Source: a virus | Reading direction: 5' to 3' (one strand) | Length of the DNA stretch: 21,714 nucleotides | IMG/VR virus record: IMGVR_UViG_3300009172_000076 | Coordinates: 1 to 21,714 of that record | Shown: positions 1 through 21,714 of the stretch, piece by piece | How positions within the stretch are numbered: position 1 is the first letter of the stretch | How the letters are laid out: every line of letters begins with the position of its first letter | The notes under the pieces: model-generated | What the model was told of the DNA's origin: nothing | The model's database searches: none | Seen by the model: only the letters and a program-made list of their open reading frames with translations | Made by a program: the position numbers and the translations under genes

Positions 1-1
1 T

Positions 2-424
2 GGTATTTACTACAGTGCAGATAACATCTGGATTCTGGGAAGACAACAAGATAAGGTTGGTACAGAGATTAAAGGTTACCGCTTTATAATCAACGTGGAG
101 AAATCTCGTTATGTTAAAGAGAAATCTAAAATCCCCATCACAGTATCGTGGGACGGTGGTATCGCAAAGTATAGCGGTATGCTTGACGTGGCTGTCGCTG
201 GGGGTTATGTTGCTAAGCCTTCTAATGGTTGGTATTGTGCTGTTGATAGGAATACTGGTGAACTTATGCAACCAAAAGTTAGAGAGAAGGATACGATGCA
301 AGAAGAGTTCTGGAAACCAATCTTCGCATCAACCGACCTCGCAGACTTCATCAAATCCCAATACTCAATCGGAAAAGCACAACTAGTTGACATGGAAGAG
401 ATAGTAAATGCAGTCGATGAATGA
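2..424 (+). CDS. uvsX: UvsX RecA-like recombinase, 3' end (partial)
   Basis: C-terminal ~140 residues of the T4-type recombinase that forms presynaptic filaments on ssDNA for recombination-dependent replication and repair. The 5' part lies outside the window; the first full codon is at 2. The stretch IKGYRFIINVEKSRYVKEKS followed by WDGGIAKYSG and KPSNGWY matches, by recall, the T4 UvsX region GYQFVLNVEKSRTVKEKS, FDGGIDPYSG and KPKNGWY. The Walker motifs would lie upstream and cannot be checked. It is followed by a small gene and the gene 41 helicase, the T4 order uvsX-40-41, which supports the assignment. Its stop overlaps the next gene by 17 nt. Confidence 0.93.
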   Translation, partial: GIYYSADNIWILGRQQDKVGTEIKGYRFIINVEKSRYVKEKSKIPITVSWDGGIAKYSGMLDVAVAGGYVAKPSNGWYCAVDRNTGELMQPKVREKDTMQEEFWKPIFASTDLADFIKSQYSIGKAQLVDMEEIVNAVDE

Positions 425-821
425 TATTGAAGACACACTGAGTGAAGATGTTCATTATGAGATTATCCCAGCCGAGAACCCTCACGGGTGGGATATTCGT
501 CTCTTGGAAGAACACCCTGAGACCGTGATAGCATTTGATGTGATAGAACTAGTCGAAGGTAAGGACGAGATTAGTTTTAACTTTACAATTGTTTCTACCC
601 CAGATACAGATTTAACTGTTGAGGACTTGACTTTACAGGAGTACTGTGGTAGAATACTTACTAGTTTACTGCGTGTTGCAGTGACTGATGGTACACTGGT
701 CGCACAAGATACCAAGACTGGTGACATAATGGCAACACAAGAAATGCATGACCAACAGGAGTCAATATATAATGAACATCAATCTGGAACAGACGATTCT
801 GAGGAATCTGCTAACGAATGA
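408..821 (+). CDS. Small acidic protein in the T4 gene-40 position
   Basis: 137 residues, acidic, no membrane segment or motif that I recognise. The ATG at 408 is preferred because GGAAGAG (394-400) stands 7 nt upstream; ATG 417 is an alternative. It sits between uvsX and the helicase gene, where T4 carries gene 40 (a head-vertex initiation/primosome-associated protein), but I see no sequence similarity that would support calling it gp40. The 3' end overlaps the helicase start by about 50 nt, so the three genes are probably one translationally coupled unit. The C-terminal tail (about residues 115-137) is rich in Gln, Ser, Asp and Glu and probably disordered. Confidence 0.75.
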   Translation: MQSMNDIEDTLSEDVHYEIIPAENPHGWDIRLLEEHPETVIAFDVIELVEGKDEISFNFTIVSTPDTDLTVEDLTLQEYCGRILTSLLRVAVTDGTLVAQDTKTGDIMATQEMHDQQESIYNEHQSGTDDSEESANE

Positions 822-2181
822 CCCCTATATGCGGAAGGTCGGTGCGTTTCTATCGCCCGACTACTTCCAAGGCGTATACAAGGGACTCTTCAAGGAAGTA
901 ACCAAGTTTGTTGCAAAGTATAACAAACTACCTTCACTTGAAGCATTCAAGATCGAAATGGATGAGAGTGCCGCCTCGATGGGTGATGAAAACTATCGAG
1001 GTGCGGCAGACTTGCTCCAAGACCTTTTCCAACCCGAACCTGAGAACCTTGAGTGGTTAGTTGAACGTACTGAGAAGTGGTGTCAAGACCGTGCAGTGTT
1101 CAATGCAGTGATGGAGTCTATCTCTATCATTGATGGTAAACACGCAACCCTACAGAAGAACGCAATCCCTGATGTCTTATCCAAGGCACTGGGTGTTACG
1201 TTCGATACTAACATTGGTCACGATTACCTTGCGGATGTCGAAGGTCGTTATGCCTTCTATCACGAACAAGAAGAACGTGTTTCCTTTGACCTTGATATGT
1301 TCAATCAGATTACCAAAGGTGGTCTAACAAACAAATCACTCAACATTGCCCTTGCGGGTACTGGTGTTGGTAAGTCACTCTTCATGTGTCACATGGCTGC
1401 ATCTGCCCTCTCCCAAGGACGGAACGCACTGTACATCACTATGGAAATGGCAGAAGAACGTATTGCAGAACGTATTGATGCGAATCTACTGAACGTAGAT
1501 ATCAGTCAGTTGGAGAATCTATCTAAGGATATGTTCACCGACAAGGTACGTCAAGTTGCGTCCAAGACCCTAGGTAAACTTATCATTAAAGAATACCCGA
1601 CTGGACAGGCAAACACCTCTCACTTCCGTGCGTTACTTAACGAGATGAAGTTGAAGAAGAACTTTGTCCCTGAGATTATCTTTGTTGATTACCTGAACAT
1701 TTGTTCGTCATCTCGTATGAAAGGTATGGGTGGTGCGATTAACTCTTATTCTTATATCAAGAGTATTGCAGAAGAGTTACGTGGACTCGCAGTAGAGTTC
1801 AATGTACCCATCATGTCTGCTACCCAGACTACACGTTCAGGTTACGGTAATGATGATGTTGGTCTAGAGGATACATCCGAGTCGTTCGGTCTACCCGCTA
1901 CCGCTGACCTGATGTTCGCACTCATCACTAATGATGAACTAAATAACCTAGGTAAGATTATGGTTAAACAGTTGAAGAATCGTTACAATGATGCGACTGG
2001 TGCAAACCAGAAGTTCACCATTAAGGTTGACCGTAGTAAGATGCGATTGTCTGATGATGATGACGAAATGATGATTCCCCATGACCCCGATAAGGGTTGG
2101 GATGATAAACCAGTCTTTGATAATACCTCTAGTGGACAGAGAATTAAATCAGAGAACTTTAAAAACTTTAAGATGGGGTAA
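772..2181 (+). CDS. 41: Replicative DNA helicase, gp41/DnaB type
   Basis: Ring helicase of the phage replisome that unwinds the lagging-strand template and works with a primase. Length 469 residues, close to T4 gp41 (475). The N-terminal domain (about 1-150) is helical, as in DnaB; the RecA-like motor follows, with Walker A GTGVGKS at about 196-202 and a Walker B-like IIFVDYLN near residue 300. The start at 772 is chosen over the in-frame ATG at 748 because AGGAG (757-761) lies 10 nt upstream of 772 and the product then begins like other gp41 proteins (short hydrophobic start). No intein or frameshift is visible. Position directly after uvsX agrees with the T4 core order. Confidence 0.95.
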   Translation: MNINLEQTILRNLLTNDPYMRKVGAFLSPDYFQGVYKGLFKEVTKFVAKYNKLPSLEAFKIEMDESAASMGDENYRGAADLLQDLFQPEPENLEWLVERTEKWCQDRAVFNAVMESISIIDGKHATLQKNAIPDVLSKALGVTFDTNIGHDYLADVEGRYAFYHEQEERVSFDLDMFNQITKGGLTNKSLNIALAGTGVGKSLFMCHMAASALSQGRNALYITMEMAEERIAERIDANLLNVDISQLENLSKDMFTDKVRQVASKTLGKLIIKEYPTGQANTSHFRALLNEMKLKKNFVPEIIFVDYLNICSSSRMKGMGGAINSYSYIKSIAEELRGLAVEFNVPIMSATQTTRSGYGNDDVGLEDTSESFGLPATADLMFALITNDELNNLGKIMVKQLKNRYNDATGANQKFTIKVDRSKMRLSDDDDEMMIPHDPDKGWDDKPVFDNTSSGQRIKSENFKNFKMG

Positions 2182-2184
2182 AAG

Positions 2185-2436
2185 ATGGATATTCAATATG
2201 GTTGGCCCCTATTCACCTTGTTCTTAATGTTCGTTTCTTTTTGGTACGGAAAGGTGGTAGGGTTCGGAGATGGTCAAGACGAGGGGTTCACGTATGGGTG
2301 TGAACAGGGTGCACAAGCAACCGCAAAGGTTCTCATAAAATATATGAGAGCCGAACATGATTTAGTAATTGATGACGCAACCGAATTAGCGATAATAAAT
2401 AATATTAATATAGAGGAAATTGAATATGATGATTAA
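2185..2436 (+). CDS. Small membrane-anchored protein
   Basis: 83 residues. Residues about 7-22 (PLFTLFLMFVSFWYGKVV) form one N-terminal membrane segment, followed by a Gly-rich turn and a soluble acidic tail. No known family recognised. It begins 3 nt after the helicase stop and its end overlaps the dsbA-like gene by 11 nt, so it is co-transcribed with both. The topology (short N-terminal anchor, C-terminal domain of ~55 residues) would suit tethering something to the inner membrane, but this is only a guess. Confidence 0.72.
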   Translation: MDIQYGWPLFTLFLMFVSFWYGKVVGFGDGQDEGFTYGCEQGAQATAKVLIKYMRAEHDLVIDDATELAIINNINIEEIEYDD

Positions 2437-2689
2437 CAAACTATCCCCGCAAGACCAAAAGAAAGTCGTTGGTGCAATCAAAGAGTTGTCTGATAGCATG
2501 ACTCGTATCGATGCAGAGAAAGACTTAATTAAGGACATCGTACAGGTGACCTTCGAGAACCACGAGATTGATAAGAAGCACATCCGCAAACTGGCATCAA
2601 TCTACCATAAAGCAAATATGGATGAAGTGCGAACTGAGTTTGATGACCTAGAGTCATTGTACGAAACATTATTTAGTACGGGGAAGTAG
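2426..2689 (+). CDS. dsbA: DsbA-like dsDNA-binding protein
   Basis: 87 residues, near the 89 of T4 DsbA, a small dsDNA-binding protein linked to late transcription. The segments LIKDI, LASIYHKANMDEV and LESLYETLF align with T4 DsbA (LIKDI, LLALYHKDNRDVF, VELYDTVF, from memory). The protein is all-helical in appearance with charged helices. The start at ATG 2426 is preferred over 2429 and the TTG at 2420 because GAGG (2413-2416) is 9 nt upstream. It overlaps the small membrane gene and is followed 1 nt later by thyX. Confidence 0.8.
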   Translation: MMINKLSPQDQKKVVGAIKELSDSMTRIDAEKDLIKDIVQVTFENHEIDKKHIRKLASIYHKANMDEVRTEFDDLESLYETLFSTGK

Positions 2690-2690
2690 T

Positions 2691-3347
2691 ATGAGTCAGG
2701 TAAGTCTAATAGCACTGAGTAGTCCGTCTGCGATTACTGATTGTCACACCGCTGGCGAACTCGTGGCATATACGGCAAGGGTCAGTAATCCAGCTAACCA
2801 GTCTAACAAGAAGACCGCACCCAAACTACTGAGTTACCTGATGAAAGAGAATCATTGGTCACCCTTTGAGATGGTGCATATGACTATGGAAATCAAAACG
2901 ACTCGTGATATTGCACGACAGATTCTACGTCACCGCTCGTTCTCATTCCAAGAGTTTTCTCAACGGTATGCGGTAAGTGAGAACATCGATGTAGTACGTG
3001 AAGCACGTCTACAGGACGAGACAAACCGTCAGAACTCGGTTGTAACGGATGACCAACACATTAAGAGTGAATGGGGTCGTGCACAGGCAAGAGTCCGTAA
3101 CTTCGCGAAGAAAGAGTATAAGGACGCACTCAAGATGGGTATCGCAAAGGAACAGGCACGTGCGTTGTTACCCGAAGGTTTGACCGAGACAACCTTGTAT
3201 ATGGCAGGTAGTCTACGTAGTTGGATTCACTACTGTGACCTGAGACGTGCGAACGGTACGCAGAAGGAACATATGATTGTTGCGGAACAGTGTTGGGATA
3301 TTATCGGCACACACTTCCCCGACATAATAAGTGTATACAATGACTGA
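2691..3347 (+). CDS. thyX: Flavin-dependent thymidylate synthase ThyX
   Basis: Makes dTMP from dUMP with FAD, NADPH and methylene-tetrahydrofolate, supplying thymidine for phage DNA. 218 residues, a normal ThyX length. The ThyX signature RHRx7S is present at residues 80-90 (RHRSFSFQEFS), followed by Q91, R92 and Y93, and the C-terminal substrate-binding region LRSWIHYCDLR (near residue 180) is also characteristic. It sits 1 nt after the dsbA-like gene and overlaps the next gene by 8 nt. ThyX is common in marine phages as a replacement for ThyA. Confidence 0.95.
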   Translation: MSQVSLIALSSPSAITDCHTAGELVAYTARVSNPANQSNKKTAPKLLSYLMKENHWSPFEMVHMTMEIKTTRDIARQILRHRSFSFQEFSQRYAVSENIDVVREARLQDETNRQNSVVTDDQHIKSEWGRAQARVRNFAKKEYKDALKMGIAKEQARALLPEGLTETTLYMAGSLRSWIHYCDLRRANGTQKEHMIVAEQCWDIIGTHFPDIISVYND

Positions 3348-4005
3348 GATAGTTATCAGGAACGAGGGTCTACTACAGACCCTCAATGATACTGTAGAGA
3401 TGTTCCTAGAACATAGGGAACTTATGACAGAACTGTCGGACAATCTACAACATGACGTTCCTGTCGAGGAATGGGAGAACTTCTGTAAAGAAGATTACCT
3501 ACACGAGATGATTGCTACAGGTGTAGATCATGCGGGGTTTCCTGAGACTGGTTACGGTTTTCAGGTCGCACAAGGTGTTAGACAAAGACCTGATGTGTTC
3601 ACACCACTTAAACATTGGACAAAGAATGAACTCCCCATGATGTTTGGTGCGAGGTCTAACTCATTGACATCCTACTATCCACCCAATGGATTTGTGGGGT
3701 GGCATACCAACTGGAACGCATCCGCATACCAAATCATCATAACGTGGAGTGAGAATGGTGATGGCTACTTCTCTTATTATGATAAAGAGACTGATACTAT
3801 CATCACTGAACAAGACGTTAAAGGGTGGCAAGCACGATGGTATAGGTTTGGTCGTTATGATGAACCGCAACATCACTGTTGGCATACCGCATGGACAAAC
3901 TCCCCACGATTCACACTCGCATTTAAGTTTCCCTATAATAACGTTAACGAAGATTCGGCATTACTGGCATTAAAAGATTTCGTAGAAGAGTTGGAAACCA
4001 CTTGA
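3340..4005 (+). CDS. 2OG-Fe(II) oxygenase-like double-stranded beta-helix protein
   Basis: 221 residues. The C-terminal half looks like an Fe(II)/2-oxoglutarate oxygenase fold: GWHTNW with H122 and N124, a second histidine H182 in CWHTAW, and R190 in SPRFTLAF, where the 2OG-binding arginine is usually found. The first motif is HxN, not the usual HxD/E, so metal binding may be weaker or the protein inactive. The N-terminal ~90 residues are helical and unassigned. ATG 3340 overlaps the thyX stop, which makes the upstream GTG 3331 less likely. The substrate is unknown; related phage proteins are mostly annotated as hypothetical. Its stop codon overlaps the -35 box of the next promoter. Confidence 0.7.
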   Translation: MTEIVIRNEGLLQTLNDTVEMFLEHRELMTELSDNLQHDVPVEEWENFCKEDYLHEMIATGVDHAGFPETGYGFQVAQGVRQRPDVFTPLKHWTKNELPMMFGARSNSLTSYYPPNGFVGWHTNWNASAYQIIITWSENGDGYFSYYDKETDTIITEQDVKGWQARWYRFGRYDEPQHHCWHTAWTNSPRFTLAFKFPYNNVNEDSALLALKDFVEELETT

Positions 4006-4030
4006 CAATGGTCAGACCTTCTGTTATAAT
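4002..4030 (+). promoter_or_regulatory. Sigma70-type promoter upstream of the DUF3310 gene
   Basis: TTGACA (4002-4007), 17-nt spacer, TATAAT (4025-4030), both boxes perfect. The -35 overlaps the stop of the upstream gene. A 30-nt leader ends in GAGAGAGATA just before ATG 4061. It most likely drives the DUF3310-ketosynthase-desaturase unit early in infection by host RNA polymerase. Confidence 0.88.
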
Positions 4031-4060
4031 TACCTAAATACAATTAAACTGAGAGAGATA

Positions 4061-4339
4061 ATGAAACCACAAATTGATTACAAATATAGTGAACACCACG
4101 CAATTAAGGAATTAACCGATTACATTGATGGGACATATGGTGAACACTACTCGAAGAATAAGTTTCAGGCGACTGAGTTTATTATTGACGGTGGCCACGG
4201 TGATGGTTTCTGTATCGGAAACATCATGAAGTATGCACAACGTTACGGTAATAAGAACGGTTATAACCGCATAGATATAATGAAGGTATTACATTATGCC
4301 ATCATCCAACTCCACGTACACGACCACGAGAATCGATAA
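4061..4339 (+). CDS. DUF3310 protein
   Basis: 92 residues. The C-terminal half, with FCIGNIMKYAQRYGNKNG and a following basic/aromatic helix (RIDIMKVLHYAIIQL), matches the DUF3310 signature found in many phages (F-x-G-N-x-x-KY-x-x-R ... K-x-G ... D-x-x-K). The function of the family is not established; it often lies among nucleotide-metabolism genes. First gene behind a perfect sigma70 promoter; the purine-rich GAGAGAGA at 4051-4058 is the ribosome-binding region. Confidence 0.8.
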   Translation: MKPQIDYKYSEHHAIKELTDYIDGTYGEHYSKNKFQATEFIIDGGHGDGFCIGNIMKYAQRYGNKNGYNRIDIMKVLHYAIIQLHVHDHENR

Positions 4340-4341
4340 TT

Positions 4342-4431
4342 ATGAGTGATTTATTATTTTATATTAAGTGGGGAATAATCGGGTTTGTAATCGGTTGGCC
4401 CATTGGTTACGCAATAGGAACATTTATCTAA
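4342..4431 (+). CDS. 29-residue single-span membrane peptide
   Basis: ATG 4342 to TAA 4431 encodes 29 residues beginning MSDLLFYIKWGIIGF, almost wholly one transmembrane helix (residues about 10-28) with small-residue GxxxG-like spacing (GFVIGWPIG). It starts 2 nt after the DUF3310 stop and its stop overlaps the ketosynthase ATG (TAATG), a classic coupling arrangement, which is the main evidence that it is translated. AGGAA (4416-4420) within it serves the next gene. It could be a membrane tether or regulator for the lipid enzymes that follow. Confidence 0.6.
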   Translation: MSDLLFYIKWGIIGFVIGWPIGYAIGTFI

Positions 4432-5594
4432 TGAAAGATCGAATAGTAATTACTGGTGTTGGTTTGGTGGACACACTCGGAACATATCCAATGGAGTGTT
4501 TTGAGAACATGATCAGTGATCACTATGAACACCCAGTTGATTTTAAGACAGATATAGAGTCTCTCAAAGGATTGGTGTGTTTCAAGTCACGTGATGTGAA
4601 CTATACGATTCCAGCTGGTATTCGTAAACCAGTCTTCGGTTCTCTATCAACAGCATCTAAAAACGCTCTTCATGTTGTACAACAGGCAATGGGAGATATC
4701 GACAGTACCGATGTCGCGGTTGTATTCAGTTCGATTGCAGGAAAGGAAGGTATTAGGAATACAGACTTCTGTAATAAGATGGAGGGTGGTAAACGACTAT
4801 CCCCCCGAACTGCTGTACAGTATCTGAGGGACTTCTCCGCAGGGGTAATCAGTCAGACATTCGACTTCCGTGGTGCGTGTGTCAGTATGGATGCCGCTTG
4901 TGCGACTGGACTGTACTCTATTGATTATGCAATACACCTACTGGACACACATAGGTTTGTTATTGTTGGTGGGACAGATAATCCTGCTATGGATGATAAT
5001 ATGTTCATCTTCAGTCAGTTGGGTGCGCTTGGCACTGCGTCAAAACCCTTTGATAAGAAACGTGATGGGTTCGTCATGGGCGAAGGTGCGGGTGCCTTGT
5101 TATTAGAGAAAGAGTCTGAAGCACGGTTACGTGGTGCGAACATCATTGGGTACATTAACACCGTGTCTCACCATTCAGATGGTGCACTTGGTACACCTAC
5201 TGCACCAGACCCAAACAGTACGGGATCAATTGCGTCTATGACATCTGTCACCCAGAATATAGTTGGAGATGTTGCCTTTGTTAACGCACATGGTACATCA
5301 ACACCAATGGGAGATGACCTAGAGTACAATGCGATTCAGGAAGTCTTACCCAAAGTTCCGGTGATTAGTTTCAAGTCAAAGATTGGACACTCTCTTGCGG
5401 CCAGTGGTATCAATGAAACAATCTATAGTCTGTTGTGTCTCTATAACGGGGTTATACCGAAGAACTTTAATATAGATGAGTGTGACCATGAGTTTGTTTA
5501 TAAATACAAGCATCGATTGACAAGTAAAATTGCTGTGAAGAACTCGTTCGCATTTAGTGGAAGGTCTTCGTCACTGGTTCTGGAGGTAGAATGA
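4431..5594 (+). CDS. Beta-ketoacyl-ACP synthase (KAS I/II, FabF-like)
   Basis: Thiolase-fold enzyme that condenses acyl groups with malonyl-ACP in fatty-acid elongation. 387 residues, slightly shorter than bacterial FabF (~410). The N-terminus RIVITGVGLV is typical. The catalytic triad is complete: Cys157 in DAACATG, His287 in VNAHGTSTP, His320 in KSKIGHS. The usual C-terminal GFGG loop reads AFSG (about 374-377), a change in a loop near the active site that may affect acyl choice. Start 4431 overlaps the upstream membrane-peptide stop; an in-frame extension from 4368 is rejected because it reads through that gene. The 3' end overlaps the desaturase by 4 nt. A phage-borne KAS is uncommon. It might instead act on a polyketide-like substrate. 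Confidence 0.9.
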   Translation: MKDRIVITGVGLVDTLGTYPMECFENMISDHYEHPVDFKTDIESLKGLVCFKSRDVNYTIPAGIRKPVFGSLSTASKNALHVVQQAMGDIDSTDVAVVFSSIAGKEGIRNTDFCNKMEGGKRLSPRTAVQYLRDFSAGVISQTFDFRGACVSMDAACATGLYSIDYAIHLLDTHRFVIVGGTDNPAMDDNMFIFSQLGALGTASKPFDKKRDGFVMGEGAGALLLEKESEARLRGANIIGYINTVSHHSDGALGTPTAPDPNSTGSIASMTSVTQNIVGDVAFVNAHGTSTPMGDDLEYNAIQEVLPKVPVISFKSKIGHSLAASGINETIYSLLCLYNGVIPKNFNIDECDHEFVYKYKHRLTSKIAVKNSFAFSGRSSSLVLEVE

Positions 5595-6304
5595 TAACTG
5601 AATATCTAGGTAAAAACAGTGGGTACGTACATACAATATTTTATATAACGTGTGTACTCTTTACTGTGTTGTGGGTGCCGACATTATCAGTTGTCGAGTT
5701 CTTAGTCTGGTTTGTCGGTGCTCATACTTTTGTCGGATATCTAGTCTCTGCTTTCCAACATCGATACTGTGCACATAAGAGTTGGCAACCGTCAAGGTTC
5801 GTTGAAGTTCTCAGTGTTTTCCTGTGTGCCGGATTCGTGTTGATACCGAATATGGGATGGGCATCTGTCCACAAAAATCACCACAGATACACCGATACCG
5901 AGAAAGACCCACATGGTAATGTGCATAGTGTCTGGGATAACTTCATGGCATTCAACATTGCCCCCTCAAAACATGGTTGGCCTCGATGGATGTTCCGTGA
6001 CCTACTGTACCTTTACCAATTAAAATACTATTGGGAAATTGCGATCCTCTTTGGGGCATTGATGTTTGTGATTGGTATTGGTGAACTATGGTTATCGACT
6101 ATTGCTGTTGCATACATCTTCCAAGTCACTCTCAATATTGTAGGTCACCCAAATAGAAGTCCTGCTAATAGACCGTGGTTGGGACTATTATACAGTGGTG
6201 AACTATACCACAAGAACCACCATGATAACCCCAGCCTATCTAGGTTTGGTTTGATCGATGTTCCATACCTTTTATTCATAAAGTTCTTAGATACCAAGAA
6301 ATAA
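5591..6304 (+). CDS. Membrane fatty-acid desaturase (acyl-CoA/acyl-lipid delta-9 type)
   Basis: Introduces a double bond into fatty acyl chains using a di-iron centre. 237 residues with about four membrane helices. The three histidine boxes are present: HRYCAH (57-62), HKNHH (94-98) and HKNHH (207-211), together with the NIVGH extra ligand region. Short forms like this occur in bacteria and marine phages. ATG 5591 follows GGAGG (5582-5586) and overlaps the ketosynthase stop, so the two enzymes are translated together. An electron donor (ferredoxin or cytochrome b5) is not encoded nearby and would come from the host. Confidence 0.92.
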   Translation: MITEYLGKNSGYVHTIFYITCVLFTVLWVPTLSVVEFLVWFVGAHTFVGYLVSAFQHRYCAHKSWQPSRFVEVLSVFLCAGFVLIPNMGWASVHKNHHRYTDTEKDPHGNVHSVWDNFMAFNIAPSKHGWPRWMFRDLLYLYQLKYYWEIAILFGALMFVIGIGELWLSTIAVAYIFQVTLNIVGHPNRSPANRPWLGLLYSGELYHKNHHDNPSLSRFGLIDVPYLLFIKFLDTKK

Positions 6305-6307
6305 CGC

Positions 6308-6336
6308 TTGACAAGTGATGCATAATCTGATATAAT
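6308..6336 (+). promoter_or_regulatory. Sigma70-type promoter, leader family B
   Basis: TTGACA (6308-6313), 17-nt spacer, TATAAT (6331-6336). The -35 sits in AATAACGCTTGACA, shared with the promoter at 14014. From the -10 onward, 26 nt (6331-6356) are identical to 17780-17805, so promoter and 5' leader belong to a repeated module. Confidence 0.9.
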
Positions 6337-6367
6337 ACTTGTATTGATAATGAGAAGAGAGTTTGTT

Positions 6368-6532
6368 ATGGTGTATTTAATAGTTGGTGGTTTGATGATG
6401 ATGTTTGGTGTTGGTGGAATGGAGACTAACATGGATGCCTCGTTCCCTTCGTTCGAGTTTTTTGTTGCTTTGCTTGGTGTTCCTGTAGCGTTACACGGTG
6501 CAATAAAACTTAATATGGAGGAGGACGTATGA
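6368..6532 (+). CDS. Small hydrophobic membrane protein
   Basis: 54 residues with two likely membrane segments (about 2-17, VYLIVGGLMMMFGVGG, and 29-46). ATG 6368 is chosen over in-frame ATG 6350 and TTG 6344 because the leader family places the start right after GAGAAGAGAG, as in the other copies; the upstream codons lie in the leader. The end (GTATGA) overlaps the next gene's ATG by 4 nt. No family recognised. A holin-like role is possible by size and topology only, and an early-type promoter argues against it. Confidence 0.68.
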   Translation: MVYLIVGGLMMMFGVGGMETNMDASFPSFEFFVALLGVPVALHGAIKLNMEEDV

Positions 6533-6741
6533 GCAAGATGGGAACGTTTGTTTTACAAGTACAAGAGGTCGTTGAGAACAACGCCTTTCAAAGTTTTGAT
6601 GTCGTAACGGATGCACTGGCAATGGAGTTTGCTGATACAGAACTGTTCGATTTCGCAAAAGAGATCGCTTATCAACAGTACGAAGAGATTCGTTCAGATA
6701 TGGAGTCTTATAGTGAAAACCAAAACAACCAAGAAAGGTAG
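6529..6741 (+). CDS. Small acidic soluble protein
   Basis: 70 residues, rich in Glu/Asp/Phe, predicted all-helical, no recognised domain. The start overlaps the previous stop (ATGA) and has a strong GGAGGAGG ribosome-binding site just upstream. Its last 29 nt overlap a GTG-started gene in another frame. Regulated as the second gene of the 6308 promoter unit. Confidence 0.75.
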   Translation: MSKMGTFVLQVQEVVENNAFQSFDVVTDALAMEFADTELFDFAKEIAYQQYEEIRSDMESYSENQNNQER

Positions 6742-6862
6742 TAATAAGAACCCTGTAGCAAAGAACATGGAGAAGTTCAATCGACCTGTTACCCACGTTG
6801 ATAAGAAGAAAGCATCTAAGATCAAGGGTCTCGATGTAGACAAAGTGTGGTTTGACGATTAA
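6713..6862 (+). CDS. Small very basic protein (GTG start)
   Basis: 49 residues starting KTKTTKKGSNKNPVAKNM and continuing with KFNRP, DKKKASK; strongly Lys-rich. GTG 6713 is supported by GGAG (6702-6705), 7 nt upstream, inside the preceding gene; the longer reading from 6611 is not. The NPVAK-x-M-x-KFN-x-x-x-(T/V)-H-x-DKKK pattern resembles a group of tiny basic proteins I associate with marine T4-like phages, function unknown. Nucleic-acid binding is plausible from charge alone. A terminator follows 9 nt after the stop. Confidence 0.68.
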   Translation: MKTKTTKKGSNKNPVAKNMEKFNRPVTHVDKKKASKIKGLDVDKVWFDD

Positions 6863-6870
6863 TCCCCTCT

Positions 6871-6897
6871 AAATCGACTACTCAGTCGATTTTTTTT
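6871..6897 (+). terminator. Rho-independent terminator
   Basis: Perfect 9-bp inverted repeat AAATCGACT (6871-6879) / AGTCGATTT (6884-6892) with a 4-nt loop, running into eight T residues (6890-6897). It closes the promoter-6308 unit and isolates the late operon that starts 31 nt further on. Confidence 0.88.
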
Positions 6898-6927
6898 AAT
6901 AAAATTTACGTTTAAAACTTCAACTTG

Positions 6928-6935
6928 TATAAATA
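6928..6935 (+). promoter_or_regulatory. T4-type late promoter driving the curli/cyclase operon
   Basis: TATAAATA, the exact T4 late -10 consensus, in an AT-rich intergenic gap directly behind a terminator and with no convincing -35. In T4, transcription starts about 6 nt past this box, which here is at or within a base or two of ATG 6941, so the first gene would have almost no leader. It is the only promoter seen in the gap ahead of the gene block 6941-13233. Confidence 0.85.
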
Positions 6936-6940
6936 ACAAC

Positions 6941-7219
6941 ATGGATATACTAACCCTCATTTCAGAATTGGGGTTTCCTATTGCATCTGCCTTAATAGGT
7001 GGTTTCTTTATGTTTCTGACACTAAAGTATATTATGGATGGTGTGATAGGTCAGGTGAAATCCCTCAAAGGTATCGTAGGTAGCCTTGATAATCGTGTCA
7101 AAACTATGAATCATGATATGATTCGTATGGATACTACCATGTGTGTTGTTCTGGGAATAAGACCAGACCTCAATCGTATTAGTCGTGCAGACGGTAAGAA
7201 CGATGCGAGGAGAGATTAA
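6941..7219 (+). CDS. Membrane protein, GFPI family (paralogue of 7695)
   Basis: 92 residues. One N-terminal membrane segment (about 10-32, GFPIASALIGGFFMFLTLKYIM) followed by a helical, likely coiled-coil domain (KSLKGIVGSLDNRVKTMNHDMIRMD) and a charged tail. The N-terminal pattern MD-x8-GFPI-x-x-A is shared with the protein at 7695, so the two are paralogues and the ATG at 6941 is the natural start despite the very close late promoter. I recall similar proteins in marine T4-like phages without known function. Size and topology are compatible with a holin, but the long coiled-coil tail is not typical. Confidence 0.78.
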   Translation: MDILTLISELGFPIASALIGGFFMFLTLKYIMDGVIGQVKSLKGIVGSLDNRVKTMNHDMIRMDTTMCVVLGIRPDLNRISRADGKNDARRD

Positions 7220-7695
7220 TGATCGATCCAGTATCCGCAGTAATGACAGCAACTGCCGCATTCAATGGTATTAAGAAATTAGTAGAACGTGGTCAAGACA
7301 TGGAACACACGTTTACACAGATTGGCAAGTGGTACGGTGCCGTTAGTGATTTTAACGAAGCGAAGAGACAGGCGGAGAACCCTCCACTCTTTCGTAAGTT
7401 GATCAACAAGTCTTCGGTAGAAGAAGAAGCAATGAACATCTTCATCTCTAACAAGAAGATTAAAGAAGAAGAGACCCAGTTGCGTGAGCTCTTACTCTAT
7501 TCCTATGGCCCCAGTGCATATCAGGAATTAACTCAGTTACGGAGAGACATCCGAGAGAAGAGGGAAAGGGACGTGTATGCACAAGCGAGGAAACGGAAGT
7601 CACTCTTCTGGAACGCCCTTGGTTGGACATCAGTACTGGTGTTAGGTTATGGATTCTTCATAGTATTTAAACTCATATATTCGAATATCCCGTAA
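7219..7695 (+). CDS. Coiled-coil protein with C-terminal membrane anchor
   Basis: 158 residues: an N-terminal Ala-rich segment (MIDPVSAVMTATAAFNGIKK), a long charged helical region (about 55-130) and a C-terminal membrane helix (about 131-152, ALGWTSVLVLGYGFFIVFKL). It shares single-base overlaps with both neighbours, between the two GFPI paralogues, so the three are likely a complex or act together. I recall MIDPVSA-type proteins in marine myophages; their function is unknown. With both flanking proteins membrane-anchored, a role in the inner membrane during late infection (lysis timing or support of secretion) is a reasonable inference. Confidence 0.77.
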   Translation: MIDPVSAVMTATAAFNGIKKLVERGQDMEHTFTQIGKWYGAVSDFNEAKRQAENPPLFRKLINKSSVEEEAMNIFISNKKIKEEETQLRELLLYSYGPSAYQELTQLRRDIREKRERDVYAQARKRKSLFWNALGWTSVLVLGYGFFIVFKLIYSNIP

Positions 7696-7943
7696 TGGAT
7701 GTTGTATCAGTAGTTAACGATTTCGGTTTTCCGATAGTTGCGGCTGTCGGTATGCTTTATATGATTTACTTTGTGTGGAAGACCATTACAAACGAAGTCG
7801 AAAAGAACTTGTCCGAAACAATGACGGTGTTGATAGGTCTCATTGACCGTATCAGGATGTTGGATAATGATATAATTAGATTGCAACAGAAGTTAGACAC
7901 CGCAATCGAAATGAGGAGAAAAACAGATGAAGAAGAGATATAG
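7695..7943 (+). CDS. Membrane protein, GFPI family (paralogue of 6941)
   Basis: 82 residues with the same plan as the 6941 product: MDVVSVVNDFGFPIVAAVGM, a membrane helix, then a heptad-like helix (LSETMTVLIGLIDRIRMLDNDI continuing into a basic tail). Sequence identity is concentrated in the N-terminal GFPI motif and the helix ending DxIRx. The start overlaps the previous stop (TAATG) and the end overlaps csgF by 17 nt. The duplication with divergence of two small membrane proteins in one operon recalls holin/antiholin pairs, but there is no direct evidence. Confidence 0.77.
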   Translation: MDVVSVVNDFGFPIVAAVGMLYMIYFVWKTITNEVEKNLSETMTVLIGLIDRIRMLDNDIIRLQQKLDTAIEMRRKTDEEEI

Positions 7944-8412
7944 TTGGATACAACTCTTTGAGGGTACGTCACTGACAGTTGCGATGATTCTGATGATGTT
8001 GATAATCACAGAAGTATCAGTTGCCGCACCCATAGAGCACAAATTCAAATCTCCTTCCTTCAGTGGTATTAATCAGTCTAGTCACTATTTGACGATAGAG
8101 AACCAAGAGACCTCTAGGAAACAGGCGATAAAACAAGAGATTGAAGACCTCCAAGAACAACTGGAGAGGGACGCAGAGAATACTACTCTAGCAAAATTTA
8201 TTAGGAATGTGGAATCACGTATTTACTCTACACTATCCAGACAGATCGTTGACGGTATGTTCGGAGAGAACCCAAGCGACACGGGTTCGTTTAACATCGA
8301 AGGTACGGGCATATCATACGTTACAGACGGTGATAACGTAATATTAACAATAACAGACGAGAACGGTAATGTCACGACTATTACTATTCCCCTTGGTGAT
8401 TTTGGTATCTAG
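7927..8412 (+). CDS. csgF: CsgF-like curli assembly factor
   Basis: CsgF binds the CsgG outer-membrane pore at its extracellular mouth and helps place the fibre nucleator. 161 residues (E. coli 138) with a long Sec signal (1-33, cleavage near SVA/AP). The mature N-terminus HKFKSPSFSGIN mirrors the CsgF pattern FxFRNPNFGGN, the part that plugs into CsgG. The middle helix FIRNVESRIYSTLSRQIVDG (91-110) matches FTQAIQSQILGGL, and the C-terminal strands (YVTDGDNVILTITDENGN) match the CsgF beta region. An insertion at about 60-85 (charged, helical) is extra to the E. coli form. It precedes csgG with a 44-nt overlap, so the pair is coupled. Confidence 0.88.
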   Translation: MKKRYSWIQLFEGTSLTVAMILMMLIITEVSVAAPIEHKFKSPSFSGINQSSHYLTIENQETSRKQAIKQEIEDLQEQLERDAENTTLAKFIRNVESRIYSTLSRQIVDGMFGENPSDTGSFNIEGTGISYVTDGDNVILTITDENGNVTTITIPLGDFGI

Positions 8413-9169
8413 TTGTGCCAGTCTCGGAGGAGGTAATTTCGAGATACCAAGTGTGGAAGAACCGAAAGTACAACTTACTCTGTTACAGAAAGAGTTAAAG
8501 AATGTTTCGGAACCGACTAGGAAACCCACGGTGGCAGTGTATGAATTCACTGACCAGACGGGACAGAAGAGACAGAACAGTAGTGGCGGAACCTCATTCA
8601 GTTCTGCGGTTACTCAGGCACCCAATGTATATTTGATAAGAGCATTGACACGTGCATCCAACGGAAACTTCTTCCGAGTGGTTGACCGTCAAATTATTGA
8701 CCATGTGACGAGGGAACGACAGTTAATCCGTCAAACCCGACAATCATACGAGGGAAACGACTCTCAGAAGCTGCCAGCACTCACTTTTGCTGGCATGATA
8801 ATTGCAGGAGGTATAGTAGGGTACGATACCTCTGTTGACACAGGCGGAGCTGGTGCTAGATATCTTGGCATCGGTACTTCCCGTGAATATAGTAGAGACA
8901 CTGTGACTATCAATATTCGATTAGTGTCTGTGGCAACAGGTGAGGTTTTACTTGATGTGATATCAAGCAAGACCATACTCTCCACCGCTTTTGGCGGAGA
9001 TGTGTTTAAATTTATCGAACAGGGTACTGAACTGGTTGAGATTGAATCGGGCAGTACAAAAAACGAATCCGTTTCCATTGCAACACAAAGGGCGATAGAA
9101 GCGGGAGTCTTGGAACTTATACTGAGAGGAAGTAAGTATGGTTTCTGGACGCTTAATGGAGAGAAGTAA
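8369..9169 (+). CDS. csgG: CsgG-like outer-membrane secretion pore lipoprotein
   Basis: CsgG forms a nonameric outer-membrane channel that secretes unfolded curlin subunits. 266 residues (E. coli 277). The lipoprotein signal is short, with lipobox LVSSC (Cys16). Landmarks shared with E. coli CsgG, by eye: VAVYEFTDQTGQ (56-66), the loop ending TSFSSAV (75-81), whose Phe77 would correspond to constriction Phe56 while Asn55 becomes Ser, GGIVGYDTSVDTGGAGARY (147-165), IRLVSVATGEVL (183-194) and SKTILS (200-205). The last ~15 residues of the E. coli protein are missing. ATG 8369 lies inside csgF, and the overlap encodes the whole signal peptide. No disabling changes are seen. Confidence 0.94.
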   Translation: MSRLLLFPLVILVSSCASLGGGNFEIPSVEEPKVQLTLLQKELKNVSEPTRKPTVAVYEFTDQTGQKRQNSSGGTSFSSAVTQAPNVYLIRALTRASNGNFFRVVDRQIIDHVTRERQLIRQTRQSYEGNDSQKLPALTFAGMIIAGGIVGYDTSVDTGGAGARYLGIGTSREYSRDTVTINIRLVSVATGEVLLDVISSKTILSTAFGGDVFKFIEQGTELVEIESGSTKNESVSIATQRAIEAGVLELILRGSKYGFWTLNGEK

Positions 9170-9170
9170 A

Positions 9171-9905
9171 ATGAACGCAAAGCAAACGGGTGCGATTCCT
9201 ATGTTCGCTATGATGTTCGTGATTGGTGCTGTGTATGCAGACAATGAAATATATATTGATCAAGTAGGAAGTAGTACTGCTATCGAGATTATTCAAGATG
9301 GTAGTGGCAACAAAATAGGTGGCGGACTCACTGATGAAACAAAGATGTTACTCAGTGGTGACGATATGGACATTAACTTAAACTTCAGTGGTTCTACGAA
9401 CAACTTGATTGGTTCCCTGATTGGTTCTAATTCGGTACTAGACGTAGACGTGACAGGGTCAGGTAACGACCTGTTCTTTGATGTTGATAAAGATAATGCC
9501 TATGGCGCTACAGGCGGGAACTATCTCGTATCTATCACTGGTGGTAACAACGCAGTGGACTTTGATTTTGGTTCACTTGATACCGCAAACGATACGGACT
9601 TTGACTTTATATTGGACGGTGATTTTAACACTGGCGATATAAACATAGATGCATCTAGTCTGACATTCGACATGGATGTGATATCAGATAATTCCAACCT
9701 AGATTATTCAGCAACTGGTTATGATGGCCATCGGTTTATATTGACTGGTACAGGAAACTATTGGGACATTGATGTTACCCAAGAGTCTACTCTACAGTCT
9801 GATTATTTGGAGATATATTATAGTGGTTCAGGCACATCTACCCAAAACGCTACTGTTTGTATTGTTCAGTCTGACGGTGGTTTCGTCAACACTTGCGGCC
9901 AGTAA
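9171..9905 (+). CDS. Curlin-repeat-like secreted protein (candidate fibre subunit)
   Basis: 244 residues with a Sec signal (cleavage near VYA/DN, residue 23). Right after it is one clean curlin-type unit: Q31-x-G33-x-x-T36-x4-Q42-x4-N47 (IDQVGSSTAIEIIQDGSGN), which matches the CsgA/CsgB QxGxxN...Q...N pattern. Further Gly/Asn turns follow at uneven spacing (SGSTN 73-77, GSGN 96-99, TGGN 114-117, TGGNN 123-127, TGTGN 192-196), separated by strongly alternating Asp/hydrophobic strands (DVDV, VDFDFG, DFDFIL). A Cys pair (230, 242) ends the protein. ATG 9171 starts 1 nt after csgG, which suggests it is the CsgG client. It could alternatively be another beta-solenoid adhesin. No clear extra canonical units. 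Confidence 0.72.
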   Translation: MNAKQTGAIPMFAMMFVIGAVYADNEIYIDQVGSSTAIEIIQDGSGNKIGGGLTDETKMLLSGDDMDINLNFSGSTNNLIGSLIGSNSVLDVDVTGSGNDLFFDVDKDNAYGATGGNYLVSITGGNNAVDFDFGSLDTANDTDFDFILDGDFNTGDINIDASSLTFDMDVISDNSNLDYSATGYDGHRFILTGTGNYWDIDVTQESTLQSDYLEIYYSGSGTSTQNATVCIVQSDGGFVNTCGQ

Positions 9906-10938
9906 TGACGTAGGTTTGGTTGACCGAGCAGTTGGATGGAGACAGATAGTAAGGAATGAACAACCCTTAGAACCCAACAAGGGTGAAGAGGTGATATCTA
10001 AGGACGATCTTCGCACAGGCGAGGGTCGTTTGCAGGTACGATTCAGAGATGACAGTAAATTAAGAATGACCGAACACACACGTATTGTGATTGACAATGT
10101 AGTGTTTGATGATGACCCAAGCAAGTCTGACTTGGCGATGACCTTTGCCCAAGGTACTGCAAGATTCATATCTGGTCAGTTGGGTAAGGTAGACAAAGAG
10201 AATATCAGACTCAAGACCCCTACCGCATCTATCGGTATCAGGGGTACAGACTTCACAGTAACCGTTGATGAGTTCGGTAAGACGCTCGTGGTACTTTTGC
10301 CAGACGTTAACGGAATCTCTTCGGGTGAGATTATTGTTTCGACAATGACAGGTGAAGTCACACTCAACAAACCTTTCCAGTCTACCACAGTAGACGTGAT
10401 GGAGAACCCCCCTAGTGCGCCAGCAATCCTAGACCTTACTCTGGATATGTTGAACAACATTATGATTATCAATCCCCCTAAAGAGAAACAGTCTAAAGAA
10501 GACTTCATGGATACTATAAACGCATCCAAGGGCATTAGTTCGTTAGACGTGGACTTTCTTAACGAAGACTTGTTACAAGAAGAAGAACTTGGGAAAGACT
10601 ATCTGGAATTTAATGAACTCGACATCAACTACTTGGACGTTGACTTGTTAGAAGACCTACTGGATAATTTCGATTCTTTGGGAGAGGACGTGTTGCAAGA
10701 ACAACAGTCTAGTGGCGACTTACGTATCGAAGGTACTGAAGAAGGGTTCGACCCAGTCACACAGGTTGCCACTATAGTAGAGGGCGACAAGGTGACGATA
10801 CGCAGAGAGGTGAATGACAAGGTGGTTATCTCGGTAGACAAGTCAGCTGCGACAGTTATAAGTATAGAGCAGGATGGTAAGGAACTAGAGGCAATCAAAC
10901 TTAATGGTATCGACAACTTGATAAGTATAGTACAATGA
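9823..10938 (+). CDS. FecR-domain periplasmic/exported protein with curlin-like C-terminus
   Basis: 371 residues from GTG 9823 (GGAG at 9809-9812). This start gives a good Sec signal (LPKTLLFVLFSLTVVSSTLA, cleavage near 25) encoded wholly inside the end of the curlin-like gene. The FecR domain (about 30-150) shows LRTGEGRLQVRFRDDSKLRM, MTFAQGTARFISG and TPTASIGIRGTDF, all typical. Next comes an acidic Leu/Asp-rich stretch with repeated LDVDFLNEDLL / LDINYLDVDLLEDLL units (about 235-285). The last 22 residues (350-371) read Q-D-G-x4-A-x3-N-G-x2-N-x5-Q, close to one curlin unit. FecR domains in bacteria often sit beside CHASE2 cyclases, as here (4-nt overlap). A CsgB-like nucleator role is inferred. 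Confidence 0.82.
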   Translation: MVQAHLPKTLLFVLFSLTVVSSTLAASNDVGLVDRAVGWRQIVRNEQPLEPNKGEEVISKDDLRTGEGRLQVRFRDDSKLRMTEHTRIVIDNVVFDDDPSKSDLAMTFAQGTARFISGQLGKVDKENIRLKTPTASIGIRGTDFTVTVDEFGKTLVVLLPDVNGISSGEIIVSTMTGEVTLNKPFQSTTVDVMENPPSAPAILDLTLDMLNNIMIINPPKEKQSKEDFMDTINASKGISSLDVDFLNEDLLQEEELGKDYLEFNELDINYLDVDLLEDLLDNFDSLGEDVLQEQQSSGDLRIEGTEEGFDPVTQVATIVEGDKVTIRREVNDKVVISVDKSAATVISIEQDGKELEAIKLNGIDNLISIVQ

Positions 10939-12755
10939 AGACATGGCACGTATTCGTAACACTTGTGATACTGGTGGGACTGAGGTTACTTGACCCGTTC
11001 CTATTAGAGAGTACTCGACTTTCATTCTTTGACTCATTACAACGTGGTCAGGAGACCCAACTGTCCGAACAGATTGTCCTTGTTGATATTGACGAGGAGA
11101 CTCTGGCAAAGTTTGGTCAGTACCCAATCCCACGTAAGGTAATGGCAGATGAAATCGATAAGATAGAAGGTAGTCTTATTGCGTTCAACATTCTGTTCAG
11201 TGAACCTGACAGGGCGGGTGGAGACGAATACTTTGCGGACATCCTATCGTGGAAGAATACAGTAGTTGCCATTGCACCGTCCAACAGAACCAACACAGAC
11301 TACAGACCTCCCCGTATCGGAACCGCAACGTTCGGTGACAGAGATGCCGAAGACTTCCGACCTTTGGTGGAAGGTATGCTTTTTGCACAACCAGTGATAC
11401 ATGAAGCGGCACTTGGTTATGGAACTATCTCATCCGCACAGGACGTTGATGGTATCATCCGTAGACAACCACTACTAGAAAACTTTGACAACAGACTCTA
11501 TCCCGCATTTGCGTTAGACGTATTGAGGGTTGCAGCCGGAGATTCGTCCTACCAGATATCAACAGACGAGTACGGTATTCAGTTTGTTCGTATTCCCAAG
11601 TTCACACCAATACCCACAGATAGTCAGGGTAACGTTACAGTCGCATACTGGAATGAGTTCAAGAGATATTCCTTTACTGACCTCTCAAGTATACCAGAGG
11701 GGTCTATAATCATCGTAGGCGGGAGTTACGCAGGTTCTAGTGTAGTTAGTACACCTATGGGTTCTATGTATCCGCATGACGTACAAGCAAATCTGGTCAA
11801 GACAATGATCGGGGGTGTGACCATCGAACGACCCCCAGAATTTATTTTCTATGAGCTCTTGACAACTCTTGTATTATGTGGTATAATCCTAGCTCTTCTA
11901 GGGAAGGCTGATATACTAATTTCAGGAGTGTCGTATGTCATCATAATTGGTGGTATTCTGTATGTGGTCAACGAACTATTCAATACCCAGTATCTCCAAC
12001 TAGACCCAACATTCCCAATTATCACATTGACCTTGGTGTTTGCTCACGGTTCCTTTGTTCAGTTCTATGTACAGTTCAAAGCTAAACAACTTATTAAAGG
12101 ACAGTTCGGTACGTACCTATCACCCGACATGGTAGATATGTTGGCCAAAGACCCCAGTCTACTGAAGTTGGGTGGAGAGAAAAAAGAGATGACATTCCTC
12201 TTCATGGACATTGTAGGATTCACCCCCATATCAGAACACTATAAAAACAAGGACGATGCGGAAGGGTTGGTTATACTCATTAATAACTACCTAAATGAGA
12301 TGACTAATATTATCCTAAATAACGGTGGAACCATAGATAAGTATATGGGTGATTGTATCATGGCGTTTTGGAACGCCCCCTTACCTTGTGAGAATCATGC
12401 TGAGATGGCAGTGAAGTCCGCAATAGAAATAGAAGAGAAGACAGATGAACTTAGACAGAGATACATTGCGGAAGGTTTACCACCGATTAACGTTGGAACT
12501 GGTATCAATACTGGGTCTTGTATTGTTGGTAATATGGGTAGTGAGTCACGGTTTGATTATTCAGTCATCGGAGACGCAGTCAACCTTGCCGCAAGACTTG
12601 AAGCAACTGCCGCAAGAGGAGACTATCTTGAATACAAAACTATCTACTCCAAAGCAACCAAAGACCAACTCATAGATATAGAGTCAAGTCCGATAGGACT
12701 CATTAAGGTAAAAGGAAAGGAAGAAGAAATTGAAATCTATACACATAATCGATGA
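10935..12755 (+). CDS. CHASE2-domain class III adenylate/guanylate cyclase
   Basis: 606-residue membrane sensor cyclase making cAMP (or cGMP) from NTP. One N-terminal signal/membrane helix (5-22), a periplasmic CHASE2 sensor (about 25-300, with VLVDIDEETLAKFGQYP and GSIIIVGGSYAG), three membrane helices (about 305-385), a short linker (FGTYLSPDMVDMLAKDP) and a catalytic domain (about 410-600). Catalytic residues look intact: metal-binding Asp425 (FMDIVGFT) and Asp473, base-binding Lys469 (DKYMGD), Asn550 and Arg554 (GDAVNLAARLE). The second base-selecting position is Ser543 where bacterial adenylate cyclases usually have Thr, so ATP is favoured but not certain. Overlaps fecR by 4 nt. Confidence 0.93.
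   Translation: MKTWHVFVTLVILVGLRLLDPFLLESTRLSFFDSLQRGQETQLSEQIVLVDIDEETLAKFGQYPIPRKVMADEIDKIEGSLIAFNILFSEPDRAGGDEYFADILSWKNTVVAIAPSNRTNTDYRPPRIGTATFGDRDAEDFRPLVEGMLFAQPVIHEAALGYGTISSAQDVDGIIRRQPLLENFDNRLYPAFALDVLRVAAGDSSYQISTDEYGIQFVRIPKFTPIPTDSQGNVTVAYWNEFKRYSFTDLSSIPEGSIIIVGGSYAGSSVVSTPMGSMYPHDVQANLVKTMIGGVTIERPPEFIFYELLTTLVLCGIILALLGKADILISGVSYVIIIGGILYVVNELFNTQYLQLDPTFPIITLTLVFAHGSFVQFYVQFKAKQLIKGQFGTYLSPDMVDMLAKDPSLLKLGGEKKEMTFLFMDIVGFTPISEHYKNKDDAEGLVILINNYLNEMTNIILNNGGTIDKYMGDCIMAFWNAPLPCENHAEMAVKSAIEIEEKTDELRQRYIAEGLPPINVGTGINTGSCIVGNMGSESRFDYSVIGDAVNLAARLEATAARGDYLEYKTIYSKATKDQLIDIESSPIGLIKVKGKEEEIEIYTHNR
11859..11887 (+). promoter_or_regulatory. Perfect sigma70 promoter sequence inside the cyclase gene
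   Basis: TTGACA (11859-11864), exactly 17 nt, TATAAT (11882-11887), inside codons for the first membrane helix after CHASE2. If used, it would transcribe the catalytic half and the 12730 gene without the sensor. No leader of family A or B follows it, so activity is uncertain. Confidence 0.4.
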
Positions 12756-13233
12756 TTTCCTAACACCCGAAGATTACGCGGAAGTTATGGAACTTTCAAA
12801 AGATATTCATCTACACGAAGCTGAAGACTATTCTAAGAAGTATGGTACAAAGACTAACGACTATGCGTGGAAAACGTGGAATGGTTGTAGACGTAGTGAC
12901 AACTATGTGGACTTTCTCGACTTTTTCAGTGATAAGGTCAACCTTCACTATAACGTAAAGATTTCTAGGTTAGAGTTCTTTACCCACCCCCTAGAGAAGT
13001 TTCCCATATACGAACAGGAGACTCAACAACACATCGATGCCTTGTTCGAGTTCTCTGGTGTCCTCTACCTTGACGAAGGTGCTGTAGGACTAGGTACTAC
13101 AATTGGTACTGAATATGTTGAGTGGAAACCCAATCGATTAGTGACATTCCCCGCATTAACCTACCACAATCCCCACTTTGGCGGAACTGAACGAACCGTT
13201 CTGACTTTCTTCTCTCATAAGAAAAAGTTATAA
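12730..13233 (+). CDS. DUF6445/2OG-Fe(II) oxygenase-like protein
   Basis: 167 residues. IHIIDDFLTPEDY is the typical opening of prolyl-hydroxylase-like phage proteins. The HxD motif is H101-x-D103 (QQHIDALFEFSGVLYL), with H146 or H149 (YHNPHF) and R155 (TERTVLTFF) completing a 2OG-oxygenase-like set; this arrangement also fits DUF6445. Start is TTG 12730, behind an AAGGAAGGAAG ribosome-binding region and overlapping the cyclase by 26 nt; no ATG gives the conserved opening. Last gene of the late operon. Target unknown; hydroxylation of a protein or small metabolite is possible. Confidence 0.75.
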   Translation: MKSIHIIDDFLTPEDYAEVMELSKDIHLHEAEDYSKKYGTKTNDYAWKTWNGCRRSDNYVDFLDFFSDKVNLHYNVKISRLEFFTHPLEKFPIYEQETQQHIDALFEFSGVLYLDEGAVGLGTTIGTEYVEWKPNRLVTFPALTYHNPHFGGTERTVLTFFSHKKKL

Positions 13234-13282
13234 GTAACACCCCCTTTATTCGATCTTAGTCTACTCATTATGAAAATAAGAG

Positions 13283-13311
13283 TGGACAAAGTGTGCCTAT
13301 TCGGTTATAAT
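13283..13311 (+). promoter_or_regulatory. Sigma70-type promoter, leader family A (copy 1)
   Basis: TGGACA (13283-13288), 17-nt spacer, TATAAT (13306-13311). One mismatch in the -35. It is followed by the 26-nt family A leader (13314-13339), identical to copies at 14045 and 17307, which makes its use as a promoter convincing. Confidence 0.85.
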
Positions 13312-13313
13312 AA

Positions 13314-13339
13314 GTACTTAGTTAATCGAGTTGAGAGAG
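13314..13339 (+). repeat. Leader repeat A, copy 1 (26 nt)
   Basis: Identical to 14045-14070 and 17307-17332. Begins GTACTTAGTTAATCGAG and ends in the purine-rich TTGAGAGAG just before the start codon. By its distance from the -10 it forms nearly the whole 5' UTR. Confidence 0.92.
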
Positions 13340-13348
13340 AGAATTGTT

Positions 13349-13492
13349 ATGGTAAAGTATGTATTGAGAAACCTTGTTAATGACCAGTTAATTAACTGTA
13401 AGATGTTCGACACTATGGTCGATGCCCTTAACTACCGAATGACCTATCTTGAACGTGATGTTGCTTGGGTTGACCAAGTGGAGGTGAAGTAG
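13349..13492 (+). CDS. 47-residue protein behind promoter A1
   Basis: ATG 13349 to TAG 13492, product starting MVKYVLRNLVNDQL. No known family. Translation is supported by its place immediately after a conserved promoter and leader, with GAGAGAGA ending 6 nt before the ATG, and by the 13497 gene following 4 nt later. Too short for ordinary gene finders and easily missed. Confidence 0.68.
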   Translation: MVKYVLRNLVNDQLINCKMFDTMVDALNYRMTYLERDVAWVDQVEVK

Positions 13493-13496
13493 AGAT

Positions 13497-13775
13497 ATGG
13501 CACTTGCCCCGATGAATGTTGAAAACGTATTAGGTGAGTTCACCGAGAAAGAGTTTGGTAACTACTTCCACTACTCTGAGAATGCTAACAGAGTTGAAGG
13601 GTGTAAGGATTGGTGTTGTTTCCCCCACCTCGTATGGGTTGGTGGTTTACATCAAGAGTATCGTTATGCGAAGGTCAAGAAGACTGTTGCTTACGTTGTG
13701 ACTGATGAAAATGATGACGGCAGTCCCGTTATCGAAAAATGGTTTCTTAAAAAGAATGTGGAGTATGTTGTATGA
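13497..13775 (+). CDS. Hypothetical protein
   Basis: 92 residues, aromatic- and Cys-containing (CKDWCCFPHLVWVGG at about 36-50) with a Lys-rich middle. The clustered Cys/His residues might bind a metal, but no defined motif is recognised. GAGGTGAAG upstream in the previous gene is its ribosome-binding site, and the end overlaps the next gene by 4 nt. Confidence 0.72.
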   Translation: MALAPMNVENVLGEFTEKEFGNYFHYSENANRVEGCKDWCCFPHLVWVGGLHQEYRYAKVKKTVAYVVTDENDDGSPVIEKWFLKKNVEYVV

Positions 13776-14017
13776 TTAATGAAAATGGTATTGAAGTAAT
13801 CCCTACCCATATTGGTGGCCTGTGGAATATAACTCATAACATGGCGGTAATGGAAACCGATGTCAATGAATACTTCTACAACCCTGAGTTGGACAAGTTT
13901 GGTAACAAAGATGACTGGGTCTGCAAAGACGGTTGGGAACGTATCATCGTATCCAATTATCTGACTGCACAAGAAGTTGACAAAATCTTTTTCAAATTAT
14001 ATTCAAATAACGCTTGA
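13772..14017 (+). CDS. Hypothetical protein
   Basis: 81 residues, mixed alpha/beta in appearance, with no recognised domain (VIPTHIGGLWNITHNMAVME; WVCKDGWERIIVSNYL). ATGA overlap with the upstream gene; its stop overlaps the -35 box of the next promoter. Third gene of the 13283 promoter unit. Confidence 0.7.
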   Translation: MINENGIEVIPTHIGGLWNITHNMAVMETDVNEYFYNPELDKFGNKDDWVCKDGWERIIVSNYLTAQEVDKIFFKLYSNNA

Positions 14018-14042
14018 CAAACACTGCTGTTGTTGTTATAAT
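14014..14042 (+). promoter_or_regulatory. Sigma70-type promoter, leader family A (copy 2)
   Basis: TTGACA (14014-14019) and TATAAT (14037-14042), both perfect, 17-nt spacer. The -35 lies in AATAACGCTTGACA and overlaps the upstream stop codon. Followed directly by leader A. Confidence 0.92.
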
Positions 14043-14044
14043 AA

Positions 14045-14070
14045 GTACTTAGTTAATCGAGTTGAGAGAG
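14045..14070 (+). repeat. Leader repeat A, copy 2 (26 nt)
   Basis: Identical to 13314-13339 and 17307-17332; ends 6 nt before ATG 14077. Confidence 0.92.
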
Positions 14071-14076
14071 AGAATT

Positions 14077-14217
14077 ATGTTTGATAATGAAGTTGGTAAC
14101 CTAATGAACGATCTAGTAATGCTGATTGATGCTGCTGAGTGTTACAATGAAACTTACTACGACAGTGAGTACAAACGAATTGTCAACCGATTGGTTGAGT
14201 TAGGAGGATTAAAATAA
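14077..14217 (+). CDS. 46-residue acidic protein behind promoter A2
   Basis: Product starts MFDNEVGNLMNDLVML and is acidic and helical; no family recognised. Supported by the conserved promoter and leader A immediately upstream and by its TAATG overlap with the next gene, whose strong AGGAGG (14202-14207) lies inside this gene. Confidence 0.68.
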   Translation: MFDNEVGNLMNDLVMLIDAAECYNETYYDSEYKRIVNRLVELGGLK

Positions 14218-14549
14218 TGGGTATTCACGTAAACATTTATAAGCAGGGTGACTACGATTGCACCGCTGGTGGCGAGTCAAGTTACGCAAAAGGTTTCTGT
14301 GTTGTAAACGCAGAAGGGCCATTCGAACCGTGTGAGGACTACCCGTCCGCAACACTGGTGATGGCAGAACCAATTGGTGGTAGGAAAATCCTGAGAATGA
14401 TTCCGACTTCGAAGTTGGGAAACAACATGACCATGTTCGGTGGAAACTATGCGGGTGGTTCTGACTCAAGGTTCTCAAGACTTTGTGACCAGTTACTCGG
14501 TAGTACGTTCTACGGTGCGGTTGCTATCCACGATAGGGTGGAAGGTTGA
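14217..14549 (+). CDS. Hypothetical protein
   Basis: 110 residues, beta-rich, with several Gly and Cys residues (DYDCTAGGESSYAKGFCVVN; FGGNYAGGSDSRFS). No known domain. AGGAGG 9 nt upstream gives a strong translation start. Second gene of the 14014 promoter unit; the next promoter follows 10 nt after its stop. Confidence 0.75.
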   Translation: MGIHVNIYKQGDYDCTAGGESSYAKGFCVVNAEGPFEPCEDYPSATLVMAEPIGGRKILRMIPTSKLGNNMTMFGGNYAGGSDSRFSRLCDQLLGSTFYGAVAIHDRVEG

Positions 14550-14558
14550 AATTAACGC

Positions 14559-14588
14559 TTGACTTTACTACAAGAAGTGTGTTATAAT
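14559..14588 (+). promoter_or_regulatory. Sigma70-type promoter, leader family B
   Basis: TTGACT (14559-14564), 18-nt spacer, TATAAT (14583-14588), with AACGCTTGAC around the -35 as at 6308 and 14014. The first 17 nt from the -10 (14583-14599) are identical to the other family B copies; the remaining leader has an insertion before the purine-rich AAAAGAGAG. Confidence 0.88.
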
Positions 14589-14627
14589 ACTTGTATTGAA
14601 ACCAATAATGAAAAGAGAGAATATATT

Positions 14628-15596
14628 ATGAGCATGAATGACGTTTTACAAATTGAGACTATGGCTTACGCTGGCAAATCACCTTGGGGTGAGATTGGTA
14701 CGCAAGTATCAAACGACCTATCCCCACAACAAATTATGACTAAGGCAGGTCTTGACTGGTCTGTCGAGAAAGTCCCGACCTTCGCAATCATGGGTGACGA
14801 ACAAATCCCTACGGGTCAGGAAGCACTTGTCAGGTCTTCGGACAACAAGATTCTAACTCAGGTTGGTAAGAACTGGCATCCTGTCCAGAACGAAACTGCG
14901 TTTGAGTTCTTCAATGATTACTGCTTAGAGGGTGGTATGGAGATGCACACTGCGGGTTCACTGAAAGGTGGTAAGATGGTCTGGGCACTCGCCAAGATCA
15001 ACGAGTCATTCGATGTGTTGAAGGGTGACCAAGTAGATTCTTACTTGTTGTTCTCTAACCCACACGAGTATGGTAAGTCAATCGATGTTAGATTCACTCC
15101 AATCCGTGTTACTTGTATGAACACCCTTGCGATGGCAATCAAAGGTTCTGCGGTTAACGGAATGAAACTTAACCACCGTAAAGCATTCGATCCTCGTATG
15201 GTCAAAGAGACTATGGGTATTGCTCACGAGAAGTTTGAACAATACAAAGATGTTGCTCAGTTCCTTGCGGGTAAGCAGTTCACTATGGACGCATTGATTC
15301 AGTACTACAACAACGTGTTCCCTAGAACTTACCAAGGTAAGGAAGCAGTCCAAGTCAAAACTGTTCAGGACTTGACATCGAACGGTCAGAAAGCATTTGA
15401 GTTCTTGGAGTCACAGCCTGGTGCTGAGTTCGGAAAGGGTTCATGGTGGCAAGCACTTAACAGTGTGACCTACTTGACTGACCACCAGATGGGTCGTGAA
15501 GCAGATTCACGTATGACTTCTGCATGGTTCGGTGTCAACCAGACTCGAAAGATTAGAGCAGTTGAAACAGCAGTCGAATTGGCGACTGCTCAATAG
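14628..15596 (+). CDS. DUF932 (phage/plasmid-like) protein
   Basis: 322 residues. Matches the DUF932 family by the pattern GLDWSVEKVP, VGKNWHPVQNETAFEFF, MHTAGSLKGGKMVWALAKI, DSYLLFSNPHEYGKSIDVRF and FTPIRVTCMNTLAMA. The family is common on phages and plasmids; its function is unknown, though it is often near DNA-metabolism genes. ATG 14628 follows the B leader; the longer reading from 14559 would begin at the -35 and is rejected. It has its own promoter, suggesting high early expression. Confidence 0.88.
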   Translation: MSMNDVLQIETMAYAGKSPWGEIGTQVSNDLSPQQIMTKAGLDWSVEKVPTFAIMGDEQIPTGQEALVRSSDNKILTQVGKNWHPVQNETAFEFFNDYCLEGGMEMHTAGSLKGGKMVWALAKINESFDVLKGDQVDSYLLFSNPHEYGKSIDVRFTPIRVTCMNTLAMAIKGSAVNGMKLNHRKAFDPRMVKETMGIAHEKFEQYKDVAQFLAGKQFTMDALIQYYNNVFPRTYQGKEAVQVKTVQDLTSNGQKAFEFLESQPGAEFGKGSWWQALNSVTYLTDHQMGREADSRMTSAWFGVNQTRKIRAVETAVELATAQ

Positions 15597-15607
15597 GTGT
15601 ATATATA

Positions 15608-15793
15608 ATGAGAAGGGGAAAACAACCACTTGCGACACGAGCAAAACAACAGATATCCATTTGTTGCAAGACACTGTGTGAACGTGAAGTGGTTGAGGAG
15701 TACATAAAAGAACTTGAAGACGAAGTAGAATGGTACAGAGAATGGTGGAAACTATCCACCCAAAAAACTATTAATGGAGAAAATGATGAGTGA
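15608..15793 (+). CDS. Small helical protein
   Basis: 61 residues, beginning basic (MRRGKQPLATRAKQQ) and turning into an acidic, aromatic helix (about 27-48, EVVEEYIKELEDEVEWYREW) that may dimerise as a coiled coil. AGGTG (15595-15599) is 8 nt upstream of ATG 15608. The TATAAT-like run overlapping the start has no convincing -35. Function unknown; the end overlaps the next gene by 8 nt. Confidence 0.65.
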   Translation: MRRGKQPLATRAKQQISICCKTLCEREVVEEYIKELEDEVEWYREWWKLSTQKTINGENDE

Positions 15794-16067
15794 ATTTAAT
15801 TTTAACGATGTAGTTGCTGTGATGTGTAACTCAGGTGAATATGTAGGTAAGTTCAAACAAGAAGGTGCTAATACTATTACAATTACCGACCCTCGTATGG
15901 TCGTGAGTAATGAACAGGGTCTTGGTTTCGCACATGGTATTTGTGTGACTGGTAAGGCAGATGTTACTTCGGTGGACATCTATAAGAGTAGTATTTGTTT
16001 TGTTACACTGGTCAACGATGACCTGCGTAAAGCATACACCACTAACACGAGTGGTATTATTCTGTAA
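15786..16067 (+). CDS. Small beta-rich protein, possibly Sm-like
   Basis: 93 residues. Pattern VVAVMCNSGEYVGKFK ... NTITITDPRMVV ... SSICFVTLVNDDL ... NTSGIIL gives about five short strands, like an Sm/Lsm barrel; I recall comparable proteins with a C-terminal TSG motif in marine T4-like phages. RNA binding is only a possibility. ATG 15786 has GGAG (15776-15779) at 6 nt; ATG 15783 and 15774 are in-frame alternatives. TAATG overlap with the ATP-grasp gene. Confidence 0.7.
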   Translation: MSEFNFNDVVAVMCNSGEYVGKFKQEGANTITITDPRMVVSNEQGLGFAHGICVTGKADVTSVDIYKSSICFVTLVNDDLRKAYTTNTSGIIL

Positions 16068-17254
16068 TGAAACGTAGGATTCTTTGTCTAGACTATGGAC
16101 TAAGTAATTTTCACAACCTAATCGCAATGGCCAAGGATGGTCATAAGGTCTTCGTGACAAGCGGAGATTACGATAAATCTCCGGTTGCGTATTACAAATC
16201 TCTGGGTATAACCACCCTTGATAACTATCTTAGTAGTAGAGAATCTTGGTTACACAAATTTATAGAGGTTGAAGATATTAACACTATCATCAACCTCGAT
16301 CCAAACCGAGAAGTATTCCGACAAAAACATGATCATAATGCCGCCGACTATATTGGTCTTAGTACATTAGGTTGCCACTTAGAAACTCGCAAATTGTGGT
16401 GTCGGAAACAGGTCGGAAAACTTGGGGTTAAACTGCCGAGGTTGTTGGACACTGTCGAAACACCCTGTGTTATCAAACCCAAAAAGACCACGAACAACAT
16501 GGGCACGGTTTCGTGTACATACGTTGTACTAGGTGAATATGGTAAGGAGTGGGTGCGTACAAATCCTAGTCCGGCATCAATACAATCTTGTTATATTGAA
16601 GAGTACATCTCTAATGCTATTGAGACTAATGTAGAGTTTGTTGTGTCTGGTGGTAAGTGGTCTATCCAACACTGTCAACAGACTATGGGTGAAGAGGTGT
16701 CGAAACTGGTGGGTCGTACCACTCACTGGACTAACCAAGCGAGTTTTGCCAAGTTGACTGGTGAGAACCGTGACCTTACAATTGAGAACGCAACTAAGAT
16801 TCTGGACTGGGTAGCTACACTGGGTGGTAGTTTTCAAGGTCAGTTGACAGGTCTAATCAAAAACGGTGAGTGGTATTTCTCTGAGATAAACTCAAGACTT
16901 GCTGTATCGAATAGTCTGCCGATCTTCTGTACGGGAGACGAGTATCTGAGATCGATGTTGGAGGGTGAACCTGACATCATTGGCAACGCATTCCCTTGGG
17001 ACGTTCAGAAGATTGTAGTACAACCCATAACCCCAGATGCGATATATCCCTTCCATCTACACGAGAAACATGGGGTCTCTGTACCCTGTGGACTAGACAT
17101 CATTGACGGAGAATACCGAGTTTCTAAGTTATTTCGACCATATTCATCGGATGGATGTATCGGAATTGTCATCTGTGACCGTGAAATACCACTAGATTTC
17201 ATCAAAGAATTTGAAAATAATTCGAACTTTTCGGTAAGTCATTGTTTTATATAG
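16067..17254 (+). CDS. ATP-grasp ligase-like protein
   Basis: 395 residues. N-terminal pre-ATP-grasp region (ILCLDYGLSNFHNLIAMAKDG; then a Rossmann-like KVFVTSGDYD), central ATP-binding strands (CVIKPKKTTNNMGTV; CYIEEYIS) and the metal-binding end of the grasp domain (GSFQGQLTGLIKNGEWYFSEINSRLA, with Glu and Asn). The layout resembles PurD, PurK and carbamoyl-phosphate-synthase-type ligases, but it lacks features that would fix the substrate. The C-terminal ~100 residues are not assigned. Overlaps the upstream gene by 1 nt; expressed as the last gene of the 14559 promoter unit. Confidence 0.78.
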   Translation: MKRRILCLDYGLSNFHNLIAMAKDGHKVFVTSGDYDKSPVAYYKSLGITTLDNYLSSRESWLHKFIEVEDINTIINLDPNREVFRQKHDHNAADYIGLSTLGCHLETRKLWCRKQVGKLGVKLPRLLDTVETPCVIKPKKTTNNMGTVSCTYVVLGEYGKEWVRTNPSPASIQSCYIEEYISNAIETNVEFVVSGGKWSIQHCQQTMGEEVSKLVGRTTHWTNQASFAKLTGENRDLTIENATKILDWVATLGGSFQGQLTGLIKNGEWYFSEINSRLAVSNSLPIFCTGDEYLRSMLEGEPDIIGNAFPWDVQKIVVQPITPDAIYPFHLHEKHGVSVPCGLDIIDGEYRVSKLFRPYSSDGCIGIVICDREIPLDFIKEFENNSNFSVSHCFI

Positions 17255-17258
17255 CATT

Positions 17259-17275
17259 CTTATTTTCGAAATAAG
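17259..17275 (+). repeat. AT-rich inverted repeat abutting a promoter -35
   Basis: CTTATTT (17259-17265) and AAATAAG (17269-17275) are complementary around a 3-nt centre and end directly at TTGACA 17276. There is no T-run, so it is not a terminator. It might be an operator or UP-like element. Confidence 0.45.
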
Positions 17276-17304
17276 TTGACAAAAGGTGCCCAATAGACTA
17301 TAAT
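17276..17304 (+). promoter_or_regulatory. Sigma70-type promoter, leader family A (copy 3)
   Basis: TTGACA (17276-17281), 17-nt spacer, TATAAT (17299-17304), both perfect, followed by leader A (17307-17332). Confidence 0.92.
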
Positions 17305-17306
17305 AG

Positions 17307-17332
17307 GTACTTAGTTAATCGAGTTGAGAGAG
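17307..17332 (+). repeat. Leader repeat A, copy 3 (26 nt)
   Basis: Identical to 13314-13339 and 14045-14070; ends 5 nt before ATG 17338. Confidence 0.92.
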
Positions 17333-17337
17333 TTATT

Positions 17338-17748
17338 ATGTTTTGTATTGAAGGTCGTCATGCCAAACCAGAGATTGTTGAAGAGTACGTTGTCCGTCTC
17401 ATGCAAGCTTTGAAGATTCACCGATTCACTTCTAAGTTGATAACAGTCCAGTTCAAATCTGAATTGACTAATTATGCTCAAGGTCTATGTGAGGGTGACA
17501 AAGATTATGCCACCATTCAGATCGGCAAGTTCGATCAGACCTTCCTTCAACAGATGCAAGCACTTGCTCACGAGATGGTTCATGCTCGTCAGTTCCTACG
17601 TGGTCAATTGAGTGCTGTAGGTGTGTGGAAGTGGAAGGGTCGCAATGCTGACAACTACGCTTACACTAACCAACCTTGGGAGAAAGAAGCATATCGTCTT
17701 GAACGTGAACTCTTTCTCGATTGTTTCCCGTTTGAGAAAATGGTGTGA
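17338..17748 (+). CDS. HExxH zinc metalloprotease-like protein 1
   Basis: 136 residues. Zinc motif HEMVH (78-82) in MQALAHEMVHARQF, with a likely third ligand Glu in PWEKEA (115 or 117), a gluzincin/SprT-like small protease layout. An upstream strand YATIQIGKFDQTF (57-69) is the edge strand usual in this fold. No signal peptide, so it acts in the cytoplasm. Proteins of this kind in phages are annotated as SprT-like or DUF metallopeptidases. Monocistronic: own promoter A3 before it and another promoter 8 nt after it. Confidence 0.83.
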   Translation: MFCIEGRHAKPEIVEEYVVRLMQALKIHRFTSKLITVQFKSELTNYAQGLCEGDKDYATIQIGKFDQTFLQQMQALAHEMVHARQFLRGQLSAVGVWKWKGRNADNYAYTNQPWEKEAYRLERELFLDCFPFEKMV

Positions 17749-17756
17749 TTTAGGGG

Positions 17757-17785
17757 TTGACGATTGTTGTTTTGTGTGGTATAAT
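17757..17785 (+). promoter_or_regulatory. Sigma70-type promoter, leader family B
   Basis: TTGACG (17757-17762), 17-nt spacer, TATAAT (17780-17785). 17780-17805 is identical to 6331-6356. It begins 8 nt after the stop of protease 1. Confidence 0.9.
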
Positions 17786-17817
17786 ACTTGTATTGATAAT
17801 GAGAAAGGAAAGTGATT

Positions 17818-18447
17818 ATGAGAATAGGTGATAGGACATTGTACACTTTGTACACCGAAAAACACGCACGTAATCAGAATAAGGGTGCCACTTGGTGCGG
17901 TCTCCGTCAAAAAGATACCGAACGATCAAAGACCTACGAAGCAGAGTGGACTTTCCAGTCTAAAATTACCAACCCTGAGTTCACGTCCATTAAGGACGCA
18001 GAGAAGTTTGCGAAGAAAGTTTACAAAAGTAAGACTTGGTCAAACCTCTGGGCAAAATCTGTCGAAGAAGATGTTGGTCGTATATTCAACAACTACCCTA
18101 CTGTAGTGCAGAGTAAGAGTCGCAGTAAGAAACTTGCGGGGTCTACTGACGGTAAGGTTGTCTCACTAGACTTGATTAGTGGTTTGAATGTATACACCCT
18201 GTTGCATGAACTTGCTCACACTCTGGGTCATATGCACCACGGCCGTTCGTTCCGTCAAACTCTGTTGACCTTGGTTGGTCAGTTCATGGGTGCGAAAGAG
18301 AAGAAGACTCTCAAAGAAGAATTTAAGAAGAAGAAACTCCACAGTGGTGACGCAAAGAAACCGCAGGAGTTTGACAAGTGGGTCGAGACTAAAGAACGAC
18401 TGGAGAAAATGCGTGATGCCAAGTGGCTTGCCGAGAACGCATCATGA
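17818..18447 (+). CDS. HExxH zinc metalloprotease-like protein 2
   Basis: 209 residues. LLHELAHTLGHMHHGRSF holds HExxH at 130-134 and a third histidine at 141 followed by G142 and F145, the HExxH-x6-HG-x-x-F arrangement of TIGR04338-type and SprT-like metallohydrolases. The N-terminal half contains a Trp/Lys-rich helical domain and strand VVSLDLISGLN before the active-site helix; the Lys-rich C-terminus (KKTLKEEFKKKKLHSG) could bind nucleic acid. It differs clearly from protease 1, so this is not a recent duplication. ATG 17818 follows the AAAGGAAAG site of the B leader. Confidence 0.85.
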   Translation: MRIGDRTLYTLYTEKHARNQNKGATWCGLRQKDTERSKTYEAEWTFQSKITNPEFTSIKDAEKFAKKVYKSKTWSNLWAKSVEEDVGRIFNNYPTVVQSKSRSKKLAGSTDGKVVSLDLISGLNVYTLLHELAHTLGHMHHGRSFRQTLLTLVGQFMGAKEKKTLKEEFKKKKLHSGDAKKPQEFDKWVETKERLEKMRDAKWLAENAS

Positions 18448-18614
18448 CTAAAGGTATATTAGAGTATGACTGCGAAGACCCACCCGCGATAACAGAACTG
18501 GAAATGGACTATTTTGAATTCCTTACTTTGTGTAAGGAACGGGGTGTCGATGAGAGTAAGTGGCCCTCACTAAAAAGATTTGCGAATTTACGCAGACAAC
18601 TAATGAATGAATGA
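18444..18614 (+). CDS. 56-residue hypothetical protein
   Basis: Starts MTKGILEYDCEDPPA and continues with an aromatic, charged helix (MDYFEFLTLCKERG). ATG 18444 overlaps the protease-2 stop (ATGA); the longer reading from 18423 is not needed. No family recognised. Its end overlaps any upstream start of the next gene. Confidence 0.65.
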   Translation: MTKGILEYDCEDPPAITELEMDYFEFLTLCKERGVDESKWPSLKRFANLRRQLMNE

Positions 18615-18621
18615 GAGTGAT

Positions 18622-18978
18622 ATGAGTATAATAGATAATGATATGAAAAACGCACACAAGATTGAGACGGTCAGAACTGACATGCCTCCGATTGAGGAGA
18701 TTGCAAACAGTAAACGATGGTTCAAGTCCGCAACTCCCAAACAAACTTTGGATTGGTATCTCAAGTGGGTGGCATCTATCTTGCTTCTATGCGGAATGTC
18801 TATGAGAGGAATTGACGGTCTGCAAATATATGACTTGACAATCTCGGTCATTGGTGTTATACTATGGTTATGGGTTTCGATGTTGTGGAGAGACCGTGCA
18901 TTAATCGTTGTGAACAGTGTAGGACTATTATTACTCATCCGCAACCTTATACAATTACTCTATGGAGATACATTATGA
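18622..18978 (+). CDS. Small membrane protein
   Basis: 118 residues: an N-terminal hydrophilic ~45 residues, then two or three membrane helices (about 46-62 WYLKWVASILLLCGMSM; 70-92; 95-112 ALIVVNSVGLLLLIR). ATG 18622 is preferred to ATG 18607, which lies in the previous gene's end; neither has a strong ribosome-binding site. The last part contains the promoter for the following nuclease gene, and the stop overlaps that gene (ATGA). Confidence 0.65.
   Translation: MSIIDNDMKNAHKIETVRTDMPPIEEIANSKRWFKSATPKQTLDWYLKWVASILLLCGMSMRGIDGLQIYDLTISVIGVILWLWVSMLWRDRALIVVNSVGLLLLIRNLIQLLYGDTL
18835..18863 (+). promoter_or_regulatory. Internal sigma70-type promoter for the nuclease gene
   Basis: TTGACA (18835-18840), 17-nt spacer, TATACT (18858-18863), inside the membrane-protein gene and 112 nt before ATG 18975. 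One mismatch to consensus. No leader A or B follows. Confidence 0.55.
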
Positions 18979-19694
18979 ATTTTAAACATGAACCAGTCAC
19001 GTTGACTGAAATGAATGCAGTGACCACTGATACTGGTCGTAAGTATATGACACCCGAAGGCATTAACCTTCCGTCTATTACAACGGTGCTATCCATTTTG
19101 TCACGTGACTCCATCGCCAAGTGGCGTAAACGTGTTGGTGCTGCAGAGGCGAACCGTGTCTCATATCGTGCATCGACCCGTGGTACATCTGTTCACGAAA
19201 TCTGTGAGAAGTACGTGAACAACGACCCAGCCTATGACAAGTTCATGGCAACCGACCCCGACACTGGGGAACAAACGTTGACTACCCGCACACCTGACCT
19301 AATCGATTCTTTCCTAAAGATTAAACCAATCCTCGATGAACGTCTGACTACGGTGTACGCACAAGAAGCACCCCTGTACTCTACCCATCTGGGTGTTGCA
19401 GGTCGTGTGGATTGTGTGGGTATCTTCGATGGTAAACTATCCATCATTGACTACAAGACTTCTATGAAACCCAAGAAACTCGATTGGGTTAAGAACTACT
19501 TCATGCAGGAAGCAGGTTATGCTGTAATGTGGGAAGAACGTACTGGTCAACCGATTACTCAGTTGGTTACTATTATCTCTGTTGATAATAACGAACCTCA
19601 AGTCTTCATCGAACATCGTGATAACTGGATTAATACGTTAAGAAATACAATTAAACAGTATAATGAGGAAAACTCTGCTTCCATTTTGTTATAA
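18975..19694 (+). CDS. PD-(D/E)XK nuclease, RecB/Cas4-type
   Basis: 239 residues. The RecB-family motifs appear in order: GTSVHEICEKY (H74), E131 in the strand before GVAGRVDCVG, Asp146, D159-Y-K161 in IIDYKTS, and Q178-x3-Y182 in QEAGYAVMW. These form the metal site and the QxxxY helix of Cas4/RecB-type exonucleases. No Cys cluster for a Fe-S site is visible, so it is closer to simple phage exonucleases than to Cas4. ATG 18975 is chosen over 18864, which reads through the upstream membrane gene. Role in DNA recombination or degradation is inferred. Confidence 0.87.
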   Translation: MNFKHEPVTLTEMNAVTTDTGRKYMTPEGINLPSITTVLSILSRDSIAKWRKRVGAAEANRVSYRASTRGTSVHEICEKYVNNDPAYDKFMATDPDTGEQTLTTRTPDLIDSFLKIKPILDERLTTVYAQEAPLYSTHLGVAGRVDCVGIFDGKLSIIDYKTSMKPKKLDWVKNYFMQEAGYAVMWEERTGQPITQLVTIISVDNNEPQVFIEHRDNWINTLRNTIKQYNEENSASILL

Positions 19695-19697
19695 ATA
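19690..19697 (+). promoter_or_regulatory. T4-type late promoter
   Basis: TATAAATA at the very end of the nuclease gene, 36 nt before ATG 19734. It should drive the two virion-type genes that follow. A TATAAT (19702-19707) next to it lacks a good -35. Confidence 0.75.
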
Positions 19698-19733
19698 GTG
19701 GTATAATAACATTTTACTTATGGGAATACTCGA

Positions 19734-21026
19734 ATGTTTTCGTTTCAACAGTTCTTATCTGAGGAAGTCGCTAGTGGTGACTTCCCCGAAGGAGTTTTTG
19801 GTGGACTCTCTATAGAGAAGAAATCAGAGAACTCCAAGACCGCAGTCTTTGTCGTTAGGTCTGATGACCGATTGAGTGACCGAGACGAAATATTACGTAA
19901 TCTAAAACAAGCCGGTATCAAGGCAGAAGTGCGAGAAAAGGCGGGACAGGGTGTTGACCCGATCTTCATCGATTCCCACTTTGATGTTACGGTTATCCTT
20001 TTAATAAAACCTAAGTCTGGTGGTGTTGGTGAGACTACACTAAACGCATCTATCACTGAGTTGTTCCCTGCTATCGCATGGGAGACTGGTTATAAAATGA
20101 CAACCAGTGTTGATAACTTCTACTACCACCTACTAGAACAAGACCCATCCAAACTCAAATGTGTTAATCCTAAAGACTTGGATGCCGCAGTTGATACTAT
20201 TCAGAAGGCATCTGAATCATCTAAGTTCACCGAGAAGATGTTGAACGCAATGGGTGTCTACAAGTATCTACAGGAAGAGAACAAGTCTAAAAGGATTAAA
20301 CAAGTCTACTGGGGGTATCGTGCCAAACCTACAGGTGTTCCTAAGAACCATCCTGGCGATATCTTTATTGAGTTCATTGATGGTGAGATGCTTGGGGTAT
20401 CACTCAAGGCTGGTGGTAAGAGTACTAAAGAACCTAAACTCAATACCTATGTGAATCCAGTATTCACTGCGTTCAAACAGGTGCGTCAACTATCTGCATT
20501 GCGTAGAGAACTACACTCAAAAGTATTCTCAAATATCGAAGGTATGCCTTCCTCTGGTCAATATGACAAGTCCAAGAGATCAACCACATCTAAACTGTTG
20601 GTTCAATTAAATAAAGACGATAGTAAAAGGTACGAAAGTCTATATGACCAACATCTAGAGATTTGTCGTAAGAGTGTTATTGACCTATTCAATGCGAACA
20701 AAGATACGACACTTGATTATATCCGTTCCGAGATATTGAGAGATGCACCTGATGTTCCTACCAAGGTTATCAAAGCAGTCAAAGATAACTTTACTGAGAT
20801 CACCGCTGATGATGAACTAGGCGTATTCTTACCTATGGTTAAGTTCGTCAAAGCATACCCATCCAAGTCTTCCAAACAAAACTGGTTTTTAGAGTTGAAA
20901 TCTCGTGACACATCTGTTATAATGGAGATGACAATACGGACGAACAAGTCTGGTAGTGCGGGACAGAAGAAGCTGGGACAGTTCTTTAACCTTGCAATAA
21001 AATATAACTCGTTGAGTATCAAATAA
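19734..21026 (+). CDS. Putative capsid-packaged protein with nuclease-like core
   Basis: 430 residues. Its N-terminus MFSFQQFLSEE resembles the T4 capsid-targeting sequence MKTYQEFIAE of internal proteins, with a gp21-type cleavage motif LSE at 8-10. Behind that are a mixed alpha/beta region, then HPGDIFIEF...LGVSLKAGG (206-228), where D209 and S223-x-K225 resemble a degenerate PD-(D/E)XK site. The remainder is helical with no recognised domain. Late promoter at 19690 and coupling to the next gene (TAATG) support a virion-associated role. I do not recognise a named family. Confidence 0.7.
   Translation: MFSFQQFLSEEVASGDFPEGVFGGLSIEKKSENSKTAVFVVRSDDRLSDRDEILRNLKQAGIKAEVREKAGQGVDPIFIDSHFDVTVILLIKPKSGGVGETTLNASITELFPAIAWETGYKMTTSVDNFYYHLLEQDPSKLKCVNPKDLDAAVDTIQKASESSKFTEKMLNAMGVYKYLQEENKSKRIKQVYWGYRAKPTGVPKNHPGDIFIEFIDGEMLGVSLKAGGKSTKEPKLNTYVNPVFTAFKQVRQLSALRRELHSKVFSNIEGMPSSGQYDKSKRSTTSKLLVQLNKDDSKRYESLYDQHLEICRKSVIDLFNANKDTTLDYIRSEILRDAPDVPTKVIKAVKDNFTEITADDELGVFLPMVKFVKAYPSKSSKQNWFLELKSRDTSVIMEMTIRTNKSGSAGQKKLGQFFNLAIKYNSLSIK
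20895..20923 (+). promoter_or_regulatory. Possible internal sigma70-type promoter
   Basis: TTGAAA (20895-20900), 17-nt spacer, TATAAT (20918-20923), 102 nt before the next gene. Inside a coding region and without leader A or B, so weakly supported. Confidence 0.3.
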
Positions 21027-21714
21027 TGGAATTTAAGAACTTTATCGCAGAGCAGAAGAATACTCACATGACCCATATCGAGGATAAGGTTCTCTATGGG
21101 GGTGTTAACGGTACACGACAGGCAATCAATGCACTACGTGAACTCCGTGATATGTTGTCTGGTCAGACTAAGAGTAAACTGTCAACCAAGTGGGACGGTG
21201 CTCCCGCAATCTTCTGTGGCACAGACCCTAGTGACGGAAAGTTCTTTATTGCAAAGAAGGGCATCTTCAATAAGAATCCCCAACTCTTTAAGTCTGCTCA
21301 AGAGATTGATGCAGAACTTTCGGGTGACCTTGCGGTCAAGATGAAACTCGCATTGAAACACGTACCTGAACTTGGTATCAAGGGTATCATTCAGGGAGAT
21401 TTCTTATTCTCAACCGGAGATACTAGTAATGAGGTTATTGAAGGTGACAAGTATACAACCTTTCATCCCAACACCATCATATATGCGATACCTTATGATC
21501 AAGCTGCCGATGTACGAAAGGCGAAGATTGGAGTCGTGTGGCACACAACCTACACAGGTGATACTTTCGAGTCACTCAAGGCATCCTATGGAGTGGACGT
21601 ATCCAAATTTAAGGATTCGAAGAATGTCTGGTCACAGGACGCAATGTTAAGAGATGTGTCTGGTGCGACTATGGATGCGAAGGAAACTAAGGAAGTTACG
21701 GAACACCTAAGTAA
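21026..21714 (+). CDS. DUF6267-like protein with KxDG motif (partial, 3' end outside)
   Basis: At least 229 residues, open at the window edge. The N-terminus MEFKNFIAEQ again looks like a capsid-targeting sequence with IAE cleavage motif (7-9). The body, with THMTHIEDKVLYGG, STKWDGAPAIFCG, FFIAKKGIFNKNPQLF, GIIQGDFLFS, YTTFHPNTIIYA and VVWHTTYTG, matches a protein I recall from marine T4-like phages (DUF6267). KWDG (about 56-59) resembles the KxDG lysine-adenylation motif of DNA/RNA ligases, and QGDFLF and KIGVVWHT could be later motifs. Starts at the previous stop (TAATG). Confidence 0.78.
   Translation, partial: MEFKNFIAEQKNTHMTHIEDKVLYGGVNGTRQAINALRELRDMLSGQTKSKLSTKWDGAPAIFCGTDPSDGKFFIAKKGIFNKNPQLFKSAQEIDAELSGDLAVKMKLALKHVPELGIKGIIQGDFLFSTGDTSNEVIEGDKYTTFHPNTIIYAIPYDQAADVRKAKIGVVWHTTYTGDTFESLKASYGVDVSKFKDSKNVWSQDAMLRDVSGATMDAKETKEVTEHLS

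Follow-up and report, generated by a model that had tools for sequence, protein, structure and literature searches.

The window analysed here, a complete virus record of 21,714 bp with 42.4% G + C, carries eight genes on the + strand behind a T4-type late promoter motif, a block that is conserved and is no assembly artefact. On balance, it is best read as a phage type VIII (curli) secretion module joined to a periplasm-to-cytoplasm sensor, which would act late in infection and combine curlin export and surface assembly with cAMP signalling. As a kind, the module is not new, being described in PMC7029224, PMC9004378 and above all in PMC9599517. What is added here is its presence in a phage clade that is separate from both cultured types, with one curlin and with a pair of membrane proteins, TM1 and TM2, that show no kinase domain.

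Operon layout and conservation

The genes run in the order TM1, 158-aa protein, TM2, CsgF, CsgG, curlin, FecR-domain protein and CHASE2-cyclase, with an oxygenase-like gene after them (Table 1). Between 6941 and 13233 the open reading frames overlap by 1 to 83 nt, with one 1-nt gap in addition, and motif and coordinates thus agree with the preliminary description of a late promoter followed by tightly packed genes on one strand. Read from the sequence, the identities it proposed for CsgF, CsgG, the FecR and CHASE2 domains and the cyclase are supported by profiles and structure models, while the union of pore, partner, curlin and cyclase in one operon after the late promoter motif is kept over many viral contigs.

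Table 1. Features of the module and its surroundings in the window.
Feature	Coordinates	Strand	Evidence or remark
T4-type late promoter motif TATAAATA	6928..6935	+	5 nt before ATG at 6941
TM1, 92 aa, one N-terminal membrane segment	6941..7219	+	phrog_18771 E 1.7e-31
158-aa accessory protein encoded between TM1 and TM2, membrane segment at its C-terminus	7219..7695	+	phrog_32327 E 8.3e-6
TM2, 82-aa TM1 paralogue, weakly holin-like	7695..7943	+	phrog_18771 E 6.9e-27; phrog_4898 holin E 1.4e-4
csgF	7927..8412	+	Pfam CsgF E 1.2e-17, profile positions 3-132 of 132
csgG, predicted outer-membrane pore lipoprotein	8369..9169	+	Pfam CsgG E 4.2e-49, 167.1 bits
Curlin, candidate secreted subunit, predicted beta-solenoid	9171..9905	+	family profiles, structure model
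FecR-domain protein	9823..10938	+	Pfam FecR E 3.1e-12
CHASE2 sensor and class III nucleotide cyclase	10935..12755	+	CHASE2 E 1.7e-39; Guanylate_cyc E 1.4e-18
2OG-oxygenase-like gene	12730..13233	+	phrog_274 E 1.6e-7; not module core

Three + strand copies of TATAAATA occur in the window, at 6928-6935, at 5499 (within a fabF-like frame) and at 19690. Of 123 related loci, which were not de-duplicated, 112 have (N)ATAAATA at -100 to +130 relative to the first TM frame, and the 5-nt spacing from motif to start recurs in 30 of 75 distinct upstream regions. Because the motif stands 5 nt from the ATG, the sequence suggests a leaderless mRNA from the module's late promoter. Hairpins downstream of leaderless starts were rejected as a general feature (mean z -0.10 for 90 starts vs 0.01 for 200 controls); z fell below -1.5 at 18/90 leaderless starts and 19/200 controls, and clear hairpins are found only in a csgF subset outside the window's clade. 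The oxygenase-like gene is not counted as module core, since the Pfam search with its product gave no match and not all related loci carry the gene (30 entries do, not de-duplicated). By eye, the product contains an H-x-D ... H ... R pattern.

Conservation was counted over 81 distinct viral csgG loci, one per distinct csgG end, with the window included and L001-L003 left out. Wherever enough flank was available, two membrane genes lie upstream of csgG (67/67), and curlin (79/79), fecR (72/72) and the cyclase (51/51) lie downstream. Median pN/pS ranges from 0.11 to 0.27 for seven module genes, estimated from loci chosen by hand within the window's clade, 12 for most genes and 11 for the cyclase. 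A chimeric join within a single assembly, the outcome by which the preliminary description stood to fall, is contradicted by the 74 related CsgG loci in viral contigs and their constant order.

Relatives in phages and bacteria

That csgF and csgG occur in marine myophages had been stated correctly, and a module complete with curlin, FecR and cyclase is already published (PMC9599517). The pelagiphage T8SS module described there, from Podoviridae and Myoviridae, has the order CsgF, CsgG, CsgA/B, FecR and cyclase, preceded by one or two small genes, and the window has the same module, differing in that its clade is without the second curlin. According to the same account, known Pelagibacter are without type VIII secretion. 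Two phages, HTVC008M (KC465899, a Pelagibacter phage) and Melnitz (MZ577097, a Methylophilales phage), harbor a module collinear with that of the window, with identities over the matched part of 43.9% and 38.5% for CsgG, and of 44.5% and 35.7% for the cyclase, respectively. Both records already carry curlin labels and both, unlike the window, possess a second curlin. The window in turn is distinguished from them by fabF-like and desaturase genes just upstream and by the 158-aa gene between TM1 and TM2.

The curli operons of E. coli are csgBAC and csgDEFG. Across bacterial curli loci (Bacteroidota, Gammaproteobacteria and others), CsgG mostly has CsgF and/or curlin neighbours as in the phages, whereas the phage-type FecR, cyclase and TM pair are missing from the flank examined in 76 of 79 bacterial genome loci. 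Of the three loci with the full module, one is a phage-like contig of a Saprospirales MAG and the others are two contigs from a single Rhodobacteraceae bin.

Components of the module

The part of csgG coding for the signal peptide sits within the 3' end of csgF, and VSSC, read from the CsgG sequence, is what we take to be the lipobox. CsgE was found in none of six large related phage records, which may be incomplete.

The 9171 product is counted as a curlin, and as a candidate secreted subunit, on the basis of family matches, PDB profile matches and a solenoid model. By itself the window's protein gives a sub-threshold curlin repeat (E 0.027, 14.9 bits, against a Pfam cut-off of 20.7), while 30 of 41 family members match Curlin_rpt (best 5.2e-5). 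When the family profile was searched against PDB sequences, two of the three best matches were curlins (8c50 and the E. coli CsgA fibril 8enq, E 0.0013 and 0.027), and the phage curlin HMMs match ORFs near bacterial csgG with a best E of about 2e-37. The window's protein has one clear curlin repeat at its mature N-terminus, followed by a very acidic predicted beta-solenoid (pLDDT 82.9, pTM 0.79), with 37 D+E vs 4 K+R in the mature chain; Q31, G33, Q42, G44 and N47 are invariant in the family. In fold comparison, SufB/SufD solenoids fit the model better than the CsgA fibril. The structure alignments used thinned sets of 59 FecR and 41 curlin rows. A second curlin is missing in 22 of 51 testable viral loci, the window's clade among them. 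The preliminary description had expected a secreted curlin-unit protein and a candidate nucleator; family matches bear out the former, whereas no separate nucleator was identified and profile tests do not identify FecR as a curlin.

TM1 is the module's most conserved protein (median identity 90.5%, pN/pS 0.11, 12 relatives), and its tail, judged by eye, is coil-like. Relatives of TM2 occur in HTVC008M and Melnitz and those of the 158-aa protein in Roseobacter CRP phages (tblastn); the 158-aa gene has 11 locus entries, including the window plus its own excerpt L001. No kinase domain appeared for TM1 in any of the 12 families listed, over 28 family members, nor HisKA or HATPase for TM2 among the best 25 of 30 families, over 33 proteins. 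The module's front genes are called 'histidine kinase' in the description given by PMC9599517, whereas those of the window and their counterparts in HTVC008M and Melnitz show no kinase domain in the scanned alignments; equating the two sets by position alone, we find the published label doubtful for the genes at the TM1/TM2 position. Holin family phrog_4898 is matched by 16/33 TM2 and 3/28 TM1 family members, the Rz-like spanin phrog_89 by 6/33 TM2 members and YvrJ by 7/33 (best E 0.057). With a best holin match of E 1.4e-4, TM1 and TM2 are not concluded to be holins.

The fecR start adopted here is the GTG chosen in the preliminary description, with the frame open further upstream, and the first 83 nt overlap the curlin gene. 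Its product has a signal-peptide-like start and matches FecR from residue 61 onwards; the beta domain at its C-terminus closes with I-x-I-x-Q. A periplasmic signalling domain of FecR/PupR type is present according to both Pfam and the model, which matches the PupR domain 6ovk (Z 14.3, 2.7 Å, 138 residues) and a BDI_1681 domain (Z 13.2), a comparison that barely covered the C-terminal beta domain; searching PDB sequences with the FecR profile returned no match up to E 1. A cytoplasmic anti-sigma domain or membrane anchor is absent, no further hydrophobic segment passing the cut. The motif [ILVF]x[ILVFM]xQ plus 0-2 residues ends 79 of 83 distinct FecR C-termini, which are relatives and not independent, and none of the controls (0/78 csgG, 0/77 csgF, 0/91 cyclase, 0/139 TM-family, 0/24 thyX and 0/21 dnaB ends). 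Judged by eye, the four exceptions comprise a pair of truncated ORFs and a pair of proteins with three residues after Q; this Q is invariant in 59 aligned proteins. The likeness of the motif to a curlin strand is a lead only. The protein was also considered as a second curlin or nucleator and rejected: in hhalign, the profile of its C-terminus and that of the curlin shared three aligned columns at a score of 14.8, barely above the 14.5 of the best of 30 column-shuffled controls, and none of the 19 families listed for the 59 FecR proteins is Curlin_rpt.

In the cyclase, both metal Asp residues, the Lys and the Arg are kept in 90/90 sequences, the transition-state Asn in 89/90 and the substrate Asp in 88/90, with Melnitz having Ser at the Asn position. 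The residue set is that of a class III adenylate cyclase, and cAMP is the predicted product. The cNMP_binding domain had no match in six large related phage records, so any cAMP target would be the host's. In bacterial genomes searched for both domains, 18 of 80 FecR matches, among the matches listed, lie no more than 5 kb from a CHASE2 match on the same contig (counted by hand, with the two Rhodobacteraceae-bin module contigs left out). The phage-type FecR profile is found within 1.5 kb of 3 of 30 bacterial CHASE2 genes, and, by eye, the 4 kb examined at the CHASE2 cyclase of a curli-bearing Pseudoalteromonas contain no FecR gene. A biofilm-regulating operon of Burkholderia (BiofilmReg) likewise places the gene of a secreted FecR-domain protein beside a CHASE2 sensor gene, with the difference that its FecR protein carries LysM and its output is a histidine kinase, where the window has a cyclase output inside a curli module (PMC5192318). 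FecR is treated as an iron-dependent regulator in the account of PMC9599517, whereas here it reads better as the partner of the CHASE2 cyclase.

Proposed function and competing readings

From this gene content, we infer pore, export, surface assembly and sensing roles. CsgG would be the outer-membrane pore, its neck occupied by CsgF; the acidic curlin, exported by Sec, would leave through this pore and assemble on the infected cell or around it. Also exported by Sec, the FecR-domain protein may act as periplasmic partner of CHASE2 and relay export status to the cyclase, which would make cAMP. The TM1/TM2 pair could be a scaffold, channel or gate that belongs to the module in the inner membrane. 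The phage's likely gain would be an altered cell surface late in infection; a barrier to co-infecting phages and the capture of neighbouring cells have both already been proposed in print. Counting against this reading are the curlin's single clear repeat and strong acidity, the SufB/SufD fit, the lack of CsgE and of a phage cNMP-binding domain in the six records, and Melnitz, for which PMC9004378 reports no clumping in cytograms or TEM. The 3/30 bacterial CHASE2 genes and the Pseudoalteromonas locus without FecR count against the FecR/CHASE2 pairing.

Rather unlikely is a reading in which CsgG/CsgF has been repurposed to time lysis, forming a gated pore in the outer membrane (secretin- or pinholin-like) with TM1/TM2 as its holin-like partner in the inner membrane. 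For Melnitz, such a pore has been proposed (PMC9004378), and the holin and spanin matches and the late promoter motif are consistent with it. However, it leaves unexplained why curlin, fecR and cyclase are present in every locus with enough flank at low pN/pS, the holin matches are no better than stated above, and the spanin matches may be coiled-coil noise. In its treatment of Melnitz, PMC9004378 takes csgA and csgB as absent, yet two genes in the deposited record of this phage bear the label curlin associated repeat protein. Envelope breakdown by the pore, raised in the preliminary description, is possible but leaves the curlin, FecR and cyclase genes unexplained in the same way.

An unlikely elaboration of the export-and-sensing reading is a closed loop, in which FecR docks on curlin or CsgG/CsgF in the periplasm and signals via CHASE2, letting the phage gauge surface assembly, cAMP sets late timing, TM1/TM2 form a new core inner-membrane component of viral type VIII secretion and no histidine kinase, and the late mRNA is leaderless.

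The module might instead be a domesticated signalling set, with the FecR/CHASE2 cyclase as its main product, cAMP reprogramming the host and the curli part serving as input sensor. The catalytic residues are kept, plasmid-borne S. meliloti CyaD1 without CHASE2 is reported to be constitutive for cAMP (PMC5498481), and, with no phage cNMP-binding domain in the six records, host CRP-type proteins could be the target; yet the cyclase is no more constant than curlin and pore, and we hold this reading to be quite improbable. Import of nutrients or cofactors into the infected cell through the pore, suggested in passages of PMC7029224 and PMC9599517 and in keeping with the six records in which CsgE was not found, has a very slim chance, as it accounts for neither CsgF nor curlin nor the FecR/CHASE2 pair and the present analysis offers no support for uptake. 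A neutral hitch-hiker or assembly chimera is refuted by the 74 viral CsgG loci, their constant order, the low pN/pS and the retained promoter motif.

With the kind already in print, the value of this locus lies in the labels it calls into question and in mechanics that can be tested, for which the constant TM1/TM2 pair and the FecR/CHASE2 pair provide specific module parts. If the module works as proposed, the host would in late infection gain from the virus a new surface structure together with a cAMP circuit that senses the envelope.

Gene order and conservation of the curli module

The window spans the whole 21,714-bp record, which bears no sign of genome completeness. Two small membrane-protein genes, TM1 and TM2, are followed by csgF, csgG, curlin, fecR, a CHASE2-cyclase gene and an oxygenase-like gene, all on the plus strand, with junctions that overlap by 1–83 nt apart from a single 1-nt gap. 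The signal peptides of CsgG and FecR are coded within the 3'-terminal parts of the genes before them, the overlaps being 44 and 83 nt, respectively.

Features of the window with their coordinates
Feature	Position	Strand
fabF-like ketoacyl synthase and fatty-acid desaturase genes	4368-6304	
Late promoter motif TATAAATA	6928-6935	+
TM1	6941-7219	+
158-aa gene between TM1 and TM2	7219-7695	+
TM2	7695-7943	+
Weak ATP-grasp-like match (CPSase_L_D2, E 1.1e-4)	16067-17254	

Upstream of the operon are T4-like phage genes encoding a DnaB-like helicase, ThyX, a beta-ketoacyl synthase (fabF-like) and a fatty-acid desaturase. The closest DnaB among the matches listed (70.4%) belongs to Kyanoviridae phage C48C1, in which CsgG was not found by tblastn. 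The two lipid genes adjoin the curli operon; as freshwater phages described in the available part of PMC7029224 carry such genes without curli, the window represents a co-occurrence of both. Among the mapped related loci (not de-duplicated, window included), fabF is present in 9 and the desaturase in 19. Hypothetical proteins similar to the 158-aa product occur in Roseobacter CRP phages and in Limnohabitans phage DC31, a possible hint to the host.

In viral contigs, 74 loci carry a CsgG relative; for the cyclase, no fewer than 80 loci with relatives were collected. Profile mapping of related loci, reduced to 81 distinct csgG, placed csgF immediately 5' of csgG in 75/77 distinct loci, with TM2 sitting between them in the two exceptions (L140 and L142). 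Two TM genes (67/67), curlin (79/79), fecR (72/72) and, after fecR, the cyclase (51/51) are constant, while a second curlin is present in 29/51, the window's clade being among those without it. The 74 viral CsgG loci and the constant gene order rule out a chance or chimeric join, and the module's retention across the 81 loci refutes a chimera of a single assembly, raised in the preliminary description as a possible undoing of its operon. Median pN/pS for 12 relatives (11 for cyclase) was 0.11 for TM1, the slowest-evolving gene, 0.16 for csgG, 0.21 for both cyclase and fecR, 0.22 for TM2, 0.23 for csgF and 0.27 for curlin, the fastest, ratios which are only indicative because synonymous divergence is large (median pS 0.61-0.75). 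A further CsgG match (37.9%) lies in OR851715.1, named Salmonella phage S.Kent 1-2-1, which may be a piece of host DNA deposited under a phage name since the record has only 1,499 bp.

The available text of PMC9599517 (2022) describes the full module in podo- and myophages as one or two histidine kinases (HK), CsgF, CsgG, CsgA/B and FecR, often with a second CsgA/B and a cyclase, its expression being evidenced by metatranscriptome. The module is thus already known in kind, and the earlier statement that csgF/csgG had been noted in marine myophages was right. Curli genes of Methylophilales phage Melnitz were reported in PMC9004378 (2022), which in its available part holds csgA/B to be absent; the deposited Melnitz record, however, annotates two products as curlin associated repeat proteins and a third as a FecR domain protein, and that of Pelagibacter phage HTVC008M notes a curlin-associated protein as CsgB. 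FecR, cyclase and the TM pair occurred together at only 3/79 genome loci with CsgG, in a scan that barely covered the alphaproteobacterial curli operons named as closest in the available part of PMC9599517. One of the three lies on a 20,286-bp contig, equal in length to a viral contig from the cyclase search. Two contigs of one Rhodobacteraceae bin (L159 and L160; coverage 64 and 5.4) carry the full module with two curlin ORFs each, and are perhaps binned phage contigs.

Identity of the encoded proteins

Profile searches identified CsgF (E 1.2e-17), CsgG (E 4.2e-49), FecR (E 3.1e-12), CHASE2 (E 1.7e-39) and the cyclase (E 1.4e-18). The window's curlin is sub-threshold by itself (0.027), but Curlin_rpt is matched by 30/41 family members, Q31, G33, Q42, G44 and N47 are invariant in the mature N-terminus, and against PDB sequences the family ranks curlin 8c50 first (E 0.0013), followed by an agglutinin and the E. 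coli CsgA fibril 8enq (both E 0.027); judged by sequence, the family-level assignment is sound. Structure models were made once per protein, for single proteins rather than complexes. That of the 9171 product, read earlier as a secreted curlin-unit protein, is a beta-solenoid of 17 strands (pLDDT 82.9, pTM 0.79). Its top fold match, at Z 17.9 (2.5 A, 191 residues), is the SufB/SufC/SufD complex, the CsgA fibril ranking lower amid many beta-helices (Z 11.9, 8.8 A, 110 residues, 21% identity); hence the fold denotes a solenoid, and the name curlin derives from the protein's sequence and the genes around it.

In HTVC008M the second curlin (L002:10638-11963) has a long N-terminal region, which we take to resemble a PA14-type carbohydrate-binding domain, making this protein a possible tip adhesin. 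The shorter Melnitz second curlin has by eye no such region.

The FecR reading of the 9823 product was borne out by its model, which matches PupR (Z 14.3, 2.7 A, 138 residues) and BDI_1681 (Z 13.2, 2.7 A, 133 residues). The protein has a signal-peptide-like start, no anti-sigma part and a predicted C-terminal beta domain with pLDDT 73-88 in blocks from residue 301 onward. A strand motif in this domain was attractive as a link to curlin, but negative in both profile tests. The catalytic residues of the cyclase are intact and the enzyme looks active. In the Melnitz cyclase (L003:13658-15709), Ser replaces the transition-state Asn and the rest of the catalytic domain is also divergent, so this enzyme is possibly altered or inactive.

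TM1 and TM2 are paralogues (both match phrog_18771), with one hydrophobic segment apiece, and are homologous to ORFs ahead of csgF in HTVC008M and Melnitz. By position and number, rather than by compared sequences, they fit the HK genes in the available text of PMC9599517. No kinase domain appeared among the Pfam families listed for 28 TM1 proteins or among 25 of the 30 listed for 33 TM2 proteins, and a length of 82-116 aa leaves little room for one. Weak likeness to holins (16/33) and YvrJ (7/33) was seen in TM2 proteins.

Late promoter and start of the operon

At 6928-6943, and in many relatives, a T4-type late promoter motif stands 5 nt ahead of the start codon and no Shine-Dalgarno motif is present. 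Of 75 distinct regions upstream of the first TM gene, 48 have NATAAATA at a distance of 4-10 nt from the ATG, 30 of them at exactly 5 nt; GGAG/GAGG/AGGA at the usual place was found in 0/48 of these regions, compared with 6/27 of the others. An open ATG frame follows 4-8 nt downstream of 25% of 272 distinct TATAAATA sites, compared with 2-12% for six 8-mers used as controls, of which AATAAATA, a variant of the promoter motif, gave the highest value (12%). The T4 late promoter box spans about -13 to -6; with such a placement transcription would begin on the A of the ATG or right beside it, and the late operon mRNA is probably leaderless. The NATAAATA motif is given for cyanophages in the available part of PMC2984593, and among the literature matches listed there was no report of leaderless starts with this type of promoter.

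At some loci the motif also precedes csgF and cyclase genes. Among relatives outside the window's clade, csgF has its own motif at 16 distinct starts, 13 of which by reading show an inverted repeat right after the ATG (e.g. L002:7562-7588, L054:2652-2678, L145:1609-1635), with apparently compensatory changes between loci.

Proposed function and alternatives

Export of the curlin combined with a sensor loop is the reading we lean towards, at slightly better than even probability. A lysis-timing pore was proposed in PMC9004378, the available part of which records that clumping was not observed for Melnitz; we regard a lysis pore as unlikely. Signalling as the chief purpose is more doubtful still, and uptake through the module is improbable. 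On the pairing of FecR with CHASE2, a hand count in the class to which the Rhodobacteraceae bin belongs, presumably Alphaproteobacteria, put 18/80 of the FecR matches listed no more than 5 kb from a CHASE2 match that was likewise listed; FecR matches occur in 103/289 genomes of this class, the full-length ones among those listed being confined to the bin's two module contigs and the others covering mainly the FecR domain. Counting against a FecR-CHASE2 pairing, the phage FecR profile was found near only 3/30 bacterial CHASE2 loci (flanks up to 1.5 kb), and no FecR gene lies within the 4 kb examined around a Pseudoalteromonas CHASE2 cyclase.

Under curlin export with a sensor loop, CsgG would form the pore through which the curlin may be exported and assembled at the surface, while FecR would contact CHASE2, with cAMP as the likely output, and TM1 and TM2 may take a role in the module.

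Follow-up and report, generated by a model that had tools for sequence, protein, structure and literature searches.

The FecR-domain protein of a phage-encoded curli (type VIII) secretion operon carries a C-terminal tail domain that, among the genomes drawn, is restricted to a CsgF/CsgG context, and the terminal 10-15 residues of this tail resemble a curlin beta-arc at a level above the controls. The order of domains in the protein, the order of genes in the operon and the coupling of the FecR gene to that of a CHASE2 cyclase were likewise established by computation. The reading we favor, at about an even chance, is that the protein is a curli-dedicated FecR sensory partner of the cyclase, the tail of which would contact curlin subunits or CsgF/CsgG so that the state of the fibre or of export is turned into cAMP.

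The window, as the whole stretch of DNA analysed is called here, comprises positions 1 to 21,714 of the 21,714-nt IMG/VR virus record IMGVR_UViG_3300009172_000076. It is a fragment of a marine T4-like phage, with the corresponding gene content, including a DnaB-like helicase, and the closest isolates judged by the FecR protein are Methylophilales phage Melnitz (MZ577097) and Pelagibacter phage HTVC008M (KC465899). The operon at 7927-12755 encodes, in order, CsgF, CsgG, a curlin-like protein, the FecR protein and the CHASE2 cyclase (Table 1), and so holds all five genes of the phage T8SS module in the order given in PMC9599517. The same genes in the same order, with a second curlin in some cases between FecR and cyclase, make up the module of pelagiphages and pelagimyophages, on which PMC7029224 and PMC9004378 are earlier papers. 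Melnitz and HTVC008M have this second curlin-like gene, as do many far-clade phages, whereas it is absent from the window and from the window clade, in which the gene after FecR is the cyclase in all 30 classified loci and curlin2 in 0; FecR-cyclase adjacency is therefore not universal. The original prediction knew of no described example of such a protein. The five-gene operon with FecR and cyclase had been published for pelagiphages in 2022 (PMC9599517), but the tail was not found described: the available text of the three pelagiphage papers (PMC9599517, PMC7029224, PMC9004378) does not describe a FecR tail, CHASE2 or a curlin likeness, and literature searches on FecR with curli or adhesins beyond these papers turned up no curlin-like FecR tail.

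The product of 9138-9905 scores 14.9 bits against Curlin_rpt, below the 20.7 cut-off, and 18.7 bits in a DNA search, and its family reaches 34 by hhalign against curlin-unit profiles to which family members themselves contributed units. This protein and its family have one strict curlin unit at the mature N-terminus followed by diverged G-x-x-N arcs without Q, and the near-clade version has a Cys-bearing C-terminus (CIVQSDGGFVNTCGQ). Two small single-helix proteins, both of PHROG 18771, are encoded 5' of csgF (6941-7219 and 7695-7943), the latter having a weak match to holin family phrog_4898 (E 1.4e-4). In podophage modules a histidine kinase gene precedes csgF, according to PMC9599517; no kinase domain was found here. 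Genes for a beta-ketoacyl synthase and a fatty acid desaturase are found at 4368-6304, just 5' of the curli operon. PMC7029224 places fabF and desaturase among the genes unique to freshwater fonsimyophages, which are without the curli operon, whereas the window phage combines fabF-type and desaturase genes with a curli operon.

Table 1. Curli operon genes and parts of the FecR protein, by position in the window
Feature	Positions	Strand	Basis
CsgF homologue (T8SS)	7927..8412	+	PF10614 64.7 bits, exceeds cut-off
CsgG homologue (outer-membrane curli pore)	8369..9169	+	PF03783 E 4e-49
Curlin-like secreted protein	9138..9905	+	one clear unit at 9240-9317 (NEIYIDQVGSSTAIEIIQDGSGNKIGG)
FecR protein, predicted signal peptide (residues about 1-25)	9823..9897	+	sequence KTLLFVLFSLTVVSSTLA followed by A; AF2 helix 6-23
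FecR protein, FecR domain (residues about 27-205)	9901..10437	+	PF04773; structure match to PupR 6ovk
FecR protein, acidic Leu/Asp linker (residues about 206-300)	10438..10722	+	sequence; AF2 pLDDT about 46-67
FecR protein, C-terminal all-beta tail domain (residues about 304-371)	10732..10935	+	AF2
FecR protein, curlin-like terminal arc AIKLNGIDNLISIVQ (residues 357-371)	10891..10935	+	hhalign, conservation, codons
CHASE2-domain adenylate/guanylate cyclase	10935..12755	+	PF05226 E 1.7e-39, PF00211 E 1.4e-18

The open frame of the FecR protein is genuine (371 aa, from a GTG codon at 9823 to a stop codon at 10936-10938), and PF04773, scoring 47.4 bits against a cut-off of 24 over residues 61-156 (E 2.7e-12), confirms the FecR-domain protein originally predicted at 9823-10938 as a member of that family. 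The acidic Leu/Asp region said to separate the FecR domain from the C-terminus is also present. PHROG_37870, annotated as of unknown function, matches the protein over its full length (residues 12-371, E 3e-61). AF2 modeling of the whole protein (70-row alignment) gave a confident FecR domain and tail and a low-confidence acidic linker, the mature protein opening directly with the FecR domain after a signal-peptide-like helix at residues 6-23. The FecR domain aligns with the PupR cell-surface signalling domain 6ovk (VIA-align Z 15.1, rmsd 2.4, 131 residues), and shares the periplasmic fold of FecR/PupR anti-sigma signalling domains generally (6ovk, 4m0n; Z 14-15); unlike those proteins, however, the window protein has no cytoplasmic anti-sigma part, has another C-terminal domain, and has no TonB receptor seen adjoining.

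These differences bear on the proposal, made in PMC9599517, that FecR is an iron-dependent regulator of the T8SS. The Pfam name and the PupR/FecR-type fold of the N-terminal domain agree with such a role, but sequence, Pfam and AF2 reveal neither an N-terminal cytoplasmic anti-sigma region nor an inner-membrane helix beyond the signal peptide in the FecR protein, nor was a gene for a sigma factor or a TonB receptor seen adjoining the FecR gene in the window; because the anti-sigma and membrane parts of the FecIR type are missing, iron regulation is very improbable. FecR domains were also observed within open frames of great length, reaching about 7,800 codons (class and phylum hits, e.g., G399, G205 and G765), where they perhaps serve as the anchoring region of large adhesins. 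In this connection, the window's FecR domain also aligns with 5ix9, a cell surface anchoring domain (Z 7.5, 73/76 residues, rmsd 2.3), although a Z below 8 may reflect a common arrangement only. Given the giant open frames and the CHASE2 pairs, the name FecR does not imply iron.

The FecR gene is most closely partnered with that of the CHASE2 cyclase. In the window, the stop of the FecR gene and the start of the cyclase gene overlap by 4 nt (junction CAATGA), so that the gene of a secreted FecR protein is followed directly, on one strand, by that of a CHASE2 membrane protein. The same arrangement of FecR and CHASE2 genes recurs in 41 of 75 tail-less bacterial FecR loci (L112-L186), which were collected without regard to curli. 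The FecR proteins of these 41 loci have signal peptides and are mainly from Campylobacterota, Beta- and Gammaproteobacteria. FecR-CHASE2 is therefore a general pair, with the tail belonging only to its curli-linked version, and the coupling of FecR to the cyclase, in pairs that are common without curli, points to signalling. There are precedents in two bacteria. In Burkholderia, biofilm is under the control of an operon that pairs FecR with a CHASE2 kinase (PMC5192318, in which CHASE2 ligands are described as unknown). In S. meliloti, CHASE2 cyclases increase cAMP once a protein ligand has been detected by an outer-membrane protein (PMC13001267). The BiofilmReg operon of Burkholderia contaminans (PMC5192318) resembles the window in that a signal-peptide FecR-domain protein adjoins a CHASE2 membrane sensor; it differs in encoding a LysM-FecR protein and a CHASE2 histidine kinase, where the window has FecR, acidic linker and tail with a CHASE2 cyclase, in a curli operon. 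On the favored reading, the phage FecR protein would be periplasmic (or outer-membrane-facing) and would act as sensory partner of the cyclase encoded directly 3', with the FecR domain contacting the periplasmic CHASE2 domain.

The tail sets the phage protein apart from these general pairs. Modeled alone (residues 296-371), it was predicted by AF2 with a pLDDT of 92.9 and pTM of 0.80 as seven strands, and is thus modeled as a compact beta domain, its last strand being the curlin-like one, and not evidently as a solenoid repeat. A search for a known fold produced no PDB match above Z 3.3, with merely weak alpha-crystallin-like rows, and the sole strong BFVD match was another phage FecR (A0A6J5LYJ1). 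The domain is common to all phage homologues, with almost fixed last residues; it occurs in phages with and without curlin2, and this rules out the tail as the remnant of a fused second curlin gene. The family profile was run against genomes related to a Hyphomonas MAG, drawn at the level of its family (105), class (385) and phylum (398), and gave a full-length FecR-plus-tail match in that MAG only (G001), all other matches in the drawn genomes being to the FecR domain alone, mostly within much larger open frames. The Hyphomonas locus (L111), on a 705-kb contig, has the same five-gene order as the window, and its chromosomal homologue keeps the tail domain, ends ATIIFGDGEIDPVVLNEGASGSVFILE, and has neither Q. 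A Maricaulis MAG contributed two short contigs, which may be of phage origin, with intermediate versions of the tail (e.g., YTVIFIQDGVSNTVKINGGGDSVIKITQSS and YTVIFIQDGVSKTITINGGGSSVIKIKQG) adjoining CsgF and CsgG. At 15 canonical alphaproteobacterial CsgF/CsgG loci, curlins are present and neither FecR nor cyclase was found.

The original prediction was of a C-terminal curlin-like unit of 22 residues, reading Q350-x-G352-x4-A357-x3-N361-G362-x2-N365-x5-Q371. The letters are as it stated, but a full curlin repeat is ruled out by Pfam and by the spacing in homologues. The Pfam comparison it had proposed gave no match to Curlin_rpt (PF07012) in the window FecR protein at E <= 1, or in any of 19 diverse FecR homologues at E <= 10, and a curlin-unit HMM built here scored the window tail at -3 bits; neither detected any curlin repeat in the window FecR protein, where a CsgB-type protein has several. 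What did stand was a likeness in the last 10-15 residues. By hhalign, a 30-column tail profile aligned with the curlin-unit profile over 15 columns ('di.l.G..n.I.I.Q' in the tail, '.i.i.G..N.v.i.Q' in the curlin unit; prob 84, score 19.2). The highest scores among the controls were 11.6 for other windows of the FecR protein, 13.0 for 150 column shuffles and 10.4 for 1,483 windows taken from 34 other families; reversed columns scored 8.3. In the main profile the curlin units are mostly from the same phages as the FecRs, and thus part of this match could reflect shared operon history. With cell-only curlin units (alphaproteobacterial chromosomal) the tail scored 14.9, other FecR windows no more than 7.3, and the best of 100 shuffles 13.9, so that this version is weaker, 14.9 barely exceeding 13.9. 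The best curlin-HMM match was at the C-terminus in 76 of 99 FecRs with any match, each of them individually weak. The likeness spans one beta-arc of 10-15 residues and not a complete repeat.

Conservation of the tail was examined in 39 near-clade and 78 far-clade homologues (117). The consensus of the last 10-15 residues, ..phi-x-phi-x-G-x-x-[N/T]-x-I-x-I-x-Q, is kept in about 110 homologues, with I367 and I369 conserved at 93-97% and Q371 at 98-100% in both clades. The letters proposed at 352, 357 and 365 do not extend to the whole family: A357 is hardly seen outside the window, the position being P (92%) or D (89%) across the near and far homologues, G352 is G in the near clade only, and position 365 is T (69%) in the near clade, N being mostly far-clade. 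In the far clade, the second curlin gene begins inside the end of the FecR gene, most commonly with a 29-nt overlap (30/78 members; e.g., L051 7010-7038 and L052 6989-7017), such that FecR tail codons and the signal peptide of the next gene are dual coding. The AAT codon of N365 contains, in many far-clade members, the ATG start of that gene (AAT-G), and N365 there is consequently confounded, partly a by-product, and unsafe to take as a curlin N. Codons at the tail otherwise vary synonymously. Ile is encoded by several codons in either clade, and Q371 by both CAA and CAG in the far clade, which rules out there that the terminal Q is a by-product of the 4-nt gene overlap; in the near clade, where the codon is CAA in 39/39, it may in part be one. 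A C-terminal phi-x-phi-x-Q, within three residues of the end, is found in 108/109 unique FecRs and, among the curlins, in 62/98 of the first and 19/38 of the second, compared to 23/2978 background ORFs (0.8%), although the FecR and curlin counts measure conservation and not probability, because homologues are not independent.

It is somewhat unlikely, given these data, that the tail is a beta domain of the T8SS module without curlin contact, with I-x-I-x-Q as a structural last strand, docking CHASE2 or peptidoglycan, and the likeness due to convergence of a short arc. The compact and confident AF2 domain, the confinement of curlin similarity to 10-15 columns, the departure of A357, G352 and N365, which lie outside the last strand, from curlin spacing across homologues, and the SVFILE ending of the Hyphomonas tail all agree with this; on the other hand, the observed profile score was not reached by any of the 1,483 other-family windows or 150 column shuffles, and 108/109 FecRs share their ending with the operon curlins. 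It is unlikely, too, that the tail acts as a heteronucleator or as an anchor, with its terminal strand templating polymerisation of curlin1 (and curlin2) at the surface as CsgB does while the FecR domain holds it to the envelope. E. coli CsgB, which like the window protein belongs to a CsgF/CsgG system, also terminates in a beta strand and then Q (MAIRVTQR), a similar ending being found in curlin2 and FecR, the terminal arc matches curlin-unit profiles, the FecR domain may resemble the anchoring domain 5ix9, and the window-clade operon has no obvious CsgB. CsgB, however, is all curlin repeats, whereas the window protein offers no more than a single arc, set on a globular domain (AF2 pLDDT 93), in addition to its FecR domain; there is no Pfam curlin score, the Q residues are missing in the cellular homologue, the gene is coupled to that of the cyclase, and export of FecR through CsgG is without support. 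The fibre nucleator of the original prediction thus finds no support in a single arc on a compact 7-strand domain with cyclase coupling and a Q-less Hyphomonas homologue, while its more general idea, a link between a sensor domain and the fibre, is plausible. A hybrid of sensor and nucleator, in which the tail would seed or cap the fibre and the FecR domain relay growth to the CHASE2 cyclase, converting amyloid assembly to cAMP during infection, is quite improbable.

We therefore return to the curli-dedicated sensory partner. That the protein is a sensor partner is argued by the 4-nt overlap, the 41/75 FecR-CHASE2 loci and the precedents of PMC5192318 and PMC13001267, and its dedication to curli by occurrence of the tail only with CsgF/CsgG, the 15 canonical loci that are without FecR or cyclase, the arc match and the phi-x-phi-x-Q endings. 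Counted against it are the limitation of the likeness to one arc, the Q-less cellular homologue, the cell-only score, the far-clade codon overlap shaping N365, and FecR-cyclase adjacency that is not universal. A widespread FecR-CHASE2 pair would, on this explanation, have become dedicated to the phage curli (type VIII) secretion operon, with the tail offering a curlin-like edge strand that may bind curlin subunits or the CsgF/CsgG exit complex, and with the state of export or of the fibre signalled as cAMP inside the infected cell. To our knowledge, no cAMP targets are known in Pelagibacter.

In summary, what is new here is a curli-specific tail with a curlin-like end, attached to a general FecR-CHASE2 module within a phage operon that had been described before. 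Curli secretion encoded by phages is common among ocean viruses, and what it serves is debated (sibling capture, superinfection exclusion, a lysis pore, uptake); if FecR is the curli-dedicated partner of the cyclase, the module would do more than make a pore or fibres and would couple the fibre to signalling, and the curli-specific tail is a testable piece of 70 residues. The common FecR-CHASE2 pairing further suggests that orphan FecR-domain proteins generally act as CHASE2 partners, and could aid the search for CHASE2 ligands.

Follow-up and report, generated by a model that had tools for sequence, protein, structure and literature searches.

A predicted CHASE2 class III adenylyl cyclase as the last gene of a phage curli secretion module

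The proximity of a cyclase gene to curli genes in phages has already been described. A cluster of curli, FecR and adenylyl cyclase (AC) genes with alphaproteobacterial affinity was reported in pelagipodophages and pelagimyophages by Wittmers et al. 2022 (PMC9599517), whose passages on the cluster place FecR and AC outside bacterial curli operons. In their own passages on the cluster, Zaragoza-Solas 2020 (PMC7029224) and Buchholz 2022 (PMC9004378) discuss CsgG and CsgF and leave the cyclase aside, and the CHASE2 domain is not named in any of these three accounts of it. The section of PMC9004378 concerned states that no clumping was seen with phage Melnitz. On the cellular side, gating by CHASE2 has a precedent, because the S. 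meliloti cyclase CyaD1 produces cAMP constitutively when its CHASE2 is deleted (PMC5498481) and, in Campylobacterota, genes for CHASE2 cyclases are clustered with those for FecR-domain proteins (PMC9239204).

The curli module of the window

The DNA analysed here (the window, 21,714 nucleotides) is an IMG/VR virus record that adds another case to the curli-FecR-cyclase cluster known in phages. The concern that its cyclase gene might lie in a contaminating bacterial contig was dismissed on the basis of the T4-like replicative helicase of the window (70% identical to that of Phage C48C1 and about 60% to those of cyanophages) and of the same locus in two isolate phages, HTVC008M and Melnitz, whose cyclases are 44.5% and 35.7% identical to that of the window, respectively. 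Relatives of this cyclase are encoded at no fewer than 598 other sites in viral contigs. The features of the module are the following:

6871..6892, plus strand: intrinsic terminator-like hairpin (9 bp stem and T run; consensus scan only), which divides the module from the upstream genes
6928..6935, plus strand: T4-type late promoter motif TATAAATA, 5 nt ahead of the first gene of the module
6941..7219, plus strand: sm1, 92 aa, phrog_18771 (unknown function), with one N-terminal membrane segment and then a charged helix
7219..7695, plus strand: 158-aa protein with a C-terminal membrane segment, a non-core insert between sm1 and sm2
7695..7943, plus strand: sm2, 82 aa, paralogue of sm1, weakly similar to holin family phrog_4898 (E 1.4e-4)
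7927..8412, plus strand: CsgF, curli secretion accessory protein (PF10614, E 1.2e-17)
8369..9169, plus strand: CsgG, outer-membrane curli pore lipoprotein (PF03783, E 4.2e-49; lipobox-like VSSC)
9138..9905, plus strand: curlin-repeat protein, assigned by homology and synteny with no Pfam match; true start probably at about 9171 (MNAKQTG...)
9769..10938, plus strand: exported FecR-domain protein (PF04773, E 3.1e-12); true start probably at 9820-9838
10935..12755, plus strand: predicted CHASE2 class III adenylyl cyclase, full-length ORF of 606 aa
10956..11882, plus strand: part coding for the CHASE2 sensor domain (N-terminal TM, periplasmic domain and start of the next TM; PF05226 match)
12180..12731, plus strand: part coding for the class III cyclase catalytic domain, aa 416-599 (PF00211; Foldseek match to CyaB 3r5g)

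The cyclase gene comes last in a module with the order sm1-(insert)-sm2-CsgF-CsgG-curlin-FecR-cyclase, and not a lone cargo gene. CsgF, CsgG and a curlin-repeat gene follow one another on one strand, as expected for a phage type VIII secretion (T8SS)/curli locus, the curlin being recognised through its homology and synteny with the 'curlin-associated protein' gp16 of HTVC008M and the curlin-repeat protein of Melnitz. The FecR-domain gene lies directly 5' of the cyclase gene and overlaps it by 4 nt, in agreement with the pairing of both genes pointed out in the preliminary description of this DNA; its start was revised on the basis of related loci, in which the homologous FecR begins about 1.11 kb ahead of the cyclase. 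The FecR-domain protein has an N-terminal hydrophobic segment that resembles a signal peptide. PF04773 was the only domain found in it, with no cytoplasmic anti-sigma domain before the TM of the kind that defines FecR iron-dependent anti-sigma regulators, and inspection of the ORF list of the window revealed no ECF sigma gene beside it. Rfam and tRNA searches of the window gave no matches.

Genes, order and strand coincide with those of the pelagiphage T8SS cluster (HTVC008M gp14-19; Melnitz gp99-104). However, that cluster carries a second curlin gene between FecR and AC that is missing from the window, whereas the window differs in its 158-aa insert between sm1 and sm2 and in its upstream ketosynthase and desaturase genes. 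The insert protein was found in 4 loci including the window, all of them close relatives. The upstream genes (4368-6304) encode a fabF-like beta-ketoacyl synthase and a fatty-acid desaturase, a pair that PMC7029224, in its part on freshwater fonsimyophages, presents as unique to these phages, which are said there to be without curli; the window combines both traits. Perfect matches to the sigma-70 consensus (12/12, TTGACA-17-TATAAT) occur at 6308-6336 and at 11859-11887, the second one within the cyclase gene.

Catalytic site and selection on the cyclase

Pfam recognises in the cyclase a CHASE2 domain (PF05226, aa 8-316, E 1.7e-39) and a Guanylate_cyc domain (PF00211, aa 416-599, E 1.4e-18), arranged as in CHASE2 sensor cyclases, with an N-terminal TM, a periplasmic CHASE2, a TM bundle and a cytoplasmic catalytic domain. 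The AlphaFold model (mean pLDDT 86) displays a canonical cyclase domain and helices at residues 5-19, 303-324, 327-352 and 359-392. A Foldseek search with this model matched the catalytic domain to CyaB of Pseudomonas aeruginosa (3r5g; E 3e-16, 40% identity), the nearest solved relative, as well as to CyaC of Spirulina (1wc1); both share the class III adenylyl cyclase fold with the window but differ from it in their sensor domains. No solved CHASE2 structure was found in the PDB by sequence or fold search, and to our knowledge no ligand of a CHASE2 domain has been described.

The residues on which the preliminary description based its expectation of an active enzyme are all where it had placed them, and they are nearly invariant among 83 phage relatives. 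All six catalytic positions are occupied in the window (D425, K469, D473, S543, N550 and R554), including the two metal-binding Asp (D425 and D473), the base-selecting Lys469 and the transition-state residues Asn550 and Arg554 that characterise class III cyclases. D425, K469, D473 and R554 are unchanged in the 83 aligned phage cyclases and N550 is conserved in 81/82, while position 543 is occupied by S in 78, T in 3 and D in 1. A Lys at the first base-selecting position combined with Ser or Thr, instead of Asp, at the second is the pattern of class IIIb adenylyl cyclases, to which K469 and S543 (S/T in 81/82 phage cyclases) assign the window enzyme. Because Lys469 is invariant and position 543 conforms to this pattern, ATP is the likely substrate, so that the choice between ATP and GTP, initially regarded as left open by Ser543, now leans toward ATP. 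Pairwise dN/dS, calculated for pairs without saturated synonymous change, ranges from 0.06 to 0.19 for the whole gene and from 0.03 to 0.11 for the catalytic domain, which is under strong purifying selection. These low values and the presence of the same gene in HTVC008M and Melnitz bear out the early view of an intact cyclase carried by phages and subject to selection.

Several variants deserve mention. A subclade of phage cyclases that includes Melnitz (L083, L263, L267, L274, L301, L306, L309, L312 and L315) displays coupled S543D and N550S changes within the motif YDxLGDxVSTxARxE; its members are without the transition-state Asn and may differ in activity or specificity. The odd motif of Melnitz had raised the suspicion of a domain swap, which was discarded when a larger phage clade turned out to share it. 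The cyclases of L034 and L045 are close in CHASE2 (dN 0.09) and distant in the catalytic domain (pN 0.27, pS saturated), a contrast that suggests recombination inside the gene. Finally, cyclase and FecR are broken into several ORFs in L241 (5413-8369), as is the cyclase in L308 (8565-10591), owing either to decay or to sequencing error.

Conservation in phages and bacterial counterparts

The order sm1-sm2-CsgF-CsgG-curlin-FecR-AC is fixed in all 52 viral loci of the cyclase-seeded set (those with at least 4.5 kb upstream), with sm1, sm2, CsgF, CsgG and FecR on the cyclase strand in every one of them and a curlin detected in 49. A set seeded on CsgG, which does not presuppose the cyclase, yielded FecR in 46/46 loci and the cyclase in 42/46. 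When sm1 was employed as the seed, CsgF/CsgG followed in 26/53 loci; of those lacking same-strand CsgF/G downstream, 25 were examined, and in 24 a CHASE2 cyclase converges from the other strand, in many cases trailed by FecR, curlin and CsgG. Therefore, the cyclase is retained through inversions and splits of the module, independently of operon polarity. That sm1/sm2 remain linked to the cyclase in inverted modules as well is a new observation, and the notion of sm1 and sm2 as free-standing phage genes, raised by the 27/53 sm1-seeded loci lacking CsgF/G downstream, was rejected in view of these opposite-strand cyclases.

The same succession, CsgF-CsgG-curlin(s)-FecR-CHASE2 cyclase, exists in three bacterial genomes. 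The best bacterial relative, L084, belongs to a MAG titled Caulobacteraceae and encodes a cyclase 41% identical to that of the window; its operon (CsgF-CsgG-curlin-curlin-FecR-CHASE2 cyclase) is flanked by glycosyltransferase and peptidase/TonB-receptor-like genes. L204, from the genus of L084, contains the same 6-kb block with 87% identity between unrelated flanks, and L220, from another genus of the same order (Caulobacterales, if the name of the L084 MAG is right), carries the operon in a contig of 705 kb; its cyclase shares 49% identity with that of L084. Unlike the window, the three operons have chromosomal-looking flanks and lack sm1 and sm2, and their cyclases bear a C-terminal extension (688-691 aa versus 606 aa). 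HMM searches detected neither FecR nor cyclase in the remaining bacterial CsgF loci of this survey (17 fetched), and no CsgF/CsgG was found near 79 other CHASE2-cyclase loci. Since three loci have it and all these others do not, bacteria do possess the FecR-cyclase-curli operon, though rarely, a new finding that contradicts what is said of bacterial curli operons in the passages of PMC9599517 on the cluster. Alphaproteobacterial (Terasakiella, Thalassospira, Rhodospirillaceae) and SAR86 CHASE2 cyclases share domain order and catalytic residues with the window at 33-36% identity, but they are longer (about 725-805 aa for those placed in the tree) and are accompanied by FecR within about 3 kb in 13/79 cases and by no CsgF/CsgG nearby.

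The relation of the phage cyclases to these three bacterial ones was addressed by phylogeny, which had been proposed as a check at the outset; no consistent direction of transfer emerged from the trees. A first cyclase tree placed the bacterial sequences as sister to all phage ones (100/99), with wider phage sampling they branch at the base of the phage set, where the tree is not resolved, and in the CsgG tree they are nested among phages, although the AU test does not reject monophyly of the phages (p 0.31). Transfer as a unit between bacteria and phages is supported, and the cyclase and CsgG trees would accommodate both directions. The initial suggestion that FecR and cyclase had been taken up as a pair holds as far as their co-inheritance is concerned, given the common order in the three bacterial loci, but the unit appears to be the whole curli module. 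It could be argued that such an operon was captured entire from bacteria with the cyclase as an inherited passenger deprived of any role of its own in infection, as would fit the shared gene order and the missing receptor discussed below. Nevertheless, strong purifying selection on the catalytic domain, retention of the cyclase when inverted or apart from the csg genes and its presence in 42/46 csgG loci render this explanation quite improbable.

Probable late expression, hosts and possible function

At the expression level, the window alone contains 3 late-promoter motifs against 0.96 expected, a number reached in 9/100 shuffles and hence not significant. Among related loci, by contrast, TATAAAT occurs in the 80 nt preceding the first sm gene in 35/53 cases versus 56/847 other ORFs, and upstream of the internal genes of the module in 0-9%. 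This newly observed enrichment at the module start is in line with the late operon envisaged in the preliminary description and points to late transcription of the module. In many loci (L003, L009, L032, L061, L067, L078 and others), only 5-6 nt separate the end of the motif from the start codon of sm1, a spacing that would predict a leaderless or nearly leaderless sm1 message.

Regarding the hosts, the cNMP-binding domain PF00027 was found in none of 17 phage records, which include two complete isolates, and in 4/89 genomes of the SAR11 family, many of which may be incomplete, leaving 85/89 without it. This family was defined via two genomes recognised as SAR11 by four 16S probe sites. A class III cyclase match was present in 3/89 of its genomes; at least 2 of these 3 matches belong to phage-like contigs that also contain the module, and the clear class III cyclases in SAR11-family bins look phage-derived. 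One of the contigs, podophage-like and from bin G1264 (L234:6624-13670), shows the module immediately followed by spanin-like ORFs, a lysozyme-like endolysin ORF and a likely large terminase, calls that were read from the sequence and not HMM-tested. In another (L235, bin G1300), the module stands beside ORFs resembling Fe-S cluster assembly and terminase small subunit genes. Because cNMP-binding domains are missing from the 17 phage records and from 85/89 SAR11-family genomes, the cyclase product would lack a recognised receptor if the host of the window is SAR11. On the same grounds, the initial proposal that the enzyme raises cAMP to alter host programmes becomes doubtful.

PADLOC profiles for Pycsar cyclases hit the catalytic domain (E 2.7e-25), which could be taken to mean that its product counters or feigns nucleotide-based immunity as a decoy or Pycsar/CBASS-type element. 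These matches, however, span the generic catalytic domain only, no cNMP-binding or TIR/TM effector adjoins the gene, PF00027 is absent from the 17 phage records, and the cyclase is fixed to the curli module; such a role is thus very improbable. Pycsar defence proper was rejected, the neighbours being curli genes and none of them a cNMP-binding effector.

The main rival explanation concerns the small genes. In position and size, on which the identification relies, sm1 and sm2 correspond to the one or two short 'histidine kinases' of the PMC9599517 account of the cluster. No kinase domain (HisKA/HATPase) was detected by Pfam in sm1/sm2-type proteins (82-115 aa), even at E 5. Among 50,697 phage records, sm1 was found only in HTVC008M and the Melnitz isolates, and both genes occur almost exclusively with the curli-cyclase module. 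A match to holin family phrog_4898 (E about 1e-4), together with the late promoter motif at the module start and the location of the module in L234 ahead of lysis-like and terminase ORFs, would fit an outer-membrane pore or lysis-timing device with holin-like sm1/sm2, CsgG as the pore and the cyclase adjusting lysis as a timer or energy sink, a proposal akin to the pinholin idea in the relevant section of PMC9004378. Yet the similarity to holins is weak, extends over part of the protein and is limited to the sm2-type copies of the window and Melnitz; moreover, a complete curlin/FecR set is kept that a lysis timer would not need, and sm1/sm2 are hardly ever seen apart from the curli-cyclase module. 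Taking both sides together, lysis timing is unlikely.

The reading that we prefer, with a probability of about 0.5, is that the gene encodes a membrane-bound receptor adenylyl cyclase made late in infection, the CHASE2 of which, probably together with the FecR-domain protein, senses envelope state or curli export and controls the production of cAMP. The enzyme would reside in the inner membrane as a homodimer, with CHASE2 in the periplasm and the class IIIb catalytic domain in the cytoplasm, and it would be expressed late in infection as the last gene of a module that also supplies the membrane proteins sm1 and sm2, a CsgG/CsgF outer-membrane pore and exported curlin-repeat and FecR-domain proteins. 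With the FecR-domain protein as its periplasmic partner, CHASE2 would monitor the condition of the envelope or of curli export and, in response, activate cAMP synthesis from ATP inside the infected cell. A bolder extension, possible though rather doubtful, is that sm1, sm2, the FecR-domain protein and the cyclase constitute one phage-borne transmembrane signalling device, in which cAMP may report curli or envelope assembly in hosts without class III cyclase and cNMP-binding domain and may be read by an unrecognised phage or host receptor.

Viruses of abundant marine bacteria thus harbour a complete receptor cyclase that is strongly selected and tied to a surface-fibre secretion module, in contrast with most SAR11-family genomes, which have neither cyclase nor known receptor. 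This raises the testable question of what use a phage makes of cAMP in a cell without CRP-like proteins, and the bacterial operons provide a cellular counterpart in which the link between FecR, cyclase and curli may be approached by genetics.

Follow-up and report, generated by a model that had tools for sequence, protein, structure and literature searches.

Probable T4-type capsid-targeting leaders on two late genes of a Kyanoviridae-type phage

The locus and its two leader-bearing genes

The window analysed here is the whole IMG/VR fragment IMGVR_UViG_3300009172_000076, 21,714 nt in length, which ends in two adjacent genes, ORF A and ORF B, each opening with a short leader:

19690..19697, plus strand: late-promoter-like TATAAATA, 36 bases before ORF A and overlapping the stop of the upstream exonuclease gene
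19734..19763, plus strand: ORF A leader MFSFQQFLSE, with a prohead-protease cut predicted after E10
19734..21026, plus strand: ORF A (phrog_2496), 430 aa; its product is predicted to be packaged and is tentatively assigned as a HinP1I-like endonuclease
21026..21052, plus strand: ORF B leader MEFKNFIAE, with a prohead-protease cut predicted after E9
21026..21714, plus strand: ORF B, DUF6267 (KxDG) protein, 229 aa seen, truncated by the contig end

A sequence-only reading of the fragment had likened both leaders to that of T4 internal proteins, MKTYQEFIAE. The likeness is borne out: the leaders stand at the gene starts (19734 and 21026), IPII and IPIII begin with MKTYQEFIAE in the T4 record, and the (L/I)xE site lies at the expected place, with the leaders matching T4 positions 4, 7 and 8-10. 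The ORF B leader has one residue fewer before its first F than the T4-type spacing. Both leaders lie outside the conserved domains, since the phrog_2496 match begins at residue 27 of ORF A and the DUF6267 domain at residue 12 of ORF B. Residues 1-8 of ORF A are disordered in the structural model (pLDDT < 50). The same reading had both genes follow a late promoter, which holds directly for ORF A. ORF B has no promoter of its own; its ATG overlaps the ORF A stop by one base and it shares the ORF A promoter, so the statement is true only of the two genes as one operon.

ORF B is a member of DUF6267 (PF19782; E 2e-69, 235 bits against a curated cut-off of 27), the match spanning 217 of the 376 positions of the family, with the remainder beyond the contig end. 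A near-identical contig (L011/L091) completes the protein at 406 aa. Two genes downstream of DUF6267, this contig carries a nucleotidyltransferase gene with a GTG start, which reads MIKDFKSYLTEE and so presents the leader again.

Elsewhere in the window, a row of genes at 7927-12755 encodes the curli-secretion proteins CsgF and CsgG, a protein with a FecR domain and one that combines CHASE2 with an adenylate/guanylate cyclase (Pfam E of 1e-17, 4e-49, 3e-12 and 2e-39, respectively), and at 4368-6304 a beta-ketoacyl synthase gene adjoins a fatty-acid desaturase gene.

Distribution and form of the leader motif

Two DNA patterns, one for each motif spacing, match the window once each, both at these gene starts, and dinucleotide shuffles of the window yield 0.01 and 0.06 matches to them. 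Over all of T4 (169 kb) the same pattern has three matches, all of them gene starts (ipII, ipIII and gene 61.1), and the variant with one extra residue has one further match, inside uvsW. A search for the motif in other genes, proposed along with the sequence-only reading, does find it. In C48C1, the nearest complete genome, the strict motif opens 6 of 197 N-termini against 0 of 1018 internal Met (Fisher 1.7e-5). In 104 related IMG/VR loci, partly redundant contigs that were fetched in part with the two leaders as search peptides, it is present in 259 of 1866 genes against 0 of 7664 internal Met; counts for leaders on ORF A and DUF6267 are biased upward, because these leaders were among the fetching patterns, and neighbouring genes were unselected. 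The core [FY]..[FY][ILVMT].E at residues 3-5 is enriched 49-fold in C48C1 and 33-fold in S-CREM2. The shuffle counts and the comparison of N-termini with internal Met in C48C1 and the IMG/VR loci led us to reject chance resemblance. UvsW of C48C1 (MKDYSHFMVE), one of the six matches in that genome, was judged a false positive, as the segment belongs to a folded domain.

Leader-bearing genes of the IMG/VR loci form about 20 unrelated clusters. A NATAAATA element within 80 bases upstream precedes 61 of 79 leader genes in these loci, compared with 84 of 494 other genes; the comparison was confined to genes whose upstream gap measures 25 bases or more, and the loci are related, so that events are not independent. 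Wherever ORF A has the leader in related loci, the element is found within the same distance (19 of 19 genes).

In T4, mutagenesis of the IPIII leader has shown that targeting depends mainly on residues 4 and 7 and processing on residues 8 and 10, and the prohead protease gp21 cuts after L/I-x-E (PMC9026906). The positions conserved in the marine leaders (4, 7, 8 and 10) are these targeting and processing residues. The genes for gp21 and gp23 lie outside our fragment; in C48C1 and S-CREM2, gp21 is annotated and carries GELNHP/GELGHP and GVSxRGxG motifs, and the gp23 cut site is kept (FLTE and LLTE, respectively, compared with FLTE in T4). The residue after the predicted cut is E, Q, K or V, whereas A follows the T4 gp22, gp23, IPII and IPIII sites.

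The leader is not a fixed block. In DUF6267, 70 of 95 genes have the strict leader (a count subject to the fetching bias), and in nearly all of the 95 the conserved KNTHMTHIED is immediately preceded by an x-E site; in the ORF B leader, F and E are invariant in 41 homologues. Isolates with a leader on DUF6267 include C48C1, Stenotrophomonas phage DLP_6 and Melnitz phages. Variant DUF6267 leaders have an altered first part or spacing (MNFSDFIDLNE, MKTFFEQELLSE and MENFKTHITE), in some relatives of ORF A extra residues separate FxxF from LSE (MKSFTQFNNISIPTVEPLLSEE), and in cyanophages many homologues of ORF A, as well as of DUF6267, are leaderless, so that ORF B differs from these members of the Pfam family in the leader that precedes its domain. 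Variation in spacing with the x-E fixed before the domain, together with the inserts and the leaderless homologues, is in keeping with a tag that combines docking and cutting parts and can be gained and lost.

In different phages the slot immediately upstream of DUF6267 is occupied by many unrelated proteins with leaders (L013 from 3618 onward, L036, L045, L053, L064, L069, L074 and L075), which belong to clusters 3, 7, 8, 14, 15 and 16, most of them without a Pfam family. The slot has the appearance of a hot spot where cargo is exchanged. In T4, the sole other gene start with the leader pattern besides ipII and ipIII is that of gp61.1 (MKTFKEFIKEDMVAGDSGG...; L116 967-1131, minus strand), which is thus a candidate for an unrecognised internal protein of T4. 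Gene 61.1 adjoins the primase gene 61, and S-CREM2 gp160, a virion protein, is also encoded near a primase.

Virion proteins of relatives and the nature of the cargo

Virion proteomes cover relatives of this phage, none of which bears the leader on ORF A or DUF6267. The published S-CREM2 virion proteome comprises 52 proteins, and these include all four of the gene-start leader matches of that genome (p = 0.003, and 0.00035 among non-structural genes; PMC10665884): the SAM hydrolase gp6 (MKDFDSFLEE), the APH-type kinase gp14 (MKRFDAFLTE), gp136 (MQTFSMFFSE) and the nucleotidyltransferase gp154 (MKNFSSFLTE). A looser match, gp13 (MKDLHSFLTE), is listed there as well. Another virion protein, gp12 (L120 7704-10313, minus strand), carries a Cas9-like annotation; its residues 18-26, RFASFMAEA, are likewise a looser match, in which the leader core may be preceded either by an N-terminal extension or by a misannotated start.

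Nucleotidyltransferases of other cyanophages also carry the leader and are reported in virions: MKKFSAFLNE in S-SM1 (PMC3037559), MRFRQFIIE in S-SZBM1 (PMC9146016) and MKSFLQFLKE in S-SCSM1 (PMC9602691). Across four Kyanoviridae, 7 of 10 leader genes encode reported virion proteins (p = 0.0005); without the nucleotidyltransferase, the protein that led to the choice of these phages, the figure is 3 of 6 (p = 0.09). The leader proteins S-SZBM1_191, S-SZBM1_192 and SSCSM1_30, all small, are not among the reported virion proteins. By contrast, in S-SZBM1 the leader-bearing _140 is in the proteome table, and neither the adjacent _141, a DUF6267 protein that lacks the leader, nor _142 is found in that paper (PMC9146016). 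S-SCSM1_90, annotated as a virion protein, has no strict leader and is similar to ORF A over the first 110 residues of the latter (E 8e-8), and the ORF A family may therefore reach virions by more than one route.

In S-SCSM1, the five consecutive genes 89-93 around the nucleotidyltransferase (L211 24358-29836) are all annotated as virion proteins. The strict leader is found only on gene 91, which may point to a second leader form or to other packaging routes.

Enzymes found in the virions of T4-like cyanophages, namely the nucleotidyltransferase/NMNAT T4-GC190, the SAM hydrolase and the APH-type kinase, carry the same leader as the genes described here, but the accessible parts of the published reports name no targeting signal (PMC10665884, PMC9602691, PMC3037559, PMC9146016). 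Leader cargo further includes proteins of cytidylyltransferase-like, zeta-toxin/AAA_33 kinase and HAD or polynucleotide-kinase-type phosphatase character, and the kinds of cargo across related phages comprise nucleotidyltransferase, DUF6267, the ORF A family, P-loop kinase, HAD phosphatase and small basic proteins. PADLOC, run on six cargo proteins, gave nothing credible, and neither did a sequence search of solved structures.

ORF A had been described as nuclease-like, a label for which we find moderate support in its predicted fold and none in its sequence. Its model (pLDDT 85) aligns with the restriction endonuclease HinP1I over residues 92-427 (VIA-align; Z 8.9, 211 residues, rmsd 4.4) at 11% identity, and residues 4-96, an additional domain compared with HinP1I, align with Pol-beta-type nucleotidyltransferases (Z about 8), both scores being moderate. 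D209 and S223-x-K225 are invariant. Pfam lends no support to a nuclease, and Foldseek returned no match under E 0.001. We tentatively regard ORF A, on the strength of the model, as a HinP1I-like endonuclease (PD-(D/E)xK) with an N-terminal nucleotidyltransferase-like domain.

The description of ORF B as a KxDG protein stands in so far as it is a DUF6267 protein with ligase-like motifs, for which fold support is weak. Numbered as in the 406-aa copy, K55-x-D57-G58, G124-D125, E367-G368-x-V370 and K381-x-V383-x-R385 show no variation among 41 sequences, and we tentatively read them as motifs in ligase order, starting from the KxDG as motif I. The DUF6267 model is poor (pLDDT 74), and RNA and DNA ligases score Z 4.8 to 6.4 against it (1xdn, Z 6.4), listed among unrelated folds; hhalign detected no relation of DUF6267 to T4 RNA ligase 2 or DNA ligase. 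Foldseek gave no confident match for the ORF A and ORF B models, and no paper naming DUF6267 was found in the literature searched, mostly outside subscription journals. An ATP-dependent-ligase-like protein of the covalent nucleotidyltransferase superfamily is thus a tentative assignment for ORF B.

Capsid targeting and its alternatives

We consider the leader motif real, and a T4-type capsid-targeting sequence is its most likely identity. This interpretation is well supported by the N-terminal enrichment, the unrelated cargo, the agreement with the T4 determinants, the late promoters, the gp21/gp23 system and the proteomics of relatives. The marine leaders share with those of T4 IPII and IPIII, which are cut by gp21, their length and spacing, the aromatic residues at positions 4 and 7, the (L/I)xE at 8-10, late expression, and gp21 and the gp23 site as kept in relatives. 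They differ in that their cargo is unrelated to the internal proteins and includes enzyme-like proteins, in that they occur on about 20 protein clusters as opposed to few in T4, and in the more variable spacing and the lack of alanine after the cut sites.

The similarity of these leaders could have other explanations. It is conceivable, though unlikely, that the leader is a genuine head-targeting signal whose cargo acts inside the particle, in the core, in DNA condensation or in head maturation, and is not delivered. Small basic leader cargo such as the product of C48C1 gene 88 could bind packaged DNA, and T4 IPIII acts in head assembly (PMC9026906); however, the SAM hydrolase, kinase and nucleotidyltransferase have no obvious structural role, and T4 internal proteins and leader fusions do reach cells (PMC9026906). 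A good deal less probable is that the motif directs proteins to the neck, the tail or an assembly partner located elsewhere than inside the head, and that gp21 leaves it uncut. The leader gene gp136 of S-CREM2 lies among neck, terminase and tail genes, and the published whole-particle proteomics is silent on where in the particle a protein resides. Against this, T4 head-targeting residues and the gp21 cut site are matched position for position, and x-E keeps its place beside the domain even where the docking part has moved.

We give still less credence to a shared N-terminus unrelated to virions, be it a stability or translation signal or the trace of a common ancestry of late genes. A ten-residue amphipathic segment can arise otherwise, the C48C1 UvsW match lying within a folded domain, and many homologues function without the leader. 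Yet the leader recurs on unrelated families, is tied to late promoters, is absent at internal positions and, in S-CREM2, coincides with detection in the virion.

Our preferred explanation, to which we assign a probability of roughly 0.8, is therefore that the late genes ORF A and ORF B of this Kyanoviridae-type T4-like phage carry a T4-type capsid-targeting sequence, and that their products are cut by gp21, packaged in the head and leave it with the DNA as do T4 internal proteins. We infer the packaging of both proteins from the evidence above; for leader proteins in general the following course of events is envisaged. The aromatic residues of the leader would dock the protein onto the prohead core, and gp21 would then cut after (L/I)xE during head maturation. 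The mature protein would stay in the DNA-filled head and exit with the DNA at infection. In related marine phages the same leader serves as a swappable tag for a wide range of unrelated proteins.

What the cargo might do can be addressed with less confidence. A nucleic-acid end-processing kit among the cargo is a reasonable guess. A more speculative extension, which we regard as doubtful, is that many marine T4-like phages carry in the head a preformed kit of ligase-like DUF6267, HinP1I-like endonuclease, zeta/PNK-type kinase, HAD phosphatase and nucleotidyltransferase, delivered with the genome, which would mend or counteract cuts made by the host in phage DNA or tRNA ahead of any phage gene expression, the leader being the tag that chooses the cargo.

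The mechanism itself is known from T4, but its use on such cargo across marine T4-like (Kyanoviridae-like) phages appears unreported: the literature searched for a cyanophage capsid-targeting sequence, mostly non-subscription, held nothing beyond the T4 review. The leader provides a sequence rule by which proteins likely to be packed and delivered by abundant marine T4-like phages can be predicted from genomes and metagenomes, and it offers a mechanism for enzymes that have repeatedly been found in cyanophage virions without explanation. Whether leader cargo is delivered becomes a directly testable question. Our findings suggest that the DNA delivered by marine T4-like phages is accompanied by preformed enzymes.
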